Source of the DNA: Gemmatimonadaceae bacterium | GTDB lineage: Bacteria; Gemmatimonadota; Gemmatimonadetes; Gemmatimonadales; Gemmatimonadaceae | Assembly (NCBI GenBank): GCA_037721215.1 | Contig: JBBJNV010000019.1 | Coordinates: forward strand, 1 to 64,000 | Length of the DNA stretch: 64,000 bases | Reading direction: 5' to 3' | Shown: positions 1 to 64,000 of the stretch, piece after piece | How the letters are laid out: each line of letters begins with the position of its first letter | Numbering within the stretch: position 1 is the first letter of the stretch | Translations under genes and position numbers: made by a program | Notes under the pieces: model-generated | Told to the model about the DNA's origin: nothing | Databases searched by the model: none | What the model saw: the letters and a program-made list of their open reading frames with translations, nothing else

Positions 1-121
1 TGAGTCCCAGGTCTAGTTGAAATTCAGGTGGTGCCGCGGTACTAGAGTGTGAATCTCTGACCGGATCTCCACTCGTTCCCGAGGACACCACCTTCGTCTC
101 ACGTGTAACTTTACTCAATGA

Positions 122-247
<126 letters not shown>

Positions 248-251
248 TTAA

Positions 252-551
252 TCGAGCACTGAGAGGAGTGATAAAGTCGAGGTCCAAGCGACGCACCGCA
301 TAACACATGTGAGTTCCGGGGTTCGCCTTGAACGAATGAAGGTGTGGCTTGGGCACTCCGATATCATCCAAACAGAAGTGTACGCCCGATTCGCCCCTGA
401 CGACGATTTCGATGCCCCGTTGGTACGCAGCGGCGGCACAACTATCAGGCTCGGTGGCGCCATCTGTTGCCGCATAGAAAAAAACACCCTGACCGGGTGC
501 CTGTTTGACGGCTTGCGACGCATTTATCCCGCAGTCTTTGACGTGAAATAA
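252..551 (+). pseudogene. tyrosine recombinase (integrase) C-terminal remnant
   Basis: The open frame from 252 contains T-H-R-I-T-H-V, then M-K-V-W-L-G-H-S-D-I and T-E-V-Y-A-R-F-A-P. This matches the last active-site blocks of phage-type integrases: the degraded H-x-x-R-x-T box, the L-G-H-S box with its catalytic histidine, and the nucleophilic tyrosine followed by A-x-x-A-P. Everything upstream (core-binding domain, first arginine) is absent and a TAA at 249-251 closes the frame. The tail after about 420 does not look like integrase. It sits 50 bp from the 3' end of tRNA-Cys, the usual target for such enzymes, so it is read as the scar of an integrated element. Confidence 0.7.
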
Positions 552-602
552 GCTGGAAGAATTCCCAAACCGCTAACATCTTCTCAAATAACAACTTACC
601 AG

Positions 603-674
603 AGGCGCCGGTCGGAATCGAACCGACGAATAGCAGATTTGCAGTCTGCCGCCTTACCACTTGGCCACGGCGCC
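603..674 (-). tRNA. tRNA-Cys (GCA)
   Basis: Read on the minus strand, the 7-bp acceptor stem GGCGCCG/CGGCGCC is perfect. The D-arm carries AGTGGTAAGGC, the anticodon arm CAGA-CTGCAAA-TCTG gives anticodon GCA, and the T-arm carries GGTTCGATTCC. The discriminator base is U, as expected for tRNA-Cys. The 3' CCA is not encoded. Remnants of a recombinase gene lie just beyond its 3' end. Confidence 0.96.
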
Positions 675-721
675 GTGAATCGCAACTTACCCTTCCCCAA
701 TACCCCGTTCAAGCGCAAGTC

Positions 722-1402
722 TTGCGTCCCCCATCACCCGTGCCGACACGTCTGTCAGGACCCGAGCGCTGCCGCCGCAAATTTCTCCGCTTCTTTCCCG
801 GCGGGTTTGCAGACGAGACCTACATCGACTGGGAACGCAGCTACAAGCAGAAAGCGCACGAAAGATGGGCTCAGGAGCTTGACCGGGAGGAATTCAGCTC
901 GCTCCTCAGTAACAAGGAATTTTCGGAGATAGCGAAACGCGCGGTCGCAATCGAGTCCCGGACAAACCTGCTCTTCTCATTCGAAAAAATTGCGCTGCGG
1001 GACGCTGTCAAATCACCCGATGGCGCCAGGGCGTTCGCCCAGGGCCTGTACACTTTCCTTCACGCCACTGGCGATCCGCAATTGAGATTTGAGCAATGGG
1101 TCGCGGCCGTCGCCGATCTGCCGCGCGTCCAGACGCGGGTTCTGACTTGGCCGGTGACCACTGTTTTCGGGTTCATCGCTCAACCGGAAGCCCACATCTT
1201 TCTCAAGCCGATGGTAACCAAAGCCGCAGCCGCAGCCTACGGCTTTGATTTCAGTTATCGCTCGAGACCCAACTGGGAGACCTATAGCAGCCTCCTCGAT
1301 TTCGCGGCTACAGTAGGCAGGGACATGCGCGACCTGCATCCAAAGGACATGATTGACACTCAGGGGTTCATCTGGGTACAGGGCTCCGACGAATACGACT
1401 GA
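722..1402 (+). CDS. hypothetical protein
   Basis: A 226-residue soluble protein with no signal peptide, membrane segment or catalytic motif I can name. The sequence is of good quality (charged helices around residues 30-75, then a W/F/P-rich half with H-P-K-D-M-I-D near the end), which argues that it is real. The tracked start is TTG; a GTG at 740 is an alternative and the first 25 residues look unconserved. It ends 4 bp before the GNAT gene, so the two are probably co-transcribed. Function unknown. Confidence 0.6.
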   Translation: MRPPSPVPTRLSGPERCRRKFLRFFPGGFADETYIDWERSYKQKAHERWAQELDREEFSSLLSNKEFSEIAKRAVAIESRTNLLFSFEKIALRDAVKSPDGARAFAQGLYTFLHATGDPQLRFEQWVAAVADLPRVQTRVLTWPVTTVFGFIAQPEAHIFLKPMVTKAAAAAYGFDFSYRSRPNWETYSSLLDFAATVGRDMRDLHPKDMIDTQGFIWVQGSDEYD

Positions 1403-1406
1403 CTCG

Positions 1407-1898
1407 ATGACAGACAAAATTGATATCGTGATGGCGACGGAAGACGATCTCCCGCTGATCCTCAACTTCATTCGGAACCTTGCTGAGTACGAGCGAATGC
1501 GCGACATGTGTGTCGCTTCGATTCAAACGCTTCGTGCAACGCTGTTCACCTCGCCACCGGCCGCCGAGGTGATCATCGCCAGCCTGCATGGCAAGCCTGT
1601 TGGCTTCGCGCTCTTTTTTCACAACTACTCGACGTTCCTCGCGCAGCGCGGAATTTTTCTTGAAGACCTTTACGTGAATCCCGAAGGCCGCGGGAAAGGG
1701 GTGGGCCGTGCCCTGCTGGCGAAACTCGCGGAACTGGCGATCGAGCGCGATTGCGGCCGCCTCGAGTGGGTCGTGTTGAACTGGAACGACCTCGCAATCG
1801 GATTCTACAAGAGCATCGGCGCCGAACAGATGAGCGAATGGTCGACTTACCGCATTACCGGCGATTCGCTTACCGAACTCGCGTCCGGCGCCCGCTAG
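1407..1898 (+). CDS. GNAT family N-acetyltransferase (diamine acetyltransferase-like)
   Basis: A 163-residue acetyl-CoA-dependent acetyltransferase. Motif A is clear: F-L-E-D-L-Y-V (84-90), then E-G-R-G-K-G-V-G (93-100), the pyrophosphate-binding loop. E-W-V-V-L-N-W-N and F-Y-K-S-I-G-A follow. This combination (LEDLYV, RGKGxG, EWxVLxWN, FYxxxGA) is typical of the SSAT/SAT2 branch that acetylates polyamines, thialysine or related amines; the substrate is inferred only. ATG at 1407 is chosen because the longer frame overlaps the preceding gene. Its 3' end overlaps the convergent permease by 29 bp. Confidence 0.88.
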   Translation: MTDKIDIVMATEDDLPLILNFIRNLAEYERMRDMCVASIQTLRATLFTSPPAAEVIIASLHGKPVGFALFFHNYSTFLAQRGIFLEDLYVNPEGRGKGVGRALLAKLAELAIERDCGRLEWVVLNWNDLAIGFYKSIGAEQMSEWSTYRITGDSLTELASGAR

Positions 1899-3243
1899 TC
1901 ACGCGGTAAACCAGCGGTCCAAGCGCGGCCGCTCCCAGCGCTCCAGCGATTGCCGGCGCCCCATACTCACCGTCTGTCAGCTCTATACCCGTCACCAGCA
2001 GCAGCACCATTACCGGAAGCGATGCCAGGACGATGACTCCACCGGTGCCGAGCGGAATGCGGAACGCCCCGCGCAACCTGGGCTCCTTCGTTCGCAGTGC
2101 TATCAGTGCCCCGAACTCCAGAAACAACGCCATCGAATACAGCAGCACATCGGCCACCACCAGGTGCGCAAACGAGAGGAGCGCAAAAGCCGAATAGCAG
2201 ACAGCTGAAACCAGAATCGCGTTGCGCGGAGTACCCCGCGAATCGGAATGCGAGAGCATCGCGGGCAGCATTCCGTCACGCGCCATCGCGAATGGAATTC
2301 GTGAGTATGCGAGCAGCAGCGCGTTGAAGAGCGACATCGCGCTCAACATCCCGGCGATCGCGAGACAGATCGCAAGCGGTTCGCCGAACACGCCCGCCGA
2401 CATCCGCGCAATGTCGGGCCACCCGCCTTCGCGCCACTGGGTCCAGTCGCTCGCCCCGAGGGCTGCGGTAAGCGGAACAAGGTAGGCGAGCATAACCAGT
2501 GGCAGGGTAATCGCGAGAGCTTTTGGATAGCTGCGCGACGCATCCTTCACCTCACCCTGCAGCGTGGATGCGTTATCCCACCCGATGTAATTCCACAAGG
2601 CGATCGACAATCCGACGCCTATCCCGCCAAGTCCGCCGACGCCCGCACTGCTGAACGGCTCCCACGGAACGTGAGTCATTCGTGGAACCGCGGCGATCGC
2701 CAGCGCGAGAAAAGTGAGCAGTACGAACAAGCCGGTCACTACCGACACCGAACCGACTTTCCCCGCACCACGTAGATTGATCGCGGTCGCCGTCCAGATC
2801 ACTGCCAGCGATATGACCCACTGAACCGTTGCGTCGATGCCGGGAACAAGGAAGGCGAGATACTGATTGAACAGCACCGGATAGATCGCCATATCCACCA
2901 GTGAATACATCCAGGTCCACCACCCATTCTGAAACGCCCAGAAGGGCCCGAATGCACGATACACCCATCTGTAGTAACCACCCTCCTCCGGAAGCATGCT
3001 CGCAAGCTCTCCGACGATCAGCGTCTCGGGCAGCGACCACAGCAGCGGAATGAGAATGAGAATCAGCAGCCCGAGCCCGGGTCCGGCACTGACGATCAGC
3101 GATTCGGTGGTGAACGCACCGCCCGATACGTTGAAAAACATCACGAATACCAGTGTCAATGTCGTCAGCGACCGGCGCAGCGGAATCGTCATATGCGGTC
3201 GGAAGGTATGAACCGGGCTCTTCCCTGCAACCATGTCACGCAT
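1870..3243 (-). CDS. APC-superfamily amino acid/polyamine permease
   Basis: About 457 residues with roughly 12 hydrophobic segments. The first membrane helix holds the APC substrate-binding pattern F-N-V-S-G-G-A-F-T-T-E, followed by G-P-G-L-G-L-L; then E-L-A-S-M-L-P-E-E-G-G-Y-Y-R-W-V, the conserved loop of the family. The SGG-x-F-x-x-E plus AGP arrangement resembles the plant-type polyamine uptake branch. That would fit the convergent SSAT-like acetyltransferase, but the substrate is an inference. The longest frame begins with TTG at 3267; ATG at 3243 is preferred, with ATGs at 3234 and 3192 as alternatives. Confidence 0.85.
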   Translation of the reverse strand: MRDMVAGKSPVHTFRPHMTIPLRRSLTTLTLVFVMFFNVSGGAFTTESLIVSAGPGLGLLILILIPLLWSLPETLIVGELASMLPEEGGYYRWVYRAFGPFWAFQNGWWTWMYSLVDMAIYPVLFNQYLAFLVPGIDATVQWVISLAVIWTATAINLRGAGKVGSVSVVTGLFVLLTFLALAIAAVPRMTHVPWEPFSSAGVGGLGGIGVGLSIALWNYIGWDNASTLQGEVKDASRSYPKALAITLPLVMLAYLVPLTAALGASDWTQWREGGWPDIARMSAGVFGEPLAICLAIAGMLSAMSLFNALLLAYSRIPFAMARDGMLPAMLSHSDSRGTPRNAILVSAVCYSAFALLSFAHLVVADVLLYSMALFLEFGALIALRTKEPRLRGAFRIPLGTGGVIVLASLPVMVLLLVTGIELTDGEYGAPAIAGALGAAALGPLVYRVTSGRRTRVR

Positions 3244-3289
3244 GCCCTTGAATCCTGAGTCCCGCAAATGGCATCCTGCCCAGCTGAGA

Positions 3290-4060
3290 ATGCGGTGGGA
3301 TCCGCTCTTTCAGCTTCTTCGCCGCACGGTGGTCCGCGCCGGAAGCACCATCGGTGGGCTCGGTGTGTTTCTGGTGGCGGGTATCATCATTGCCGCGATT
3401 GGGACGATACTCTTCGGCAAACTCGCTCAGACCGTCATGGAGGGGAGCACTCAGGCCTTCGACGAGGCATTACTCCGGTGGCTGGGTCGCCAGCACACGC
3501 CACTGATGGACTCCCTGATGCTCGAGGTCACGGCACTCGGCACAGGCATAGTGGTGATGACGATTGTCGGCATTGCCGCGCTCTTTCTCTCTCTCACCCG
3601 TCACAGGTATTCGGCGCTGCTTCTACTGGTGGCGACCGCCGGGGGACTTTTCCTGAATACCGCGCTGAAGTTTTTCTTCGAACGGCCGAGGCCGCAGGTC
3701 TTCGAGTGGGGCACGCACGCGGCAACCTCATCTTTCCCCTCGGGCCACGCGATGAGTGCAGCAATCGTCTACAGCACTGTCGCGTATCTTGCCGCGCGCC
3801 TGCACAAACGAGTCTGGGCACGCTGGATCACGTTGATGATCGCCGCAGTCATCATCATTCTCATCTGTGCCAGCCGGATGTACCTCGGAGTGCATTATCC
3901 GTCGGACGTGCTGGCCGGAGCAACGATCGGACTGGCGTGGGCGGGATTCTGCATGGCGACGCTCGAGGCGATTCAGCGGTATTCACAGCGGGGTGCTCCC
4001 GAGATCCAGGCGGATGAGCAACCAGCACCCGAGCCTGGCGCACTAACCGAAAAGGCGTAG
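3290..4060 (+). CDS. PAP2 superfamily membrane phosphatase
   Basis: About 257 residues with five or six membrane helices. All three acid-phosphatase motifs are present: K-F-F-F-E-R-P-R-P (C1, KxxxxxxRP), F-P-S-G-H (C2, the PSGH box with the general-acid histidine), and S-R-M-Y-L-G-V-H-Y-P-S-D (C3, SRxxxxxHxxxD with the nucleophile histidine). Such enzymes dephosphorylate lipid phosphates such as phosphatidic acid or undecaprenyl pyrophosphate at the outer face of the inner membrane; the exact substrate is not readable. ATG at 3290 is chosen over 3233 because the upstream extension is polar and would overlap the divergent permease start. Confidence 0.88.
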   Translation: MRWDPLFQLLRRTVVRAGSTIGGLGVFLVAGIIIAAIGTILFGKLAQTVMEGSTQAFDEALLRWLGRQHTPLMDSLMLEVTALGTGIVVMTIVGIAALFLSLTRHRYSALLLLVATAGGLFLNTALKFFFERPRPQVFEWGTHAATSSFPSGHAMSAAIVYSTVAYLAARLHKRVWARWITLMIAAVIIILICASRMYLGVHYPSDVLAGATIGLAWAGFCMATLEAIQRYSQRGAPEIQADEQPAPEPGALTEKA

Positions 4061-4065
4061 GAACC

Positions 4066-5043
4066 TCAGCCCAGCCGTCTTAGCCGGAATGCAAGGCCGT
4101 TCCACATCATGAATGGTCGTTCGCCCCCGCATATGACGCTGAAACCATTTTCCGAAGCAAGACGGTTCACATCAGACCTGTCGGCGTCATCGAGCCCGCG
4201 ATACGAAAAGTTGAGGATGACGAAGTCGCCCCCGGGTTTCACGACTCGTGCAACTTCGGCGAAATGATCTGAAACGAGCGTCATCCCGGACTGATAGAGA
4301 TAGGGAAAGGTGTCCACCGCAATTGCCGCATCGAACTTCGCGTTGTCATAAGGACCGAGATTCCGGCCATCGCCCTTTATCAGCCGCACATTCGAAAACG
4401 GCAGGCACCGTCGTTCCGCCGCCCCGATCATCTGCGCAGACACGTCGATACCGTAAACCTCGCGGACGCGCGGCGCCAGGGCGACTGCGAGGCGCCCGAT
4501 TCCACACCCTATGTCGAGAATCACCCGGTCTGCCGCAATCACGCCCGCACTCTCGAGATACGACGTGATTTCCTGCGTTGCGCGCTCGAGCAGCTCGGGA
4601 CTGCCGAGCGAATAGAGCGCAACACTGGCTTCTTCCGATTGCTGAACGGACCAGTCGAACAACCTTTCACAGAACGCAATTCCATCGTCGACAGAACGCG
4701 CTGGCGAAGGCGAGTCCATGTTGGATCGCAGCATTTCCACGATCCTGTCGCAACCTGATGCATTGTCGACAACGAGTTGCGTCAACTCATCCACTCTGTC
4801 CCGCAGAAGGCTGTCATTTGAACGTGAAAGATTCGCGGCACGAGCAGTAATGTTGTCGATTGCCGACTGCACGGCAGCCGCGTCTTCGGTTTCGATCAGC
4901 ATTTGCATCACCGCTACCGCCGGTGACAATTCGCCTCCGAGGCAGCGCTCGAGAATCTCACGCATCGCCGGAGCTTCGATGCCACTTACGAGCCTCTTTA
5001 CTGCTTCTGCCTCGACGCCGGCCCGCGCGGTCAGCCCAGCCAA
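4066..5043 (-). CDS. SAM-dependent methyltransferase (class I) with helical N-terminal extension
   Basis: 325 residues. The C-terminal 170 residues are a Rossmann methyltransferase: motif I V-I-L-D-I-G-C-G-I-G-R-L, motif II region V-Y-G-I-D-V-S, G-D-G-R near motif III, then D-A-A-I-A-V-D-T and V-K-P-G-G-D-F-V-I-L-N-F. The first 130 residues are helical and acidic with no named domain. It overlaps the upstream ATP-grasp gene by 13 bp, so it is the last gene of a three-gene operon. Target unknown; by context it probably acts on the product of the neighbouring ligase. Confidence 0.85.
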   Translation of the reverse strand: MAGLTARAGVEAEAVKRLVSGIEAPAMREILERCLGGELSPAVAVMQMLIETEDAAAVQSAIDNITARAANLSRSNDSLLRDRVDELTQLVVDNASGCDRIVEMLRSNMDSPSPARSVDDGIAFCERLFDWSVQQSEEASVALYSLGSPELLERATQEITSYLESAGVIAADRVILDIGCGIGRLAVALAPRVREVYGIDVSAQMIGAAERRCLPFSNVRLIKGDGRNLGPYDNAKFDAAIAVDTFPYLYQSGMTLVSDHFAEVARVVKPGGDFVILNFSYRGLDDADRSDVNRLASENGFSVICGGERPFMMWNGLAFRLRRLG

Positions 5044-6332
5044 CCCAGCTCTCTCAGGCAGGCATAATCGTGATTCATCAGTCGCATGCCGATATCGTTC
5101 CGGTAGCGTGCATTCGGAACGACGACCTTATCAACGCGTCCATATGCCTGCGTTCTCGCATCTTCGACGGAGGCGCCGGTGCCGGTCACGACCATGATGT
5201 AGCCGACCATCCCGGCCGCGACCAGCTGGCCGTTGCTCATCGTCACTTCTCCGTAATGAACGGCATCGAGCTCCGCCGTGGCCAGCGGCTCACGGAAGCA
5301 TATCGGCGTTCCCTTGCCCAGTTCAGCGTAGCCGTCGGAATATGGAAACGGCGGAACCGTGATGACCACGCCGACTGAATAGCCATCGGACGTTCTGATC
5401 TCAAGGGAGTCGCGCGCTACCAGAGAAGAATGTATGGTGTCCCATGTATCGTGGTGCAACGCATCGAGAATCGGAAATCCCGGGTATCCGAATCTGCAAG
5501 TGAACTCCAGCGGCCAGATGCCGTCGGCGTTTATAATAGTGTTCAGATTGATATAGCCGCAGTACCCGGACTCCCTCAGCGGTCGCGCCATTCTCGCCAG
5601 GCTGGCATCGAAAATTCGCTCTCCCCCGCGATATGTCACGACCGTTCCCATCTCGCCGGTCAATTCGCCGATATCGCCCGGAAAAAAACGCTTGTGTTCC
5701 CAGTCGAGATTGGGCGGCGACAGGAACTCCTCGCCATTGAAAAACGCTCCGACTCCCACTTCCACACCTGAAACGTGGTCCATCAGCACGAAATTCGGCG
5801 CCTCGTCGGGGGTCCAGTTATTCCGCGACGCCGTCAGCAGGGCCACCATATCGGTTCCATCATCGGTCTGGCCGACATAGGCCCGGGTTGATGCCCAACT
5901 CGATCCGTTGAGCTTGAATACATAGCGCCCGGGATTGCACCTCGTGAACGTGATTCCGTCATCGAAGCTCTCGAACGTTCGGCTGATCGCGGTCTGAAGG
6001 CCTGCACCTCTGAGCATCGACTGGCCATATTCGCGATCGGTCTCGAGCCGGTCGCCGAGTTCGCTGCCTCCGACGACGTTGTATCCCTCCCGGCGTAAAC
6101 CGTCCTGGATTGCGCCGGATGATGCGGTCTCGAAAAGAATGATGCCGTCCGGACCAGCCGCCCTGATCCATCCCAGCTCGTTTTGCCAGTCAGCGGTGAA
6201 TTCCAGCATTCCCTGCATGACATCCTGCGAGTTGACATCGGAGGCGTGTACCCTGACATCGTGACCGCCGGCCTGAAGACGCAGGTACATGTCACCCAGG
6301 TCGACCGTCTCGCCGACCCCCAGGAATCTCAC
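5031..6332 (-). CDS. ATP-grasp ligase, PurD (GAR synthetase)-like
   Basis: 433 residues with the layout of phosphoribosylamine-glycine ligase: an N-terminal Rossmann-like part (M-R-F-L-G-V-G-E), an ATP-grasp core with V-F-K-L-N-G-S-S (nucleotide-contact lysine), D-H-V-S-G-V-E-V-G-V and P-L-E-F-T-C-R-F-G-Y-P (metal/ATP-binding E-x-N-x-R-x-G equivalent, with T-C replacing the usual N), and a C-terminal GARS-C-like domain. It is too divergent to be housekeeping PurD and lies between two methyltransferases, so I read it as a ligase of a dedicated pathway making an amide bond from an ATP-activated carboxylate. Substrate unknown. It overlaps both neighbours (4 and 13 bp). Confidence 0.82.
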   Translation of the reverse strand: MRFLGVGETVDLGDMYLRLQAGGHDVRVHASDVNSQDVMQGMLEFTADWQNELGWIRAAGPDGIILFETASSGAIQDGLRREGYNVVGGSELGDRLETDREYGQSMLRGAGLQTAISRTFESFDDGITFTRCNPGRYVFKLNGSSWASTRAYVGQTDDGTDMVALLTASRNNWTPDEAPNFVLMDHVSGVEVGVGAFFNGEEFLSPPNLDWEHKRFFPGDIGELTGEMGTVVTYRGGERIFDASLARMARPLRESGYCGYINLNTIINADGIWPLEFTCRFGYPGFPILDALHHDTWDTIHSSLVARDSLEIRTSDGYSVGVVITVPPFPYSDGYAELGKGTPICFREPLATAELDAVHYGEVTMSNGQLVAAGMVGYIMVVTGTGASVEDARTQAYGRVDKVVVPNARYRNDIGMRLMNHDYACLRELGWLG

Positions 6333-7351
6333 CGGGAGGCTGTCGCCATGGACTCAATTGGACCATGCAGAAAAGCACGCAACCTCAGCTCGTCCCATCT
6401 GTCGAGGAGCGACGTGCGGATGGCAAACGGCGCCGAGGGTTTGACCAGCGCCGCAATGCCAGTGCGCGCGAACCGGGAGCACAGCGCCTCTACCGCCGCT
6501 GCTGCCGATCCGCCAGCATCTTCATTCGTCTTCTCGAGCGAGAATTCACCCGCCATCAGCAGGTAAACAAACCGCGCAGCACCATCCGGCGCGGCCACTG
6601 AAATAGTGTCATGATGATCGTTCAGATAGGCGGTCTGAAGCGTACGCAGATACCCGTGCACCGATCCGGAGTATTCACCATCCGCTATCGCCACGACAAA
6701 CAGAGAATTCAACCTGTAACCGCAGCGCGCAGCTTCAGCGACGATCCGGGCCGGGTCCGAAAGGCTGCACCACGACAGCGCGAGTGCCCGCGGTTTCACA
6801 CGGCGCACAATCCGCAGCGCACAAAGCAGGTGCGCGGTCCCGTCAGCTCCCGATCCAGCTTCCATTGCCAGCCGCTCCCCGGGAGGCTCCGGAATGTACG
6901 GCGGATTGCATACAATGAGATGCGGCCGGTCTGCAAGCAGCATCTCCGTCGTGCTGGTCGACCACAGGTCTGCACACTTGAAACGCGCCCGGTCGGAGAG
7001 CCCCAGGAACGATGCATTTTCAGTTGCGGTCGTCGCCGCCCCGGCGTCGATGTCCAATCCGAGCAATGCGCTGTTGCGCTCGACCCTGAGAAGGTGCAGC
7101 CCCACCAGTCCGCTGCCGGACGTAAGCTCGGCTATCCTCGTTCGCTCGGTGCCATTCCGTGAGGCTGGGCCACGCGACCTTGCGTGGGATAGGGCAGCCT
7201 CGGATGCACACTGGCACAGCAGCGTATCCTCAGGAGAGAAGAACGACGTGAACCGGAATGGAGGCCGGAATGCGCGCAGTCGGCCGGCTTCCGCAATCAG
7301 GGACGGAAGTTCACGGGACGGCGGAACGGGCCTGCCAAATCGATACGGCAC
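6329..7351 (-). CDS. PrmC/HemK-like methyltransferase (NPPY type)
   Basis: 340 residues. A class I SAM fold with I-A-E-L-T-S-G-S-G-L-V-G-L (motif I), L-L-G-L-D-I-D (acidic end of beta-2) and I-V-C-N-P-P-Y-I-P-E-P, the NPPY motif of enzymes that methylate planar amide or amino nitrogens (PrmC, N6-adenine methylases). It lacks PrmC's usual N-terminal domain and carries about 100 extra C-terminal residues, so release-factor methylation is unlikely. Start is GTG at 7351. Only about 31 bp separate it from the oppositely oriented start at 7383, so the promoters must overlap or lie within the genes. First gene of the three-gene operon. Confidence 0.82.
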   Translation of the reverse strand: MPYRFGRPVPPSRELPSLIAEAGRLRAFRPPFRFTSFFSPEDTLLCQCASEAALSHARSRGPASRNGTERTRIAELTSGSGLVGLHLLRVERNSALLGLDIDAGAATTATENASFLGLSDRARFKCADLWSTSTTEMLLADRPHLIVCNPPYIPEPPGERLAMEAGSGADGTAHLLCALRIVRRVKPRALALSWCSLSDPARIVAEAARCGYRLNSLFVVAIADGEYSGSVHGYLRTLQTAYLNDHHDTISVAAPDGAARFVYLLMAGEFSLEKTNEDAGGSAAAAVEALCSRFARTGIAALVKPSAPFAIRTSLLDRWDELRLRAFLHGPIESMATASR

Positions 7352-7382
7352 GAGGGATCGTTTTCAGATAAAGAGGAGGCGC

Positions 7383-7466
7383 ATGTCTTGCAAAGCTTCC
7401 GAGTGGATGTCGTCAAATGCAAACGGCGCACCGCTCCCAGGCGGACCGTCTTATTCTCCGGGTTAA
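7383..7466 (+). CDS. possible 27-residue peptide, candidate modified-peptide precursor
   Basis: A strong ribosome-binding sequence (AAGAGGAGG at 7371-7379) lies 3 bp before ATG 7383. The 27-codon frame starts M-S-C-K-A-S-E-W-M-S-S-N and ends G-G-P-S-Y-S-P-G before TAA. The stop is 5 bp from the ATG of the diiron enzyme, as in translationally coupled genes. Position beside an HDO, an ATP-grasp enzyme and two methyltransferases is what a RiPP-type precursor would show. Against it: the same Shine-Dalgarno is better spaced (8 bp) for a TTG at 7388 in the HDO frame, so this could instead be N-terminal extension or leader. Not resolved from sequence alone. Confidence 0.4.
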   Translation: MSCKASEWMSSNANGAPLPGGPSYSPG

Positions 7467-7471
7467 ACTCA

Positions 7472-8596
7472 ATGCTGAAGTCGATTGAACTGCCCACGGT
7501 TCCGCTTCTCCTGCAGCCGGCAACCCCGGCCTCGGATTCAGCGGAAACTTTTGCGCAACGTTTGCAGGGCCTGCTCGGGGATCCCGATCTCGACGCACTG
7601 CTGGGCTTGAACCCGGGCCTCGAAGATGAGCTGGTTCTTACCGCCCGGCGGCTGGCTGCACTCGCGTATCCCGCCACGCAATCCACACGCCGCCATACCG
7701 ATTCGTGGATCGATCATGGCGCTCGCGCCAGTCTGCACAGATCACTTCTGGTTCTCTATCAACAGCATATGCGTTTACCCGGTGATTCCGGTCTCGAAAA
7801 CCAGTTTCATCCGTTGCCCTGCCGCTTGATCAGGGAGCTCGAGCAGCCATGGGAGCGCGACATGCTGCGGCGGGCGAATGCATCGCACAATCTTTCCGCC
7901 GATGCGTTGCCCTTGGAGCCGGGAGCATTTGCTGCGTGGTATCGTGCAGCGGCGTTCAGTCATCCACTGTACGAACACGACCTCTACGGCTTCGTCGCCA
8001 GCGATGCAACGCGCGCTCAGCTCAAGTGGTTCTTTGAAATGGAATGCGCCGGTGAAGCAGCGTTCGACGATCTGGTCGCGCTTGCACAGGTTGGAACCCG
8101 TGGCGAAATCAAAATGGAGATGGCCACGAATTACTGGGACGAGATGGGCAAGGGTCGCAGTCACGCTGTACACACCCACCTCTTCCATACTCTGATCGAG
8201 GGCCTGGACCTCATCCCGCCAGACGCGATGCAGCTCCCTTGGCAGGTGTTGTCGGGTGTGAACGTGATGCTCTGGAGCTGCATATCCCGCCGCAATGCCT
8301 TCCGCGCTCAGGGCACCCTCGGTGCAGTCGAGTTACTGGCACCGCAGCGCTGCACGCGTCTTGTGCATGGCGCAATCCGCCTGGGAATGAAAAAGAAAAC
8401 GATGATTTACTATGGCGCTCACGCGATCATCGACATCGGCCATGCTGAAGGATGGCTCGCCCATGTGATCGAGCCGCAGGTTCGCGAGCACCCGGCAGCG
8501 CGGGTTGGTATAGCGGAGGGGTTGATTCTGCGAGCGGATACGAGCCTCGACTACTTCGATTATTGCCTGGCGCGCGCCAGAGCAATTGCGGCCTGA
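7472..8596 (+). CDS. haem-oxygenase-like diiron oxidase/oxygenase (iron-containing redox enzyme family)
   Basis: 374 residues from ATG 7472. The helical C-terminal half has the pattern of HDO-fold enzymes: F-F-E-M-E-C-A-G-E (187-195), N-Y-W-D-E-M-G-K-G (220-228), H-T-H-L-F-H (234-239) and Y-G-A-H-A-I-I-D-I-G-H (314-324), supplying candidate Glu, His and Asp ligands for two irons. Family members oxidise or cleave amino-acid-type substrates (UndA, BesC, SznF central domain) using O2. The first 150 residues are an extra domain I do not recognise. A longer frame from TTG 7388 is possible. Divergent from the methyltransferase/ATP-grasp operon, suggesting one pathway. Confidence 0.83.
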   Translation: MLKSIELPTVPLLLQPATPASDSAETFAQRLQGLLGDPDLDALLGLNPGLEDELVLTARRLAALAYPATQSTRRHTDSWIDHGARASLHRSLLVLYQQHMRLPGDSGLENQFHPLPCRLIRELEQPWERDMLRRANASHNLSADALPLEPGAFAAWYRAAAFSHPLYEHDLYGFVASDATRAQLKWFFEMECAGEAAFDDLVALAQVGTRGEIKMEMATNYWDEMGKGRSHAVHTHLFHTLIEGLDLIPPDAMQLPWQVLSGVNVMLWSCISRRNAFRAQGTLGAVELLAPQRCTRLVHGAIRLGMKKKTMIYYGAHAIIDIGHAEGWLAHVIEPQVREHPAARVGIAEGLILRADTSLDYFDYCLARARAIAA

Positions 8597-8621
8597 GCCG
8601 AATTACTGCTGAAGAAAAAAA

Positions 8622-9563
8622 TTACGGGGTAGCGGCACCCACGATCACCATCGCCCCTGTAGGAGCAGGTACACCCCCGGCCGGCTCGTCGGTAATAGCG
8701 ACCGCGCGCAGCGCGTTACGATCGAGCGCGTATTTGGCACGCAGAACAGTCCGTCCCCGAGCATCAGGTTCGAAGGTGCCCGCAGAAATCTTTGCGCTGT
8801 CGGTGACGAGCCATACCTGGTACGTGCGGCCGGGCTTCAGAGACGGAAGACCGGATGCTATCATCGTCCAATCGTCCGACGCGCGGTTCCAGAACATCTG
8901 CGCCTGCGGCTGCCGGGCTGATTCGCTGGCCAGCGAAACAACCTTCACGTCCGAGCCGGTCATCGCCGCCACCAGCGCATTCGACTCGGCCAGCGATGCC
9001 GCAAGGCTGTCCGCGCGCGTGGCATCGCCGCCGCGGGCCGCGAGCTGATCGCGCATCGCATTGCGATCAGCGGTCACCCGGAACAATTGCGCGCTTGCCG
9101 CCGCCAGCAGCAGTGTTGCGGCAATCGCGAGCCAGTTCGTGCGGGATGCCGGACCCCGCTCGTTACCGGGTTGCCGGATCGGCCGCACAGGTTGCTGCAT
9201 GCGGGCTTCCGGCGCAGCTGCTTGCGACGACGTCGGCGATACCCTGTGACCCTGACCCGCCAGACTCGCGACTCCGTGTAAAAGATCGGGCTTGCGGCCC
9301 GATGCGGCCCGTGCTTTTCGCTCACTTCCGGCGCGCACGATGAGACGGGAACGAACCCCTGCACTCCGGCCGGGACTCATTTCACTATGAGGCACCAGCT
9401 GCCCGAGCAGCGCCATGGTCGCTTCCATCGAAGCCAGCTCGGGCCCGCATTCCGGGCACACCGACGCATGCGCGCGAACGGCATCGGCGATCTCGACTTG
9501 TCCAGCATCGAGCGCGACGGCGGCCAGCTCGGAGTACGCCTCCTCGTGGCTGAGTTCTGTCAC
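8622..9563 (-). CDS. RskA-type anti-sigma factor
   Basis: 313 residues. The N-terminal zinc-binding anti-sigma domain shows H-A-S-V-C-P-E-C (HxxxCxxC), which holds the sigma factor. A single membrane helix follows (W-L-A-I-A-A-T-L-L-L-A-A-A). The C-terminal periplasmic part has the RskA pattern: W-T-M-I-A-S-G-L-P, Y-Q-V-W-L-V-T-D, A-I-T-D-E-P-A-G-G near the end. Its start overlaps the stop of the upstream ECF sigma gene by 4 bp, so the pair is translated together. The signal sensed is not readable. Confidence 0.9.
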   Translation of the reverse strand: MTELSHEEAYSELAAVALDAGQVEIADAVRAHASVCPECGPELASMEATMALLGQLVPHSEMSPGRSAGVRSRLIVRAGSERKARAASGRKPDLLHGVASLAGQGHRVSPTSSQAAAPEARMQQPVRPIRQPGNERGPASRTNWLAIAATLLLAAASAQLFRVTADRNAMRDQLAARGGDATRADSLAASLAESNALVAAMTGSDVKVVSLASESARQPQAQMFWNRASDDWTMIASGLPSLKPGRTYQVWLVTDSAKISAGTFEPDARGRTVLRAKYALDRNALRAVAITDEPAGGVPAPTGAMVIVGAATP

Positions 9564-10189
9564 TCCGTTCTCCCGCGGTGCATTGATAGCGGCTCCCTGA
9601 GCTTCTGCATTCCAAGACGCATTCGCGTTTTTACCGTTCCCAGCGGCTGGCCAGTGACGTCGGCAATCTCCGTCTGACTCAAACCGTTGAAGTATCCCAG
9701 CTCCAGCACCTCGCGCTGCTCGACGGGCAATTCCCGTAAAGCCGCTGCGACGTGTACGCGGAGCTCCGACCCCTCCGCATGCTGTGATGGGTCCTGCCCG
9801 GGCGACGCCATGTCCGCAAGAATGCGGTCGCGCCCGATCGGATCTTCCCTTTGTCTGCGCTTCGCTCGAATCCGGTCGAGCGCCTTTCGGCGACCAATGG
9901 TCAGAAGCCAGGTAGAAACCGCGCCCTTCGAAGGCTCGTAGGAAGAAGCCTTTCGCCAGGCCTGCCAGAAGGTCTCCTCCACTACATCCTCCGCCTCATC
10001 GGAATCATTCAACAGATGCACGACGAGCGAGTAGAGCGAACGCGACCAACGGTCGTAAAGCGCACCGAGAGCAGTTTCATCCGAATCGCACATGCGTCTG
10101 ATCAGCGCCACATCATCGGCGTTTGATCTCATCTCACGTGGATACGACAGTTCGGGCTCTGGCGGATTCATTGAGCTCGAATCTACCAT
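9560..10189 (-). CDS. ECF RNA polymerase sigma factor (SigK-like)
   Basis: About 209 residues. Region 2: L-G-A-L-Y-D-R-W-S-R-S-L-Y-S-L, D-A/E-A-E-D-V-V-E-E-T-F-W-Q-A-W-R, then S-T-W-L-L-T-I-G-R-R-K-A-L-D. Region 4: L-P-V-E-Q-R-E-V-L-E-L-G-Y-F-N-G-L-S-Q-T-E-I-A and L-G-T-V-K-T-R-M-R. These are hallmark ECF regions and the sequence resembles the SigK group that pairs with RskA. ATG 10189 is chosen; 10171 and 10132 are alternatives, and the longer frame to 10273 has no homologous-looking residues. The partner anti-sigma follows directly. Confidence 0.9.
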   Translation of the reverse strand: MVDSSSMNPPEPELSYPREMRSNADDVALIRRMCDSDETALGALYDRWSRSLYSLVVHLLNDSDEAEDVVEETFWQAWRKASSYEPSKGAVSTWLLTIGRRKALDRIRAKRRQREDPIGRDRILADMASPGQDPSQHAEGSELRVHVAAALRELPVEQREVLELGYFNGLSQTEIADVTGQPLGTVKTRMRLGMQKLREPLSMHRGRTE

Positions 10190-10318
10190 GCGGCGAATTG
10201 CGACGCCAAACGCCTGCCCCCGTAAATGTCGCTCCTGAAAATCGATTGCCTTTCGCGCAAATCGGTGCGCCATCCACCAAACGAGGGGAATGGCGCACCC
10301 GCCATTCGCGGTCGTCGA

Positions 10319-11686
10319 TCAATACTTGGCGAGGTAATTATCAAGCTCCCACTGCGATACCTGCGTGATGTATTCCTCCCACTCCATTCTCTTGGCGGCG
10401 AGGAAGTTGCTCGTGATGTGCTCGCCTAAAGCTCCCTTTATCACGCTGTTTTTTTCCAGCTCGTTGCACGCTTCCTCGAGATTGTGCGGAAGGTCATCGA
10501 TCTTCAACCGGCGTTTCTCGCGGTGCGACATTTCCCAGATGTTCGTGTTGACGGGCTCCCGCGCATCGGCTTTCGTTTCGACGCCATCCAGGCCCGCTGC
10601 GAGTTGAACCGCAAGTGCGAGGTACGGGTTTGCCGCTGGATCGGGAATGCGCAGCTCGACACGGGTGCCCAGCCCCCGTCGGTCGGGAATGCGGATCATC
10701 GGAGTACGATTGCGCATCGACCACGCGACATTCACCGGTGCTTCGTACCCGGGCACGAGCCGCTTATAGGAGTTCACAAGTGGGTTGGTGATTGCGCAAA
10801 ACCCACGGGCGTGCTGCAGGAGGCCGCCGATGTAATTGAGCGCGGTCGCCGAAAGTTCCCACTGAGCGTCCTTGTCCCAGAACGCGTTGGTTTTTCCCTT
10901 GAAAAGCGACTGGTGAGTGTGCATGCCGCTTCCATTCTGACCGAAAATCGGCTTCGGCATGAACGACGCTGCCAGTCCGAACTGCTGTGCAACATGACGC
11001 ACTATGAATCTGAACGTCGCAATGTTGTCGGCCGTCTTCAGCGCATCCGCGTAACGAAAGTCGATCTCGTGCTGCCCATGCGCCACCTCGTGATGCGCCG
11101 CTTCGACCTCGAACCCCATCTGCTCGAGCACGTCGACGATCGCCCTGCGCGCGTCTTCGCCGAGGTCGACTGGCGCCAGGTCGAAGTACGCACCAACATC
11201 GTGCGTAGTCGTGGTTGCCTCGCCGTCGGGGCCTTTCTTGAACATGAAGAACTCCGCCTCCATGCCCGCATTCATCGTCGAGAATCCCATATCACGCGCA
11301 CGGTCGAGCTGGCGCCGAAGAACCCGCCGGGGATCGCCGGCAAATGGCTCACCGTCGGGGGTGTTGATGTCGCATATCAGGCGGGCCACACGGTTTTCCG
11401 GGTCCCCCCAGGGAAACACCTGGAACGTGCTCATGTCCGGAGCCAGGAGCATGTCCGACTCCTCGATGCGCACGAATCCTTCGATAGAGGAGCCATCGAA
11501 CATCATGTCGCCATCCAGTGCCTTTCCAAACTGCGACCGCGGTATTTCCACATTCTTGTTGACGCCAAGAATGTCGGTAAACTGCAATCGCAGGAATCGG
11601 ACGTTGCACTTTGCAGCCAGATCGAGAATCTCCTTCTTGCTGGCACCAGTGGTATCCGGCGGCATCCTACGGGGTTTTGTCGGCAC
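10319..11686 (-). CDS. glnA: glutamine synthetase, type I
   Basis: 455 residues, the GSI length. ATP-dependent condensation of glutamate and ammonia. Seen: F-D-G-S-S-I-E-G-F (residues 63-71), M-E-A-E-F-F-M-F with metal ligands, N-G-S-G-M-H-T-H-Q-S (the ATP-binding NGSGMHxH region), W-S-M-R-N-R-T-P-M-I-R-I-P and D-P-A-A-N-P-Y-L-A. The adenylylation-loop tyrosine motif of proteobacterial enzymes (KxxLYDLP) is not evident; E-M-S-H-R-E-K-R-R-L stands there. It ends ...N-Y-L-A-K-Y as in Gram-positive-type GS, so feedback or protein-based control is more likely. Start is GTG 11686, or ATG 11665. Confidence 0.96.
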   Translation of the reverse strand: MPTKPRRMPPDTTGASKKEILDLAAKCNVRFLRLQFTDILGVNKNVEIPRSQFGKALDGDMMFDGSSIEGFVRIEESDMLLAPDMSTFQVFPWGDPENRVARLICDINTPDGEPFAGDPRRVLRRQLDRARDMGFSTMNAGMEAEFFMFKKGPDGEATTTTHDVGAYFDLAPVDLGEDARRAIVDVLEQMGFEVEAAHHEVAHGQHEIDFRYADALKTADNIATFRFIVRHVAQQFGLAASFMPKPIFGQNGSGMHTHQSLFKGKTNAFWDKDAQWELSATALNYIGGLLQHARGFCAITNPLVNSYKRLVPGYEAPVNVAWSMRNRTPMIRIPDRRGLGTRVELRIPDPAANPYLALAVQLAAGLDGVETKADAREPVNTNIWEMSHREKRRLKIDDLPHNLEEACNELEKNSVIKGALGEHITSNFLAAKRMEWEEYITQVSQWELDNYLAKY

Positions 11687-11963
11687 GGCTGTCTCGGGTT
11701 GAGGAAACGCGGCAATTCAGGCACAGTCAAACTACCGACCAGACACGCACAACGTCAAGGAAAATGTACCGTTTATGCATGATACGACGCCTTTTAGCCA
11801 CTTGCTGCTCCGCTAGTTCGATGGTTTGACAATAATTTTGTGCTATATCTGCAATCTTTCTGCACCTATGGCTCTCTGGCCTCGTCCACTGGATTCAGTC
11901 TGCATTCATCTGATGCGAGACGTGGCAAACCGCGCGCGACGTGCCTTGGGTAGGTTGTAGCGC

Positions 11964-12830
11964 ATGACGACCCCGACAACTCCTGAAGCCGTCTGCCCAG
12001 CATGTTCAGCGCCGGGCGCGGGACGCTTCTGCGCCAACTGCGGATCACTGCGTGAAGGAGCAACCTGCGCCGGTTGTGAGACGCCCCTCACTCCCGGGTC
12101 AAAATTCTGTCACCGCTGTGGCCGCGCCGCCGGTACGGCCCCCCCTGTAGCTGCGACTCCTGCTCGCCCGGGTGCTGCAACGAGTGGCGGGATCAGCACG
12201 TCGCTACCGTGGATCGTCGCCGCCATCGCCCTCGTGGTGTTGCTCGCTTTCCTTGGTGGAAACAGGTTCAATGCAGCGAGGGGCAGCAGTCTCGATGCGC
12301 CAGTAAACGCACTGCCTCAGGCAGGACTCGATGACCGCGGCGCTGCCACGCCAGGCGCACCAGGCGAAGCGGCGATTCGCGGACCCGACATCTCCAGTCT
12401 GTCTCCGCAGGAACGCGCCGACCGGCTCTTCAACCGCGTAATGACCCTCAATAGTCAGGGCAAGACCGATAGCGTACAGTTTTTTGCTCCCATGGCAATC
12501 GAAGCCTATCGGCTGCTGTCGCCACTGGATGCCGATCAGCGATATGATATGGGGCAGATCGCCGAAGTAGCAGGAGCGTTGCCGCTCGCAAGCGCCCAGG
12601 CGGATACCATCCTCCAGAAAAACCCAACGCACCTCCTCGGCCTCATCCTCAGTGCGCGCCTGGCGGCATTGAAAAACGATACCGCCGCACGAAGGTCGTA
12701 CGAAGCGCGGCTTCTTGCTGCCTTCACCTCCGAGTCCGCGAAGCGGTTGCCGGAGTATCTGCGACATGACAACGATATTACCAGCGCCATGGCCATCGCT
12801 CGTCGCACCGCCGGCGCACGGAATGACTGA
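11964..12830 (+). CDS. double zinc-ribbon membrane protein
   Basis: 288 residues. The N-terminus holds CxxC knuckles (C-P-A-C, C-A-N-C, C-A-G-C, C-H-R-C within residues 11-50), i.e. a double zinc ribbon. A membrane helix follows (W-I-V-A-A-I-A-L-V-V-L-L-A-F). The C-terminal 160 residues are helical with TPR-like spacing (A-Q-A-D-T-I-L-Q-K-N-P-T-H-L-L-G-L). Function unknown. It overlaps mqnD by 8 bp, so they share a transcript. Confidence 0.8.
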   Translation: MTTPTTPEAVCPACSAPGAGRFCANCGSLREGATCAGCETPLTPGSKFCHRCGRAAGTAPPVAATPARPGAATSGGISTSLPWIVAAIALVVLLAFLGGNRFNAARGSSLDAPVNALPQAGLDDRGAATPGAPGEAAIRGPDISSLSPQERADRLFNRVMTLNSQGKTDSVQFFAPMAIEAYRLLSPLDADQRYDMGQIAEVAGALPLASAQADTILQKNPTHLLGLILSARLAALKNDTAARRSYEARLLAAFTSESAKRLPEYLRHDNDITSAMAIARRTAGARND

Positions 12831-13686
12831 GCCATACGCAGGAACGACCATTCATCTTGCCCATAGTCCCGATTCTGACGATGCGTTCATGTTCTATGCG
12901 CTAGCCGCTGGAAAAATCGATACCGGCGGCATCGAGTACGTCCATGAGCTCCAGGACATCGAGACGTTGAACCAGCGTGCACTACGGGCTGAGCTCGAGG
13001 TGACCGCGGTATCCATTCACGCATATGCGTATCTATCCGACGCGTACGCATTGTTGCCGCATGGTGCATCGATGGGCGATCGCTATGGCCCCCGCCTGGT
13101 CAGCAGGTCGCCCATGACGAAGGTTCAGATCAGGGGAACCCGGATTGCTGTCCCCGGGCCGCTCACGAGCGCGTATCTCGCGCTCCGGCTCTACGAGCCT
13201 GAATTCGATGCGGTGTTCATGGCGTTCGACGCCATCGACGATGCCGTCCTGCGCGGCGATGTCGATGCGGGTCTGCTCATCCACGAAGGTCAGTTGACGT
13301 ATGCCGCACAAGGTCTTCACCTCGTTGCCGATATGGGCGAGTGGTGGTACGCCGAGACCGGGTTACCTCTCCCACTTGGGGGCAATGTCATCCGCAAGGA
13401 TCTGAGCGGTGATCTCAAGCGTGCTGTTTCCGGCCACCTGCGTGACAGCATCGCGTATGGCCTTGACCATCGAGCAAGTGCGCTCGATCATGCGATGCAA
13501 TATGCGCGCGGCCTCGACCGGTCTGATGCAGATACTTTCGTCGGCATGTATGTGAATGACTGGACACTCGATTACGGCGACCGCGGGCGTGAGGCCGTCA
13601 GATTGCTTCTGGAGCGCGGGGTGGCGGCAGGTATCATCACGCGGCCGGTGAGTGTCGAATTCGTGGAAGATGGCTCATGGGCTTGA
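12823..13686 (+). CDS. mqnD: MqnD, 1,4-dihydroxy-6-naphthoate synthase (futalosine menaquinone pathway)
   Basis: 287 residues with a periplasmic-binding-protein fold. The opening A-H-S-P-D-S-D-D-A-F-M-F-Y-A-L is diagnostic for MqnD (MqnA lacks it). Later blocks R-I-A-V-P-G-P-L-T-S-A-Y and A-G-L-L-I-H-E-G-Q-L-T-Y fit, including the conserved histidine of I-H-E. MqnD cleaves cyclic dehypoxanthine futalosine to 1,4-dihydroxy-6-naphthoate. This shows that the organism uses the futalosine route; no other mqn gene is in the window. Start ATG 12823 is fixed by the motif and overlaps the previous stop. Confidence 0.92.
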   Translation: MTEPYAGTTIHLAHSPDSDDAFMFYALAAGKIDTGGIEYVHELQDIETLNQRALRAELEVTAVSIHAYAYLSDAYALLPHGASMGDRYGPRLVSRSPMTKVQIRGTRIAVPGPLTSAYLALRLYEPEFDAVFMAFDAIDDAVLRGDVDAGLLIHEGQLTYAAQGLHLVADMGEWWYAETGLPLPLGGNVIRKDLSGDLKRAVSGHLRDSIAYGLDHRASALDHAMQYARGLDRSDADTFVGMYVNDWTLDYGDRGREAVRLLLERGVAAGIITRPVSVEFVEDGSWA

Positions 13687-13835
13687 CGTGGTTGCCCTGT
13701 TGACGTATTCGGTGTGAATGATGGAGTTACAAGGAGTTTGGCACGTCACAAGGCACGCGTCGTGCAGCGTGCGCGGCCAAACACGAACATCCAGGCGAAT
13801 CAGACAGAAAATGAAACAGTTAACGGGAGACCGGT

Positions 13836-14969
13836 ATGCCGAGCGGTGACGACATGATACGGCCGTACAGAATGGCCGACGATGATGAATCAGACGATCT
13901 CGGCGGTGGCGGAGGCGGTGGTGGATTTGGGCGCCGGAAACGGTCGTACGATGACGAGGAAGACGAAGAGAACGGTGGCTGGGCCATCAATGAGGATCAC
14001 AGCGATCGTCTATGGGACAGCGCGGAAGAGGTCGACGAAGATGACGACGAAGAGACGACGACCACTGAGGGTGAGGACGCTGAGGAAGAAGAGGAAGAGG
14101 AAGATGTTTTCGGGGGCGGGGCTCCGCGCGGCCGCAGAGGCCGTCCAAAAGGGTCTACCGCCGCGAATCGGGAGAAGCAGCTGATGGCTACTACACGAAC
14201 GCCGCGTGACGCCGCGAATGATGCCGCCGCTGGTGAGACTTCTCTTTTCGACGATGATGTCGCAGGAGGGGATGCCGAGGCTGGTGCGGCGCTTGCGGAA
14301 TCCAGCGCGGACTCGGATGGCGATGAGGATGATCTTGATTCGGAGGAAGCGTCCGATGCGCCTGCAGCGCGTGATGCCGCTTCCGCAAACGGCGGTGCAA
14401 AGTCCAGAGGACGAAAATCGTCGTCGGCGGCTGGAAAGTCAGGCGGACAGTCGACAGGTAAGTCGGCTGCAGGTAAGTCGGCTGCAGGTAAGTCGGCTGC
14501 AGGCAAGTCGGCATCCGGCAAACCGGCATCCGGCAAACCGGCATCCGGCAAACTAGCATCCGGCAAGTCGGCAACCGGCAAGTCGGCAACCGGCAAGTCG
14601 GCAACCGGTAAGTCGGCAACCGGCAAATCTGCCGGGAGTTCAGCAGGCAAGTCTGCGACAAAAGGAAGCTCTGCCAGTAAATCGAAGTCTGCACCGTCAA
14701 GACCAACTGGCAAAAAAACAGCTACAAAGCAGGGCACACCCAGGAAACTCGGCGCAAAGAAATCCGGCGCGACGAAATCCACGGCACGAAAAGGCGCCAC
14801 TGAATCGAGAAGCGGAACCGCGAAAAAAACCTCCGCAGCGCGGGGCGGGAGCCAGGTTTCCGCGCGAAAGACCCAGTCCGTGGCATCCGCTCGCAAAAAC
14901 ACTGGCAGCAGGAAAACCGGCAGTGCCGGAAAGACCGGACGCAGTGGCTCCCGGAGCGGCCGGAGGTAA
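13836..14969 (+). CDS. acidic / AT-hook / Lys-Ser-Ala repeat protein (HMGA- or histone-H1-like)
   Basis: 377 residues of low complexity. Residues 1-95 are acidic with an eight-glycine run; residues 99-106 read G-R-R-G-R-P-K-G, a canonical AT-hook (R-G-R-P core) for A/T minor-groove binding. Another acidic patch spans about 140-175. The rest is basic, with eleven tandem pentapeptides K-S/P/L-A-x-G and then K-A-S-T-rich sequence ending G-R-S-G-S-R-S-G-R-R. This acidic-plus-hook-plus-basic design recalls eukaryotic HMGA and the tail of myxobacterial CarD. Probably a chromosome-organising protein; the CarD RNAP-binding domain is absent. Preceded by GGGAGACC at a suitable distance. Confidence 0.8.
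   Translation: MPSGDDMIRPYRMADDDESDDLGGGGGGGGFGRRKRSYDDEEDEENGGWAINEDHSDRLWDSAEEVDEDDDEETTTTEGEDAEEEEEEEDVFGGGAPRGRRGRPKGSTAANREKQLMATTRTPRDAANDAAAGETSLFDDDVAGGDAEAGAALAESSADSDGDEDDLDSEEASDAPAARDAASANGGAKSRGRKSSSAAGKSGGQSTGKSAAGKSAAGKSAAGKSASGKPASGKPASGKLASGKSATGKSATGKSATGKSATGKSAGSSAGKSATKGSSASKSKSAPSRPTGKKTATKQGTPRKLGAKKSGATKSTARKGATESRSGTAKKTSAARGGSQVSARKTQSVASARKNTGSRKTGSAGKTGRSGSRSGRR
14460..14624 (+). repeat. 11 tandem 15-bp repeats inside the AT-hook gene
   Basis: Eleven in-frame copies of a 15-bp unit (consensus AAGTCGGCAACCGGC, with GCTGCAGGT and GCATCCGGC variants) encode K-S-A-A-G, K-S-A-S-G, K-P-A-S-G, K-L-A-S-G and K-S-A-T-G. Identical neighbouring copies suggest recent slippage or unequal crossing-over, so copy number probably varies between strains. 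Confidence 0.93.
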
Positions 14970-15046
14970 TCCCTTGCATTCCCTGCGGTATCTCGCAGCC
15001 CGGGCGTGTCATTCACACGACCGGGCCGCGACTCCACTGAGGCCAG

Positions 15047-16066
15047 ATGGACAACAGCGATAGTCGGTGGCGAAAGGTACTCATGTCAGGGGGTGCGCTT
15101 CTGGGCGCGGCCGCCGCATACAACGCGTTTGCCCGGAAGGACATCGACAAGCTCACCAACCTCATCGGTGGTGAAGAAGGCGGATTCGAATGGCGCGGCC
15201 GGCGCATCGCCTTCACCAGGAGAGGCGAAGGACCTCCCCTTCTTCTGCTGCATGGCATCAATGCGACAGCGTGGTCGTACGAATGGATCGACAACGTCGA
15301 CCACCTGGCGCGGGGTAACACGGTCTATACGATCGACCTGCTTGGCTTCGGGCGCTCCGACCGCCCTGCGATCCGCTATTCGGCGCGTCTCTACATATCG
15401 CTCATCTCCGACTTTGTGCACCAGGTGATAGGCGAACCGTGCATTCTCGTCGCGTCCTCCATTTCCGGTGCGTATGCAATCGTGCTCGCCGCACGCGATC
15501 CACAGCGGTTTCCGGCGCTCGCGCTGATCGCGCCGACCGGTCTCGTACGGCTCAATAAAGTGTCGGGGGTTGGGGGCGAAGCGGGACGCCTCGCCGTCGA
15601 CGCACCAATCGTCGGCACAGCGATGTTCAATGCGCTTGTGTCCCGCCGCAACATTACCGCATATCTCGAGAAGACCTACGCAGACGACACTATCGTCACC
15701 AAAGAGCTGGTCGACATCCATTACTGGGCCTCACATCAGCGGGGCGCGCGGCACGCGCCGGCGGCGTTTTTCACCGGGCAACTCAACATCGACGTTCACA
15801 ATGCACTCCGACGCCTCAGCCAGCCCGCACTGCTGATATGGGGCCAGGAAGGATCAGCCGCGCCGTTGGAGGAGTTTCGCGGCTTCCGCTCGCTCAAGCC
15901 CGATTTCCAGATGTCGGTTCTCTCGCCCGCTGGCGACCTGCCACACGATGAGCGACCCGATGACTTTAACGTTATCCTATCCACATGGCTGAATCGCCTG
16001 TCACTCTCCTCCGCGCTCACTCCCGTCACGCTCCCTGGAACGCCCGAGGCCTTGCCGCACACGTAA
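15047..16066 (+). CDS. alpha/beta hydrolase
   Basis: 339 residues. A membrane-proximal N-terminus (M-S-G-G-A-L-L-G-A-A-A-A-Y) precedes the fold: L-L-L-L-H-G-I-N-A-T (oxyanion HG), D-L-L-G-F-G-R-S-D, then the nucleophile elbow V-A-S-S-I-S-G-A-Y in place of G-x-S-x-G, and a likely catalytic histidine in L-P-H-D-E. The acid position after beta-7 (usually W-G-x-x-D) reads W-G-Q-E-G, so the aspartate is replaced or shifted. Substrate unknown. Its end overlaps the MerR gene by 82 bp. Confidence 0.82.
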   Translation: MDNSDSRWRKVLMSGGALLGAAAAYNAFARKDIDKLTNLIGGEEGGFEWRGRRIAFTRRGEGPPLLLLHGINATAWSYEWIDNVDHLARGNTVYTIDLLGFGRSDRPAIRYSARLYISLISDFVHQVIGEPCILVASSISGAYAIVLAARDPQRFPALALIAPTGLVRLNKVSGVGGEAGRLAVDAPIVGTAMFNALVSRRNITAYLEKTYADDTIVTKELVDIHYWASHQRGARHAPAAFFTGQLNIDVHNALRRLSQPALLIWGQEGSAAPLEEFRGFRSLKPDFQMSVLSPAGDLPHDERPDDFNVILSTWLNRLSLSSALTPVTLPGTPEALPHT

Positions 16067-16530
16067 CCGCTTTGGTTGACGCGGCCGGCATGCGGCCCAC
16101 CAACGCATCCGCACGCGCTGCACCGAGCGCGCGCTCGGTGAGGTTCTACGTCGCCAACGGATTGCTCGACCGGCCCGAAGGCACCGGAACGGCGGCAACG
16201 TACAACTACCGCCACCTGCTTCAACTCCTGTCGATCAAGATCCGGCAACGCGAAGGCCAGAGTCTGGAAAAGATCAAGGGAGAGATGAAAGACCTCACCG
16301 GCGACGTTCTCGAACGCCGCATTGCGACATCTCTCGCACCCGCCCTCAACTCGGGCGCCGACAACACTGTCATGAATGAGGACAGCCAGACGCACACCTG
16401 GCGCAGAGCTCCGGTCGCGGATGGAATCGAGCTTCACATCCGGGACGACGTGCCAGCCGCGCGCGAGGAAGCGGTCATCGCAATGCGAGAAGCAGTGCGC
16501 GCCGCGCTAGGTCGGTCTGATATCCGGTAA
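15985..16530 (+). CDS. MerR-family transcriptional regulator
   Basis: 181 residues. W-N-A-R-G-L-A-A-H-V-T-A-L opens the protein and S-V-R-F-Y-V-A-N-G-L-L-D-R-P (about 50-63) is the MerR wing/helix motif, followed by Y-N-Y-R-H-L-L-Q-L-L-S-I-K-I-R. The N-terminal W-x-x-x-x-L block is part of this subfamily, so the early ATG at 15985 is right despite the 82-bp overlap with the hydrolase gene. The C-terminus lacks cysteine metal-binding motifs. Its 3' end overlaps the convergent Lhr gene by 24 bp. Target unknown. Confidence 0.82.
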   Translation: MAESPVTLLRAHSRHAPWNARGLAAHVTALVDAAGMRPTNASARAAPSARSVRFYVANGLLDRPEGTGTAATYNYRHLLQLLSIKIRQREGQSLEKIKGEMKDLTGDVLERRIATSLAPALNSGADNTVMNEDSQTHTWRRAPVADGIELHIRDDVPAAREEAVIAMREAVRAALGRSDIR

Positions 16531-19500
16531 CATCAGATAGCGCGCGCCCCGCTCGCCCTTCAGGTGGTCGGCGAGTACCGCCTTGGCGCTATCAACGTCT
16601 TCCTTTCGCATCCATTCAGCTATCACCACCCGCCGGCCACGCCCTTCGACCGATAACGCCACGCGGCCCCCTCGAGTTACGAGCAAGGCACCCGAACCGC
16701 GCGGCCTGGACAGTGGATCCCGATCGACAATATCCACCGGAAAGTTGTACACGTTCGCGGGATCGCTCACAGCAATCACCACAAAGGGTTTTTCATCCGC
16801 ATCTTCACCAGCAATTGCCCGCAATAGTTCTATGGCCTGTGGCGTCGCAAACTGTGCCCCGCTGAGCCCCCGCACGAAGTAACCGCGTCTGGCTTCACCC
16901 CTGAATTCAAGTCGTTTGAGCTCCTGGTAAACCGCCCTCCACGAGACCGGCGGCCGCTCTCGACGCCAACACTCACGCGATACTATCGCGTATCTGTCGA
17001 GCCACTGTCGCGCAATCCGTGTCGCTTTCGCCCCTTCGTTTAACTGAGCGCCCAGGTTACCGCCCCTCCGCACAAGTGACCATCTTCCCGCCCAGCCCCT
17101 TCCCGCAGCACCCGCAGCACCCGGAGCGCCCGGAGCGCCCGGCCGATCGGGGCGCGACCATTTTGGAAGACGGCGCACATTGGGCCGGCGCTGAGTGATC
17201 GGTCTGTTGGCCGACGGAGTGAATTCCGGCGGCAGCCAGCTGGTGGCATCGCGTGTGTCGACTGGCTTGACTGGCCGCCATCTGATGATCTCCCTGAGCG
17301 CATCGATGGTGTCGTTGGTAATATCGCCGGCCGCCGCAAGCTCACGCAGGCTCTCCTTCACACTCAGGTTCGTCAAACCTGTTGCAAGCTCCAACTCCGA
17401 AGTAAACGAGGCCCCATCACGTTCGATGACAGCCCGTACCGATCGAGCGTTTTCGCTTAAACGCACGTCCGTTTCATCCTCGTCATCGGACGGAAGCCAT
17501 AATGCACCTGTCCCTCTTTCGAAGAACCGCAAGCGGGACAATGCGAGAACTCCGGTCTCCGATTTGGAACTGACCTCCGCAACCCATACAGCTTCACCCC
17601 CCGCAGCAAACTGCGTGAGCCATTGCGGCTGATATCCCGACACCCGCGCTCTCAGGTAATCGCGCTCCCAGTTCAGCGCCGGACGGGAAAATCCATAAAG
17701 CTGCCGCATCACCGTCGCGACGCCCTCCACTCCGCTGAGGCGCTCGCCGGGCTCAACGTGCTGCCAGCGCTGCATCAGCTCGACGAAGACCGGCAGGTCG
17801 ACGGCCTCGATCTCCCTCCGCAACGCTGCGAGTGCCCGGCGCCGCGCAACCTCCGCAACCCGCCTGCTGCACCACTCGGGATTCGGAAAATCCCGCCGAA
17901 ACTTCCCCCGTACCAGTTTCCCTGATCGCTGCCATTCCGTGAGACGCGCTTCGATCCACGCATGTTCCCAACCGTACCTTCCGGCAATCTCCTCCACCGA
18001 CACCGGCCCGCTCAAAGCAAGATATCTCGCGAGAATTTCCCGTCGCGCCGCCGCCGTCGTCATCGCTCCGGTCAGCAGGACGGCCGGCACGAGGTCGCCT
18101 GCGTCCACTTCCTCAACGGCAGCCCCGGGGCTCATGCCTCCAGAATCGCCGGCGCCTTGCCCAGCACCAGAACGAACCCGGGCCATCGCCTCAGACCCGA
18201 ATGCCGACACGTATCGCGGATATGCTTCCACGAGGATCGACCTCCACCGGGCTCCCTCGGAGGTCGAAAAGGGAATAGCCATAACCCGTCCCTGGCTCAT
18301 CAGTTCGCCGAAAGGATCTCCTCGCACTCCCTCATCCGGCATGGCTACACGGGCGCGTAGCTCGTCTGCCGTGAGATCGCCCGCCCTGTCGAGCAGATGA
18401 GCAAGATCGTCGACACTTCGCGCCCGCCGTCCCTTAGCATAGCCTCCGCGTTCCGCGACGATCTGAATGATGGTGTCGAGCGTAATGTCGTCCCCGGCCT
18501 CCTCTCCCATTACTTCATCGAGAAGAGACCGGTCGAGTGAGAGCAACGCTGCTCTCTGTTCCGCGCGCGGAGTATCGTCTCCGTACATCCAGTCCATTAC
18601 GAAACCAAACTGCAGGCTGGCCGCGAATGGAGATGGAACCAGGGTCTCGACGATGTGCACTTGTATCGTTCCTCCCTCGATGCCATTCAGTACACTGAAA
18701 AGACCATCCATATCGAAGGCGTCCTGCAGTACGTCCCGATACGTTTCCACGAGAATCGGGAAGCTCGGGAACTGACTCACAGTCTGGAGAAGATCGAGCG
18801 CCTTCAATCTCTGAAGCCAGAGTGGCATGCGCCGGCGCGGATTTCCCCGGGGTAACAGCAGCGCACGCGCCGCGTTCATTCTGAAGCGCGCTCCGAAGAG
18901 AGATGTCGCGCCAATCTCCTCCATCACCAGAAGTTGCGCTTCCTTCGACGACAGTCCCATCAGCGATGCTACCGGAACAGGCCTGCCGAGACTGGGCAGC
19001 CGCAGCATTATGCCATCATCCGTCGTTTGTACCTGCACGTCGCTTCCACCCAGCGTCTCCCTGACGCGCTGCGTCAGAGCCATGGCCCAGGGCGCATTCA
19101 CCCGGCCACCGAACGCCGCGTGAATTACCACGCGAACCGCGCCGGTCTCATCACGAAATTGTTCGACCACGATGTTGCGATCGTCGGGAACTATTCCTGT
19201 TGCAGCGCGCTGCGCACCGACGTAATGCAGAAGCGAGGTGGATGTCGCGGCGTCGCATCCATAATTCTTTTCGAGCATTGGCAGGTCCGCTCCAGCCGCT
19301 ATCTCCCGTCTCAATGCACCCACACGGTGACTCAGTTCGAGCGATCGAGTGCCGTATTCGCCGTGCCAGAAAGGCATCCGCGCCGCCATTCCCGGCGCTG
19401 GATGAACGATTACGCGATCGTGCTCGATGGCCGCAATTCGCCACGTCGTCGACCCGAGTTGAAACACGTCGCCCACCCGCGATTCGTGCACGAATTCCTC

Positions 19501-21060
19501 GTCGAGCTCGCCCAGCCGCGTGCGGTCCGGCAGATTCACCGTGTACAGGCCGCGATCGGGGATTGTGCCACCGGAAATCACGGCCGTCATCCGCGCAGAT
19601 CGGCCCGCGCTGACCCGCCCCGTCACCCGATCCCAGGTGACTCGTGCCTCCAGCTCGCTGGCGATATCCGCCGGATACTTCCCCGACAACATCGACAATA
19701 CCTCGTCGAACGCAGCCTGTGTGAGGCGATGATACGGATAGGCACGTCGCACCAGCACATAAAGTTCCGACGCAATCCAGTCGTCGACCGACGCAGCCGC
19801 TACGATGACCTGAGCGAGCACATCCAGAGCGTTCTGCACTACTCGCGTTGGCTCAACCTCGCCGGCTCGCATTGCCGCAACAATCGCGGCAATCTCCATC
19901 GCATCATCCCGGAATGTTGGAACGAATATCCCACGGCTTGCAGCCCCGAGAGTGTGCCCCGAGCGTCCTATTCGCTGCAACCCGGCCGCGACTCGTTTCG
20001 GTGACTGAAGCTGAATTACCAGATCGACAGAACCGATGTCGATGCCGAGCTCGAGAGAGCTTGTCGTAATAAGCGCTTTCAGCAATCCGGCCTTGAGCTT
20101 CTCTTCGAGATCCTGACGCCGCTCTCTTGCAATCGATCCATGATACGGCTGTGCGATCTCATATTCCGCCAGCGCATTAACACGTGCCGCGATACGCTCT
20201 GCCTGCGCCCGGTTGTTCACGAAAACAAGTGTCGTTCGCGATTCGCGAATATGGCCAAGCACCAGCGACGAAACCGCGGGCCAGACACTCCCTCCAACAC
20301 TGGCGAGGTCCGCCACCGGAGACTCGACGGAGATGTCCATTGTCTTGACCAACCCGCAATCCACCACCGTGACGGGTCGAAATTTCGTCTCACCGCTGGT
20401 TTCAGCTTCGCATCCTCCAAGGAACCGCGCCACTTCCTCGAGCGGCCGCTGGGTTGCGGATAATCCAATTCGCTGCGGTGCGCGCAGCGTAAGCTTCTCG
20501 AGCCGCTCGAGGGTAAGCGAGAGATGAGCACCGCGTTTGCTTCCCGCGATTGCATGGATCTCGTCGATGATCACAACTCGTGTGAGGCCGAACATTCCCC
20601 TGCCCCTGATACTCGTGAGCAGAATGTTCAGCGATTCCGGGGTCGTAATGAGAATATGGGGCGACTCCCGAAGCATTTTTGCGCGGGCCGAGGCGCTGGT
20701 GTCGCCCGTGCGCACACCAATCCGGATTTCCGGGAAAGCGTGACCCGCAGTTTCAAATCTTTGTCGCAGGTTCGCGAGCGGTGTCTCGAGGTTTCGCTGA
20801 ATGTCGTTATTCAGCGCCTTGAGAGGCGAGACGTAGAGAAGGTGAACGCCGTTCGCGAGCGGCTCCTTCATTCCCTCGATGATCAGCGCATTCAACTCCC
20901 ACAGGAATGCGGCCAGCGTCTTGCCCGTTCCGGTTGGAGCAAGTATGAGCGCGTGCTCCCCGCCCGCGATGGCCGGCCACCCCAGACGCTGCGGCTCGCT
21001 CGGCGCGCCGAGAGTTTCAGAGAACCACTTTCGAACAATCGGATGAAAGCGGCGCATCAT
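16507..21060 (-). CDS. lhr: Lhr-family ATP-dependent helicase
   Basis: 1517 residues, the size of long Lhr helicases. Superfamily 2 motifs: A-P-T-G-T-G-K-T (Walker A, about residue 40), V-I-I-D-E-I-H-A-I (DEIH, Walker B), G-L-S-A-T-Q-R (motif III), S-S-L-E-L-G-I-D-I-G (motif V) and Q-R-I-G-R-S-G-H (motif VI). Then come the Lhr winged-helix/beta-barrel core and a long C-terminal extension. Lhr translocates 3'-5' on ssDNA and unwinds RNA:DNA hybrids in DNA repair. There is a low-complexity G-A-P-G-A-A-G-A-A-G linker in the last 300 residues. Confidence 0.95.
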   Translation of the reverse strand: MMRRFHPIVRKWFSETLGAPSEPQRLGWPAIAGGEHALILAPTGTGKTLAAFLWELNALIIEGMKEPLANGVHLLYVSPLKALNNDIQRNLETPLANLRQRFETAGHAFPEIRIGVRTGDTSASARAKMLRESPHILITTPESLNILLTSIRGRGMFGLTRVVIIDEIHAIAGSKRGAHLSLTLERLEKLTLRAPQRIGLSATQRPLEEVARFLGGCEAETSGETKFRPVTVVDCGLVKTMDISVESPVADLASVGGSVWPAVSSLVLGHIRESRTTLVFVNNRAQAERIAARVNALAEYEIAQPYHGSIARERRQDLEEKLKAGLLKALITTSSLELGIDIGSVDLVIQLQSPKRVAAGLQRIGRSGHTLGAASRGIFVPTFRDDAMEIAAIVAAMRAGEVEPTRVVQNALDVLAQVIVAAASVDDWIASELYVLVRRAYPYHRLTQAAFDEVLSMLSGKYPADIASELEARVTWDRVTGRVSAGRSARMTAVISGGTIPDRGLYTVNLPDRTRLGELDEEFVHESRVGDVFQLGSTTWRIAAIEHDRVIVHPAPGMAARMPFWHGEYGTRSLELSHRVGALRREIAAGADLPMLEKNYGCDAATSTSLLHYVGAQRAATGIVPDDRNIVVEQFRDETGAVRVVIHAAFGGRVNAPWAMALTQRVRETLGGSDVQVQTTDDGIMLRLPSLGRPVPVASLMGLSSKEAQLLVMEEIGATSLFGARFRMNAARALLLPRGNPRRRMPLWLQRLKALDLLQTVSQFPSFPILVETYRDVLQDAFDMDGLFSVLNGIEGGTIQVHIVETLVPSPFAASLQFGFVMDWMYGDDTPRAEQRAALLSLDRSLLDEVMGEEAGDDITLDTIIQIVAERGGYAKGRRARSVDDLAHLLDRAGDLTADELRARVAMPDEGVRGDPFGELMSQGRVMAIPFSTSEGARWRSILVEAYPRYVSAFGSEAMARVRSGAGQGAGDSGGMSPGAAVEEVDAGDLVPAVLLTGAMTTAAARREILARYLALSGPVSVEEIAGRYGWEHAWIEARLTEWQRSGKLVRGKFRRDFPNPEWCSRRVAEVARRRALAALRREIEAVDLPVFVELMQRWQHVEPGERLSGVEGVATVMRQLYGFSRPALNWERDYLRARVSGYQPQWLTQFAAGGEAVWVAEVSSKSETGVLALSRLRFFERGTGALWLPSDDEDETDVRLSENARSVRAVIERDGASFTSELELATGLTNLSVKESLRELAAAGDITNDTIDALREIIRWRPVKPVDTRDATSWLPPEFTPSANRPITQRRPNVRRLPKWSRPDRPGAPGAPGAAGAAGRGWAGRWSLVRRGGNLGAQLNEGAKATRIARQWLDRYAIVSRECWRRERPPVSWRAVYQELKRLEFRGEARRGYFVRGLSGAQFATPQAIELLRAIAGEDADEKPFVVIAVSDPANVYNFPVDIVDRDPLSRPRGSGALLVTRGGRVALSVEGRGRRVVIAEWMRKEDVDSAKAVLADHLKGERGARYLMLPDIRPT

Positions 21061-21136
21061 TGATCCCGCGATGCCGTTACCGGCGCGAATTCACCCGGTC
21101 CCGCCTGCAAGGTCGCCGCCGCCCCGGGCCCGATTT

Positions 21137-22648
21137 TTACAGAACTCGTCTCAGTTTTTGCGCGCCCCATTCGTAAATCTTTCCTTTTAACGGCCGATTG
21201 CGGAATGTCTCGAGATTTATTTCTTCGGCATAGTTGAGATCTTCAAGAAAAATTTCCTGCATCCGCTGACCGACGTTGTCGTCAAGGGCGATAATCTGTG
21301 ATTCGTTGTTGAACGCGATCGATCGATTGTCGAAGTTCATCGACCCGACACACGCCCAGACGCTGTCGACCACGATCGTCTTGGCATGCATCATCGCTGG
21401 CAAATACTCGTAGATCCTGACGCCTCCCTCCAGCAGCCCTTCGTACGATGCCCGCCCTGCGTACCACGTAGTCTTCACGTCCGTTTCTGCGCTCACGGTG
21501 AGAACTCGAACATCGACGCCCTTTTTTGCCGCTTTCACCAGCGAGGTGCAAAAATCGACGTTAGGGACGAAATACGCATTTGCGATGTAGAGCGTCTTTT
21601 CTGCGGCGGCGATTGTCAGAGCTATTAAATGTTCGCCCGGCGTACTTCCTATGGTGGGCATGCTGTGCATGAGGCCAGCGTTGACGTTTCCTCCCCCCTC
21701 GATCTCTATCGGAGGGAAGAACATTTCTCCAGTGAGCAGCTCGCCTTCGGTCGTCTCCACCCAGCCCGCTGCGAACGCCGCCTGTAGCGCTGCTACCGCC
21801 GGCCCCTCGAAACGAACGTTGGTTTCACGCCACTGGTCCGCATGACGCCCATCGCCAAGCCAGTAGTCGGCCAGCCCGAAGCCCCCGGTGTATCCCACCC
21901 GACCGTCGATCACTATCGCCCTCACGTGCGACCGCTGCGCGGTCTTGTGCAACGTGTACCATTTGATGGGCCGCAGCCAGTTCACTCTGACGCCAGACGC
22001 CCGGAGTCCTTCGATCCACTCGTCCGGGAGCGGCTCCGAGCCGAAAGCATCGAGCAGAAGCAGAACGCGTACCCCCGCTTTTGCACGCTCTGAGAGATGT
22101 TTCGCCATCGTGTCTGCCACTGCACCAGGCTGGGAATAGTAGAGCTGCACCGTCAGCGTCTGCTTTGCCGATTCGAGGTCCTTCCACAGACGAGGGTATG
22201 TGCCTTCCCCGTTCAAAAGGAGATCCACTTTGTTCCCCGCTTCGATATGCGTTTCTGTGAATAGCTCGATCAGACGAAGGAAGTGAGGATTCCTTACATC
22301 ACAGGGTGCTTGGTCATCTCCCTCCGCCACAACGATCTTGACCGTGCCCCCACGCGTCACCGAGAGAATCCCGATCAGCATGAACGCCAGCACCATTACA
22401 ACGAGCAACAGCAATCCGCCGTATTTCAGGAATTCCATTGATCCGGTGACCTTGAGAATGTCTGAGTGATTGGCCTGGGACTTGGATACGCTGTTCGCTC
22501 CTTGCCGCATCTCCAGCCTTGCAACAGCTTTTCCTGACATGCCCTTCGCAGCCCGCAGACGTTCTGCGAACCGAGCCATCATGCTCGATCGTTCGCTCGA
22601 AGCACTGCCGATATTCCGGCTGAGCGATTCCGCCGATGAATCGACCAT
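21137..22648 (-). CDS. cardiolipin synthase / phospholipase D family protein
   Basis: 503 residues. A cytosolic N-terminus of about 70 residues, one membrane helix (G-G-L-L-L-L-V-V-M-V-L-A-F), then two PLD domains. The second HKD motif is complete (H-A-K-T-I-V-V-D, later G-S-M-N-F-D-N-R-S). The first reads H-V-R-A-I-V-I-D-G, with arginine where the catalytic lysine is expected. Cardiolipin synthases join two phosphatidylglycerols in the inner membrane. GGTGAG lies 6 bp upstream of ATG 22648, supporting this start. Divergent from the RepA-like gene. Confidence 0.87.
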   Translation of the reverse strand: MVDSSAESLSRNIGSASSERSSMMARFAERLRAAKGMSGKAVARLEMRQGANSVSKSQANHSDILKVTGSMEFLKYGGLLLLVVMVLAFMLIGILSVTRGGTVKIVVAEGDDQAPCDVRNPHFLRLIELFTETHIEAGNKVDLLLNGEGTYPRLWKDLESAKQTLTVQLYYSQPGAVADTMAKHLSERAKAGVRVLLLLDAFGSEPLPDEWIEGLRASGVRVNWLRPIKWYTLHKTAQRSHVRAIVIDGRVGYTGGFGLADYWLGDGRHADQWRETNVRFEGPAVAALQAAFAAGWVETTEGELLTGEMFFPPIEIEGGGNVNAGLMHSMPTIGSTPGEHLIALTIAAAEKTLYIANAYFVPNVDFCTSLVKAAKKGVDVRVLTVSAETDVKTTWYAGRASYEGLLEGGVRIYEYLPAMMHAKTIVVDSVWACVGSMNFDNRSIAFNNESQIIALDDNVGQRMQEIFLEDLNYAEEINLETFRNRPLKGKIYEWGAQKLRRVL

Positions 22649-23390
22649 AACTTACTCACCACCGTCAGGTGGGCGCTGGCGGGTTTTGCCAAGCCCGGGT
22701 GACCGCCTGCCGGGGACGTTCGATCAGGATGTCTATGTGGAAATCCTGCATCGATACGGAGAGTCAGGCTTCCCCGCTGACGGCACGGTGAGTTTTACGC
22801 TGCACGCTTTTCTCCGGTCCATCGGCCGGAGAGTCGACGGCAGAACTTACGAACAGCTGCGTTCTGCCCTTAACCGACTCGAAAAAACCACCCTCGAATC
22901 GAGTGGTGTCTACGTTGCGGCCCGCAGCGCTACACCCTTGGACGATCGATTCACGATTCTGACATCGATTGCGATCGATCGAAGACGCCTGGCCGATCGC
23001 GAGCAGTTCACTCTGTTTCCAGTACTCAGTGCGGCCGAGCCGGGCGACGCCCGCGTGACTATTTCTCCCCTCATCCGTGAGAACATCGCTATCGGGTGCA
23101 CCGCTACCATCCTGTCATCACAGTACCAGTCGCTGAACAGTCCTGTCGCACGCCGTTTGTACAGGCTGCTCGAGGTAGCGCGCGAAGCAGGCACTGTTGC
23201 CTGGCGTGTCGCACTCGACGAGCTCGCCAGTCAGCTTCCACTCTCACAACGATATCCGTCCCATCTTCAGCGGGTGCTCCAGCCCGCGCACGAAATGCTC
23301 GTCGGCGCCGGTCTCGTACGCAGCGCCGCGTTTCGTCAGGTCGCACGCGACTGGTTCGTCGATTACGTGCTTGCCGGCCGCAACGGATAG
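22581..23390 (+). CDS. RepA-like replication initiator protein (RPA family)
   Basis: About 270 residues. From roughly 22690 the sequence follows the plasmid RepA N-terminal family: L-P-G-T-F-D-Q-D-V-Y-V-E-I-L, V-S-F-T-L-H-A-F-L-R-S-I-G-R, T-Y-E-Q-L-R-S-A-L-N-R-L-E-K-T-T, and a later winged-helix block S-P-V-A-R-R-L-Y-R-L-L-E-V-A. Such proteins bind origin iterons on plasmids; here the gene lies among chromosomal housekeeping genes. No iterons are seen nearby. The start is unclear: ATG 22581 overlaps the divergent gene by 68 bp, and TTG near 22697 is an alternative. Confidence 0.7.
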   Translation: MLDRSLEALPIFRLSDSADESTITYSPPSGGRWRVLPSPGDRLPGTFDQDVYVEILHRYGESGFPADGTVSFTLHAFLRSIGRRVDGRTYEQLRSALNRLEKTTLESSGVYVAARSATPLDDRFTILTSIAIDRRRLADREQFTLFPVLSAAEPGDARVTISPLIRENIAIGCTATILSSQYQSLNSPVARRLYRLLEVAREAGTVAWRVALDELASQLPLSQRYPSHLQRVLQPAHEMLVGAGLVRSAAFRQVARDWFVDYVLAGRNG

Positions 23391-23501
23391 AGGAACCCCG
23401 GTGTCCCATCGACGCTCGCATGCGAGTTGCAATCCGGAACTATCACGCACTTCAGGCGTACCTGCTACCTTGTAGCGAAGCATCCCTAAAACGAATCGTC
23501 C

Positions 23502-25094
23502 ATGTCGAATCGCACCAAAGCTGCAATCTTCGCCCTGGTGGTCCTTCCGCTGCTCGCTGGGGGATTTGTCAATCAGCAGCGCGACGCCCGCGACGGCGCA
23601 CGCCTTCTCGACCAGGTCCTCACTATCGTGCAGGGTCGCTTCGTCGACAGTGTCGACGCCGGATCGCTCTACGAGAAAGCGGCACGTGGTCTCGTTCACG
23701 AGCTCAACGATCCCTACTCGGTGCTCCTGTCCCCCAAAGAGCTCGCGCAGTTCAACGCGTCCACCGGGGGTAAATATGGTGGCGTTGGAATGGAGATCGC
23801 CGAGATTCAGGGCTATGTCACGGTCCAGCGCGTCTTCCCGCACACGCCTGCCGAGCAGGCAGGGATCATTGAGGGAGATCGTATCATTGCCATTGACACC
23901 GCAGCGAACACCCGTGGCTGGACTACGGCACAGGTGTCAGACGCGCTGAAGGGCCGGCCCGGCAGCAAGGTGTCCGTAAAGTTCGCGCGCGCCGGTGTCG
24001 TCGAGCCCATTCCGGTGACATTTACCCGGGCGAACGTCCGGATCCCGGCCGTTCCTTTCGCAATCATGCTCGATGGGAAGATCGGTTACATCCGGTTGCA
24101 GCAGTTCAACGAGACCGCCACCGAGGAGGTGGAAAACTCGATCCGCCGCCTGGTAAATGAGGGCGCTCGTGGACTGGTTCTCGATCTTCGCGGGAACGGC
24201 GGCGGGTACCTCGAACAGTCGGCAAGCATTGCCAACCTTTTTCTCGGCAAAGGCCAGGAGATTTCCAGCGTCCGGGGACGCGGTGGAGAAAGACAGGTTT
24301 TCTTTGCCACCCAGTCACCTGTCGTCCCGAACACCCCGCTCGTTATCCTCACCGATGGGCGCTCGGCGTCGGCTTCGGAGATCGTCGCCGGTGCACTTCA
24401 GGATCACGACCGGGCAGTCATCGTTGGCACCACATCATTCGGCAAAGGCCTTGTCCAGACGGTCTACCCGCTTGAAGGCGGATACGCACTCAAAATGACG
24501 ACGGCCAAATGGTTCACACCGAGCGGCCGTTCAATCCAGAAGGACAGAAAGCTCCTTCCGGATGGTTCGTTCGTCGAGACGTTGCCGGATTCCATGGAAA
24601 CCGATTCCGTGCGCAAGACGCGACCAAAATTCAAATCGGACGCTGGCCGGACAGTTTATGGTGGCGGCGCTGTTACTCCAGACCTCATCGTCCAGCCGGA
24701 CACGCTTAACGCCAGCGAGCAGAAGCTGCTGACGGCGCTGGCTCCCAAGGCTCAGCTTTTTCGCTCGACACTCATCAACTATGCAGTCGAGCACAAGGGC
24801 AAGATGCAGCCGGGATTCGTCGTGCCAAGGGCGTGGAGAGAGGAGTTCTACCGCCGCCTCGTGGCGGGGGGCGTCAAGATCGAGAAGGCGCAGTTCGACG
24901 CCGGCGGCTCAGAGATCGATCGCATGCTCGGCTCGAGCGTCACGCGGATCTCGTTCGGCGATTCGACAGCAAAGCGCCGCGACATCGCTGACGACGCGCA
25001 GCTTCGTCGCTCACTGGAGCTCCTGCGCCGTGGCCAGACGCAGAAAGACCTGTTCGTTCTTCTTACCACCCCGACCACTGCCGCGATCCGCTGA
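23502..25094 (+). CDS. S41 C-terminal processing peptidase (CtpA-like)
   Basis: 530 residues. A signal anchor (A-I-F-A-L-V-V-L-P-L-L-A-G-G-F), a PDZ domain (G-G-K-Y-G-G-V-G-M-E-I to G-I-I-E-G-D-R-I-I-A-I-D) and the S41 catalytic core: D-L-R-G-N-G-G-G-Y-L, T-D-G-R-S-A-S-A-S-E-I-V-A with the nucleophile serine, and T-T-S-F-G-K-G-L-V-Q with the catalytic lysine of the Ser-Lys dyad. Acts in the periplasm on C-termini of exported proteins. A strong terminator follows. Confidence 0.94.
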   Translation: MSNRTKAAIFALVVLPLLAGGFVNQQRDARDGARLLDQVLTIVQGRFVDSVDAGSLYEKAARGLVHELNDPYSVLLSPKELAQFNASTGGKYGGVGMEIAEIQGYVTVQRVFPHTPAEQAGIIEGDRIIAIDTAANTRGWTTAQVSDALKGRPGSKVSVKFARAGVVEPIPVTFTRANVRIPAVPFAIMLDGKIGYIRLQQFNETATEEVENSIRRLVNEGARGLVLDLRGNGGGYLEQSASIANLFLGKGQEISSVRGRGGERQVFFATQSPVVPNTPLVILTDGRSASASEIVAGALQDHDRAVIVGTTSFGKGLVQTVYPLEGGYALKMTTAKWFTPSGRSIQKDRKLLPDGSFVETLPDSMETDSVRKTRPKFKSDAGRTVYGGGAVTPDLIVQPDTLNASEQKLLTALAPKAQLFRSTLINYAVEHKGKMQPGFVVPRAWREEFYRRLVAGGVKIEKAQFDAGGSEIDRMLGSSVTRISFGDSTAKRRDIADDAQLRRSLELLRRGQTQKDLFVLLTTPTTAAIR

Positions 25095-25114
25095 TTGCGA
25101 GACACTGTCAAGTC

Positions 25115-25153
25115 AAACCGCCGTCACGGAATTCCGTGACGGCGGTTTTCTTT
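25115..25153 (+). terminator. Rho-independent terminator after the S41 peptidase
   Basis: A perfect 34-nt palindrome (AAACCGCCGTCACGGA and its complement) is followed by TTTTCTTT. It lies 20 bp after the peptidase stop and before the slipin gene. Confidence 0.9.
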
Positions 25154-25193
25154 GCATTATTCACCCGCTGAAACCACATCGTCCGGAGCTTAA

Positions 25194-26228
25194 ATGGGTG
25201 GTCTGATCTTTCTTGGAGTCATCGTATTTCTCGCGTTGCTGGTCGTAACAAAGTCCTTCAAGGTCGTCGGGCAGGCGGAGGTAATGGTCATTGAGCGCCT
25301 GGGTCGCTTTCATCGCGTCGCGAGATCCGGCCTGAATATCCTCATACCATTTGTCGAGCTTCCCCGCACCATCGATGTGCGCTACTTCGAAAGCGACGTA
25401 ACAGGCGTCAAGCGGGTCACGGCAGGACATACCTCACGGATCGACCTTCGTGAGCAGGTACTCAATTTCCCCAGCCAGCCGGTAATCACCAAGGACAACG
25501 TCACCATCGATATTGACGCTGTCATCTATTACCGCGTCGCCGATCCGCAGAAGGCAACGTATTCAGTACAGAATCTTCCCTATGCGCTGGAAACGCTGAC
25601 CCGTACGACGCTGCGGAATATCGTGGGGGAGATGGAGCTCGATCAGACCCTCGGCAGCCGCGACGTCATCAACAAGCGGATGCGCGAGGTGATCGAAGAG
25701 GCTTCGATTGGCTGGGGGGTGGATGTAACCCGTGTCGAGCTTCAGTCCATCGAGCCGCCCCGGGACATCCAGCAGTCGATGGAGCTCCAGATGCGTGCCG
25801 AGCGTGAGCGCCGCGCCGCTGTCACCAATGCGGAGGCCGGCAAGCGTGCTGCAATTCTCGAAGCTGAAGGCGTTCGCGAATCGCAGGTGCGGCGCGCAGA
25901 GGGCGAGAAGGACGCGGCAATTCTGCGAGCTCAGGGCCTGGCAACTGCAAGGCTCGCGATGGCTGATGCAGAAGCAGCAGCTATCGAACGAATCGGCGGT
26001 GCGTTGCCCGAAGGACAAGCCGCGATGTATCTGCTTGGCATGAAATACCTCGAGGCGCTGCCGACTCTCGCGCAGGGCAAGAACGCGACGATCTTTCTGC
26101 CGGCCGAAGCCGCTGGCGTGATGGGCGCCATCGGTGGTCTCCGCGAGCTTGTCGCCCGCGCTGCAATGCCTTCACAGAAGAACGACGAGCCCGAACGTCC
26201 TGCGCATGAGCCACGGAAGCTGACTTGA
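25194..26228 (+). CDS. SPFH/band-7 membrane protein (slipin/paraslipin)
   Basis: 344 residues. One N-terminal membrane helix (I-F-L-G-V-I-V-F-L-A-L-L-V-V), then the prohibitin-homology domain: V-I-E-R-L-G-R-F-H-R, G-L-N-I-L-I-P-F, D-L-R-E-Q-V-L-N-F-P, V-T-I-D-I-D-A-V-I-Y-Y-R. A long charged coiled-coil with A-E-G-x-R-E-S and A-E-G-E-K-D-A repeats follows. These proteins form oligomeric scaffolds in membrane microdomains (QmcA type). The partner NfeD protease is not in the window; instead a small zinc-ribbon gene overlaps its stop. Confidence 0.92.
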   Translation: MGGLIFLGVIVFLALLVVTKSFKVVGQAEVMVIERLGRFHRVARSGLNILIPFVELPRTIDVRYFESDVTGVKRVTAGHTSRIDLREQVLNFPSQPVITKDNVTIDIDAVIYYRVADPQKATYSVQNLPYALETLTRTTLRNIVGEMELDQTLGSRDVINKRMREVIEEASIGWGVDVTRVELQSIEPPRDIQQSMELQMRAERERRAAVTNAEAGKRAAILEAEGVRESQVRRAEGEKDAAILRAQGLATARLAMADAEAAAIERIGGALPEGQAAMYLLGMKYLEALPTLAQGKNATIFLPAEAAGVMGAIGGLRELVARAAMPSQKNDEPERPAHEPRKLT

Positions 26229-26446
26229 AGGAAATCACGCAGGAGCGCGCCGAGCGTATCGCGCGCGGTCATGCGTGCGAGAATTGCGGTGAATACAACT
26301 TCAGGAAAATCAAGGTGAAGCGCGCATCAGAGGCGACCAACGCTGCGATTGGCGAAGTGTGGCATGCAACAAAGACATGTGGGGTATGTGGCATGCAGAA
26401 CGAAATTGGAATCGATGCCGAGGGCGACATTATCTACGGTACCTGA
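26225..26446 (+). CDS. small zinc-ribbon protein
   Basis: 73 residues with two knuckles, C-E-N-C and C-G-V-C-G, spaced about 34 residues apart, forming a likely zinc ribbon. In between lie basic residues (R-K-I-K-V-K-R). The start is TTG overlapping the slipin stop by 4 bp (T-T-G-A), which argues for coupled translation. Function unknown. Confidence 0.7.
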   Translation: MKEITQERAERIARGHACENCGEYNFRKIKVKRASEATNAAIGEVWHATKTCGVCGMQNEIGIDAEGDIIYGT

Positions 26447-26644
26447 GTTCGCGCCTGCCCGATCGGGACCATATTTCACGATTCACAACATGCAGCCACC
26501 TGAGATCTCGGGGATCCAACGCAAACGAGCGGTGGCCGCCGGGCGAAGCGCGGAGGCACGCGCACTGGTGAGATAGCAGATTGGCCGATTGACTGGGACC
26601 CCGCCTGCGGGGCTGGCGCGACATTTGACGCCGATTAATTTCTC

Positions 26645-27121
26645 TTGTCTGAACCAATGACTGCGAGCCAAACACCCTCCGATACGCCGGACGCGCGCGA
26701 GCTCGTCCGAAACCTCGTCGGCCTCGAGGCCGATGCTCGAAGCGACGAAGCCCCCGTCGCGGCGAGCGCAACGCTCGCAACCAGCGAGCGTCTATACCGT
26801 GAGCTCTCGCGGTGGGTTGGGTCCGTCGGTTGTCATGCCCTCTTTACGCGCGCGCTTGCCGAAGCGCGTGTCTCTCATCCGCTGCTGACAGGCGTGCGCG
26901 TGCAAAAAGGCGATCAGCCGTACTTCGAGGGAACCGCCGAAATTATCGACGCCCATGGAGCATCGGCCACCGCCGAGGCCTTCGAAGCGATGCTCGTCAC
27001 CCTGGTCGAGTTACTCGGCCGCCTCATCGGCGATGACATGGCGGTGAAGCTGATTCTGCAGAGCCTGCCCGAATTCGTCCGCGACACCCGAAGTCTCGAA
27101 GCCAGGAGGCCAGAAGCATGA
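26645..27121 (+). CDS. hypothetical protein coupled to kaiC-like gene
   Basis: 158 residues (154 if ATG 26657 is used; the tracked start is TTG). Helical, acidic N-terminus; a compact domain from about 50 with R-W-V-G-S-V-G-C-H-A-L-F-T-R-A-L and L-L-G-R-L-I-G-D-D-M-A-V-K-L. No named family. Its stop overlaps the start of the KaiC-like ATPase by 4 bp and a histidine kinase follows, so I infer a regulator or partner of the KaiC-like protein. Confidence 0.72.
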   Translation: MSEPMTASQTPSDTPDARELVRNLVGLEADARSDEAPVAASATLATSERLYRELSRWVGSVGCHALFTRALAEARVSHPLLTGVRVQKGDQPYFEGTAEIIDAHGASATAEAFEAMLVTLVELLGRLIGDDMAVKLILQSLPEFVRDTRSLEARRPEA

Positions 27122-28614
27122 AGGAAAAGAAACGATCTCCAGTTCGAAATCTGGCAACCGGGGTGCCTGGTCTCGACTCAGTGCTCGGCGGAGGCCTTCC
27201 GGAATACTCGTTCAATCTCATCGCCGGCGGTCCGGGCGCCGGCAAGACTACACTCGTTCACCAGCTCATGTTCGCCAACGCCACCGCAGAGCGGCCGGCG
27301 TTGTACTTCACGGTGCTCGGCGAACCGACACTCAAGATGCTGCGGTATCAGCAGCAGTTCGGTTTTTTCGATCATGATCTTGCCGGCTCGGCAATCCAGT
27401 TCATCAACCTCAGCGAAGAGGTGCTGGACGGGAATCTCGACGAAGTCCTGAAGCGCATGGTCGACGAGATCGCGCGATCCAAACCGGGAATCGTGGTAGT
27501 CGATTCGTTCCGCACCATCCGCGAAAACCTCACTCAATCAAGCGAGCACACCACATCCAGTCTCGAGAATTTCATCCAGCGCCTCGCGCTCCATCTCACC
27601 AGTTGGGAAGTGACTTCATTTCTGCTCGGAGAGTATTCCGAGTCTGAGCAACGGGACCCGATCTTCACTGTAGCTGACGGAGTCCTCTGGCTCACCCAGG
27701 CAGTCGACCGCAACTCCGTCGTCCGGAAGCTGCAGGTGATCAAGACTCGCGGGCAGGCGCAGATGCCGGGACTTCACACGTTCCGCATTTCAGATGATGG
27801 ACTGCAGATCTTTCCGCGCATTCCCGAAAGGCAGGACGCGCGGCAGCTTCAGTCGCGAACCCGGATTGCTACCGGAGTTCCGGGGCTGGATGAGATGCTT
27901 GGCGGTGGCATGATCGCTGGGGACGCCGTCATGATCACCGGCCCGGCGGGCAGTGGAAAATCCACTATCACCACCCAGTTCATCGCTGAGGGTCTGCGAA
28001 AGGACGAGACGGCGGTCATCGCGATCTTCGAGGAGTATCCTAAGGACTACGTTGCCCGGGCGGACGCGAGAACTCCCGAAATCGGAAAAATGACTGGCAG
28101 CGGGAAGCTGGAGATCATCTATCTTCGTCCCCTCGACCTGTCGGTCGATGAGACCATGGCCGCTATTCTCGAGGCCGTCCAGCGGCTGGGAGCGACTCGC
28201 GTCGCCATCGACTCTCTCTCCGGATTCGAAGTCGCCCTTGCGCCAACATTTCGAATCGACTTCAGGGAGTCGTTGTATCGCCTGATTGGGGCGTTGACTT
28301 CAACCGGCGTTACCGTCTTCATGACCGCGGAAGTCCTCGACGGATTCTCCTACGAGCGATTTACATCGGAACAGGTTTCGTTCATTACCGATGAAATCAT
28401 CGTGCAGCGATATGTCGAAATCGACAGCGAGATAAAGAGAGTGATGGCTGTGATCAAGATGCGCGGGAGCGATCATAGCCATGGCTTCCACGTCTACGAG
28501 ACAACGGCGAACGGGGTTGTCGTCGGTGAGCCGCTCCAGGGCTACCATGGCATCATCACCGGTACGCCTGCGTTTCATGGCGCAACAGATCAGAACGCTG
28601 GCGGGTTAGTTTGA
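27118..28614 (+). CDS. KaiC-like two-domain ATPase
   Basis: 498 residues with duplicated RecA-like KaiC domains. Domain 1: T-G-V-P-G-L-D, G-G-G-L-P, G-G-P-G-A-G-K-T-T-L (38-47). Domain 2 repeats this at about 252-283 with T-G-V-P-G-L-D-E-M-L-G-G-G and G-P-A-G-S-G-K-S-T-I. The EE pair after Walker A that serves catalysis in KaiC is complete in domain 2 (I-F-E-E-Y-P) but reads L-G-E-P-T in domain 1. Cyanobacterial KaiC is a clock ATPase/autokinase; non-cyanobacterial relatives couple to signalling. No kaiA or kaiB here. Confidence 0.92.
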   Translation: MKEKKRSPVRNLATGVPGLDSVLGGGLPEYSFNLIAGGPGAGKTTLVHQLMFANATAERPALYFTVLGEPTLKMLRYQQQFGFFDHDLAGSAIQFINLSEEVLDGNLDEVLKRMVDEIARSKPGIVVVDSFRTIRENLTQSSEHTTSSLENFIQRLALHLTSWEVTSFLLGEYSESEQRDPIFTVADGVLWLTQAVDRNSVVRKLQVIKTRGQAQMPGLHTFRISDDGLQIFPRIPERQDARQLQSRTRIATGVPGLDEMLGGGMIAGDAVMITGPAGSGKSTITTQFIAEGLRKDETAVIAIFEEYPKDYVARADARTPEIGKMTGSGKLEIIYLRPLDLSVDETMAAILEAVQRLGATRVAIDSLSGFEVALAPTFRIDFRESLYRLIGALTSTGVTVFMTAEVLDGFSYERFTSEQVSFITDEIIVQRYVEIDSEIKRVMAVIKMRGSDHSHGFHVYETTANGVVVGEPLQGYHGIITGTPAFHGATDQNAGGLV

Positions 28615-28661
28615 GCCGCCAGCAGGGAGCCTTTGTCCACCTGCGCGGCAGCTAGCGGAGA

Positions 28662-30443
28662 ATGGAACCCGCGGATGGGCGCGCGACGAGGCGGATGCGC
28701 GCTGGACGGTTTTCGAATGCCAATCAGTTTGCCTGCTACCTGGAAAACGCTCCAGTCCGGATTGCGGTCACCAGTGGCCCGGATCACCTTCTGATTTGCG
28801 CGAACGCTGCTTTTCGCTCCCTGCTACCCACGCCCGGAAATGGCTCGCCAGGCAACGCGCTTGTAGCCGCGTTTCCCGAACCCGAAGCCAGTACGTTGCG
28901 CGCGATCCTGGATGAGGTGTTCCATACTGGCGCGAACACAGAACACCAGGCTGCCTACCCCGCCGGCAACTGGCTGCATGGCAAGTCACTCAGCGTATGG
29001 CGAGTTACTCACGAAGATGACGCGGACGGCCTGGGTATCGAGGTCACCGACATTGCGCGAACAGACTTCGAGCAGGACCTCCAGCGACAACTATCCGAAC
29101 GGATGCTCCTCGGTGCACTCCGGGAGCGCGACGCCGCGGACGCCGCAGAAGCGGCTCGAAAGCGAGCTGTCTTTCTCGCTCACGCGGGTCGCCTGCTCGC
29201 CGAGTCGCTCGATCAGGCAAGCACGCTGATCACGTTGACCCGGCTTACACTTCCGGTGCTGGATGCCTGGTGCATTGTTGACATTCTCGCCGACGACGGG
29301 ACGATTCGACGTCTCGGGATAATTCATACTGATCCTGAAAAACAGCACCTGGCCAGCCAGTTGGAGGGACACTGGATACCGCAGCCGGATGATCCCATCG
29401 GCGCGCCCGCGATGATCCGGAAGCCCGAGACGTGCGCCATCAGCGTAAACATCGATCTGACGATCGTCGCTGCCAGCAATGGCGACGAAAACCTGCGCAT
29501 CCTGCGGGAACTCGAGATCAGTTCATTTCTCACAGTTCCACTGGTGGCACGGAGCAGACTACTGGGTGCAGTGACCTTCGTCGGCACCCGGTCCGATACC
29601 GCTTTGTCCGCTCAGGAGATCGAGCTTGCGGAGGATATAACCAGCCGTGCCGCCATGGCGCTTGATAGCGCCCAGGTTTACGAGGCGGCGATAAAGCTCA
29701 GAGCTGCCGCCGAGTCGGCAAACAAGGCGAAGACGGCATTTCTCGGTGCCATGAGCCACGAGCTGCGCACGCCTCTCAACGCAATCGGCGGATACATCGA
29801 ACTGATCGACATGGGCCTCAGAGGGCCTGTGACAGATGCCCAGCACGCAGATCTCGCACGGATCAAAGCAAGCCAGCAGCATCTGCTCGTTCTCATCACC
29901 GAAATCCTGAACTTTGTGCGAGTCGGAAGTGGCCGTGTGCTATACGACATAAGCGACGTCAATGCGTGCGGTGCCCTCACCCGCGCCGTCGAGTTGATCG
30001 AACCACTCATCGCCAGGAAGGGCCTGAACTGGGGCGGCGTCAGCGGTGATCCAGACCTCGTTGCCCGTGCAGATCCGGAGAAGGTCACTCAGATACTGGT
30101 CAATCTTCTATCCAACGCCATCAAGTTCACGGCGCCGGGTTGCAATGTTGCTGTAGAGTGCCGGGCAGCGGGAGACAGCGTGCATATGACCGTTAGCGAT
30201 ACGGGGCCTGGAATTCCAGCAGATAGATTTGAGAGCATCTTCGAGCCATTCGTCCAGCTGAAGGAGGGACTGGCTGGCCGCGAAAGCGGCGTGGGACTGG
30301 GCCTGGCTATCAGCCGGGACCTGGCGCGGGCGATGAAAGGCGACCTCTCCGTGGCAAGCAAGGAAGGTGAGGGGGCCCGGTTTACGCTGACCCTGCCACG
30401 TGCGAGTGCGACCAACGCAGAGCCCTCACCGCTGACGGGTTAA
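28662..30443 (+). CDS. PAS-GAF histidine kinase downstream of KaiC-like ATPase
   Basis: 593 residues, no membrane segments. PAS-like N-terminus (about 25-140), coiled coil, GAF-like domain (about 175-345), then HisKA with M-S-H-E-L-R-T-P-L-N (phospho-acceptor His) and HATPase with N-L-L-S-N-A-I-K-F-T (N box), D-T-G-P-G-I-P (G1) and G-V-G-L-G-L-A-I-S (G2). A cytosolic sensor kinase. No response regulator is adjacent. It lies 47 bp after the KaiC-like gene on the same strand, so probably one operon and one signalling route. Confidence 0.92.
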   Translation: MEPADGRATRRMRAGRFSNANQFACYLENAPVRIAVTSGPDHLLICANAAFRSLLPTPGNGSPGNALVAAFPEPEASTLRAILDEVFHTGANTEHQAAYPAGNWLHGKSLSVWRVTHEDDADGLGIEVTDIARTDFEQDLQRQLSERMLLGALRERDAADAAEAARKRAVFLAHAGRLLAESLDQASTLITLTRLTLPVLDAWCIVDILADDGTIRRLGIIHTDPEKQHLASQLEGHWIPQPDDPIGAPAMIRKPETCAISVNIDLTIVAASNGDENLRILRELEISSFLTVPLVARSRLLGAVTFVGTRSDTALSAQEIELAEDITSRAAMALDSAQVYEAAIKLRAAAESANKAKTAFLGAMSHELRTPLNAIGGYIELIDMGLRGPVTDAQHADLARIKASQQHLLVLITEILNFVRVGSGRVLYDISDVNACGALTRAVELIEPLIARKGLNWGGVSGDPDLVARADPEKVTQILVNLLSNAIKFTAPGCNVAVECRAAGDSVHMTVSDTGPGIPADRFESIFEPFVQLKEGLAGRESGVGLGLAISRDLARAMKGDLSVASKEGEGARFTLTLPRASATNAEPSPLTG

Positions 30444-30580
30444 GGCCCCGGGAAAATCGCCCCGTGCCAGGGCGGGAACGTTTGATTACGCCGCCGGTAC
30501 AAGACTGAAGCGAACTTCGTGCAAGCAGGGCGAGACTGTCGGTTTTCTTCAGTACGCCCGTCAAGCCGGTAGTTCGCACC

Positions 30581-30678
30581 GGTATGTGGGCGCGAGGTCC
30601 ACAACCGGCTGGAAGGACGAGAATCAGCAACAGTTCGTCGATCCTTCGGACGAACAGGTTCCCGCCCAGCCACATACC
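30581..30678 (+). other. possible structured intergenic element
   Basis: The roughly 300-bp gap between the kinase and the next gene holds a 9-bp long-range inverted repeat, GGTATGTGG (30581-30589) with CCACATACC (30670-30678), enclosing a 7-bp hairpin GTTCGTC/GACGAAC (30633-30655). It could be a structured leader of the small zinc-ribbon gene at 30742. No known riboswitch consensus recognised. Confidence 0.25.
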
Positions 30679-30741
30679 AGCGGCACTTACAGCCTGTCCG
30701 CAACCCTCGGCGCATGAACGGGTTCGGCACTTGGAGGGTCG

Positions 30742-30960
30742 ATGCGCAAGCCTCGTCCGAACACGTACAATCCCGCACAAGCTCTCAATCTCATCAACGG
30801 CGATCGGTCTGGTCGGCCGCTGAGCTGCCCTTCCTGCTCCGGCGTCATCGAGCGCGATCCGGCCCGCTACCCGCCCGCTCCGATGTCTCACGTCACTCTC
30901 CGCTGCCGCAGTTGTGGCCGTACCGCCCGTTATATAGCCGACCGGGCAGGAGCCGCGTAG
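30742..30960 (+). CDS. small zinc-ribbon protein
   Basis: 72 residues with C-P-S-C (30-33) and C-R-S-C (about 55-58), two zinc knuckles 22 residues apart. GGAGG sits 5 bp before ATG 30742, a strong ribosome-binding site. Family not recognised; the neighbours are a histidine kinase upstream and a LigD-type polymerase downstream. Confidence 0.72.
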   Translation: MRKPRPNTYNPAQALNLINGDRSGRPLSCPSCSGVIERDPARYPPAPMSHVTLRCRSCGRTARYIADRAGAA

Positions 30961-31012
30961 TCTCCGCCGCAGCGAGGGCCCGAGCGTTCAAAGACAGGAC
31001 AGGGGAGACGAC

Positions 31013-32083
31013 ATGGCGGCGAAGCGCCCAGTGAAGGGAGCATCGAGCCGCTCTGCGGCACGGAAGCGGGTTTATGCAGAACGAACGCTGGCTGAGACCA
31101 GCACTCCAACGGCGAAACGGCCTTTGCGCAGAGGGAAACACTATCCCGCTCCGAAGATCATCGAGCAGCTCGACTCAATCCAGGTTAGCGGTTCCGGACG
31201 CCTCGAGATTGCCAGCAAGACCGCATTGGATGTGACCAACCTGGGTAAGGTGTTTTTTCCGGAGCAGAAGCTTACAAAGGGTGACCTCATGCGGTATTAC
31301 ACGGAGGTCGCCACCATGATATTGCCGGTCATGGCCGACCGGCCGCTGGTCCTCAAGCGGTTTCCGAATGGAGTGGAAGGCCAGTCGTTCTTCCAGCAGA
31401 ACGCGGGGGACAATGTGCCTGAAGCAGTCCGCGTCGAGACGATCCACACCGAAGGCAGCTCAACCAATCTCCGGATTGTCGGCGGCGATCTGGCAACGCT
31501 TCTTTACACCGTGCAGCTGGGTGCGGTTTCGGTCGATCCGTGGCATGCGCGGGTTCAGACGCTGGACCACGCCGATTATTCGATTCTCGATCTCGACCCT
31601 GGCCCGCGAGCCTCATTCAAGCGTGTCGTGGAAGTGGCCGGATGGGTGCGCGAGACGATGGATGAGCTGGGCTTGCACGGCGCGCTCAAGACGTCCGGTT
31701 CCTCCGGACTTCATATCTATCTGCCACTTCCGCCCGGCACGCCCAATGAAGCGGCGACGCTCGTGGCACAGATAGTCGCGACCAGGGTTACTGAAGCGCA
31801 TCCAATGGCGGCGACGATCGAACGCTTCGTCAAGGACCGGAGTACCACTGCTGTCTATGTGGATTATCTCCAGAACATCATTGGTAAAACCGTGGCCGCT
31901 GCCTACTCCGCCCGCGCCAACCCTCACGCGATGGTTTCGACCCCTCTCGCATGGGACGACCTGACCGACGACCTCGACCCCAGAGAATTCACGATCGAGA
32001 CTGCGCCAGCGCGATTTGCCAGACTGGGAGATATCTGGGCCGCTCAACTCAAAAAGAAAAATTCACTCCGCGCACTCGTCTAG
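31013..32083 (+). CDS. LigD-type primase/polymerase domain protein (standalone)
   Basis: 356 residues. A basic N-terminal tail of about 50 residues, then the archaeo-eukaryotic-primase fold of LigD PolDom: L-G-K-V-F-F-P-E, G-D-L-M-R-Y-Y, R-F-P-N-G-V, S-I-L-D-L-D-P-G-P (metal-binding D-x-D), S-G-S-S-G-L-H-I-Y-L-P-L (catalytic/nucleotide-contact region) and T-P-L-A-W-D-D. In NHEJ this domain fills gaps with ribonucleotides. Here it has no fused ligase or nuclease, and no ku or ligase gene is in the window. Confidence 0.9.
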   Translation: MAAKRPVKGASSRSAARKRVYAERTLAETSTPTAKRPLRRGKHYPAPKIIEQLDSIQVSGSGRLEIASKTALDVTNLGKVFFPEQKLTKGDLMRYYTEVATMILPVMADRPLVLKRFPNGVEGQSFFQQNAGDNVPEAVRVETIHTEGSSTNLRIVGGDLATLLYTVQLGAVSVDPWHARVQTLDHADYSILDLDPGPRASFKRVVEVAGWVRETMDELGLHGALKTSGSSGLHIYLPLPPGTPNEAATLVAQIVATRVTEAHPMAATIERFVKDRSTTAVYVDYLQNIIGKTVAAAYSARANPHAMVSTPLAWDDLTDDLDPREFTIETAPARFARLGDIWAAQLKKKNSLRALV

Positions 32084-32385
32084 CGGGAGCTCACTTTCCT
32101 GAGTGGCAGATCGAGTTGTACTCCGTTGTCGCTTTCGGAGGCGCGGGCGCCATCCGGGAACGTCGCATCGCTGCTCTCATCCACCATGTGGCTGAGCTTG
32201 TAGTACAGATGAAGTGCGTTCACGGGTGCCATAAAGCTTCGCCGGCCCGCCCGCGCAATCGCGACGGCTTCTTCGCGAACGCGGCGTGGCAGATCTTGCG
32301 CCATGGGATGTGCAAGAAGCCGTCTTATCTCTGCTGTGTTCCTCGCCAACAGTGCAGCGCAGAGGCTGTCCAAGAACGCAAGCAT
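32080..32385 (-). CDS. hypothetical protein
   Basis: 101 residues, helical, opening M-L-A-F-L-D-S-L-C-A-A-L-L-A-R and containing Y-Y-K-L-S-H-M-V. No named domain. Converges on the LigD-type gene with a 4-bp overlap of stops. The acidic, ordered sequence and tight packing support a real gene; function unknown. Confidence 0.6.
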   Translation of the reverse strand: MLAFLDSLCAALLARNTAEIRRLLAHPMAQDLPRRVREEAVAIARAGRRSFMAPVNALHLYYKLSHMVDESSDATFPDGARASESDNGVQLDLPLRKVSSR

Positions 32386-32544
32386 GGTGTTTTCGGTGAC
32401 GGGGCTAATTAAACCTTATGTACACATTGCAACTAATACACTCGAAAGGCAATAGGTTCCAGGAGCATTCCCTTTCCGATACAATCCTTTTACCTGAGCC
32501 GTTTATACGTGCCCCTAATCAGGACGACAGCATGTCCCCATTAC

Positions 32545-33219
32545 TCATGACGACATAAGGTCCAGCCGGATACCCCTCTGGGCCTGGCGCCGCTTCCTCG
32601 GAGAATACCGATAGAGTTGCGCAGGCCGGCCCCGCCCCTCGCTGCGCCATTCGTCGCTGGGTTCCACCAGCCAGGCCGCCTGGAGGGCGCGCCGGAAGCT
32701 GGCCTTGTGCAGGCGCTTTGCCAGCAGCAACTCATACGTCTGCTGTAGCTCCGACAGAGTGAACATCTGGGGCAGCAGGCGGAAGGCGATCGGTGCGTGG
32801 TCCATCCGTGAGCGGAGCATGTACATCGCCCCATCCAGCATCAGCCGCTGGCGGGGGAATAGCGCCGGTACATCACCGAGCGCAAACCACGCGAACGCGC
32901 CGCCGACAGGCGATGGTGTGCCCATCGCAACGAGTCCGGCGAACGCCACCGATATCTCCGCGTCCGTCGGGTGTCGCTTTCCGTCGCCGAAGGCCCCAAT
33001 CTGCTCCATCCAGGCTGCTTCCGCTCCGAGCGCCCGCCTGGCTATGCGGGTCGCGGCGCCTTCCAGTCCGTCGCCGCTCGGCGGGACATCCCAGGGGAGT
33101 GCCCACTTCTCCCTGCTCTCGGTGGCCCGCCATAAAAGCACGGCGAGCTGACCGGAAATCTGAGTCAGCAGGACAACATCAACTGTAAATGGGGACTTCC
33201 TGGAGCGGCGGGGAGACAT
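32545..33219 (-). CDS. NrtR-type regulator (Nudix-like domain plus winged helix)
   Basis: 224 residues. The N-terminal part has a Nudix fold (V-D-V-V-L-L-T, W-A-L-P-W-D-V-P) but its Nudix box (G-L-E-G-A-A-T-R-I-A-R-R-A-L-G-A) lacks the R-E-x-x-E-E catalytic core, as in NrtR regulators that bind ADP-ribose without hydrolysing it. The C-terminal winged helix reads F-T-L-S-E-L-Q-Q-T-Y-E-L-L-L, F-R-R-A-L-Q-A-A-W-L-V. NrtR controls NAD metabolism genes; none is adjacent. A palindrome right upstream of the start suggests autoregulation. Confidence 0.82.
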   Translation of the reverse strand: MSPRRSRKSPFTVDVVLLTQISGQLAVLLWRATESREKWALPWDVPPSGDGLEGAATRIARRALGAEAAWMEQIGAFGDGKRHPTDAEISVAFAGLVAMGTPSPVGGAFAWFALGDVPALFPRQRLMLDGAMYMLRSRMDHAPIAFRLLPQMFTLSELQQTYELLLAKRLHKASFRRALQAAWLVEPSDEWRSEGRGRPAQLYRYSPRKRRQAQRGIRLDLMSS

Positions 33220-33230
33220 CGTACCGCGAA

Positions 33231-33251
33231 TTAGTCACTAACGGCGACTAA
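33231..33251. promoter_or_regulatory. palindrome upstream of NrtR-type gene, putative operator
   Basis: TTAGTC (33231-33236) and GACTAA (33246-33251) form an inverted repeat with a 9-bp spacer, starting 12 bp upstream of the NrtR start codon. NrtR operators are about 21-bp palindromes with similar TTAG/CTAA ends. A further TTAGT lies near 33273. Confidence 0.5.
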
Positions 33252-33365
33252 TGTCAAGACTGGATCTTTTGTTTAGTAGCGGTCTGCAATTAAAACCGCA
33301 AATTCCGGCTGCATCTTTATATACGCATGGCGGCTGCGAACGTCAACAACAAGCTCGCGGCCAGA

Positions 33366-35174
33366 CTACCGCGCCACTGCTCTCATGAGACCAGTTCCCC
33401 GTGGAACCGTTCGCGCGGCACCAGCGAGAGGAATGGATATCGGAAGAGTCCCGCCCACTGCCTGCCTGCCGGCAATGGCGCGGGCGGCTGCCGTCTGTGA
33501 CGCCGGGAAACCGCCCCACGCAACAAGATATGCCGAAACAAAGGGAACCTGCTGAAGCAGATACGGATTTCCGAACGCCACCACAATTGGTCGCTTTCCA
33601 CGGACTGCCAGTCGCTGCACGAAATCCGCAAAAGCCTTTGGCGCGCTCGCCGAAACAGCTTCCCAGTTGTGCCCGACATACGAACCAACGATCACGATGT
33701 CCACTGAATCAGCCAGACGCTCAAGTCGGGCATAATCAGCGGATGGATCTTCTGCTGCGAGGAACTCGGCACGAGTCGCTTTATATACCTCACGCAGAGC
33801 CGCATTGAATGCAACACCCGCCGCCAGATCGCTGCGGCGGCCTACCGTCACCGAGAGAACCCGCGACGTCACAGGACCTGCCAGCGGCACCTGCCGCAGC
33901 GAATCCCTCACCAGCGTTATCGATCTTTCAGCAATCTCACTGGCCGCGGCAAGGTTGACACTGTCACCAACGAGAAAGCGAAGAGAATCGAGATTCACCA
34001 GCTTCTGCCGATTCAGCCCGAGATTGTGTTTGGCCTCGAGTATTCGCCGAACGGAGGTGTCGAGGCGTAACTCCGTATAACGACCCTCCCGGACACCCGA
34101 CACCACCGCATCGATAGTCTGGCTGACATCCAGCGGTTGAATGAGAATATCCACTCCCGCCGCCACCGAACGCTTGACAGCCTCCACCGCGCCGTACTGA
34201 TCCAGGACCGCGCGCATGTCCATCGCGTCCGAAATGATTATCCCGTCAAAGCCCAGATCCTTCCTGAGAAGACCCGTTAGCACATTCCCCGACAGCGTCC
34301 CCGGCACACCTGTAGAGTCGAGCGCGGGCATCACACCGTGAAACGTCATCATCGCGCCTACGCCACCCGCAATCGCAGCGCGAAATGGTACCAGCTCGAC
34401 GCTATCGAGTCTGTTTCGGCTCACACCTACGACAGGCAAGGCCAGATGCGAATTGGTCTCTGTGTCGCCGTGACCGGGGAAATGCTTGCCGGTCGCAATC
34501 ATGCCGTTTTTCTGCAGGCCATGGATGAAAGCAACACCCAAGCGGGCAGCCAGCGCCGGATCCTCGCTGTACGACCGCGTATTGATGACCGGATTCGCCG
34601 GATTGTTGTTGACGTCGAGAACAGGCGCGTAGGCAATGTGGATTCCGAGCGCACGCCCTTCGATTGCCGTCAAACGGCCCTGCTGGTACGCCAGTGCGGT
34701 GTCGCGGGTAGCCCCGATCGCCATCTCAGGCGGAAAGACTACAGCTCCCCCGAGGTCGATCGCGTTGGGGACGAAATACCCCCCGCGAGCCCTGTAGCCA
34801 GCGCCAGCCTCGAGGTCCGCGCCGAAAAACAGCGGAATTTTGCTCATTCCCTGCATCGCGTTCAGCTTGGCGGCCAGTTCAGTTGGCGACCCGACTGAAA
34901 TCGTGAACCCGCCCACTTTCTCACGTGCTATGTAGTCGTTCAGCCGCCTCCACTGAGGCGAATCTCCGGGGGTGTAATCGCCGAGCACCGTCGGCCATAC
35001 CATCTGCGCCGCCTTTTCACGGAGCGTCAACCCGGCCATTACCGAATCGACCCATAGGGATGCTGCTGGCCGCTGATTCGGCAACCCGCTCCGTCCTGGC
35101 GCAGTCGCAGGAGCACAGGCGGCAAGAAGAATAACCCCCGCCGTAAGAAGTCTGAATTGCCGGTTTTTGCTCAA
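33366..35174 (-). CDS. GH3 glycoside hydrolase lipoprotein (NagZ-like)
   Basis: 602 residues. Lipoprotein signal peptide with lipobox L-L-A-A-C at about residues 16-20. The GH3 domain carries K-H-F-P-G-H-G-D-T-E-T-N-S-H, the beta-N-acetylhexosaminidase signature with the Asp-His general-acid pair, and G-I-I-I-S-D-A-M-D-M, holding the nucleophile aspartate. A C-terminal GH3-C domain follows. Likely cleaves GlcNAc from muropeptides or chitin-like glycans at the envelope. Length about 600 fits two-domain exported members rather than short cytosolic NagZ. Its start overlaps the YggX-like stop by 4 bp. Confidence 0.92.
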   Translation of the reverse strand: MSKNRQFRLLTAGVILLAACAPATAPGRSGLPNQRPAASLWVDSVMAGLTLREKAAQMVWPTVLGDYTPGDSPQWRRLNDYIAREKVGGFTISVGSPTELAAKLNAMQGMSKIPLFFGADLEAGAGYRARGGYFVPNAIDLGGAVVFPPEMAIGATRDTALAYQQGRLTAIEGRALGIHIAYAPVLDVNNNPANPVINTRSYSEDPALAARLGVAFIHGLQKNGMIATGKHFPGHGDTETNSHLALPVVGVSRNRLDSVELVPFRAAIAGGVGAMMTFHGVMPALDSTGVPGTLSGNVLTGLLRKDLGFDGIIISDAMDMRAVLDQYGAVEAVKRSVAAGVDILIQPLDVSQTIDAVVSGVREGRYTELRLDTSVRRILEAKHNLGLNRQKLVNLDSLRFLVGDSVNLAAASEIAERSITLVRDSLRQVPLAGPVTSRVLSVTVGRRSDLAAGVAFNAALREVYKATRAEFLAAEDPSADYARLERLADSVDIVIVGSYVGHNWEAVSASAPKAFADFVQRLAVRGKRPIVVAFGNPYLLQQVPFVSAYLVAWGGFPASQTAAARAIAGRQAVGGTLPISIPLAGAARTVPRGTGLMRAVAR

Positions 35175-35449
35175 TGGGAAATCGTACCCTGTTTTGTCGT
35201 GTCGATGTCCGACTCATCGCCTGTCTTGAACAGGAATGCGGACATGTTTCTCGTGAGAAACGTACGTGCCTGGGGGTCCATCACATCCAGACCGTAGTGA
35301 TTGATCAACATTGTCTGTTGCCGGCCCCAGTCCGCCCAGCACTGGCGGCAGACCTCCGAGACTATCCTGGTGCCGACCTGACCCGGGAATGGTGGACGCT
35401 CGAATCCTTCGCGAGTCTGTCCGCAACGAGAGCAAGTGACTTCAGCCAT
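35171..35449 (-). CDS. YggX-like iron-trafficking/oxidative-damage protection protein with CxxC
   Basis: 92 residues from ATG 35449. The core P-P-F-P-G-Q-V-G-T-R-I, C-W-A-D-W, Q-T-M-L-I-N-H-Y-G-L and A-R-T-F-L-T-R-N-M matches the YggX family (P-P-Y-P-G, A-W-x-x-W, Q-T-M-L-I-N-E-Y). Unlike E. coli YggX it begins with C-S-R-C and has C-R-Q-C, so it may bind zinc or iron. YggX protects Fe-S clusters from oxidants. A longer GTG start (35479) is possible. It overlaps the GH3 gene by 4 bp. Confidence 0.8.
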   Translation of the reverse strand: MAEVTCSRCGQTREGFERPPFPGQVGTRIVSEVCRQCWADWGRQQTMLINHYGLDVMDPQARTFLTRNMSAFLFKTGDESDIDTTKQGTISH

Positions 35450-35751
35450 AGCTAGACTCGGCGGAAAAACGTCACGCACGGATTGATGAAATGGCCCGCG
35501 GTCACTACAAAAAAAACTGGTTTCCGCCAGTCGGCTGACCTATTTCCGGAATCCGGCATCTACTGCAACTCCCTTGATGTGCCCTGCATCTGCGATCGAC
35601 TGCCCAATCTACTTAATCCCTCTACACGCGCCAACTTGACCCGTTCCGTATGCAGCAGACCGCGACACTTGCGGCGCTGTGCGGTTCGCCGTAGCGTGTC
35701 GGAAACAATGACCGTCGCGCAAGCACGAGATCGACACCCGGCGATGATGAG
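35450..35751. other. intergenic, no feature recognised
   Basis: About 300 bp between the divergent YggX-like and aldo/keto reductase genes. It must hold both promoters, but no clear -35/-10 pair, hairpin or small gene stood out. Confidence 0.4.
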
Positions 35752-36870
35752 TTGACAGCCGCCAGCCCGGATCGCGCAACAGCAGCAGGAACGCGTCGGC
35801 TCGCCGCCCGGCACGCGCACCTGTTTGCTCCCGATTTCTATCGCGAGCTGGGCTCCGGCATACTCGTTTCATCCATCGGCATGGGCACATACCTCGGCGC
35901 ATGCGACGATGCGGAAGACGCACGCTACGTGAGTCTTCTCGCCCAGGGACTGAACCGCGGCTTGAACGTGCTCGATACGGGAATCAATTACAGATGCCAG
36001 CGATCCGAACGGGCGGTAGGACTTGCCATTCGCCAGGCAATCGCTTCATCAACTGTTGCCAGAGACGAAATACTCGTGTGCACCAAAGGAGGATTCGTTC
36101 CGCTCGACGGACAACCTCCCCGGTCGCGGGAGGACTACCGCTCCTATCTCGACCGCGAGTATTTCGAACGCAGTGTGATATCTCCGCGGGATCTGGTTGC
36201 CGGACACTGCCTCAAGCCGCGCTTCATAGCCGACCAGATAGAGCGTAGCCTGACCAACCTGGGAGTGAGCCGCATCGACATCTTCTATGTTCATAACCCG
36301 GAGCAGCAACTGGAGTCGCTCGGCAGGGCGGAATTCCTCAACGCCATGCGCGATTTATTCTGCGAGCTGGAAGCACAGGTCGAGAGGGGAACGATTGGCG
36401 CATATGGCTGTGCGACATGGCACGGCTTCAGACTTTTCGCCGCAAACCGTAATCATCTTTCACTCGTGGAACTGCTGGGGGTGGCCCGCGAAGCGGGCGG
36501 ACCCGATCATCACTTCAATGTGGTGCAGGTGCCCGTAAACCTGGCCATGACCGAGGCAGTTCGTTCTCCCACGCAGCAGCACGATGGCAAATACCACTCC
36601 CTCCTCGGACTCGCTCGTCAGACGGGAATCGACGTCTTCGCGAGCGCATCACTGATGCAGGCACAGCTTACCCAGGGACTCCCGCCGGAAGCAGGCGTTG
36701 CCTTCCCCTCCCTGGTGACCGATGCACAGCGGGCGATTGCCTTTGTACGTGCACTTCCCATTGCATCAGCACTCGTCGGAATGAAGACCGTTGCCCATCT
36801 GGACGAAAATCTCGTCGCCGGCTATCCCGCTTTGCCAATTGAAAGGGCGGCCAGAGCGCCAGTTTCATAG
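35752..36870 (+). CDS. aldo/keto reductase
   Basis: 372 residues. NAD(P)H-dependent reductase barrel: G-M-G-T-Y-L-G, L-N-V-L-D-T-G-I-N-Y (catalytic Asp and Tyr), S-E-R-A-V-G, V-C-T-K-G-G-F (catalytic Lys), then R-I-D-I-F-Y-V-H-N-P (catalytic His) and I-G-A-Y-G-C-A-T-W. The tetrad Asp-Tyr-Lys-His is complete. An insert of about 25 residues after the lysine strand is larger than usual. Start is TTG. Its 3' end overlaps the convergent selenoprotein candidate by 49 bp. Substrate unknown. Confidence 0.88.
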   Translation: MTAASPDRATAAGTRRLAARHAHLFAPDFYRELGSGILVSSIGMGTYLGACDDAEDARYVSLLAQGLNRGLNVLDTGINYRCQRSERAVGLAIRQAIASSTVARDEILVCTKGGFVPLDGQPPRSREDYRSYLDREYFERSVISPRDLVAGHCLKPRFIADQIERSLTNLGVSRIDIFYVHNPEQQLESLGRAEFLNAMRDLFCELEAQVERGTIGAYGCATWHGFRLFAANRNHLSLVELLGVAREAGGPDHHFNVVQVPVNLAMTEAVRSPTQQHDGKYHSLLGLARQTGIDVFASASLMQAQLTQGLPPEAGVAFPSLVTDAQRAIAFVRALPIASALVGMKTVAHLDENLVAGYPALPIERAARAPVS

Positions 36871-38276
36871 TCGATCGCCACGATTCGATGCGCGTTGGTG
36901 TCGGCTACATATGCATGGCTGCCGCCGCACGCTACGCCGCCCGGCTCGTGCAATCCCCCAATCCACGTTGCAGCTGATCTCGTCATCGGATCGAGCCATT
37001 TCACAGAATCGTTGTACGAGTCGGCTATGAGCATCCTGCCACTGGAGTGCAACGAGACTCCCTGCTGGTGCTGCATGAGCACCTCGTCACCAATGCCATC
37101 GGCATCGCCAAAATCGAAGAGGCCGGTTCCCACCAGCGTTCTTACATTGCCGTCAGCGGCGATGTCGGCGACGCGGATCGCACTGGACTCGGAATCCGCG
37201 AAACAGAGCTTGTCCCCGAATGCCGCAATGCCCATCGGCTGAGCGAGTAGCGCTTCGCGATTGTCACCATCGCGGATGTCTTCGCCGCCGCTTCCGCTGT
37301 GCACCCGGGATTTCTTCGAGCCGAGGTCGATGGCCCAGAGCTGATGGGCTCCGGCCATGGCGACGAAGAGGGTGTTTCCGGCAATCGCCAGATCCCATGG
37401 CGAAGACAGCGATCCGCCATCTCTGTCGACCCGGCTTCGGAACTGCCGGCCTGTCCCCGCCAATGTCGCGGTTTCTCCGGTGTCGAGATCGATCATTCTC
37501 ACCGCATGATTGGCAGCGTCAGCGACATAAAGGCTCTTGCCGGAAAACGCCAGCCCCTGGGGAGAATTGAACGACGGCGCGGCTCCGTCTGCGAACCCAG
37601 CTTCCATGCCACCGAATACACGATGCAAATCCATCCGCGTCCCATTTTCAGAAAGCGATCCGTACATCACACGATGGTTGCCGCTATCGGAAACCGCGAT
37701 GCGATCGCCATCGATTGCTACCTTCCCGGGATATCTCAGCATCCCTGGCGGCGCTTCCGGTTTATCAGTTTCGAAATGCAGCAATCGTGTGTCGAGTTCG
37801 CCTGAGGCCCTGGTTGTCTCGATCAGCCCGTCGATGAATGGCATGAGCATGTCAGCTGTGAATTCGCCTGCGTGAGATCCCACTACGCTCCCTCGCGGGT
37901 CGATGATGACGAGCGTCGGCCACGCGGATACCGCGTAACTCCGCCAGATTCGAAACTGCCTGTCATTCACGATTGGGTGCGTTACTCCAAGCCTCAGCGA
38001 GGCATCCCGGATTCGCCCCGAAACGCGCTCGGCGTGGTATTTCCCGCTATGAACTCCAATGACGACCAGCTCCGCCGGATACCGCAGCTCGAGCTCCCGC
38101 AACTGCGGGAGTACATGAATGCAGTTTATTCAGCCATACGTCCAGAAATCGAGCAACACCACCTTGCCGACGAGTTCGGTCAGTGTAAGAGCTCTGCCGC
38201 CAGTGTGGATCCAGTCCAGATTGTCGGGAAAAGCTGGAGATCTGACGGATGGAGTCGGAGTGAATTCTCTTGGCAT
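36822..38276 (-). CDS. thioredoxin-like/NHL-repeat protein, probable selenoprotein (in-frame UGA = Sec49)
   Basis: If the TGA at 38130-38132 is read as selenocysteine, one 484-residue protein results. Residues 1-140 are a thioredoxin-like domain: F-P-D-N-L-D-W-I-H, G-K-V-V-L-L-D-F-W-T-Y-G, then [TGA]-I-N-C-I-H-V-L-P and V-V-I-G-V-H-S-G-K-Y, the NHLRC2-type layout in which F-W-T-Y-G-C-I-N-C is the redox motif. The UGA falls exactly on the first cysteine (U49-I-N-C52), and a SECIS-like hairpin follows. About residues 170-480 are NHL propeller blades (S-P-Q-G-L-A-F, V-A-D-A-A-N-H). Without recoding the gene is two fragments. ATG 38276 is the only in-frame start clear of the divergent gene, but has no evident SD. 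Function: probable redox protein, partner unknown. Confidence 0.78.
38094..38111 (-). promoter_or_regulatory. bacterial SECIS-like hairpin
   Basis: On the mRNA strand, CTCCCGC-AGTT-GCGGGAG forms a perfect 7-bp stem with a 4-nt loop having G at its second position. It begins 18 nt after the UGA, putting the loop about 25 nt downstream, inside the window known for SelB-read bacterial SECIS elements. It lies within coding sequence, as such elements must. Confidence 0.7.
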
Positions 38277-38299
38277 GTTGTATCGAGTAAGGAGATTGA

Positions 38300-38332
38300 A
38301 TGGTGGGAGAGTGGTTGCATGAACCGGGCTAG
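38300..38332 (+). CDS. possible 10-codon upstream ORF of the MBL gene
   Basis: AAGGAG (38289-38294) lies 5 bp before ATG 38300, a better site than that of the main gene. The frame M-V-G-E-W-L-H-E-P-G ends at TAG 38330-38332 and is in frame with the main ATG at 38339. It could be a regulatory uORF or an N-terminus broken by the amber codon. Confidence 0.3.
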   Translation: MVGEWLHEPG

Positions 38333-38338
38333 GAAGAC

Positions 38339-39361
38339 ATGACTGCAAATTCGCATCACCGGGAGGGAGGAGGATTTCGCAATCCCTGGCCGGGTGCGCA
38401 GCCCCACGGATTGAGCGGAGTATTGAAATGGGCGATGTCACGTCGGCCGGCGGCAGCGCTCGCTTATCGCCAGCAAATGAGCCTCTCACCCGAACCACTC
38501 GCGCGTCACGCGCATACCGATGGGCAAACAGCACATGGTCCGGGCCCGGCGGCAAACGCGCTGGCCGTCACCTGGATTGGCCACAGCACATTCCTCATTC
38601 AATGCAATGGCCTCAACATCCTGACAGATCCGATCTGGTCGAGGCGAGCGTCGCCGGTTTCCTTCGCCGGCCCCGAGCGTCTCATGCCTCCCGGGGTTCC
38701 TTTCGATAGCCTTCCCGAGATACATGCAGGTTTCATCTCACACGACCACTACGACCATCTCGATGACGCTACAGTCCGTCGTCTGATCGATCGTTTCCCG
38801 CGAATGCAGTGGTTTGTGCCCCTCGGTGTCGTCGCATTTCTGCATCGGCTCGGCGCCGCGAACGTCGCCGAGCTCGACTGGTGGAACGAGCTGAGTATCG
38901 GGCCGATCTCTGCACAGTGTACACCTGCACAACATTTCTCGGGGCGATTCCCATGGGACAGGGATTCGACGCTCTGGTGTGGATGGGTAATTCGGGTTGG
39001 AGATTTCCGCGTTTTTTTCGCGGGTGATACCGCGCTTCACACGGAATTCCGCAGGATCGCCGAGCGCTACGGCCCGTTCGATGTCGCCATCCTCCCGATT
39101 GGTGCCTATGAACCGCGCTGGTTCATGCGCCCCGTTCACATGGACCCAGTGGAGAGCGTGACTGCGTACCAGCAGCTCACGGCAGATACCCCAGGCCACG
39201 CTTGTGTAATGATCGCATCACACTGGGGAACGTTCAGGCTGACTGATGAGCCACTCGATGAACCACCGGTCCTCGCGCGCGAGGCGTGGACAAATTCGGG
39301 TCTCAATGAGCAGATGCTGGCGATTCTCGCTCATGGTCAGTGTCGCGTTGTAAAGCGGTGA
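38339..39361 (+). CDS. MBL-fold metallohydrolase (NAPE-PLD/UlaG-like)
   Basis: 340 residues. Metal-binding motifs of the metallo-beta-lactamase fold: W-I-G-H-S-T-F-L-I, L-T-D-P-I-W-S-R-R-A-S-P, H-D-H-Y-D-H-L-D (HxHxDH), then P-A-Q-H-F-S-G-R, F-F-A-G-D-T-A-L-H and A-S-H-W-G-T-F. This set (including DPIWSxRxSP) is typical of the bacterial relatives of N-acyl-phosphatidylethanolamine phospholipase D. The start is ATG 38339 with AGGAAG just upstream. Divergent from the selenoprotein candidate by 62 bp. Substrate not determined. Confidence 0.9.
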   Translation: MTANSHHREGGGFRNPWPGAQPHGLSGVLKWAMSRRPAAALAYRQQMSLSPEPLARHAHTDGQTAHGPGPAANALAVTWIGHSTFLIQCNGLNILTDPIWSRRASPVSFAGPERLMPPGVPFDSLPEIHAGFISHDHYDHLDDATVRRLIDRFPRMQWFVPLGVVAFLHRLGAANVAELDWWNELSIGPISAQCTPAQHFSGRFPWDRDSTLWCGWVIRVGDFRVFFAGDTALHTEFRRIAERYGPFDVAILPIGAYEPRWFMRPVHMDPVESVTAYQQLTADTPGHACVMIASHWGTFRLTDEPLDEPPVLAREAWTNSGLNEQMLAILAHGQCRVVKR

Positions 39362-39494
39362 TTCGCCGTAATCGCTCGCGATGACTCGCTGCACAAGTCA
39401 TACTTGTTCTCGCGCGTGAACCGCAAGCGTTATACATTGTGCGCGCATGGTGCAATTAGTCTCATCGGACCTCTATATCATCGGAGCTTGAAAT

Positions 39495-40145
39495 ATGGCT
39501 GCAGCCAGGAAGTCGTCGCGCGGTGGTTCAAAGAGCGGAAGCAGGAACGCGGGAACAGCCGGGAGAAAGTCCAGCGCCCGTAAATCACCCGCTCGAAAGT
39601 CGGCGGCCCGCAAGAGTGGGGCGAAATCTGCCACCACGCGCGGTGCGTCCACGCGCAAGAGCACAGTCAGAAAAGGCAGTATGACGAGGAAGAGTGCTGC
39701 GACGAAGCGCGCTTCGACCAGCAAGAGCGCAGGCAAGAGCACGAGCAAGCGCGCTCCGGCGAGAAAAAGCGCAGCCAAGCGAGGGCCGGCGACGAAAAGC
39801 TCTGCCAAGCGAGGCCTGATGGCCGCGAAGCGCGGTGTATCGGCCGCGAAGCGTAGTTTGGCGGCGAGCGGCAGCAAGAGATCAGCTGCAACCAAGAGAT
39901 CGGCTGCCAGCAAGAAATCCAGCACTGGCACGAAATCCGCTCCGCGCCGGAAATCGGCAACTCGACGGAAAAGCGCTGCGGCTTCCAAGCCACGCGTCAA
40001 CAGGCAGGGGAATCCGGTTACGAGGCGTGCCAAGTCGATCGCCAATCGTGTCGGGCGTGTCGCAACCGGAGTTGTACAGCAGACCGTCGACGGAGTAGAA
40101 CATGCCGTCGATGTGATAAAGGAAACCGTTCAGGACCATACCTGA
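39495..40145 (+). CDS. histone-H1-like Lys/Ala/Ser-rich DNA-binding protein
   Basis: 216 residues, very basic. Repeated K-S/R-K-S-A/A-K-R units run to about residue 170 (A-A-R-K-S-S, R-K-S-P-A-R-K-S-A-A-R-K-S), followed by a short ordered C-terminus (R-V-G-R-V-A-T-G-V-V-Q-Q-T-V-D-G-V-E-H-A). It resembles AlgP and bacterial H1-like proteins, which bind DNA nonspecifically. A terminator hairpin follows. Confidence 0.8.
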   Translation: MAAARKSSRGGSKSGSRNAGTAGRKSSARKSPARKSAARKSGAKSATTRGASTRKSTVRKGSMTRKSAATKRASTSKSAGKSTSKRAPARKSAAKRGPATKSSAKRGLMAAKRGVSAAKRSLAASGSKRSAATKRSAASKKSSTGTKSAPRRKSATRRKSAAASKPRVNRQGNPVTRRAKSIANRVGRVATGVVQQTVDGVEHAVDVIKETVQDHT

Positions 40146-40155
40146 TACGTTGCGC

Positions 40156-40191
40156 GGACAGGGATGGCCTGCTAACAGGCCGTCCCTGTCC
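40156..40191. terminator. hairpin between convergent genes, likely bidirectional terminator
   Basis: GGACAGGGATGGCCTG and CAGGCCGTCCCTGTCC form a 16-bp stem (one mismatch) around a CTAA loop, placed between two converging stop codons. The U tract is weak on both sides. Confidence 0.65.
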
Positions 40192-40200
40192 GTATAACGA

Positions 40201-41007
40201 TTATACGGTCAGCGTCACCCGCGGCGAGTTGTGTACGATCCACTCGCGAACCTCTTCGAATACAAGGGCGCGACCGTAATCGACAGTGATGATGTGCCCG
40301 CCATCGTCAGTCCAGACGAGCTTCTTGTTGACGGCGCCGAGCGCGGCGTATGCGCGCGTTGCGACCGATTGCCCGATGCGGGGATCGTTGCGCGATTGAA
40401 TCAGCAGCGTGGGCAGTGTTATCGAAGCCAGTGACTCCCTTGCCAGCGTGGCGAGTCGCCACAGCTCATACAGCAACCTCCCGCTGAACACTCCGTAACC
40501 AAGATTTTTCTCACGCTCTCCCGGGTCGAGGATGGAGCGGGGACTTCGCGATGAACGAGCTCCCGCGGCTTTTCCCCAGATCCAGTGCGAAGCAGCCGCA
40601 ACCCTGTGATCGAGCGGCATCTCCAGATAAGGCGCCAGAAGCACGAGTGACGAAATGCCATCGCGCTGGGCGGCAAGCAGGGCAGCCAGCGCGCCACCCA
40701 TGGACAGTCCGGCAACCGAAACGGTGGTGTAGCGCTGCTGCATCACCGACAGTTCGTCATTCGCGAACTGCAGCCACTCGTTGCGCCGCGAGGCGATGAA
40801 CGACTCGACGTTTCGGCCATGGCCAGGCAAAAGCGGAGCACGCACACCGAGGCCTGCCCTGTGCAGATCGTGAGCAAGCAGGCCGAGGGTCTGCGGAGTA
40901 TCTCCAAAACCATGCAGGAGAAGAACGCCGTGCGAGTTCTCCTCCCCTATGTCTATTGTTTCAGCACCGGTGATGATTCCGGCTGGAGGGGTTGCTCCCG
41001 GCTGCAT
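40201..41007 (-). CDS. alpha/beta hydrolase, monoacylglycerol lipase/carboxylesterase type
   Basis: 268 residues. L-L-L-H-G-F-G-D-T-P (oxyanion), L-L-P-G-H-G-R, nucleophile elbow A-G-L-S-M-G-G, acid in Q-S-R-N-D-P-R and histidine in D-D-G-G-H-I-I: a complete Ser-Asp-His triad. The sequence fits Est30-like carboxylesterases acting on short acyl esters. 3 bp separate it from the upstream Crp/Fnr-type gene, so they are likely co-transcribed. Confidence 0.88.
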   Translation of the reverse strand: MQPGATPPAGIITGAETIDIGEENSHGVLLLHGFGDTPQTLGLLAHDLHRAGLGVRAPLLPGHGRNVESFIASRRNEWLQFANDELSVMQQRYTTVSVAGLSMGGALAALLAAQRDGISSLVLLAPYLEMPLDHRVAAASHWIWGKAAGARSSRSPRSILDPGEREKNLGYGVFSGRLLYELWRLATLARESLASITLPTLLIQSRNDPRIGQSVATRAYAALGAVNKKLVWTDDGGHIITVDYGRALVFEEVREWIVHNSPRVTLTV

Positions 41008-41010
41008 TCG

Positions 41011-41742
41011 CTAGAGTGAAATCCTCATTGGCTCTCGGGTAACGGGCAGCGTCCCATCGACGCCACTGTATTCTTCCCTGATATGGCTCGCAAGAGCGCT
41101 GGGCGCAATCGAAAATGCCGTGCCCTTTCGCTCGGCAATCCCCGAGCCCGCGAGTCTCGCGAGTGCAAGCGCTATCGACTCTCGCGTGGCTCCCACCATC
41201 TCGCAGAGAAGACGGTGATGTCGCAGTTCGAGGTGGATGCTTCCATCCTCCGCCAGGAATGAACGATCACATGAAAGCCGTTGCAGGGAGGCAATCAGCC
41301 GTCCTTCGACGCTCTGCGACGCAAGCTCATGGAGCTTTTCAAGGAGATGCGATCGCTCGCTCATGAGCTGCCCAACGAAATGCAAAGCCTCGCCTGGCCT
41401 TTCCCTCACGAATGAACGGAATCGCGGTCCGCTCACAAACATCGTTTCTGTCTCATCTGCAGCATACGCGTCGGTGACGTAACTCCCCTCTGTCACCAAT
41501 CCCTCAATGCCGAACATCTCACCTGGCGTCACGATCGCCGGTACGAAACCCTTGCCGGTGCGAATCTTGTTACGCAAAACGACATGGCCCCGTAACACAA
41601 GCGACAGTCCGTCGGCCTGAGCACCCCGCTGATAAATCTGAAAGTTTGCCGGCCACGCCGTGCGGGCCCCATAATCTGCAAGCGCTACAATGTCTTCTGC
41701 AACCAGCTTCGATCTCTTCCGCAACAACAAAGCACTCTGCAT
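41011..41742 (-). CDS. Crp/Fnr-family transcriptional regulator
   Basis: About 243 residues. N-terminal cyclic-nucleotide-binding-like barrel (Y-Q-R-G-A-Q-A-D-G-L-S-L-V-L-R-G, T-P-G-E-M-F-G-I-E-G), dimer helix, and a C-terminal winged helix with H-H-R-L-L-C-E-M-V-G-A-T-R-E-S-I-A-L-A-L (recognition helix). No FNR cysteine cluster, and the cAMP-binding R-S/T pair of Crp is not obvious. Start ATG 41742; GTG 41748 possible. Target unknown. Confidence 0.87.
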   Translation of the reverse strand: MQSALLLRKRSKLVAEDIVALADYGARTAWPANFQIYQRGAQADGLSLVLRGHVVLRNKIRTGKGFVPAIVTPGEMFGIEGLVTEGSYVTDAYAADETETMFVSGPRFRSFVRERPGEALHFVGQLMSERSHLLEKLHELASQSVEGRLIASLQRLSCDRSFLAEDGSIHLELRHHRLLCEMVGATRESIALALARLAGSGIAERKGTAFSIAPSALASHIREEYSGVDGTLPVTREPMRISL

Positions 41743-41953
41743 GCGCACCCGTCTGAACGTTGATTAGAACGCCATTCGCAATGTCCGGGCCGGAAAACAA
41801 AGGGGAATATCCTATTGAATCCCTTACATTATCCGGCGTTCGATGAAGCGCGGCGTAGGCTATTTGCCGCTGCGAACGTCCCACGCCGCGGGCATTGAGA
41901 GACGGCGTGATTCGCGGGAAATCGCGGGTGATGGCATTATACGCCGCAACTCG

Positions 41954-42571
41954 TCAATCGGGTTCGTCGAGTGCTTTCATGATTGCTTCGCGGAGCATCG
42001 CCTCCCTGTCCGGACCTTTGGAAAGCGATGCAGCAAGTATGGAAAAAGTTCGCTCCATCTCCTGTGGAACGAACAACGGGTCGACCGCCACTCCAAGCAG
42101 TTCGAGGTTCTGAATCGCGAGAGCTTCAAGCATCCGAAGCGTGGTTGCGTCAAGTGCAACCAGCGATGCCGGAACAGTCGTCGGACTGTTCGAGACCGGC
42201 TCCGGCCTTCTCCGCCTCGGCGCTTCGAGCAGTGCACTGACAGGAGCCATGATGACGACAAACGACCCTGCAGTGTGCTCCCTCCAGCTGGCCACTACGC
42301 CAAGCCTGCGAAGTGACGGCAGCAGGGCAAGAATTTCCTGCCGTATCACGCCGATCCCGTGGATACTCTGGTTGCCCCGGCCTGTAATTACCAGCACCTC
42401 GCCCCCCCCACTCACCTGCCGCGCCCGAAGCCAGACTTCGGCCCGCGCCCGTGCGTCCGCAGCCGATGGGAGCGATTCCCGAAGGTTGAGTATCCGGTCA
42501 CGGCCAAATGTTACCTCATCAAGAGCTTGCCAGAGAGCAGTCGGCACCGGTTTGCCCGAGCGCATCGTCAT
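41954..42571 (-). CDS. Smr-domain-like protein coupled to argD
   Basis: About 205 residues from ATG 42571, which overlaps the argD stop by 4 bp. Residues around 40-110 (E-V-L-V-I-T-G-R-G-N-Q-S, V-V-A-S-W-R-E-H-T-A-G-S-F-V-V) resemble the Smr domain of MutS2-type proteins (V-x-I-I-T-G-R-G-x-H-S). The C-terminal half is helical and unassigned. Last gene of the argCBD run; no reason from known arginine enzymes to expect it there. The longer frame to 42742 overlaps argD and is rejected. Confidence 0.7.
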   Translation of the reverse strand: MTMRSGKPVPTALWQALDEVTFGRDRILNLRESLPSAADARARAEVWLRARQVSGGGEVLVITGRGNQSIHGIGVIRQEILALLPSLRRLGVVASWREHTAGSFVVIMAPVSALLEAPRRRRPEPVSNSPTTVPASLVALDATTLRMLEALAIQNLELLGVAVDPLFVPQEMERTFSILAASLSKGPDREAMLREAIMKALDEPD

Positions 42572-43779
42572 GACGTCAGCGCCTGCTCGAGGAGACCCAG
42601 TCCGCGTTCCAGATCGGCGCGCCTCATTATCAAAGGCGGCAGCAACCGAAGCGTATGGTCGCCGGCGGTTATGACGAGCAGCCCGGCATCCCAGCCTCGT
42701 TCCACGACATCCGACGCTTTCTCGATGACGTCGATTCCCCACATATACCCCATTCCCCGTACCGCCCTCACCCGCCCCGATCTTTGCGCCATGGAATGCA
42801 ACTGCTCGCCGAACCAGATCCCATCCGTGCGGATCGACGCGAGAAACCCGGGGTTTGACAACCGCTCAACGACGTGCTCCGCCACAGATGCGATGAACGG
42901 GCCTCCACCGAATGTAGTTCCATGATCTCCCGGCGCCATCGCGTCGCTAATCTCCCGTGACACGAGAACTGCCCCCATCGGCAGCCCGCCAGCAAGCGGC
43001 TTGGCCAGTGTTACCATGTCAGGCACAATTCCAAAGCTTTCACAAGCCAGGAACGTCCCCAGTCTTCCAAGGCCACATTGAATCTCATCGAAGATCAGTG
43101 CTATTCGCCGCTCGGCGGTAATCTCGCGAAGTGACCGCAGGAAGGCGGCGTCGAGCACCCTGACGCCGCCTTCCCCCTGCACCGGCTCGACGATCAGCGC
43201 CGCCACTGTCTCGCCATTGAGAGCGACGTCGAGATCGGCCAGTGCCCGCTCACAAATTGCGACGCCTCCGGCCAGCGGCTCGAACGGAGCGCGATACGAC
43301 GGCCGATCGGTAGCCGCCAGTGATGCGAACAGGCGGCCATGGAACCCTCCGCGCAATGCAACGATGCCGGTTTTCCGGCTTGACCCGATAGATCGGGCCC
43401 ATTTCCGCGCAAATTTGAAGGCACCCTCGTTTGCCTCAGCCCCCGAATTGCAGAAAAAGACCGCAGCGGCAAACGAGTTTTCCACCAGCGCATGCGCAAG
43501 GCGTTCAGCGGGCTCGGTGCGATAGAGATTCGAGACGTGGATAAGCCCCGAGCCGATTGCCTGCTCCATCGCTCCCCTGATTCCTTTGTCACCGTACCCA
43601 AGGGCATTCACGGCGATGCCGCTCGCAAAGTCGAGATAGGACTTGCCGCCCCCATCGTACAGGTAGGCGCCTGAACCCCGGATAAACGTCATCGGGGCGC
43701 GGTTGTATATACCCAGCAGATTGGATTCTCTCGCCGGCTGTTCGCTGCCGATTACGGATCCGTCCATGATCGAAGTCAT
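42568..43779 (-). CDS. argD: acetylornithine aminotransferase
   Basis: 403 residues, class III PLP aminotransferase. L-D-F-A-S-G-I-A-V, F-C-N-S-G-A-E-A-N-E-G-A-F-K (PLP phosphate loop), G-F-H-G-R, V-E-P-V-Q-G-E-G-G, I-F-D-E-I-Q-C-G-L-G-R-L-G and T-L-A-K-P-L-A-G-G-L-P with the Schiff-base lysine. Converts N-acetylglutamate semialdehyde to N-acetylornithine. Overlaps argB (ATGA) and the Smr-like gene. Confidence 0.95.
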   Translation of the reverse strand: MTSIMDGSVIGSEQPARESNLLGIYNRAPMTFIRGSGAYLYDGGGKSYLDFASGIAVNALGYGDKGIRGAMEQAIGSGLIHVSNLYRTEPAERLAHALVENSFAAAVFFCNSGAEANEGAFKFARKWARSIGSSRKTGIVALRGGFHGRLFASLAATDRPSYRAPFEPLAGGVAICERALADLDVALNGETVAALIVEPVQGEGGVRVLDAAFLRSLREITAERRIALIFDEIQCGLGRLGTFLACESFGIVPDMVTLAKPLAGGLPMGAVLVSREISDAMAPGDHGTTFGGGPFIASVAEHVVERLSNPGFLASIRTDGIWFGEQLHSMAQRSGRVRAVRGMGYMWGIDVIEKASDVVERGWDAGLLVITAGDHTLRLLPPLIMRRADLERGLGLLEQALTS

Positions 43780-44537
43780 TGATATGAGAGCAAAGCCAGG
43801 GACGTACCACGACTCGTATCTCCAATCGCTGCCCTTGAGCCGATTCTGACGCGTTTGACGCCACCTGCAAGCGCGGCAAACCCCGCCTCGAGCTTTGCAT
43901 GCATTCCGCCCGATACTTCGCTGTTTGCGACCATGCGCTGCATCATTGACGCATCGAGCGACGCCAGCGCCACGCCCGACGAATCCATGACCCCCTCAAC
44001 ATCCCCTACCATAAGCAGATCGGCATTCAACGCGGCTGCAATCGCCGCGGCCGCATCGTCTCCATTGACGTTCATCGCTGCGCCTCCACCAGCTGTCTCA
44101 TCCCGCGCCACCGGTGACAGCACTGGCAGATAGCCCGCTGAGAGAAGCGTCTCGATGAGTCTCGGCCTGACGGACGCGACCGATCCAGCCCGGCCAAATC
44201 TTTCTGCATCGATCGGCCGGGCGATGATGGTTCCTGCGTCCTCTCCGGAGACTCCCACCGCGGGCACAGCACTCGATACCAGCGCGCTAACGAGTCGCTT
44301 GTTCACCGACCCGGAAAGGACCATTCTGACAATTTCCAGATCCTCGACAGTCGTGATCCGGCGGCCGTTTATAAAGGAAGACTGGAGTCCCATTCGCGAT
44401 TGAACGGCGGAAATATCATCTCCGCCGCCGTGAACCACGCATAGTGATCCGCCGCGGTCTGCCCACGCGGCCGCGAGCGCCGCAATGACATCCCCGCACG
44501 ACTGAACCCTCCCTCCCAGCTTGATGACTGTTCTCAC
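43776..44537 (-). CDS. argB: acetylglutamate kinase
   Basis: 253 residues, amino-acid-kinase fold. V-I-K-L-G-G-R (ATP site lysine), V-V-H-G-G-G-D-D-I-S, I-N-G-R-R-I-T, V-N-G-D-D-A-A-A-A-I-A and S-G-G-M-H-A-K-L-E (substrate loop with catalytic lysine). Phosphorylates N-acetylglutamate, second step of arginine synthesis. It lacks the long N-terminal helix of arginine-sensitive hexameric enzymes, so feedback inhibition is unlikely. Overlaps argC and argD by 4 bp each. Confidence 0.95.
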   Translation of the reverse strand: MRTVIKLGGRVQSCGDVIAALAAAWADRGGSLCVVHGGGDDISAVQSRMGLQSSFINGRRITTVEDLEIVRMVLSGSVNKRLVSALVSSAVPAVGVSGEDAGTIIARPIDAERFGRAGSVASVRPRLIETLLSAGYLPVLSPVARDETAGGGAAMNVNGDDAAAAIAAALNADLLMVGDVEGVMDSSGVALASLDASMMQRMVANSEVSGGMHAKLEAGFAALAGGVKRVRIGSRAAIGDTSRGTSLALLSYQ

Positions 44538-45508
44538 GCCGGCAATCCCAGAGTCTCATCCAGCCCCAGCATGACATTAGCGTTCTGCACAGCCTGACCG
44601 GCTGCACCCTTCATCAGATTGTCGATCGCAGAGGTGATGATCAGCGTCGGATGCCGCACATTTTCTGCAACGGCTGCTGAAATTCTCACCACATTCCGCC
44701 TCACGACATCGCGAATCGAAGGTGTCTCCGGCCTTACTTCGATAAACGGCTCGCCGGCATATGCTTCGGCCCATATAGCGAGCGGGTCACGAGGTGCGTC
44801 GCAAAGCCGAACGATGATCGTAGCGAGAATACCGCGCGCCACAGGAAGCAGGTGCGGCGTGAATACAAGGTCGTTCTCAGCCCCAAGGTCGCGAATCACT
44901 GCAGTCATTTCATCGAGATGACGATGGTTGTTGTCCACCGCATACGCCCGAAAATCCTCTGCGACCTCGGCGAACAGCAGCTCGGGTCGTAGCGTGTAAC
45001 CGGCGCCGGTAACACCGCTCGCCGCGGTGACGGATATCGTCGAATCAGCTTCGAGCAATCCAAGCGATAGCAGCGGCGCAAGTGCAAGCAGTATCGCGGT
45101 TGGATAGCAGCCGGGATTGGCAACCACTCCGGCTCCCTTCACCTCGGCTCTCATCAACTCCGTCAATCCATATGGAATCGGCGGCGTCGGCAAACGAACC
45201 TCCGCGCCGCCCGGCCGGAGATCAGCCGAGAGGTCGACAACCATCGCCCCCGCTGCTCTGCATCGCGCCACCCATTGCGCCGACGCACCATGCGGCAACG
45301 CGCTGAAAACCAGCTCGGCGTCTTCCAGCCGTGCATCGTCCGTAGCAATGAATTTCAACTTGCGCCCGCCAACCTGCAGCTCCTGACCCCTCTGCTCGTG
45401 AGCTGTCGTAAATACGAGCTTCAGCGCTGGATGGCGCTCCGCCAGCATGCAGAGCTCCCTTCCGGCGTAGCCGCTTGCGCCCAGTACTCCAACCGGAATT
45501 TTATGCAT
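44534..45508 (-). CDS. argC: N-acetyl-gamma-glutamyl-phosphate reductase
   Basis: About 324 residues. G-V-L-G-A-S-G-Y-A-G-R-E-L (NADP-binding, residues 7-19), S-A-L-P-H-G-A-S, and V-A-N-P-G-C-Y-P-T-A-I with the catalytic cysteine; later L-P-V-A-R-G-I-L-A-T-I. ATG 45508 is preferred because the motif starts close to it; an upstream ATG at 45529 adds seven residues. The start lies inside an ARG-box-like palindrome. First gene of argC-argB-argD-smr. Confidence 0.95.
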   Translation of the reverse strand: MHKIPVGVLGASGYAGRELCMLAERHPALKLVFTTAHEQRGQELQVGGRKLKFIATDDARLEDAELVFSALPHGASAQWVARCRAAGAMVVDLSADLRPGGAEVRLPTPPIPYGLTELMRAEVKGAGVVANPGCYPTAILLALAPLLSLGLLEADSTISVTAASGVTGAGYTLRPELLFAEVAEDFRAYAVDNNHRHLDEMTAVIRDLGAENDLVFTPHLLPVARGILATIIVRLCDAPRDPLAIWAEAYAGEPFIEVRPETPSIRDVVRRNVVRISAAVAENVRHPTLIITSAIDNLMKGAAGQAVQNANVMLGLDETLGLPA

Positions 45509-45521
45509 AGATAATGCATAA
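45501..45521. promoter_or_regulatory. ARG-box-like operator at argC start
   Basis: TTATGCAT-AGATA-ATGCATAA is an inverted repeat close to the ArgR consensus (TNTGNAT-4 bp-ATNCANA) but with a 5-bp centre. A further half-site TTGCATTAAT follows at 45524-45533. argR lies immediately upstream, so repression by ArgR plus arginine is likely. Confidence 0.6.
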
Positions 45522-45574
45522 CCTTGCATTAATTGGACGTCAATCGTGGACCCAGGTCAGATTGACTGAACCAG

Positions 45575-46033
45575 TCAGGGCTCGCCGGCCAGTGACTTGA
45601 GCCGCCGCACCGCTCTATCCCGGGCAAGTCCCGACCGGCAGACAATCAGGATCGTATCGTCTCCGCCGATTGTACCCAGGATGTCCGGCCAGGCTTCCCC
45701 GTCCAGCGCCGCGGCGATTGGCTGCGCTCCACCCGGTACCGTCCGAAGCACGATCAGCTCACTCACTCCTTCGATTCTCAGGAAGAGCTGGGGCAGCAGC
45801 GTTTCCAGTGCGGCGCGACTCTCCTCTATCGTACCATCAGTTATGGCGTACCGAGCACCGTGCGGAGTTGGTACGCGCGCCAGTCGCAGTTCTCGCAGGT
45901 CTCGCGACAGTGTTGCCTGTGTGACGTCCCATCCCTTGTGCAGCAACAGCTTGCGAAGGTCCTCCTGACTGCTTACCACCCGCGTGTCGACTATCTCGAG
46001 AATCGCAGATTGTCTCTCCCGCTTGTTTGCCAT
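45575..46033 (-). CDS. argR: arginine repressor
   Basis: 152 residues. N-terminal winged helix (R-Q-S-A-I-L-E-I-V, V-T-Q-A-T-L-S-R-D-L-R-E-L with the recognition helix S-R-D) and C-terminal arginine-binding/hexamer domain with L-G-T-I-G-G-D-D-T-I-L-I-V (the G-T-I-x-G-D-D-T box that contacts arginine). Represses biosynthesis genes when arginine is plentiful. It lies between its likely targets argCBD and argGH. Confidence 0.95.
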   Translation of the reverse strand: MANKRERQSAILEIVDTRVVSSQEDLRKLLLHKGWDVTQATLSRDLRELRLARVPTPHGARYAITDGTIEESRAALETLLPQLFLRIEGVSELIVLRTVPGGAQPIAAALDGEAWPDILGTIGGDDTILIVCRSGLARDRAVRRLKSLAGEP

Positions 46034-46118
46034 GCTGTCCCCTCTGGTTGCGCGGTTTTACCACCCCATCCCATCCGCCCGCATTGCACGATGCAACCGC
46101 ATTGACGCCTTTGACAGT

Positions 46119-46157
46119 TATGATTAAATATACAATCTGGATGAATAATTACAGGAG
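46119..46157. promoter_or_regulatory. tandem ARG-box-like operator upstream of argG
   Basis: TATGATTAAATATACAAT (46119-46136) fits the 18-bp ARG box with one mismatch. A second site starting GATGAATAATTA (46140) has a perfect left half. Their TG dinucleotides are 21 bp apart, the spacing of two 18-bp boxes with a 3-bp gap, as for ArgR hexamer binding. TTGACA at 46111 may be the -35. Confidence 0.6.
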
Positions 46158-46163
46158 ATTTGT

Positions 46164-47438
46164 TTGACTCAGACCATTGCGCTCGCCTATTCGGGTGGCC
46201 TTGACACTTCGATCATCGTTCCCTGGCTCAAGGAGCACTACGATGCCCGCATCGTCTGTGTGGCGGGAGACATCGGTCAGGGGGACGAGTTGGAGGGAGT
46301 TCGGGCAAAGGCTATCGCCTCCGGAGCGGATGAGTGCTACATCGAGGACCTTCGCCAGGAGTTTGTGGAAGATTTCATCTGGCCCACACTGCGGGCGGGC
46401 GCAATTTACGGGCGCAAGTATCTCCTCGGAACCTCGATGGGTCGTCCGCTCATCGCGCGACGCCAGGTCGAGGTTGCGAGACGGGTCGGAGCAAACGCCC
46501 TCGCCCACGGTTGTACAGGCAAAGGCAACGACCAGGTTCGTTTCGAATTGACGTATGCCGCTTTTGCGCCAGATCTGCCAGTCATCGCTCCGTGGCGCGA
46601 GTGGGACATTCGAAGCCGTGATGACGCCCTCGCGTATGCTGCCGAGCATCGGATCCCGGTGGCGGCAACCCGGGAAAAGATCTACTCGCGTGACCGCAAC
46701 ATCTGGCACATCTCCCATGAGGGCGGCGCCCTGGAAGACCCGGCGCAGCCACCGCCAGCCGACCTTTTCATGCTTACCACTGCGCCCGAGCTCGCGCCGA
46801 ACGAGCCTGAAGAAGTGTCGATCGGATTCAGCGAAGGAACGCCCGTTGCTGTCAATGGGATTTTCCTTGACGCTGTCGCTATTCTGACGACTCTCAACCA
46901 GATCGCCGGGCGTCATGGTGTGGGACGGATCGATCTTGTCGAAGATCGACTCGTCGGGATGAAATCCCGCGGCATCTACGAAACTCCTGGCGGCACCCTG
47001 CTTTACACTGCGCACAGCGAACTCGAGCAGCTTATTCTGGATCGCCGCACGCTGGCCGCGAAAGACCTTATCGCGCCGCGGTATGCAGATCTCGTTTACG
47101 AGGGCCGGTGGTGGACCACCGAGCGCGAGGCGTACGATGCGTTCGTGAACATCACCCAGGAACGTGTCACCGGGGGAGTTACGCTGAAGCTGTACAAGGG
47201 TACTGTGACCATCGTGAGCCGTGCGAGCGAGTACGCGCTTTATGACGAGCGATTCGTAACGTTCGGCGAGGACGATGTATACAAGCAAAGCGATGCTGCT
47301 GGATTTATCCGGCTCTATTCCCTTCCCGACCGCGTCCGTGCCATTCGTGACCGCGAGCTTGCAACGAAAGCCGTTGCACCGGTTCCGGTACCGGCCACCG
47401 ACGACGCACCGGCGCTCGCCGCGTCGTGGCAGGATTGA
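46164..47438 (+). CDS. argG: argininosuccinate synthase
   Basis: 424 residues. A-L-A-Y-S-G-G-L-D-T-S (P-loop-like pyrophosphatase motif at residues 5-15), V-A-G-D-I-G-Q-G-D-E, A-H-G-C-T-G-K-G-N-D-Q-V-R-F and S-R-D-R-N-I-W-H-I-S-H-E-G. Joins citrulline and aspartate with ATP. Start is TTG 46164, 7 bp after AGGAG. argH follows 3 bp later. The long antisense frame over this gene is a shadow. Confidence 0.96.
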   Translation: MTQTIALAYSGGLDTSIIVPWLKEHYDARIVCVAGDIGQGDELEGVRAKAIASGADECYIEDLRQEFVEDFIWPTLRAGAIYGRKYLLGTSMGRPLIARRQVEVARRVGANALAHGCTGKGNDQVRFELTYAAFAPDLPVIAPWREWDIRSRDDALAYAAEHRIPVAATREKIYSRDRNIWHISHEGGALEDPAQPPPADLFMLTTAPELAPNEPEEVSIGFSEGTPVAVNGIFLDAVAILTTLNQIAGRHGVGRIDLVEDRLVGMKSRGIYETPGGTLLYTAHSELEQLILDRRTLAAKDLIAPRYADLVYEGRWWTTEREAYDAFVNITQERVTGGVTLKLYKGTVTIVSRASEYALYDERFVTFGEDDVYKQSDAAGFIRLYSLPDRVRAIRDRELATKAVAPVPVPATDDAPALAASWQD

Positions 47439-47441
47439 TTC

Positions 47442-48854
47442 GTGATGGATGCAGAGCCGCAAGCCCATAAACTCTGGGGCGGACGGTTTTCCGTACCCAC
47501 CGCAGCGGCACTCGATGCACTGAACAGATCGATAGATGTCGATTACCGGCTGTGGCCCCATGATGTTCGATTGTCTCAAGCCTGGGCAATAGCGCTGCAC
47601 GAAGCTGGCGTTCTGAATGGAGAAGAATGCAGCCGGATTGTCGAAGGGCTTCGTTGTGTCGGTGAAAAGCTTGAAGCGGGCGCCACTCCTGAAGCATCGG
47701 ATGAAGACGTCCACACGATGATCGATCGGATGCTCCACGTGGAGATCGGTGATGCAGCTTCCAGGCTTCACACCGGACGAAGCCGGAACGATCAGGTGTC
47801 CACTGCCACCCGGCTCTGGACGATCGACGCCTGTGCTCATCTCGACCAAGCCATTCGGGGGCTGCAAAAAGTCATGCTGGATCATGCGCTGGCGCTCGAG
47901 TTCCAGTTGATGCCCGCATATACGCACCTTCAACGCGCTCAGCCGGTAGCGGCGGCGCATTGGATGCTATCGCACTTCTGGCCGCTCGAGCGGGATCGTG
48001 TGCGTCTGGTTTCAACTTCGCGATCCGCTTCGGTGCTGCCCCTCGGATCGGGTGCGATCGCGGGCTCGGCGTATCCCGTTTCCCGCGAGCTGCTAAAGCA
48101 GAAACTCGGCTTCCTGTTTCTGTCGTCGAACAGCATCGATGCGGTTGGAGACAGGGATTTTGTTGCCGAAGCGCTCTTCACCCTCGCTTTGGTCGGGACG
48201 CATCTGTCGCGGATGGCCGAGGATCTGATTCTCTTCGGTTCGAGCGAGTTCGGCTTTGTACGTTTCGGAGAAGCGTTCACCACCGGATCGAGCATGATGC
48301 CGCAGAAGCGGAATCCCGATGCGCTCGAGCTTGCTCGCGCGTCCGGCGCTCGGACCCTTGGCGCGCTGACGGCACTGCTGGCGACACTGAAGGGACTGCC
48401 AAGCGGCTACAACAAGGATCTCCAGGACGACAAGCGACCCTTGTTCGATACGGTTGACGTGATGCTTCGCGTACTCCCCGCGTTTTCAGGCGCAGTGTCT
48501 GAACTTTCCTTCGATGGGAAGCGTATGGGGGACGCAATTTCCAGCACGATGATGGCCACCGACCTTGCCGATTACCTGGTAGGGAAGGGATCGACCTTCC
48601 GCGATGCTCACGAGGCCGTGGGATCGCTGATCAGGGCAGGGGAGCGCAGTTCGTGCGAGTTATCCGAGCTCGGTCAGGAGGCATTCACATCTGCCCATCC
48701 TCTTTTTGGCAATGATGTGTTCGAGTGGCTTGACCCGGTTCAGTCGGTAGCTCGCCGCGATTTGACAGGTGGGACCGGGCCGCGCGCAGTGCGGTCCCAG
48801 ATCGAGGCCGCAACGGCGGCTCTGGCTGAATTACCGGAGCCCCAACCCAGGTGA
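47442..48854 (+). CDS. argH: argininosuccinate lyase
   Basis: 470 residues of the fumarase/aspartase superfamily. K-L-W-G-G-R-F-S at the start, E-D-V-H-T-M-I-D, H-T-G-R-S-R-N-D-Q-V and the signature G-S-S-M-M-P-Q-K-R-N-P-D with the catalytic serine loop. Splits argininosuccinate into arginine and fumarate. Start GTG 47442 or ATG 47445. Operon with argG; a strong terminator follows. Confidence 0.96.
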   Translation: MMDAEPQAHKLWGGRFSVPTAAALDALNRSIDVDYRLWPHDVRLSQAWAIALHEAGVLNGEECSRIVEGLRCVGEKLEAGATPEASDEDVHTMIDRMLHVEIGDAASRLHTGRSRNDQVSTATRLWTIDACAHLDQAIRGLQKVMLDHALALEFQLMPAYTHLQRAQPVAAAHWMLSHFWPLERDRVRLVSTSRSASVLPLGSGAIAGSAYPVSRELLKQKLGFLFLSSNSIDAVGDRDFVAEALFTLALVGTHLSRMAEDLILFGSSEFGFVRFGEAFTTGSSMMPQKRNPDALELARASGARTLGALTALLATLKGLPSGYNKDLQDDKRPLFDTVDVMLRVLPAFSGAVSELSFDGKRMGDAISSTMMATDLADYLVGKGSTFRDAHEAVGSLIRAGERSSCELSELGQEAFTSAHPLFGNDVFEWLDPVQSVARRDLTGGTGPRAVRSQIEAATAALAELPEPQPR

Positions 48855-48913
48855 AAGTTGGTATAATCCGGGCTGCCGGGTCCCAACGAGTTTGACAGTT
48901 ATCTAACTAACCC

Positions 48914-48950
48914 AAAAAAACACCGGGCCTCGAGGCCCGGTGTTTCTCTA
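48914..48950. terminator. bidirectional Rho-independent terminator
   Basis: A perfect 26-nt palindrome AACACCGGGCCTC/GAGGCCCGGTGTT (48919-48944) with an A run before and TTTCTCT after. It serves argGH and the convergent outer-membrane gene. Confidence 0.9.
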
Positions 48951-48977
48951 TCCGGTTGTAATTACCCGCGAAGATCC

Positions 48978-49523
48978 TTAGAAACTGATTCCAAAAGTGA
49001 CTGGCACAAACTGAACACTGCCGGGATCTGAGAAGATGTGGTGAAGGCGCGCCTCAATGAACGTGTTGAAGCCACCCAGCGGGAACGCGGCACCGATGCC
49101 GCCGTTTACTCCAACGTCGTTCTCATACTTGTCGTCGATGTTTTCACGATCGTTTTTGAGCCCGTAGATTCCGCCGCCACCAATCAGGTACGGGCGGATG
49201 CCCTGCCCGGGAAGACTGAAAACGAGGTTCGCGGTGCCAGCAAGAATTGTCGGATCAGTATCGGCGGCGTCGAATTCATCCTTGAGACTGAACTTGTTGT
49301 ACATGCCGTCGATGCGCAGGCCAACCGAAGAACCATAAGGCAGGAACCCGAGCGAAACCGTTCCGTTGAATCCCGTCTTGGCTACGTCAGCGAAGTCACC
49401 TACTGGAATTGCTGCACCGCCCGAGATGCCCAAGGTGACGGGCCGGCCTGATTGGGCCGAGCCGGTAGTGGCGAAGAGTGCGATGGCTGCTGCAGTCAGC
49501 GCCAGTGTTGAAATTCGTTTCAT
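48978..49523 (-). CDS. outer-membrane beta-barrel protein
   Basis: 181 residues from ATG 49523 (GGGAG 9 bp upstream). Signal peptide M-K-R-I-S-T-L-A-L-T-A-A-A-I-A-L-F-A with cleavage near S-A-Q-S. Alternating beta strands with G-G-A-A-I-P-V-G-D-F, L-I-G-G-G-G-I-Y-G-L and terminal F-V-P-V-T-F-G-I-S-F (C-terminal aromatic, the barrel-assembly signal). Typical of OmpA-like/porin-family eight-stranded barrels. Role unknown. Confidence 0.85.
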   Translation of the reverse strand: MKRISTLALTAAAIALFATTGSAQSGRPVTLGISGGAAIPVGDFADVAKTGFNGTVSLGFLPYGSSVGLRIDGMYNKFSLKDEFDAADTDPTILAGTANLVFSLPGQGIRPYLIGGGGIYGLKNDRENIDDKYENDVGVNGGIGAAFPLGGFNTFIEARLHHIFSDPGSVQFVPVTFGISF

Positions 49524-49669
49524 GAATTTTACTCCCTGCATGATGTTCGTGGTGAGTAGTGCTTGTCTGGAAAACGTGATCTGGAGGATACCCCGCGATG
49601 CCGCCAGTGTTGCAGATTTTTGGCTAGCAAGCTAATATGCCTTTATCCTTTTAGTTTAGGTTAATTATC

Positions 49670-50059
49670 ATGCGAGCGTATACCGTTGCTACCACTGCGT
49701 TTGCACTGGAACTCCCGGGCAAATGGGTCGATAACATCCTTTCGCATTTCAGCATCGCTGGTGTCAAACAATCCCGTCAGGGAGTTTCACGGAAGCTCGC
49801 TCCGAGCGCCATTCTGATACTCGCCATTGCCGCCAGACTGATTCGCGACCTTCGCCTTCCCACTCAGGTGGCGCTCGACCTTGCGTCGCGCCTGGTCGAA
49901 CAAGGTGGAGCCGAGGCAAGGCTGGTGACCGCCGGCGGCGTTGCACTGGGCATGGATGTCAATGCCGTCGCCCGGGATGTCGACGCGAAACTGGCTCAAG
50001 CCGTGGAAGTTATCCCACGCCCCACGCGCGGCAGACCACCAGTCAGGCACAAGCGATAA
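49670..50059 (+). CDS. small hypothetical protein, possibly DNA-binding
   Basis: 129 residues, basic. The N-terminal 60 residues (T-V-A-T-T-A-F-A-L-E-L-P-G-K-W-V-D-N-I-L-S-H, then R-Q-G-V-S-R-K-L-A-P) look like a helix-turn-helix domain, followed by amphipathic helices and a basic tail R-G-R-P-P-V-R-H-K-R that resembles an AT-hook core (R-G-R-P). No family named. A terminator follows directly, so it is probably a single-gene transcript. Confidence 0.65.
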   Translation: MRAYTVATTAFALELPGKWVDNILSHFSIAGVKQSRQGVSRKLAPSAILILAIAARLIRDLRLPTQVALDLASRLVEQGGAEARLVTAGGVALGMDVNAVARDVDAKLAQAVEVIPRPTRGRPPVRHKR

Positions 50060-50090
50060 GGCGGGGTGTCTGTCGGCACCCCGCCTTATC
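50055..50090 (+). terminator. Rho-independent-type hairpin
   Basis: GATAAGGCGGGGTG and CACCCCGCCTTATC form a 14-bp stem with an 8-nt loop, immediately at the stop codon of the upstream gene; it lies between convergent genes. U tract is weak. Confidence 0.75.
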
Positions 50091-50116
50091 GTCAACGATT
50101 GTCAACGCAACCCAGC

Positions 50117-50326
50117 CTAGCTGCTCTTCGTGACGTTCTCCGCGGCTGGGCCTTTCTGCCCCTCCACTATGTCGAACTCCACTGTGTCCCCTTCGGCGAG
50201 AGACTTGAATCCGTTTCCTGAGATCGCGCTGTAATGCACGAAACAGTCTTTCTGCCCGTTGTCAGGCGTTATGAAACCGAATCCCTTCGCATCGTTGAAC
50301 CACTTCACCTTGCCGGTCGTACGCAT
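50117..50326 (-). CDS. cold-shock protein, CspA family
   Basis: 69 residues, the usual Csp length. [16 protein letters not shown] (RNP1) and C-F-V-H-Y-S-A-I (RNP2 region, normally D-V-F-V-H; here D-C-F-V-H). An RNA/ssDNA-binding OB fold that melts mRNA structure. GGAG lies 6 bp upstream of ATG 50326; the longer frame to 50539 is the 5' leader. Divergent from ispG. Confidence 0.93.
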
Positions 50327-50614
50327 TCCCGCTCCTGGTAATGAATCCCGGAAGACGAAATACGCCGATTCCGAGACAGCTGGTGGCGTGTCCACAGTCG
50401 GACGCCTCGCCAATGAAAGCACTCGGAGATCCTCGCGGGGTCCCAAGGCCGGGTTACTGCGCGAAATTATACAACCAACAGTGACAACGAACAATAGAAA
50501 TTGTTTAAGCATATTGCCGGCGGCACATTTGTGACGCAAGGCGGTATGTACTGAGTACTCTGCACCTGAGGAGCGTTCGCATTAGCTTTACGTTGCCTCT
50601 CCCATGAAACTACA

Positions 50615-51862
50615 GTGACTTTTAGCGCGCGCAGAACCACCGTAACGGTTGCGGTTGGGGGAGTTCAGGTAGGGTCAGCCCACCCGGTTGTCGTGCAGTC
50701 GATGACTAACACCGACACTGCCGACGCCGCCGGGACCGCCCGGCAGATTGCCGACCTTGCCGCGGCCGGATCCCAGCTGGTTCGCATCACGGTCAATAAC
50801 GACACGGCCGCGGCGGCAGTAACGGAAATCATCGAGCGCCTCGCCGATTCGAACGTGCGCGTTCCGGTCATCGGCGATTTTCACTACAACGGCCACCTGC
50901 TTCTTACCCGTTATCCGGACTGTGCCAGAGCCTTGGCCAAGTACCGGATCAACCCGGGGAATGTGGGCAGCAAGCGGCGTGACGAGAACTTCCGGACCAT
51001 TGCGCTCGTTGCCGCTGATAACGGCAAGCCAGTGCGGATCGGCGTTAACTGGGGCTCACTGGATCAGGAGTTGCTGACCCAGATGATGGACGCCAATGCG
51101 GCGCTCATTGAGCCATTGCCCTCGAAGCAGGTATACGTCGAGGCAATGCTCGAGAGTGCGCTTCGATCGGCCGAGCTCGCCGAGCAGTCGGGCGTCGGTC
51201 ACGATCAGATCATCATTTCCGCCAAGGTTTCCGGAGTGCAGGACCTGGTGGATGTCTACCGGCGGCTCGCAGCACGGTGCGATTATCCCTTGCACCTGGG
51301 GCTCACCGAAGCCGGGATGGGATCCAAGGGCATCATCTCAAGTGCCGCAGCGCTTTCCATCCTGCTTTCCGAAGGAATCGGGGATACGATCCGCGTTTCT
51401 CTCACACCAAAACCCAACGGAGACCGGACGGAGGAGGTGGAGGTCGCGCAGCAGATCCTTCAGTCGCTGGAGTTACGCCAGTTCAACCCGCAGGTCACAG
51501 CCTGTCCCGGGTGCGGGCGAACGACGTCGACCTTTTTCCAGCAGATGGCCGAAGACATCCAGAACTACCTGCGGATGCAGATGCCTGTATGGCGAACTCG
51601 GTATCCCGGCGTGATCGACCTGAAGGTTGCGGTAATGGGCTGTATCGTCAACGGTCCCGGAGAATCGAAGCACGCTAACATCGGTATCTCTCTGCCCGGC
51701 ACCTTCGAGGATCCGAAAGCGCCAGTTTATGTCGACGGCAAGCTCATGGTCACACTCAAGGGCGATCGTATCGTCCCCGAATTCCTGCAGATCCTGGAGG
51801 ACTACGTAGAGCGCCGGTACGCCGTGCCGCTGACGCTCGCTGGTATCTCGGCCGAGGGTTGA
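50615..51862 (+). CDS. ispG: 4-hydroxy-3-methylbut-2-enyl diphosphate synthase
   Basis: 415 residues, the two-domain (TIM barrel plus Fe-S) form. [37 protein letters not shown] and cluster ligands A-C-P-G-C-G-R-T and [11 protein letters not shown]. Penultimate step of the MEP isoprenoid pathway. GTG start. The last 61 bp overlap the convergent HD-domain gene. Confidence 0.95.
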
Positions 51863-52479
51863 CTCTCAAGAGCGGCAACCACAGCACGTAGTTCCTCGAC
51901 GATCGGCTCCCGAAACCCCGTTTCATCCAGACGGTCCACCACGCTCCGGTACCACCGCACGGTTCCAGTCTGTCCGCCCGACAACCGCGACCACACGGAG
52001 TTTGCATCTGCCGTGCGCCTCAGATCCCAGAGAACCGAATTGGCGGTGTGCACGTTATCGGCGGCGCAGACCCAGCGTGATTCGTCGCTGGCAATCCCCA
52101 GCCGATCGAGATAATCCGACTTCCTGTCGTCGGACGACAGCTCCACCCCGTCGTCGTCAACTCGCCGGTACGCAACCCCGAGCACGGTGCGAAGCACCCC
52201 GCTTCCGAACTTCTCTCCAATCCGCTGCTCGAGCATGTCGATCGTGTCGCCGTCCCTGATGCTGTCCTGCACGACGTCATGAAGAATACCGGCGACAATC
52301 GTATCGTCGTCGCGTCCGTAACGGCTGAGAATCACAGCCACGTTTGCCGGATGTGTGAGGTAGGGAAGCTTCGTGCCTTTTCGCACCTGCCGGTCGTGGT
52401 GCTTGGCCGCGAAGGCAAACGCGTGATTTATTGGATCCGAATAACCCGGGCGCTGGCTCACGGTTCTCTCCCGAACCAT
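51802..52479 (-). CDS. HD-domain (p)ppGpp hydrolase-like protein
   Basis: 225 residues. [22 protein letters not shown] and G-I-L-H-D-V-V-Q-D (HD motif; H-D-V-V-E-D in SpoT) and A-A-D-N-V-H-T-A-N match the hydrolase half of RelA/SpoT (MESH1-like). No synthetase domain, so a small alarmone hydrolase or related nucleotide phosphohydrolase is likely. E of the H-D-x-x-E-D motif is replaced by Q. Overlaps the next gene by 22 bp. Confidence 0.82.
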
Positions 52480-52949
52480 CGGACGATTGTTTCGAGCCCG
52501 CGCTGGTCGTCTTCAGTGAACGTCCCGACTTGATCCGAGTCAATATCGAGCACCGCGAGCAATTCTCCCACACTGTCATACACGGGAACCACGATTTCCG
52601 ATTTCGACCGGGCGTCGCAGGTTATATGGCCGGGAAACGCTGCCACATCTTTCACGATCACAGTGCGCCCCTGGGCCGCCGCCACACCACAAACTCCTTT
52701 GCCAAATGCAATCTCCAGACATCCGAGACTTCCCTGATACGGGCCGACCCGCAGCAATTTTCCGGGAATCGCCACTCGGTAAAAGCCAGTCCACAAATAT
52801 CCGAGTCCATGATAAATCAGCGCAGATATTGTCGCCATTGCGGCGACCGGGTCATCGATTCCGTCCAGGACGGCCACAATCTGAGCATCGAGGTCAGCAT
52901 AGGCCTGAGCACGCTCAATGTCTCTGAAATCAAGAGTCAGTTCAGCCAT
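52458..52949 (-). CDS. free methionine-R-sulfoxide reductase (GAF domain)
   Basis: 163 residues, a single GAF domain. L-W-T-G-F-Y, R-V-G-P-Y-Q-G-S-L-G-C-L-E-I, G-K-G-V-C-G-V-A, D-V-A-A-F-P-G-H-I-T-C-D and S-E-I-V-V-P-V carry the fRMsr signature, including the three conserved cysteines. Reduces free Met-R-SO with thioredoxin. Overlaps the HD-domain gene. Confidence 0.92.
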   Translation of the reverse strand: MAELTLDFRDIERAQAYADLDAQIVAVLDGIDDPVAAMATISALIYHGLGYLWTGFYRVAIPGKLLRVGPYQGSLGCLEIAFGKGVCGVAAAQGRTVIVKDVAAFPGHITCDARSKSEIVVPVYDSVGELLAVLDIDSDQVGTFTEDDQRGLETIVRWFGREP

Positions 52950-52955
52950 CGATTG

Positions 52956-54686
52956 TCAGCGCACTCCGGCAAGATCAGAGGATTGGACCTGCTTCGATCG
53001 TCCTGAATTACCCTTTTCAATCTGATTCTCAATCAACGGAAGTTCATCGTTCCAGAGAACCAGCCCGTGAATGCGTAAATCGAGTGCGCGCAGGCTTTCT
53101 ACCGATTCCTTGAGGTCGGCGATGCGTGTGCGCCCGGCTCTGGCGCATAAAATCACGTCGGGGCCAGGGACAATGCTCGCCGTGCCGCGCTTTACATAGG
53201 AAATGGGAGCAGCGATCACGATGAGATCGTAACGCCGCTCCATGCGCGCGAAATCGCCCCGTATTCGCTCCACCGACTCCGCATCCGGCGGCCCGGCGCG
53301 TTTCGTCCCGCTCGGCAGAATATCCAGTATTCTGTCCCGCCCGATTGTTGTCTGGACGGTTGCTTCTGGCCAGTCGGCAGTGCCGGCAAGGATGCCCGCC
53401 AATCCCGGGTTTGATGGAATCCGAAACACGTTGGCGATGGCCGATGTGATTGGGTCAACGTCCACCAGCAGCGTAGTACGTGCCTCGTAGGCAGCGAGTG
53501 CCGCGACGTTGGATGCCACTGTGGCGACGATCCCGGCATCATCTCCCACTACAGTGACTATCGGAATATTGGCTTCGGTCGCGGCGAGGTGCAGATAAAG
53601 CCGGCGATAGCTATCGGATGTCACATCGATCAAAGGAGGAGCGGAAGCGTCTGCCTGCCGACGGCTTCGTTCCATAACCATTTCGTTTGGCTGGATGACA
53701 CTGAGAACCCGCACGCCCGTTACATACTCTGCCTCCCGCGAATCAGCGATACTTGGCCGCTTGAGTTCCAGACCGAATGCAGTAGCAAAACCGAGGGTCA
53801 GCGCGAGTACGCCTGCAGCGGCAAGCATCGCCAGCGGCGGCGCGCCCACGTTTGCGAGGTCTCGGGCTCGGGACGACTGCCGGTCGATACGCTGGTTTGT
53901 CACTCTGATCTCGCTCAGGGCCTGAACCGCGCCGACATAAGTCTGTTGAGCCGAGGCTTTCCGGGCAACATATCTGGCAGTGTCGACCCGTGACTGTTGG
54001 ACAGGACGCAAAGGCGCCGGACGCAACATCGACAGTTGCCCCCGGACAAGATCCCGCCGGGCCTCCGCTATTGCCTGAATCGACCTGCCAAAAGCGGTCG
54101 CTCGCGATGTCAATGCAACATAGACTGGATCGACGCCGCCCACGGCTCCAAACGCGTCCCTTTCGCGCTCGATCTCTGTAAGAGAATCGAGTAGGAGCTG
54201 GATCTGGGGATCACCTGTCAGCGCGGGCGACGCTCCAAGCGCACGGTAGGAGGATGGCAACGGCGCGTTGTTTGCCCGCTCGATCAATCGGCTGAGTGTC
54301 GCCACGGTTTCGGCCAGACCATCGCGTTGCGCGACGAGCTCGGGGGGAAACGTGTCGATTGCCGCGACCGGTGCCGGAGCAGCAAAGCGTCGGGCAGCAG
54401 CAAGAACGGAATCAGCCGCTGCAACTTCCGCTGCTGCCCGGTCGCGGATCGCCACTGCAGTCCCTGAATCGGGCCGCTCCTCGAGTTGTGCCGTTACATT
54501 GACCGCCACGCTGGCGGCCTGACGTGGCACCAGTACAAAGGCGATCAGCGCTGCGACAAATACGAGGCCGCCGACAATTCCCATGACAGCGGGACGGCGC
54601 GACGCGTTGTGCGACCGCGCTGACATCCACATGTAGTTCGCCCCTGCCAGACTCCGGATCATGATGTCAGAAAGGCTGAAGCGCAA
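52956..54686 (-). CDS. Wzz/BY-kinase-like membrane protein with degenerate P-loop
   Basis: 576 residues. Two membrane helices (about 35-55: V-M-G-I-V-G-G-L-V-F-V-A-A-L-I-A-F; about 290-310) flank a coiled-coil periplasmic region, then a cytosolic ParA/MinD-like domain. This is the layout of polysaccharide co-polymerase/tyrosine autokinases, but the Walker A site reads V-V-G-D-D-A-G-I-V-A-T-V with no G-K-S/T, and Walker A' reads L-L-V-D-V-D-P-I-T-S. No tyrosine cluster at the C-terminus. No polysaccharide genes nearby. Probably a non-catalytic scaffold. Confidence 0.78.
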   Translation of the reverse strand: MRFSLSDIMIRSLAGANYMWMSARSHNASRRPAVMGIVGGLVFVAALIAFVLVPRQAASVAVNVTAQLEERPDSGTAVAIRDRAAAEVAAADSVLAAARRFAAPAPVAAIDTFPPELVAQRDGLAETVATLSRLIERANNAPLPSSYRALGASPALTGDPQIQLLLDSLTEIERERDAFGAVGGVDPVYVALTSRATAFGRSIQAIAEARRDLVRGQLSMLRPAPLRPVQQSRVDTARYVARKASAQQTYVGAVQALSEIRVTNQRIDRQSSRARDLANVGAPPLAMLAAAGVLALTLGFATAFGLELKRPSIADSREAEYVTGVRVLSVIQPNEMVMERSRRQADASAPPLIDVTSDSYRRLYLHLAATEANIPIVTVVGDDAGIVATVASNVAALAAYEARTTLLVDVDPITSAIANVFRIPSNPGLAGILAGTADWPEATVQTTIGRDRILDILPSGTKRAGPPDAESVERIRGDFARMERRYDLIVIAAPISYVKRGTASIVPGPDVILCARAGRTRIADLKESVESLRALDLRIHGLVLWNDELPLIENQIEKGNSGRSKQVQSSDLAGVR

Positions 54687-54820
54687 ACGAGTGGCGCGTG
54701 GCGTCCGGGCCTTGTCTCTCCTGGCAGGTCAGTGAGTGGCTTCTGAAACCGCGTTCCGCTTGCGGCCTTAACGCTGAGGATGCACGTCATCATGAATGGT
54801 ATACTGAATCTCGCACAAAA

Positions 54821-54907
54821 ATGGCACTGGTGGGACGAGTGCAAGGCAAGTACCGCAGACTATCGGTCGACGATAAAAATGGCAGTCGACGGATGAAACG
54901 AGCATAG
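54821..54907 (+). CDS. possible 28-residue basic peptide or small transcript
   Basis: A frame from ATG 54821 (M-A-L-V-G-R-V-Q-G-K-Y-R-R) to TAG 54907 lies between a TATACT box (54800-54805) and a strong hairpin terminator. No SD is seen, and the terminator may belong only to the convergent cupredoxin gene. Weak candidate. Confidence 0.2.
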   Translation: MALVGRVQGKYRRLSVDDKNGSRRMKRA

Positions 54908-54914
54908 TCGACAC

Positions 54915-54950
54915 AAAAAGGGGAGCATCCGATGATGCTCCCCTTTTTCG
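54915..54950. terminator. bidirectional Rho-independent terminator
   Basis: AAAAAGGGGAGCATC-CGAT-GATGCTCCCCTTTTT: a 15-bp stem with A/T runs on both flanks, so it works on either strand. It lies 18 bp beyond the cupredoxin stop. Confidence 0.9.
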
Positions 54951-54967
54951 TACATCGATGCTGCGAA

Positions 54968-55480
54968 CTACTGAACCGTAACGACGCCCTTCATGCCAAG
55001 CGCCAGATGCGGCGTGCAGTTGAATGCATAGGTGCCAGCCTTGATACCCGCGAACGATACGGTGATCGTCTCGTTGGGGTTCATCTTCATTGCGCTCGAG
55101 AGCATACCCATTTTCTCGGAGATGTTTGCGTCGAGCTGTGGCTGAACATCAGCCGGAATGTTGGCCGGATCGAACGCGACGTTGTGCGGGCCGCCGCTGA
55201 TCATCGTAAACTTGACGCCGTCGCCTGCCTTCACCGTGATGTTGGCTGGCTCGAAGCGATAACCCTTTGCATCGCCGACCATCTTGACTTCATGAGTCGT
55301 TCCGGTGATGGCGGCCATCCCGACTGCGCCACCTGCGGCAGGTGCCGGCATAGCAGCCGGCGCAGGAGCGGTCGTCGTGTCCATGACGATACCGGTCGTG
55401 TCGGTATTTGCGGGATCACCGCCGGCGCAGGCGCCGAGAACCAACGTGCCAGCCGTGAGCACAATTCCGTAAAAACGCAT
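54968..55480 (-). CDS. cupredoxin (plastocyanin/azurin-like) lipoprotein
   Basis: 170 residues. Lipoprotein signal with L-G-A-C lipobox (about residues 14-17), a T/A/P-rich linker, and a copper-binding beta barrel: G-G-P-H-N-V-A-F (first His) and F-N-C-T-P-H-L-A-L-G-M-K-G (Cys, His, Met), the type 1 copper set. Likely a periplasmic or outer-surface electron carrier. GGAGG lies 10 bp upstream of ATG 55480; the longer frame is leader. Confidence 0.9.
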   Translation of the reverse strand: MRFYGIVLTAGTLVLGACAGGDPANTDTTGIVMDTTTAPAPAAMPAPAAGGAVGMAAITGTTHEVKMVGDAKGYRFEPANITVKAGDGVKFTMISGGPHNVAFDPANIPADVQPQLDANISEKMGMLSSAMKMNPNETITVSFAGIKAGTYAFNCTPHLALGMKGVVTVQ

Positions 55481-55728
55481 TTTCAGAGGCCTCCAGAGCC
55501 GTGAATCTTGTCTCTTGTCGTTTGAATCTTTTGTTATCTCTCGGGACATTGTGAATTTATTCACAAAGCTCGCGAAAATCAACCGTTTTCGGAGGAACGG
55601 GGTCGAGTTCAGCGCCTCAATCCGCCTTTAAATTGCCGGCGCGTCGCGCCCAGGCCGGGGGACCGCGGGTAGCCCGATGAATCGTTAATGCCTGCCAACC
55701 CATTGTCGACACCGTTGTCGACCCGTCG

Positions 55729-55757
55729 TTGACCCGCCAATCTCCTTCTGATACATT
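55729..55757 (+). promoter_or_regulatory. his operon promoter
   Basis: -35 TTGACC (55729-55734), 17-bp spacer, -10 TACATT (55752-55757). The expected start of transcription is at about 55764, right at the leader ATG (55765), so the leader peptide would be translated from a leaderless mRNA. Confidence 0.6.
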
Positions 55758-55764
55758 CCGATTT

Positions 55765-55854
55765 ATGCTTCGAACCCCAGCCAGCAATGCTCACGCATAT
55801 CATCACCATCCCCTGCGGGCTGGAGCGATCGCGCGTGCGTCAGTTACTGGCTAG
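55765..55854 (+). CDS. hisL: his operon leader peptide (HisL-like)
   Basis: A 29-codon frame that starts M-L-R-T-P-A-S-N-A-H-A-Y-H-H-H-P and ends V-T-G before TAG. Four histidines fall within six codons, the hallmark of a His-attenuation leader. It is followed after 29 bp by a terminator-type hairpin and then hisG. Scarce charged tRNA-His would stall ribosomes at the HHH codons and favour read-through. No SD is seen; the promoter position suggests leaderless translation. The shift frame from ATG 55788 has one His and looks less apt. Confidence 0.72.
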   Translation: MLRTPASNAHAYHHHPLRAGAIARASVTG

Positions 55855-55883
55855 ATAACCAGGTTTCGCACCGAGAACGCCCC

Positions 55884-55913
55884 GCCCGTCCCCATTGGAC
55901 GGGCTTTTTATTT
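55884..55913 (+). terminator. his attenuator (leader terminator)
   Basis: GCCCGTCC-CCATT-GGACGGGC followed by TTTTTATTT: an 8-bp GC-rich stem with a 5-nt loop and U tract, lying between the leader peptide and hisG. A competing upstream hairpin CTGG/CCAG (55847-55862) overlaps the leader stop region. Confidence 0.78.
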
Positions 55914-55930
55914 CCAGCCATTCGAAATCC

Positions 55931-56800
55931 ATGTTGAGAATAGCACTACCAAACAAGGGCCGACTGTCCGAAGACGCCCGGGACCTGTTCAACCAGGCCG
56001 GTCTCGAGGTGAGAGGTCGGGGCGAGCGGGCCCTCACAGCATCACTTGGCGGCGTGTTCGAAGCCATTTTTGTGCGAGCGCAGGACATCCCGGAATTTGT
56101 CGCCGACGATGCCGCCGACGCGGGCATCACTGGATTCGACCTGGTGTCGGAATCGGGCCGCACGCTCGATTCGCTCCTCGATCTGGGATTCGGACGCTGC
56201 CGTCTGGTCATGGCGGTGCGCGAGGAATGCCCGGTCAACTCCGTAGATGACATCGAACCAGACGCCCGCGTCGCGACCGTATTTCCCTCCGTCACACGCC
56301 GATTCTTCGACGCTGCCGGCCTGAGGGTTAAGATCGTTCCAGTTTCAGGCGCAGCAGAAATTGCGCCTCATCTCGGAATCGCCGATATCATCGTCGATAT
56401 CACCTCTACCGGATCGACACTCAAGACCAACGGTCTCCGCGAAGTGACCACCGTTCTTGAGTCCACCGCGCGCCTGTTCTCGTCACCGACGATCCGGACA
56501 GCAGCGGACGATGGCAAGAAAGTCGCCCTTGCGGAGCTGGTTTCGGCACTTGACTCCGTTATCCACGCTCGCGGAAAACGGTACCTGATGGCGAATGTCC
56601 CGCGGGCCAGCCTCGACCGGGTCAAGGAAATCCTTCCTGGGCTGAACGGCCCGACGGTAATCGATATTCTGAACGGCGGGGAGCACGTCGCCGTTCATGC
56701 GGTGGTCGAGGCAAGCGCCGTCTATCGCACAATTGCGTCGCTCAAGGCAGCTGGCGGCGAAGGAATTCTGGTGACACGCATCGAGCGACTCACGCCATGA
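55931..56800 (+). CDS. hisG: ATP phosphoribosyltransferase (long form)
   Basis: 289 residues, the long HisG with a C-terminal ACT-like regulatory domain that binds histidine. L-R-I-A-L-P-N-K-G-R-L at the start, D-A-G-I-T-G-F-D-L-V, D-I-I-V-D-I-T-S-T-G-S-T-L-K (PRPP-binding loop) and a C-terminal G-P-T-V-I-D-I-L block. First step of histidine synthesis, and it does not need HisZ. ATG 55931 fits the motif; the longer frame would read through the attenuator. Confidence 0.96.
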   Translation: MLRIALPNKGRLSEDARDLFNQAGLEVRGRGERALTASLGGVFEAIFVRAQDIPEFVADDAADAGITGFDLVSESGRTLDSLLDLGFGRCRLVMAVREECPVNSVDDIEPDARVATVFPSVTRRFFDAAGLRVKIVPVSGAAEIAPHLGIADIIVDITSTGSTLKTNGLREVTTVLESTARLFSSPTIRTAADDGKKVALAELVSALDSVIHARGKRYLMANVPRASLDRVKEILPGLNGPTVIDILNGGEHVAVHAVVEASAVYRTIASLKAAGGEGILVTRIERLTP

Positions 56801-58113
56801 CGAGCACAAGTGCGTGCACACTTCGCTTCAGCGGTCGGCTTTCCGGGATGCCACCGGACATCCAGCGGTTACTGCTCGATCGCTCTACTGCACGTGAGCC
56901 GGCCCTCCAGAGAACGGTGGCATCCATCATCGCCCGTGTCGAAGACCAGGGAGATACAGCGCTGCGAGAGCTCGCCCTGCAATTCGATGGCGTAACGCTC
57001 GATACAATTGAAGTTCCGGCCGGTCGGATGGCACGCGCCGCCGACTCGATTCCGAAGGATCTTCTGCGCGCGATGAAGCGGTCCGCAGCCAACATCGAGA
57101 TAGTCCACCGAGCGCAGCTCCCAACGGCCACACTCACCGAAATTGAGCCCGGCGTCACCGTCGGACGACGCCCTGACCCGCTTCAGCGCATTGGCGTTTA
57201 CGCCCCGGGCGGGCGCGCAGCCTACCCCAGCAGCGTGTTGATGGGCGCTATTCCGGCCCGCGTTGCAGGAGTTCCGGAGATCATCCTCTGCACTCCTCCC
57301 GGCAGTGATGGACTGCCCGCTCCTTCCATTCTTGCTGCAGCGCATATATCGAAAGTAGACCGGGTTTTCGCCGTGGGAGGTGCCGGCGCAGTCGCAGCGA
57401 TGTGTATGGGAACCCATTCAATTCCACGAGTGGACAAGGTTGTCGGACCAGGCAATGCGTATGTGGCCGAAGCCAAGTTGCAGCTCGCCAGCCTGGCAGC
57501 GTTCGACTCACCGGCAGGACCGAGCGAGCTTCTCGTGATCGCCGACGAAAGCGCGACGGCGACGATAATCGCAAGAGAGGTGGTCGCACAGGCCGAACAC
57601 GATCCGCGGGCGATCGCCATTGTGATCGCTGTCGGGAATGCGACGGGCGCGGGTATCGAATCGGCTATCGCCGAAGAAGCAGTTCGCGCCGAACGGCACG
57701 AAATCATTCTGGAGTCACTCGGCTCACGGGGCGGGGTAGTGGTCGTCGAATCGCTCGACGAGGCGATTGCCCTCGCAAATGATTTCGCGCCTGAGCATCT
57801 CATGATTGCCACCCGACGCCCGGAGCAGGTATTCGCCGCCATCAAAAACGCCGGCACAGTATTCCTCGGCCAAACGAGCTCGGTGGCGTTCGGCGACTAC
57901 CTCACCGGCGCCAATCATGTGCTTCCGACCGGCGGCCTTGCTCGTTCGTATTCTGGCCTGTCAACACTCGACTTCATCCGCTGGACGACATACCAGACCA
58001 TTGATCCACAAGGCGCGATATCTCTCGCGGACGACGTCGGAAAATTCGCCGATGCGGAAGGACTGCACGCACATGCGGCCACAGCCCGTCAGTGGGCGAG
58101 CGCTCCGAAATGA
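56797..58113 (+). CDS. hisD: histidinol dehydrogenase
   Basis: 438 residues. Y-A-P-G-G-R-A-A-Y-P-S-S-V-L-M, G-G-A-G-A-V-A-A-M, V-G-P-G-N-A-Y-V-A-E-A-K, G-P-S-E-L-L-V-I-A-D, A-Q-A-E-H-D (zinc ligands) and F-A-P-E-H-L (catalytic Glu-His). NAD-dependent two-step oxidation of histidinol to histidine. Overlaps hisG and hisC (ATGA). Confidence 0.96.
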   Translation: MTSTSACTLRFSGRLSGMPPDIQRLLLDRSTAREPALQRTVASIIARVEDQGDTALRELALQFDGVTLDTIEVPAGRMARAADSIPKDLLRAMKRSAANIEIVHRAQLPTATLTEIEPGVTVGRRPDPLQRIGVYAPGGRAAYPSSVLMGAIPARVAGVPEIILCTPPGSDGLPAPSILAAAHISKVDRVFAVGGAGAVAAMCMGTHSIPRVDKVVGPGNAYVAEAKLQLASLAAFDSPAGPSELLVIADESATATIIAREVVAQAEHDPRAIAIVIAVGNATGAGIESAIAEEAVRAERHEIILESLGSRGGVVVVESLDEAIALANDFAPEHLMIATRRPEQVFAAIKNAGTVFLGQTSSVAFGDYLTGANHVLPTGGLARSYSGLSTLDFIRWTTYQTIDPQGAISLADDVGKFADAEGLHAHAATARQWASAPK

Positions 58114-59156
58114 ACGCTTCCGAATTCGCCCGCGAATGCTTTCTATCCGTCACCCTTTACGACCCGGACGTAGCGCCCTGCGAGGTGGACCTGAGCGACA
58201 ACACCAATCTCTGGGGTACGCCGCCGGCTGCGCAACGCGCGATCCTCACTGCCGGACCAGAGATAGTGGCGAGATACCCCGCCCCCTACACGTCCGACCT
58301 GAAAGCGAAAATCTCTGCCTACGTTCAGGTCGAAGCATCCATGGTCGTCACGGGATGCGGATCGGACGATGTTCTCGATTCCGCCATCCGCGCTTTTGGT
58401 AGTCCCGGCGATCGCGTCGCAATACCTGAACCTTCTTTCGGAATGATCCCGGTGTTCGCCCGGATTAACGGTCTGGAGCCAGTGTTCATTTCCCTTGATC
58501 GCGACGGCAGCCTGAACCCGTCTGCCTTCCAAGCTGCTGATGCCCGGATAACGTATCTGTGCTCGCCCAACAATCCGACAGGTGTGTCGCTCCGGCAAAC
58601 GGACATCGATGAGATCATCAGCAACGCCCGGGGCCCCGTGATCGTGGACCAGGCCTATGCGGAGTTCTCCGAACGCTCGCTGACTGAGCTAGCGAAGAAA
58701 CACGACAACGTTCTGATCACGCGAACGATGTCCAAGGCTTTCGGCCTGGCCGGGTTGAGGATCGGCTACGGTGTTGGATCACCGGGACTGGTGCGGGAAG
58801 TCGAGAAATCGCGCGGGCCGTACAAGACCAACGCGTTGGCCGCCCGCGCCGCGATCGCCGCCCTGGATGAAGATCTTCCCTGGGTCGCGCAGCATGTCTC
58901 TGAGATAAAAACAAACCGCGCGCGTTTCATTACCGGGCTCGAAAAACTGGGTCTCGATCCATATCCAACCGATGCAAATTTCGTTCTGGTTCCAGTAAGC
59001 GATGCGAAAGAGGTTGGCAGGTTGATGAGAACCCGCGGTGTCGCAGTCAGAGTATTTGATGACCTTGCCGGAGCCGGAGGTGCGTTCCGGATCACAATCG
59101 GACCGTGGGAGATGATGGACCGTTGTCTCATCAGTCTCGCGGAGTGCATGGGATGA
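58110..59156 (+). CDS. hisC: histidinol-phosphate aminotransferase
   Basis: 348 residues from ATG 58110, which overlaps the hisD stop. Class I/II PLP enzyme: L-S-D-N-T-N-L-W-G, G-C-G-S-D-D-V-L-D, S-P-N-N-P-T-G (substrate pocket), V-D-Q-A-Y-A-E-F and T-M-S-K-A-F-G-L-A-G-L-R-I-G with the Schiff-base lysine. The next gene overlaps its stop. Confidence 0.95.
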   Translation: MNASEFARECFLSVTLYDPDVAPCEVDLSDNTNLWGTPPAAQRAILTAGPEIVARYPAPYTSDLKAKISAYVQVEASMVVTGCGSDDVLDSAIRAFGSPGDRVAIPEPSFGMIPVFARINGLEPVFISLDRDGSLNPSAFQAADARITYLCSPNNPTGVSLRQTDIDEIISNARGPVIVDQAYAEFSERSLTELAKKHDNVLITRTMSKAFGLAGLRIGYGVGSPGLVREVEKSRGPYKTNALAARAAIAALDEDLPWVAQHVSEIKTNRARFITGLEKLGLDPYPTDANFVLVPVSDAKEVGRLMRTRGVAVRVFDDLAGAGGAFRITIGPWEMMDRCLISLAECMG

Positions 59157-59749
59157 GAGTGGCCATTCTCGATTATGGTGCGGGCAATCTCCACTCGCTC
59201 GCAAAGGCACTCGAACAGCCCGGAGTGGATGTTACCATAACGACCGATCCGTCGGTGGCTTTCCGTCTTGACGCTCTCATACTCCCCGGGGTAGGCGCGT
59301 TTGCCAGCGCTTCCGAGGTCATCGCCCGCTATGCTCTCCCCATCCGCGAAAGTCTCGATCGTGGGCTCCCGTGCCTTGGGATCTGCCTCGGCATGCAGCT
59401 CCTGTTCGAGGAAAGCGAAGAGGGCAGTGGTCGTGGTATCGCTGCAATTCCTGGCCGTGTGAGGCGATTGAAAACCAGGCGGGTGCCGCAGATCGGATGG
59501 AATGAGATCGAGAGTGCAACCGATCCGCTGTTCGAAGCCGCAGATCTGCGCACCGCTTACTTCGCTAACAGCTATGTCTGCGAACCGGAGAATTCTGAAC
59601 TTGTAACGGCCTGGGCAACGCACGAGACCGACCGGTTTGCCGCGGCGGTGCGCTCCGGAAATGTCGTTGGTGTTCAGTTCCATCCCGAGAAAAGCTCTTC
59701 CGCCGGAATCTCATTCATCCGTGGGTTTCTCGAGTCGGTTGCTGAATGA
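59153..59749 (+). CDS. hisH: imidazole glycerol phosphate synthase, glutaminase subunit
   Basis: 198 residues. D-Y-G-A-G-N-L at the start, L-P-G-V-G-A-F, G-I-C-L-G-M-Q-L-L-F-E (nucleophile Cys), and Q-F-H-P-E-K-S with the triad His and Glu. Supplies ammonia to HisF. ATG 59153 overlaps the hisC stop. Confidence 0.96.
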   Translation: MRVAILDYGAGNLHSLAKALEQPGVDVTITTDPSVAFRLDALILPGVGAFASASEVIARYALPIRESLDRGLPCLGICLGMQLLFEESEEGSGRGIAAIPGRVRRLKTRRVPQIGWNEIESATDPLFEAADLRTAYFANSYVCEPENSELVTAWATHETDRFAAAVRSGNVVGVQFHPEKSSSAGISFIRGFLESVAE

Positions 59750-60459
59750 TCGTCATCCCGGCGATCGATCTGCGCGACGGCTGCTGCGTGCAGCTTGTAG
59801 GCGGGTCATACGCGCACGAAATGGTGAGGATCGACGACCCGGTTGGGGTGGCGCGCCGCTGGGAGAGCGACGGATTTCGCCAGCTCCATGTTATCGATCT
59901 CGACGCCGCAATGCGGGTCGGGTCGAACCTCGAGTCAATGTTGTCGATTCTTCGTTCCGTGAGCTGCGAAATTCAGGTTGGGGGCGGTTGCCGAACAACG
60001 GAACAGGTAGAAGACCTGCTGCGAGAGGGAGCAGCACGAGTCGTCGTGGGCACCAGAGCACTCGAAGATCCTCACTGGCTGGAGGAGATTGCCTCCCGGT
60101 TTCCCGGTGCAATCGTGGTTGCCGCAGACGTGCGCGATGGTCGCATTGTCACCCGTGGCTGGACAAAGACTCTTCCGGAAAGAGTCGAGGACACCATCGA
60201 AGACCTCAACAGACAGCCTCTTGCCGCGGTGATGGTGACAGCCGTTCACAAAGAGGGGCTGATGGCAGGTCCCGATCTCCGTTTGATGGAGGATGTAGTG
60301 GCTGCTTCAGATCACCCCGTTCATGCGTCGGGCGGAGTAGGCGGAATGAGCGATCTGCACGAGCTTGCCGACTGCGGAGTTGCAGCCGTGATTGTCGGAA
60401 TGGCTATCTATACCGGCGCGCTCGACCCGCGCGCCGCACTCGAGGAGTTCGGAGAATGA
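59746..60459 (+). CDS. hisA: ProFAR isomerase
   Basis: 237 residues, TIM barrel. I-P-A-I-D-L-R-D-G (catalytic Asp at 8), V-G-G-G-C-R-T (phosphate loop), A-A-D-V-R-D-G (second Asp) and S-G-G-V-G-G (second phosphate loop). Amadori isomerisation of ProFAR. Joined by ATGA overlaps to hisH and hisB. Confidence 0.95.
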   Translation: MIVIPAIDLRDGCCVQLVGGSYAHEMVRIDDPVGVARRWESDGFRQLHVIDLDAAMRVGSNLESMLSILRSVSCEIQVGGGCRTTEQVEDLLREGAARVVVGTRALEDPHWLEEIASRFPGAIVVAADVRDGRIVTRGWTKTLPERVEDTIEDLNRQPLAAVMVTAVHKEGLMAGPDLRLMEDVVAASDHPVHASGGVGGMSDLHELADCGVAAVIVGMAIYTGALDPRAALEEFGE

Positions 60460-60992
60460 GCGTGGTTGAACGTCGGACGAGCGAAACCGACATCCGTGTC
60501 GAGATGGTGCAGGGAAGTGGTATCGCCTCGATCGACACAGGGGTGTCGTTCCTCGATCACATGATGACGGCGCTTGCCCGCTACTCCGGTCTCGACATCA
60601 CCATTACCGCCACCGGCGACCTCCGGCATCATCTCATCGAGGACGTTGCGATCGCAGCCGGAACCGCGTTCGCGCAGATGATTCCTGCGGCGTGCGCGCG
60701 GTACGGAGACCGTGCCATCCCGATGGACGACGCACTCGTGCACGTCTCAATCGATGCTGGCGGGCGGCCGTACTACGAAGGAGAATTGCCGAGTACGCTG
60801 TACGATCACTGGATGAGGTCGTTCGCCGATCATGCGAAGATGACGCTGCACGTGCGAATTCTGAATGGGACCGACCGGCACCATATCGTCGAAGCGGCGT
60901 TCAAGGCACTTGGTCTCGCCATCCGCGATGCGCTCGTGGAGACGAAGGAAGTATTCAGCACGAAGGGAGTCGTCTCTCTGGACGCCCGTTAG
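60456..60992 (+). CDS. hisB: imidazoleglycerol-phosphate dehydratase
   Basis: 178 residues, monofunctional. T-G-V-S-F-L-D-H-M, H-H-L-I-E-D-V-A-I and D-R-H-H-I-V-E-A-A-F-K-A-L-G carry the manganese-binding histidines. There is no HAD phosphatase domain; that activity is supplied by the hisN-like gene in the same operon. ATG 60456 overlaps the hisA stop. Confidence 0.96.
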   Translation: MSVVERRTSETDIRVEMVQGSGIASIDTGVSFLDHMMTALARYSGLDITITATGDLRHHLIEDVAIAAGTAFAQMIPAACARYGDRAIPMDDALVHVSIDAGGRPYYEGELPSTLYDHWMRSFADHAKMTLHVRILNGTDRHHIVEAAFKALGLAIRDALVETKEVFSTKGVVSLDAR

Positions 60993-61747
60993 TGCTGACC
61001 CGCCGGGTCGTGGTCTGTCTCGATGTCGCGGGCGAGCGGGTGGTGAAGGGAGTGGGCTTCGAGGGCCTGCGCGATGTCGGTGATCCGGTCGAGATGGCCG
61101 TTCGGTATGAGAAGGATGGAGCGGACGAGATCGTGTTCCTGGACATTTCAGCCAGCGCAGAGCATAGAGCAACCGTTCTCGATGTCGCCCGGCGTACGGC
61201 CGAGCGACTTTTCATTCCGTTGACGATCGGCGGTGGGGTCCGGAGCGCAGATGATGTTGGCCGAACATTGAGAGCGGGCGCCGACAAGGTGAGCATGAAC
61301 TCCGCAGCCGTAAACAACCCTGCACTCCTTGGCGAGTGTGCGGATCGGTTCGGGTCGCAGTGCGTCGTTGCAAGCATCGATGTCAAGCGCGAAGACGGAA
61401 CGTGGCACGTGTACACGCACGGTGGGAGAACGCGCACCAGTCTCGAGGCGGTCAGCTGGGCTGTCGAGTGTGTCGCGCGAGGCGCGGGGGAGATCCTGCT
61501 CACCAGTATCGACCGCGACGGCGCACGCAGCGGCTACGATCTGGAGCTCACGCGCGAGGTTGCCGGTGCGGTCTCAGTTCCAGTGGTTGCTTCGGGTGGT
61601 GCAGGTAATGCCACCCATGTGGTTGATGTACTGAGCTTCGCCGATGCTGCGCTTGTCGCGGGTATTCTGCATGACGGTTGCACTACCGTTGGCGTCATCA
61701 AGGCTGAAATGACCAAAAACGATATTCCAGTTCGGAGGTCCGGGTGA
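60992..61747 (+). CDS. hisF: imidazole glycerol phosphate synthase, cyclase subunit
   Basis: 251 residues, TIM barrel. V-V-V-C-L-D-V (catalytic Asp), T-I-G-G-G-V-R, V-S-M-N-S-A-A-V, A-S-I-D-V-K-R (second Asp), T-S-I-D-R-D-G and A-S-G-G-A-G. Start is GTG 60992 that shares one base with the hisB stop (TAGTG). Confidence 0.95.
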   Translation: MLTRRVVVCLDVAGERVVKGVGFEGLRDVGDPVEMAVRYEKDGADEIVFLDISASAEHRATVLDVARRTAERLFIPLTIGGGVRSADDVGRTLRAGADKVSMNSAAVNNPALLGECADRFGSQCVVASIDVKREDGTWHVYTHGGRTRTSLEAVSWAVECVARGAGEILLTSIDRDGARSGYDLELTREVAGAVSVPVVASGGAGNATHVVDVLSFADAALVAGILHDGCTTVGVIKAEMTKNDIPVRRSG

Positions 61748-62535
61748 GCGCAAAGACCGATATGGAGGCTGTGGCCGAGGTTGCGAGGATCGCGGGCGAC
61801 GAGGCGATGCGGCATTATGGCAGGGGTATTTCGATCGAGATGAAGGGTGATGGTTCACCCGTCACGATCGCGGATCGTGGAGCAGAGGAGCTGGCAAGGC
61901 GCTGGATCGAAGCCCGGTTTCCCGAAGATGGAATTGTGGGCGAGGAATTCGGAACGCTGAGGCCCAATGCTAAGCGCCGCTGGATCATCGACCCGATAGA
62001 CGGTACGAAGTCTTTCGTACGTACCGTGCCGCTCTGGGGAACGCTGGTTGCGATCGCCGAGGGAGACAGAGTGGTGGCTGGCGCGGCGTATTTTCCGGTG
62101 CTTGGCGAAATGGCCGTCGCGGCTGCCGGGGAAGGGTGCTGGTGGAACGACAGCCGATGCAACGTCTCATCCCTTGCCGACATCTCCGCGGCGACGGTTC
62201 TCACTAGCGACATGCAGTTCGGGATGGCTCCCGAACGCTGGGAGGGATGGAATGCGCTTAACAATGGCGGCGCGGTCAGCCGGACGTGGGGCGATTGCTA
62301 TGGTTACCTGCTCGTCGCCACCGGCAGAGCCGAAGTGATGGCTGACCCGATTGTGTCGGCGTGGGATGTGGCGGCGCTAATGCCTCTGATTACCGAGGCG
62401 GGGGGTGTCTTTACAAGCTGGGACGGTGAATCGACAGCATTCGGGGGAAGCGCGATCGCGACAAACGCGGCGCTTGCCCGCGAAGCGCGGGAAATCCTGG
62501 GCTGTCAACGCGTTCCAGAGCAGTCGCCCCGATGA
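61744..62535 (+). CDS. hisN: histidinol-phosphatase, inositol-monophosphatase family
   Basis: 263 residues. I-V-G-E-E-F-G (metal Glu), W-I-I-D-P-I-D-G-T-K-S-F-V (DPIDGT metal-binding motif) and S-A-W-D-V-A-A-L (third site). Its place inside the his operon, with no other histidinol-phosphatase there, makes HisN the best call. GTG start overlapping hisF by 4 bp. Confidence 0.9.
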   Translation: MSAKTDMEAVAEVARIAGDEAMRHYGRGISIEMKGDGSPVTIADRGAEELARRWIEARFPEDGIVGEEFGTLRPNAKRRWIIDPIDGTKSFVRTVPLWGTLVAIAEGDRVVAGAAYFPVLGEMAVAAAGEGCWWNDSRCNVSSLADISAATVLTSDMQFGMAPERWEGWNALNNGGAVSRTWGDCYGYLLVATGRAEVMADPIVSAWDVAALMPLITEAGGVFTSWDGESTAFGGSAIATNAALAREAREILGCQRVPEQSPR

Positions 62536-63185
62536 TCGACGACGTTTCCCTGATCGACATTGACTCCATCGATTTCGCCAAGGGCAATGGACTTGTCACC
62601 GTGGTGGCTCAGGATGCGACTACGGGAGCCGTACTGATGGTGGCGCACGCCGACAGGGAGGCTCTGGAGAAAACCGCCGAGACAGGTGAGATGCATTATC
62701 GCTCGCGCACGAGAGGTCTCTGGCACAAGGGCGCCACGAGTGGGAACACCCAGCGGGTGGTTTCGCTCACGGCGGACTGTGACCGCGACTCGGTGCTGGC
62801 TCGTGTTACGCCGGCCGGACCCGCGTGTCACACCCTGGATCAGTCGTGCTTTGGATCGATTGCGCTATCCGCCGATTCGCTGGGCGTACTCAGCGCAACG
62901 ATAGAATCTCGTGCGCAGGAGACAGCTGGCAATGCTGGCAATGCTGCTAATTCTGGCAATGCCGCCGACAGGAGTTACACGCGGAAGCTTCTCGAGGATC
63001 GAAATCTTCGCCTCAAGAAGATCGGTGAGGAAGCGGCCGAGCTGGTGACCGCATGCGCCGATGGCGACCGGGAGAGGGCGGGTGAGGAAGGGGCTGATCT
63101 GCTTTACCACATGCTTGTTGCACTCAGGGCACAGGGCATCACGCTCGACGACGTGCGGCGGGTGCTCGCAAAACGCGCCGGGTAG
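62532..63185 (+). CDS. hisI: bifunctional phosphoribosyl-AMP cyclohydrolase / phosphoribosyl-ATP pyrophosphatase
   Basis: 217 residues. HisI half: Y-R-S-R-T-R-G-L-W-H-K-G-A-T-S-G-N, L-T-A-D-C-D-R-D-S and C-H-T-L-D-Q-S-C (zinc and magnesium ligands). A linker with three A-G-N-A-like repeats (about 133-145), then HisE: K-K-I-G-E-E-A-A-E-L-V-T-A and A-D-L-L-Y-H-M-L-V-A-L. Catalyses steps 2 and 3. Last gene of the operon. Confidence 0.95.
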   Translation: MIDDVSLIDIDSIDFAKGNGLVTVVAQDATTGAVLMVAHADREALEKTAETGEMHYRSRTRGLWHKGATSGNTQRVVSLTADCDRDSVLARVTPAGPACHTLDQSCFGSIALSADSLGVLSATIESRAQETAGNAGNAANSGNAADRSYTRKLLEDRNLRLKKIGEEAAELVTACADGDRERAGEEGADLLYHMLVALRAQGITLDDVRRVLAKRAG

Positions 63186-63251
63186 CGGAGTTCTTCTCAG
63201 GATGCGAACTAACGCGAATACATTCCGATTTCTGGGAGCGGGCTCTACCAA

Positions 63252-64000
63252 TCAGAACCGCGTGATCAAATCCCTTCGCAGCTTCGCCGGATCCCCCACA
63301 TACGCAAACCGGATCCCCTTCATGTACTTCCTTGCAACCCGGCGTACCGCCTCCGGCGTCACACTCTTCAGCTCATCGACGAACTTTTCGGCGTTGCGGT
63401 AATCGCCCCGGTAAAGCTCCGCCCTCGCCAGAAAGTCCGCCTGAGCGCCGTTCGTCTCGTTGTCGAGGAAGTACTCGGTCAGAAACTGCTGCTCCAGCCG
63501 CTTCAGACCGTCGCGGTCGAGCAACCCGTTCTGTAGCTCGACCACCGCCGCCCTCATCAGCTTGAGCGTTGTATCCGGCGCGGTCGTGGAGACGTAGAGC
63601 CCGCCTGCACTTGCCGCACGGTCGAGAAATGGCGCGTGCACATCGTAGGTCAGATTCTGCCGAGTGCGGATCTCCGCGAACATCCGCCCCGTCAATACCG
63701 AAGTCGCGATCCGTAGTGCCTGGTAGTCCTCGCTGTTAGCGAGTGGACCACTGTAGTAACCGAGGATGTAATTCGTCGGCAATGAACGCTGCTCGACCAC
63801 CACCGCCGCAGAACTCTCTGGCAGTCGCGCTGGCGGCGTCCACTTGTAGCTGCCTGCCGGCAGAGTCGCCAGTGAACCCCGGACGAGCCTCTCGACATGT
63901 GCCCTGTCGATATTTCCGACCACCACCAGCAGCATTCTCGACTTGACTATCTGGCTGTCGTGATATGCCTTGAGCGCGGTTGCATTGAGAGAGGCGATCG
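63252..64000 (-). CDS. M16 family peptidase, C-terminal part (runs off the window)
   Basis: At least 248 residues, open to the right edge; the true start lies outside. V-V-G-N-I-D, then L-G-Y-Y-S-G-P, L-T-G-R-M-F-A-E-I-R-T-R-Q-N-L-T-Y-D-V-H-A and A-R-K-Y-M-K match the second, non-catalytic half of insulinase-like peptidases (R-x-x-x-x-L-x-Y contact). The H-x-x-E-H zinc motif would lie beyond the edge if present. Convergent with the his operon. Confidence 0.85.
   Translation of the reverse strand, partial: IASLNATALKAYHDSQIVKSRMLLVVVGNIDRAHVERLVRGSLATLPAGSYKWTPPARLPESSAAVVVEQRSLPTNYILGYYSGPLANSEDYQALRIATSVLTGRMFAEIRTRQNLTYDVHAPFLDRAASAGGLYVSTTAPDTTLKLMRAAVVELQNGLLDRDGLKRLEQQFLTEYFLDNETNGAQADFLARAELYRGDYRNAEKFVDELKSVTPEAVRRVARKYMKGIRFAYVGDPAKLRRDLITRF

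What the first reader, a model, noticed from the sequence alone, without database searches (positions are those of the whole stretch)
4066..8596. Unassigned biosynthetic-looking locus: HDO diiron enzyme, PurD-like ligase, NPPY methyltransferase and second methyltransferase
Four enzymes that rarely sit together except in specialised metabolism form two divergent transcription units with about 30 bp between starts. HDO enzymes oxidise amino-acid-like substrates, a GARS-type ATP-grasp enzyme makes amide bonds, and two different methyltransferases would tailor the product. No named pathway matches this set to my knowledge.
Basis: partly seen in the sequence, partly recalled or inferred. Interest (0 to 1): 0.75.

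Follow-up and report, generated by a model that had tools for sequence, protein, structure and literature searches.

The report
Small diiron-oxygenase, methyltransferase and ligase cluster
A four-gene cluster in an uncharacterised bacterium couples an iron enzyme that probably oxidises the side-chain nitrogen of an amino acid to two methyl-adding enzymes and an amide-making enzyme derived from purine synthesis; its core recurs in several unrelated bacterial groups, so it is probably a real, undescribed small-molecule pathway.

Summary
The four ORFs exist and belong together. A (HDO, 7472-8596 +) is divergent from an overlapping B-C-D operon (NPPY methyltransferase, PurD-like ATP-grasp, second methyltransferase). 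In 19 genomes of the genus, six have A and the same six have C; the other 13 have neither, and three of them keep decayed remnants at the same spot. A, B and C also recur together in Myxococcota and on a Sphingomonas plasmid; A and B alone recur in three family members and, as shorter homologues, on other proteobacterial plasmids. So the set is layered: A+B core, C common, D local.

A's nearest solved relative by sequence and fold is HrmI (lysine N-oxygenase), far ahead of other HDOs, with all six metal ligands invariant. C is a PurD paralogue that lost PurD's signature motifs; the genome has a true PurD. New: sigma-54-like sites before A in all seven C-bearing loci of the family.

Best reading: N-oxygenation and methylation of a basic amino acid, then amide formation. 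Substrate (lysine- or arginine-like) and product are unproven. HDO + ATP-grasp clusters are a known kind (belactosin, mangotoxin); this is a new variant.

The parts
7472..8596 (+). A: heme-oxygenase-like diiron enzyme (HDO), 374 aa, HrmI-like. Predicted 3H/3C ligands E191, E224, H234, H317, D321, H324 (numbering from the ATG at 7472)
   Evidence: PF14518 E 1.9e-31; HrmI E 6.4e-57; fold Z 36 to HrmI; ligands invariant in 10 relatives and HrmI
6329..7351 (-). B: NPPY-motif methyltransferase of the HemK/PrmC/MTS type (NPPYIPEPP)
   Evidence: PF05175 and TIGR03534 (55 bits, below cut-off); HemK and N6AMT1 among best solved relatives; a homologue lies beside the HDO in the family, Myxococcota and several plasmid loci
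5031..6332 (-). C: PurD-like (GARS-type) ATP-grasp ligase, 433 aa, not PurD
   Evidence: GARS_A and GARS_C over cut-off; purD model 108 bits against cut-off 288; PurD fold Z 29-34; PurD motifs lost
4066..5043 (-). D: class I SAM methyltransferase with an unassigned N-terminal domain of about 120 aa; start codon uncertain (TTG 5043 or later)
   Evidence: Methyltransf_25 E 1.5e-18, residues 175-272; conserved in family relatives
7377..7392 (+). sigma-54-like -24/-12 site AGGCGCATGTCTTGCA, 79 bp before A
   Evidence: GG-N10-GC core found 67-88 bp before A in 7 of 7 C-bearing loci of the family; RpoN in 8 of 8 genomes
7418..7433 (-). second, weaker sigma-54-like site CGGTGCGCCGTTTGCA facing B, 66 bp before B
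   Evidence: same form in L023, L025 and L061; weaker or displaced in the other three

Best explanation
The locus is a small stand-alone biosynthetic pathway. A, a HrmI/BelK-like diiron N-oxygenase, uses O2 to oxidise a side-chain nitrogen of a basic amino acid (lysine-like by homology; arginine-like is possible). B, an NPPY-type methyltransferase, methylates the same molecule, probably on nitrogen. C, a PurD paralogue with a changed substrate site, activates a carboxylate with ATP and joins it to an amine to make an amide. D, a clade-specific second methyltransferase, decorates the product. A and B-C-D are read from two divergent, probably sigma-54-dependent promoters. Shown here: gene order, co-occurrence, layered conservation, family assignments, intact diiron ligands, loss of PurD motifs. 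Inferred: every reaction, the substrate, the order of steps and the promoter type. Step confidences: A is a diiron oxygenase or oxidase 0.95; it oxidises a nitrogen 0.6; substrate lysine-like 0.35; B acts on the same molecule 0.75; C forms an amide in that pathway 0.6; sigma-54 control 0.55.
For: HDO: HrmI is the best solved match by far (E 6.4e-57 nearly full length; next 7.9e-4) and by fold (Z 36.0, rmsd 3.0, 329 residues; next FlcD 26, RohS 22.5, SznF 21.8); 42 columns including all six ligands and R273, E287, R293, N264 are shared with HrmI in all ten members. HrmI/BelK turn L-lysine into 6-nitronorleucine (PMC13108848, PMC10764440) and belactosin uses ATP-grasp ligases beside BelK (PMC10764440). 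Co-occurrence. HDO-linked C proteins are one side of a supported branch, separate from stand-alone paralogues (99/100). C also sits beside a type III polyketide synthase, a methyltransferase and an aminotransferase in Roseomonas, which fits a biosynthetic ligase. Other ATP-grasp partners beside the related HDO-MTase pair: cyanophycin synthetase in Sphingobium and an ATP-grasp-like protein in Komagataeibacter and Variovorax. In-place decay in relatives is typical of a dispensable, specialised pathway.
Against: The HDO is only 28% identical to HrmI and lies in its own branch, not clearly nearer to HrmI types than to the short HDOs that sit with arginine-deiminase-family enzymes, so lysine cannot be assumed. 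No dedicated redox partner, transporter, carrier protein or resistance gene lies in the locus. C has lost the glycine-rich loop GLAAGKG and the Asn of PurD's EFN motif (EFT here), so ATP use is likely but not certain. The HDO-MTase pair lives without C or D in three genomes.
Confidence: 0.5

Rival explanations
1. The substrate is arginine or an arginine-containing conjugate: B methylates the guanidine (as SznE does in streptozotocin synthesis) and A hydroxylates it (as SznF does), or A oxidises an arginine residue as MboA does in mangotoxin, with an arginine-deiminase-family enzyme acting in some lineages.
For: An arginine-deiminase/DDAH-family gene lies between HDO and C in L007, and its homologue (41% identity) is fused to the methyltransferase and followed by the HDO on a Legionella plasmid. 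In Sphingobium yanoikuyae the methyltransferase-HDO pair follows cyanophycin synthetase, isoaspartyl peptidase and cyanophycinase, i.e. arginine polymer metabolism. Mangotoxin has HDO + two ATP-grasp ligases + an arginine deiminase (PMC13185094).
Against: No such enzyme in the window locus or in L065/L066; no homologue of it in the own genome at E 1e-5. The arginine links are all in the short-HDO branch, not in the own branch. The fold is nearer HrmI than SznF.
Confidence: 0.27
2. A nitrocyclopropane-type pathway like belactosin or hormaomycin: A nitrates lysine and a 2-oxoglutarate oxygenase cyclises it before ligation.
For: HrmI-like HDO; ATP-grasp ligases in belactosin (PMC10764440); HrmI-type HDOs on Streptomyces and Paraburkholderia plasmids do sit near a 2OG-Fe dioxygenase.
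Against: No 2OG-Fe oxygenase in the locus, and none of family PF10014 in ten of eleven carrier genomes including the own one.
Confidence: 0.03
3. C is a working GAR synthetase or other purine enzyme, and the cluster is an accident of position.
For: GARS_A and GARS_C domains, PurD fold.
Against: True PurD elsewhere (E 3e-75); purD model 108 bits against a cut-off of 288; GxGxREHA, GLAAGKG, NTGGMG, EFN and GDPETQ motifs lost; C sits beside an HDO in every relative of 48% identity or more whose neighbourhood was read.
Confidence: 0.02
4. Two partly independent things share the spot: an A-B(-C) oxidation/ligation cassette, and D, a methyltransferase with a job of its own. (This concerns D only and can hold together with the best explanation for A-B-C.)
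For: D survives alone in L059 (G397) after loss of A-B-C, and its N-terminal domain alone survives in L058 and, beside intact A-B-C, in L025; D was not found outside the family.
Against: D overlaps C and is kept, in order, in six of seven C-bearing loci of the family including another genus.
Confidence: 0.3

Closest known systems
HrmI / BelK (hormaomycin and belactosin lysine N-oxygenases)
   Same: Full-length fold and 3H/3C diiron ligands; best solved match to A
   Different: 28% identity, separate branch; no cyclopropanase partner; here paired with a methyltransferase
Mangotoxin cluster mboABCDEF
   Same: HDO with ATP-grasp ligase; an arginine-deiminase-family enzyme in related loci (L007, Legionella) (PMC13185094)
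   Different: No MboB-like reductase, ligase is PurD-derived, two methyltransferases; MboA did not appear among the sequence matches of A
Belactosin A cluster
   Same: BelK-type HDO plus ATP-grasp ligation (PMC10764440)
   Different: No PF10014-type (BelL/HrmJ-like) oxygenase in the genome, no DapF-like gene in the locus
PurD (GAR synthetase)
   Same: Domain make-up and overall fold of C
   Different: Signature substrate and ATP motifs lost
Streptozotocin SznE/SznF
   Same: Idea of a methyltransferase paired with an HDO N-oxygenase
   Different: SznF is 3H/4C with a cupin domain (PMC13108848); B is of the NPPY/HemK type; fold similarity of A to SznF lower (Z 21.8)

Membership tests
HDO superfamily (PF14518) | PF14518 domain and heme-oxygenase-like fold | tested here: met
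   109.7 bits, cut-off 28.9; fold match
HDO superfamily (PF14518) | 3 His / 3 carboxylate dimetal ligand set | tested here: met
   E191, E224, H234, H317, D321, H324 invariant in 10 members and HrmI; assignment by alignment, not by a metal-bound structure
HrmI/BelK lysine N-oxygenase | Closest sequence and fold to HrmI among solved HDOs | tested here: met
HrmI/BelK lysine N-oxygenase | Groups with HrmI rather than in a separate branch | tested here: inconclusive
   Own branch beside HrmI types, 87/82 support, long branches
HrmI/BelK lysine N-oxygenase | Oxidises L-lysine to N6-hydroxylysine and the nitro product | not testable with these tools
   needs enzyme assay
Belactosin/hormaomycin nitrocyclopropane pathway | Partner 2OG-Fe cyclopropanase (looked for as PF10014) | tested here: not met
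   absent from G000 and nine other carriers
Mangotoxin-type cluster | Flavin/Fe2S2 reductase MboB and deiminase MboE in the locus | tested here: not met
   no such ORFs at the locus; no homologue of the L007 deiminase in G000
Mangotoxin-type cluster | HDO next to an ATP-grasp ligase | tested here: met
PurD (GAR synthetase) | GARS_A and GARS_C domains, PurD fold | tested here: met
PurD (GAR synthetase) | PurD equivalog score and signature motifs | tested here: not met
   108 against 288 bits; motifs lost
PrmC/HemK glutamine methyltransferase (for B) | NPPY motif and MTS-type core | tested here: met
PrmC/HemK glutamine methyltransferase (for B) | Equivalog score of TIGR03534 | tested here: not met
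   55 bits against 199
sigma-54 promoter (upstream of A) | GG-N10-GC core with TTGC, conserved at the same place, RpoN present | tested here: met
   7 of 7 loci; dinucleotide shuffles reach the score in 0-3.3% of cases for six, the seventh (L024); RpoN in 8 of 8 genomes
sigma-54 promoter (upstream of A) | RpoN-dependent transcription | not testable with these tools
   needs transcript mapping

The most novel reading that the evidence does not exclude
The HrmI-like HDO and the NPPY methyltransferase are an undescribed two-enzyme cassette, spread over several phyla, that makes an N-oxygenated, methylated basic amino acid and is combined with interchangeable ATP-grasp ligases (a neofunctionalised PurD here, cyanophycin synthetase or an unassigned ATP-grasp protein elsewhere) to give a new family of small amides, under sigma-54 control in the window's family.
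Probability: 0.3. Interest if true: 0.7.

Novelty: new variant of a known kind. Interest (0 to 1): 0.5.

Why it matters
If right, purine-pathway PurD has been recruited as an amide-forming ligase in secondary metabolism, and a compact four-gene set (small enough to express whole) gives a direct route to a new N-oxygenated metabolite from a poorly studied group. The recurring HDO + NPPY-methyltransferase pair would be a genome-mining handle: it flags candidate pathways in Myxococcota, acetic acid bacteria, sphingomonads and Legionella without needing NRPS or PKS genes.

Tried and rejected
Defence system: only generic methyltransferase hits to mad2 in PADLOC, none for A or C. PurD function for C: rejected on score, motifs and a separate true PurD. 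Flanking permease, PAP2, GNAT and anti-sigma genes as members: rejected, they stay in place in relatives that lost the locus. PF10014 partner: absent. Paper searches for PurD-like ligases or HDO + ATP-grasp + methyltransferase clusters gave no description of this set; the list of 25 cluster types in the mangotoxin paper's supplement could not be read, so the set may be in it. A scan of 378 genomes of the phylum of L006 with the C profile found no further close relative. The one scan of named genomes gave only two relatives. The HrmI structure paper is not held, so the lysine-contacting residues could not be compared one by one. The organism of the window was not identified; I suspect Gemmatimonadota but did not test it. 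My simple gene caller chose antisense ORFs near A in L073 and L075; the B genes there were found by tblastn.
Full report
WHAT IS THERE. Four intact ORFs lie at the stated place. A is an HDO (PF14518, E 1.9e-31), B a methyltransferase with NPPYIPEPP (PF05175; nearest named model PrmC at 55 bits, cut-off 199), C a protein with GARS_A and GARS_C domains (TIGR00877 purD 108 bits, cut-off 288), D a class I SAM methyltransferase whose first ~120 residues match no Pfam family. B and C overlap by 4 bp (GTGA) and C and D by 13 bp, so B-C-D is one operon. Homology to relatives starts at the ATG at 7472 for A, which leaves 120 bp between the two start codons.

DO THEY BELONG TOGETHER. In the own genus and family the order A-B-C-D recurs in L022, L023, L024 and L026, with D cut to its first ~100 residues in L025; G396 has A-B-C and the start of D on one contig (L061) and D on another (L062). 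Identities to the window are 48-72% and the reading frames are open, so selection has kept them. In 19 genomes of the genus the HDO is in six, and the same six have a strong C hit. The other 13 have neither, though several of those genomes are incomplete. Three non-carriers keep remnants between the same flanking genes: D alone (L059), the N-terminal part of D (L058), fragments of B and C (L060). So the locus is old in the genus and has been lost in place several times, which is how dispensable pathways behave. The flanking genes (anti-sigma, sigma, GlnA on one side; PAP2, permease, GNAT on the other) stay in non-carriers and are therefore background.

OUTSIDE THE GENUS. Among 377 genomes drawn from the phylum of L007 (Myxococcota), three have a close C, and in all three an HDO and an NPPY/MTS methyltransferase sit beside it (L007, L065, L066). 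B and these methyltransferases are homologous over the catalytic core (hhalign probability 97%, E 3.9e-11). The same triad lies on a Sphingomonas daechungensis plasmid, with C and the HDO each in two frames, so possibly decayed there. An Acidovorax MAG has C beside a quite different HDO, with no B seen. Within the own phylum the HDO occurs in 9 of 390 genomes; three of the nine (L073, L074, L075) have the divergent A-B pair with no C or D. Short HDOs with a related methyltransferase next to them also occur on plasmids of Komagataeibacter, Variovorax, Sphingobium and Legionella; some plasmid HDOs of Novosphingobium have no such neighbour. The layered picture is: A+B core, C common, D local.

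PARTNERS ELSEWHERE. In Sphingobium yanoikuyae the pair follows cyanophycin synthetase, isoaspartyl peptidase and cyanophycinase. In Komagataeibacter and Variovorax it lies beside a ~360-aa protein with ATP-grasp-like sequence (my reading of the letters; no Pfam hit; 45% identity between the two). In L007 an arginine-deiminase/DDAH-family gene sits between HDO and C, and its homologue is fused to the methyltransferase ahead of the HDO in Legionella. These make recruitment of different ligases and a basic-amino-acid substrate plausible, and they are the ground for the arginine rival. They concern the short-HDO branch, not the window's own.

WHAT A DOES. A profile of ten relatives finds HrmI in the PDB at E 6.4e-57 over nearly its whole length; the next match is 7.9e-4. 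The AlphaFold2 model (mean pLDDT 79.5) aligns to HrmI with Z 36.0 over 329 residues at 3.0 A, ahead of FlcD (26), RohS (22.5) and SznF (21.8). The six ligands expected of a 3H/3C HDO are invariant in all ten and in HrmI. HrmI and BelK oxidise the side-chain amine of lysine to a nitro group, via N6-hydroxylysine for HrmI (PMC13108848), and belactosin is built with ATP-grasp ligases (PMC10764440). At 28% identity this supports N-oxygenation of an amino-acid side chain but not lysine as such.

WHAT C DOES. The model (pLDDT 88.8) is a PurD fold (Z 29-34) ahead of PurK, PurT and PylC (about 23-24.5). Against the genome's own PurD and Bacillus PurD, C lacks GxGxREHA, the GLAAGKG loop, NTGGMG (LTGEMG instead), EFN (EFT) and GDPETQ (GYPG). 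The HDO-linked C proteins are separated from stand-alone paralogues by a supported branch (99/100). C's nearest relative without an HDO, in Roseomonas, sits in a type III polyketide synthase set. I conclude a recruited amide ligase; its two substrates are unknown.

REGULATION. The A-B spacer is mostly diverged but keeps GG-N10-GC/TTGCA blocks. A -24/-12-like site in A's direction lies 67-88 bp before A in all seven C-bearing loci of the family; shuffles reach the score in 0-3.3% of cases in six of them (in L024 the site lies just outside the stretch used and is). A weaker facing site lies before B in four loci. RpoN is present in all eight genomes tested. The scoring matrix was approximated from the published consensus from memory, the loci are related, and in the window as a whole such sites are not rare, so the argument rests on conservation of place. 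An operator with inverted TTGCA boxes would look similar.

KNOWN OR NEW. HDO + ATP-grasp clusters are known in number (PMC13185094), with belactosin and mangotoxin characterised. I found no description of an HDO with an NPPY methyltransferase or with a PurD-derived ligase, but most subscription papers and the relevant supplement were out of reach. Hence: new variant of a known kind, interest 0.5.

Noticed in passing
L058 7373-7822, L025 10441-10746, L059 4973-5956: The N-terminal ~100-120 residues of D survive as separate short ORFs in two relatives, and full D survives alone in a third; this domain matches no Pfam family and may act on its own.
   Followed up: partly
L097 6071-7900: Legionella sainthelensi plasmid protein of 609 aa fuses an arginine-deiminase-family domain to the HDO-associated methyltransferase, directly upstream of the HDO.
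   Followed up: partly
L089 3674-4753 and L094 about 7649-8674: ATP-grasp-like protein without any Pfam hit, beside the methyltransferase-HDO pair in Komagataeibacter and Variovorax.
   Followed up: partly
L031 7419-10756: A stand-alone PurD-like paralogue (36% to C) lies directly after carbon-nitrogen hydrolase and agmatine-deiminase-type (PAD_porph) genes; other stand-alone copies in the same order have other neighbours.
   Followed up: no
L086 2792-8449: Roseomonas plasmid: a C homologue (44%) amid type III polyketide synthase, methyltransferase, FAD monooxygenase and aminotransferase genes, a possible amide-forming polyketide cluster.
   Followed up: no
L061 and L062 (G396): G396 carries a second, diverged C fragment with an intact D on another contig: a second copy or strain mixture.
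   Followed up: no
window 13836-14969: ORF with an acidic N-terminus and a long lysine/serine/alanine/glycine repeat tail resembling histone-like basic tails.
   Followed up: no

Follow-up and report, generated by a model that had tools for sequence, protein, structure and literature searches.

Does the TGA codon that interrupts a thioredoxin-NHL (Trx-NHL) gene of a Gemmatimonadaceae bacterium mark a damaged gene, end translation, or encode selenocysteine (Sec)? The gene lies in a G+C-rich stretch of 64,000 nucleotides, hereafter the window, whose relevant features are collected in Table 1. This TGA, at residue 49, is the single internal stop of a 484-codon frame that runs on the minus strand from the ATG at 38276 to the stop at 36822. 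The surrounding sequence reads ...LLDFWTYG-U-INCIHVLPQL..., with the UGA at the first Cys position of C-x-x-C within the redox motif F-W-T-Y-G-U-I-N-C. Under the standard code, genes of this UGA form are split into two fragments, which bears on their annotation.

Table 1. Features of the Trx-NHL locus, in window coordinates
Feature	Position	Strand	Support
Proposed selenoprotein gene of 484 sense codons, counting the UGA as Sec	36822..38276	-	Start ATG 38276, stop TAG 36822-36824; gapless alignment to L100; purifying selection in frame
In-frame UGA at residue 49 (motif U-I-N-C), proposed to encode selenocysteine	38130..38132	-	Of 136 loci, 49 have TGA and 87 have TGC/TGT
Resolving cysteine codon, Cys52 of U-x-x-C	38121..38123	-	Invariant in 46-sequence alignment
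Thioredoxin-like domain PF13905, residues 37-131	37884..38168	-	W-P-T at residues 119-121 matches cis-proline site
NHL beta-propeller domain PF01436, residues 175-478	36843..37754	-	Pfam match, AlphaFold2 model, structure searches
Upper hairpin of bacterial SECIS, CUCCCGC-AGUU-GCGGGAG	38094..38111	-	Apical loop 38101-38104, 25 nt after UGA
Extended SECIS-like fold	38081..38125	-	-22.1 kcal/mol for 55-nt stretch, z -3.45; lower stem less conserved than upper

One reading frame spans the UGA

Both domains of the encoded protein were matched by Pfam, PF13905 with an E value of 4.5e-12 and PF01436 with one of 3.3e-23. The frame, start and length of the window gene are supported by its counterpart in a genus mate (L100), because the alignment of the two proteins starts at residue 1 and covers 480 residues without interruption, at 65% identity. 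When genus mates were compared, amino-acid change was well below synonymous change both before and after the UGA, as expected of purifying selection on one frame that continues past the codon; these selection ratios are only indicative, since synonymous sites are near saturation between the genus mates. The gene itself is carried by only 3 of the 18 genus mates searched (G001-G018); three that lack it, G011, G012 and G013, still possess selA.

A lone TGA between open stretches is weak evidence by itself in this window, where 57 TGAs lie between two long open stretches; it is recurrence that counts. Only 1 of these 57, the TGA at residue 49, lies within U-x-x-C where homologues have a redox cysteine.

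Homologues carry cysteine or UGA at the same codon

We next compared the codon at this position among 136 homologous loci, a main set assembled from a contig-wide homologue scan and targeted genome searches. It was TGA in 49 loci, TGC in 77 and TGT in 10, and no other codon was seen. No other stops were found inside the gene in these 136 loci, apart from its natural ends. Some loci are the same species taken from two collections, so that the 49 TGA loci represent about 46 distinct sequences. A further 27 loci from Actinomycetota contributed 22 TGC, 3 TGT and 2 TGA codons, one of the last being a second copy fetched of the L086 gene. UGA forms were found in Gemmatimonadota, in Chloroflexota (Thermomicrobiales and relatives, as well as a Dehalococcoidia metagenome-assembled genome [MAG]) and in Actinomycetota. 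The I-N-C motif and the cis-proline site W-P-T were invariant in an alignment of 46 sequences. On a tree built without the columns of the trait itself, at least six to eight changes between Sec and Cys were needed; the root of this tree is not fixed, and gains of Sec were not separated from losses.

The residue preceding the UGA differs among lineages. It is Cys in many Chloroflexota forms (several loci within L152-L177), giving C-U-I-N-C, like the human CCINC, while the Gemmatimonadota forms read G-U-I-N-C.

A conserved hairpin follows the UGA

The bacterial SECIS consensus is a hairpin immediately 3' of the UGA, with a small apical loop 16 to 37 nt away and a G in the first two loop positions. 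The hairpin of the window gene, with a stem of 7 bp, the loop AGUU and a G at the second loop position, meets this consensus on both loop distance and loop G. A hairpin at equal spacing was present in 41 of 45 distinct UGA loci, compared to 1 of 85 Cys loci (Fisher test, 5e-28). Among the exceptions, one stem mismatch was seen in the related loci L158, L163 and L164, a short stem in L149, and a different, weak hairpin in L192. For the window gene alone, approximately 1% of the sequences recoded synonymously for the same peptide matched its hairpin, and across loci synonymous recoding seldom attained the hairpins observed (median, 0.7%).

The stem also varied in a compensatory manner, with C-G, U-A and G-C pairs at one level and G-C, C-G and U-A pairs at another. 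Cells with compensation on both sides numbered 22, compared to 6.7 in shuffles, and no shuffle attained the covariation score; in controls slid along the alignment, pairing and covariation were far lower than at the named helix. Counts of this kind may be raised by kinship among sequences, but three phyla are represented among the loci. This helix was named from single folds and then counted across loci, and the structural claim rests on it because RNAalifold gave no consensus structure for the 60-nt (60-column) alignment. An Rfam scan around the Trx-NHL gene returned nothing relevant.

These comparisons bear out most of what a sequence-only reading of this DNA had proposed. The two open frames on either side of the TGA were said to make one NHLRC2-type protein, which agrees with the 484-codon frame, the L100 alignment and the matches to NHLRC2 and SOQ1 given below; the UGA was placed exactly at the first redox Cys, a codon for which homologues have Cys or UGA and nothing else; and the SECIS-like hairpin said to follow at the right distance is the one that recurs and covaries in UGA homologues. 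Unrelated stops in sister genomes, which by the same reading would have refuted it, did not appear, the homologues having no other internal stop.

Sec machinery accompanies the UGA forms

That reading had also called for a search of the genome for selA, selB, selC (tRNA-Sec, UCA) and selD, and would have fallen had selB or tRNA-Sec been missing. Every one of these genes is present: selA scored 527 bits, selB 341 bits (over the curated cut-off), selD 362 bits, and tRNA-Sec, with anticodon UCA, 70.5 bits. The selD gene has an in-frame TGA of its own, within the active site ...CAGUASKMGP..., and because selD is itself a UGA gene, the genome already requires Sec insertion for a known selenoprotein. 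This selD (L179; contig C32:30493-31440) lies directly upstream of tRNA-Sec.

In identical searches, at least one of selA, selB and tRNA-Sec was found in 47 of 47 UGA genomes tested, compared to 5 of 13 Cys genomes (Fisher test, P = 5e-7). Most of the UGA genomes are draft MAGs, some of which lacked single Sec components; selB was present in other Cys genomes too. As expected, the Sec form requires the Sec machinery, but having the machinery does not by itself entail the Sec form.

The single Cys locus with a SECIS hairpin is L107 (1-3792, genome G032), which has TGC at the UGA codon, an intact open reading frame (ORF) and the hairpin CUCCCGC-AGGU-GCGGGAG. None of selA, selB and tRNA-Sec was found in G032, a genome listed as 100% complete. 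The nearest relative of L107 on the tree, L138, has TGA and the same AGGU loop, and its genome has tRNA-Sec. The best reading of locus L107 is that Sec reverted to Cys and the Sec system was lost, the RNA signal having been left behind as a fossil SECIS.

Alternative explanations of the UGA

On the strength of comparative genomics, recoding of UGA 49 as Sec is nearly certain, although biochemically it is unproven; the comparative data show that selection keeps the UGA along with a SECIS and the Sec machinery. A pseudogene or sequencing error, by which a nonsense change or miscalled base made TGC or TGT into TGA and no whole protein is produced, would take a single base change in the case of TGC, and the abundance of TGAs between open stretches of the window leaves room for it. 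However, 49 homologous loci from three phyla share this TGA, with none at any other position in the gene, the codons downstream remain under purifying selection between genus mates, and the state of the codon tracks both Sec machinery and hairpin. An error in a single genome is refuted, as it could not recur at one codon in 47 genomes, and the explanation as a whole is hardly credible. Reading of the UGA as some other amino acid, through a genome-wide code change or a natural suppressor tRNA, would likewise keep both halves of the gene under selection, but it is hardly tenable: UGA is an ordinary stop elsewhere in the window, ending 21 of 38 long ORFs there, on which ground a genome-wide code change was rejected, and tRNA-Sec carries the UCA anticodon. 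A code change would also leave unexplained why the UGA occurs only at the redox Cys, and why the hairpin is present in UGA homologues and absent from Cys homologues.

Sec UGAs commonly terminate translation when selenium is scarce, and the codon might be a switch, stopping under selenium limitation, with a separate NHL protein of 426 amino acids made from a downstream TTG. An ORF with such a start does begin 10 codons past the UGA (38102). Its product, however, would start inside thioredoxin helix 1, without the first strand and the active site, and conservation of the SECIS shows selection for the full-length product; regulated termination of this kind is thus very improbable. Sec insertion at UGA 49 remains the reading adopted below.

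The protein belongs to the NHLRC2/SOQ1 family

The best sequence matches in the PDB were Arabidopsis SOQ1 (1.6e-88) and human NHLRC2 (6.8e-88). An AlphaFold2 model, with a pLDDT of 95.2 and a pTM of 0.93, superimposed on human NHLRC2 with a TM score of 0.91 covering both domains, and its Z scores lay in the range of 47 to 50 (49.7 to SOQ1 and 47.0 to NHLRC2). The window family shares with NHLRC2 and SOQ1 a thioredoxin-like domain and a six-bladed NHL propeller in one chain, together with I-N-C of the family's active-site motif C-(C)-I/V-N-C between the domains, position 49 being Cys or UGA. From the sequence, AlphaFold and PDB searches, the window protein belongs to the NHLRC2/SOQ1 family, with Sec at the position of human Cys-90.

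Human NHLRC2 (PDB 6GC1) likewise has a thioredoxin-like domain followed by a six-bladed NHL propeller, and its motif C89-C90-I-N-C93 lies in the cleft between the domains; it differs in having Cys-90 instead of Sec and an extra C-terminal beta domain (PMC6107167). Mammals depend on NHLRC2 for survival, and mutations in it lead to FINCA disease, which is fatal, while the biochemical activity of the protein is unknown (PMC6107167). The lumenal domains of SOQ1 (PDB 7DJJ/7DJK) share the thioredoxin-like and NHL architecture, but SOQ1 is membrane-anchored, resides in the thylakoid lumen, carries a HAD domain and has Cys rather than Sec; its redox activity is described as undetermined (PMC10173003). 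The closest thioredoxin domain outside NHLRC2/SOQ1 is the C-terminal domain of Mycobacterium tuberculosis DipZ (2HYX, 5CYY; E value, 3.5e-21), with the motif S-C-I-N-C (PMC6107167). DipZ differs from the window protein in being a membrane protein whose second domain is of another kind, in lacking an NHL propeller and in having Cys. The bacterial UxxC selenoproteins of thioredoxin fold, i.e., thioredoxin, Prx-like thiol:disulfide oxidoreductase, "Redoxin family protein" (PF08534) and TlpA-like (cd02966), also have Sec for the first Cys of CxxC and a SECIS just after the UGA, but the list gives NHL repeats or an NHLRC2 type for none of them (PMC13188914, Table 1).

A probably undescribed selenoprotein family

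No NHL, propeller or NHLRC2-type selenoprotein is named in the 2026 inventory of 119 prokaryotic selenoprotein families (PMC13188914), nor in a 2022 review (PMC9312934), the deep-Sep work (PMC12013277) or the GOS study (PMC2398784). A search of the full-text literature for NHLRC2 or NHL together with selenoprotein or selenocysteine yielded no relevant paper, with most subscription papers and preprints outside its scope, and NCBIfam holds no equivalog for the Trx-NHL protein. The sequence-only reading knew of no selenoprotein of this thioredoxin-NHL type. Against the 2026 inventory this holds, with the reservation that identity or overlap with the "Redoxin family protein" selenoprotein (PF08534, UxxC, HEU0032618.1) is not excluded, as there was no sequence comparison with that representative; the window protein itself scored 25.6 bits against PF08534, below the cut-off of 26.6.

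This, then, is a real selenoprotein, and its family is most likely undescribed. We hold it probable that the family is the Sec form of NHLRC2/SOQ1, distributed across Gemmatimonadota, Chloroflexota and Actinomycetota, with repeated exchange of Sec and Cys and at least one fossil SECIS that outlasted the loss of a whole Sec system.

Proposed recoding and redox function

In the proposed mechanism, SelD would supply selenium and SelA would load it, SelB would bring Sec-tRNA(Sec), with its UCA anticodon, to the hairpin with the AGUU loop 25 nt downstream, and the ribosome would read UGA 49 as Sec. The U-x-x-C active site is predicted to lie at the N-terminus of thioredoxin helix 1, facing the cleft with the propeller. 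By inference, the selenol of residue 49 would attack a disulfide or peroxide of the substrate and Cys52 would resolve the product, while the propeller may hold or position a partner in the interdomain cleft. Selenol/thiol-disulfide (or peroxide) chemistry on a propeller-held partner is the function we lean toward, with some reserve, the partner being unknown. We deduce this redox role from where Sec stands and from how UxxC selenoproteins are known to behave; it remains inferred because human NHLRC2 showed no activity when assayed for insulin reduction (PMC6107167).

Since Sec appears repeatedly at exactly one cysteine of the motif, with a conserved RNA signal, it provides independent evidence for redox chemistry at that site and for which cysteine attacks. 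The Sec form thus suggests that proteins of this class, whose function is unknown, carry out genuine redox chemistry. If this is true, it would be the second Cys that acts as the attacking redox residue in human CCINC; greater reactivity is expected of the bacterial Sec forms, which can be trapped or labeled, making the substrate question of the NHLRC2 class directly testable.

Neighboring genes

No neighbor common to the whole Trx-NHL family was found, neighbors being conserved only within lineages, and for this reason no partner can be named. In the window, an aldo/keto reductase gene (35752-36870, plus strand) is convergent with the selenoprotein gene and overlaps its 3' end by 49 bp, and a gene for a metallo-beta-lactamase-fold hydrolase (38339-39361, plus strand) is divergent from it. 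Clusters of these two types recur beside the Trx-NHL gene in 9 to 10 loci including the window, mostly from the window's own family. In seven loci, mainly of Chloroflexota (L044, L057, L069, L155, L156, L168 and L171), the vicinity of the Trx-NHL gene includes a gene for a protein that, judged by eye from sequence, resembles the heme A synthase CtaA.
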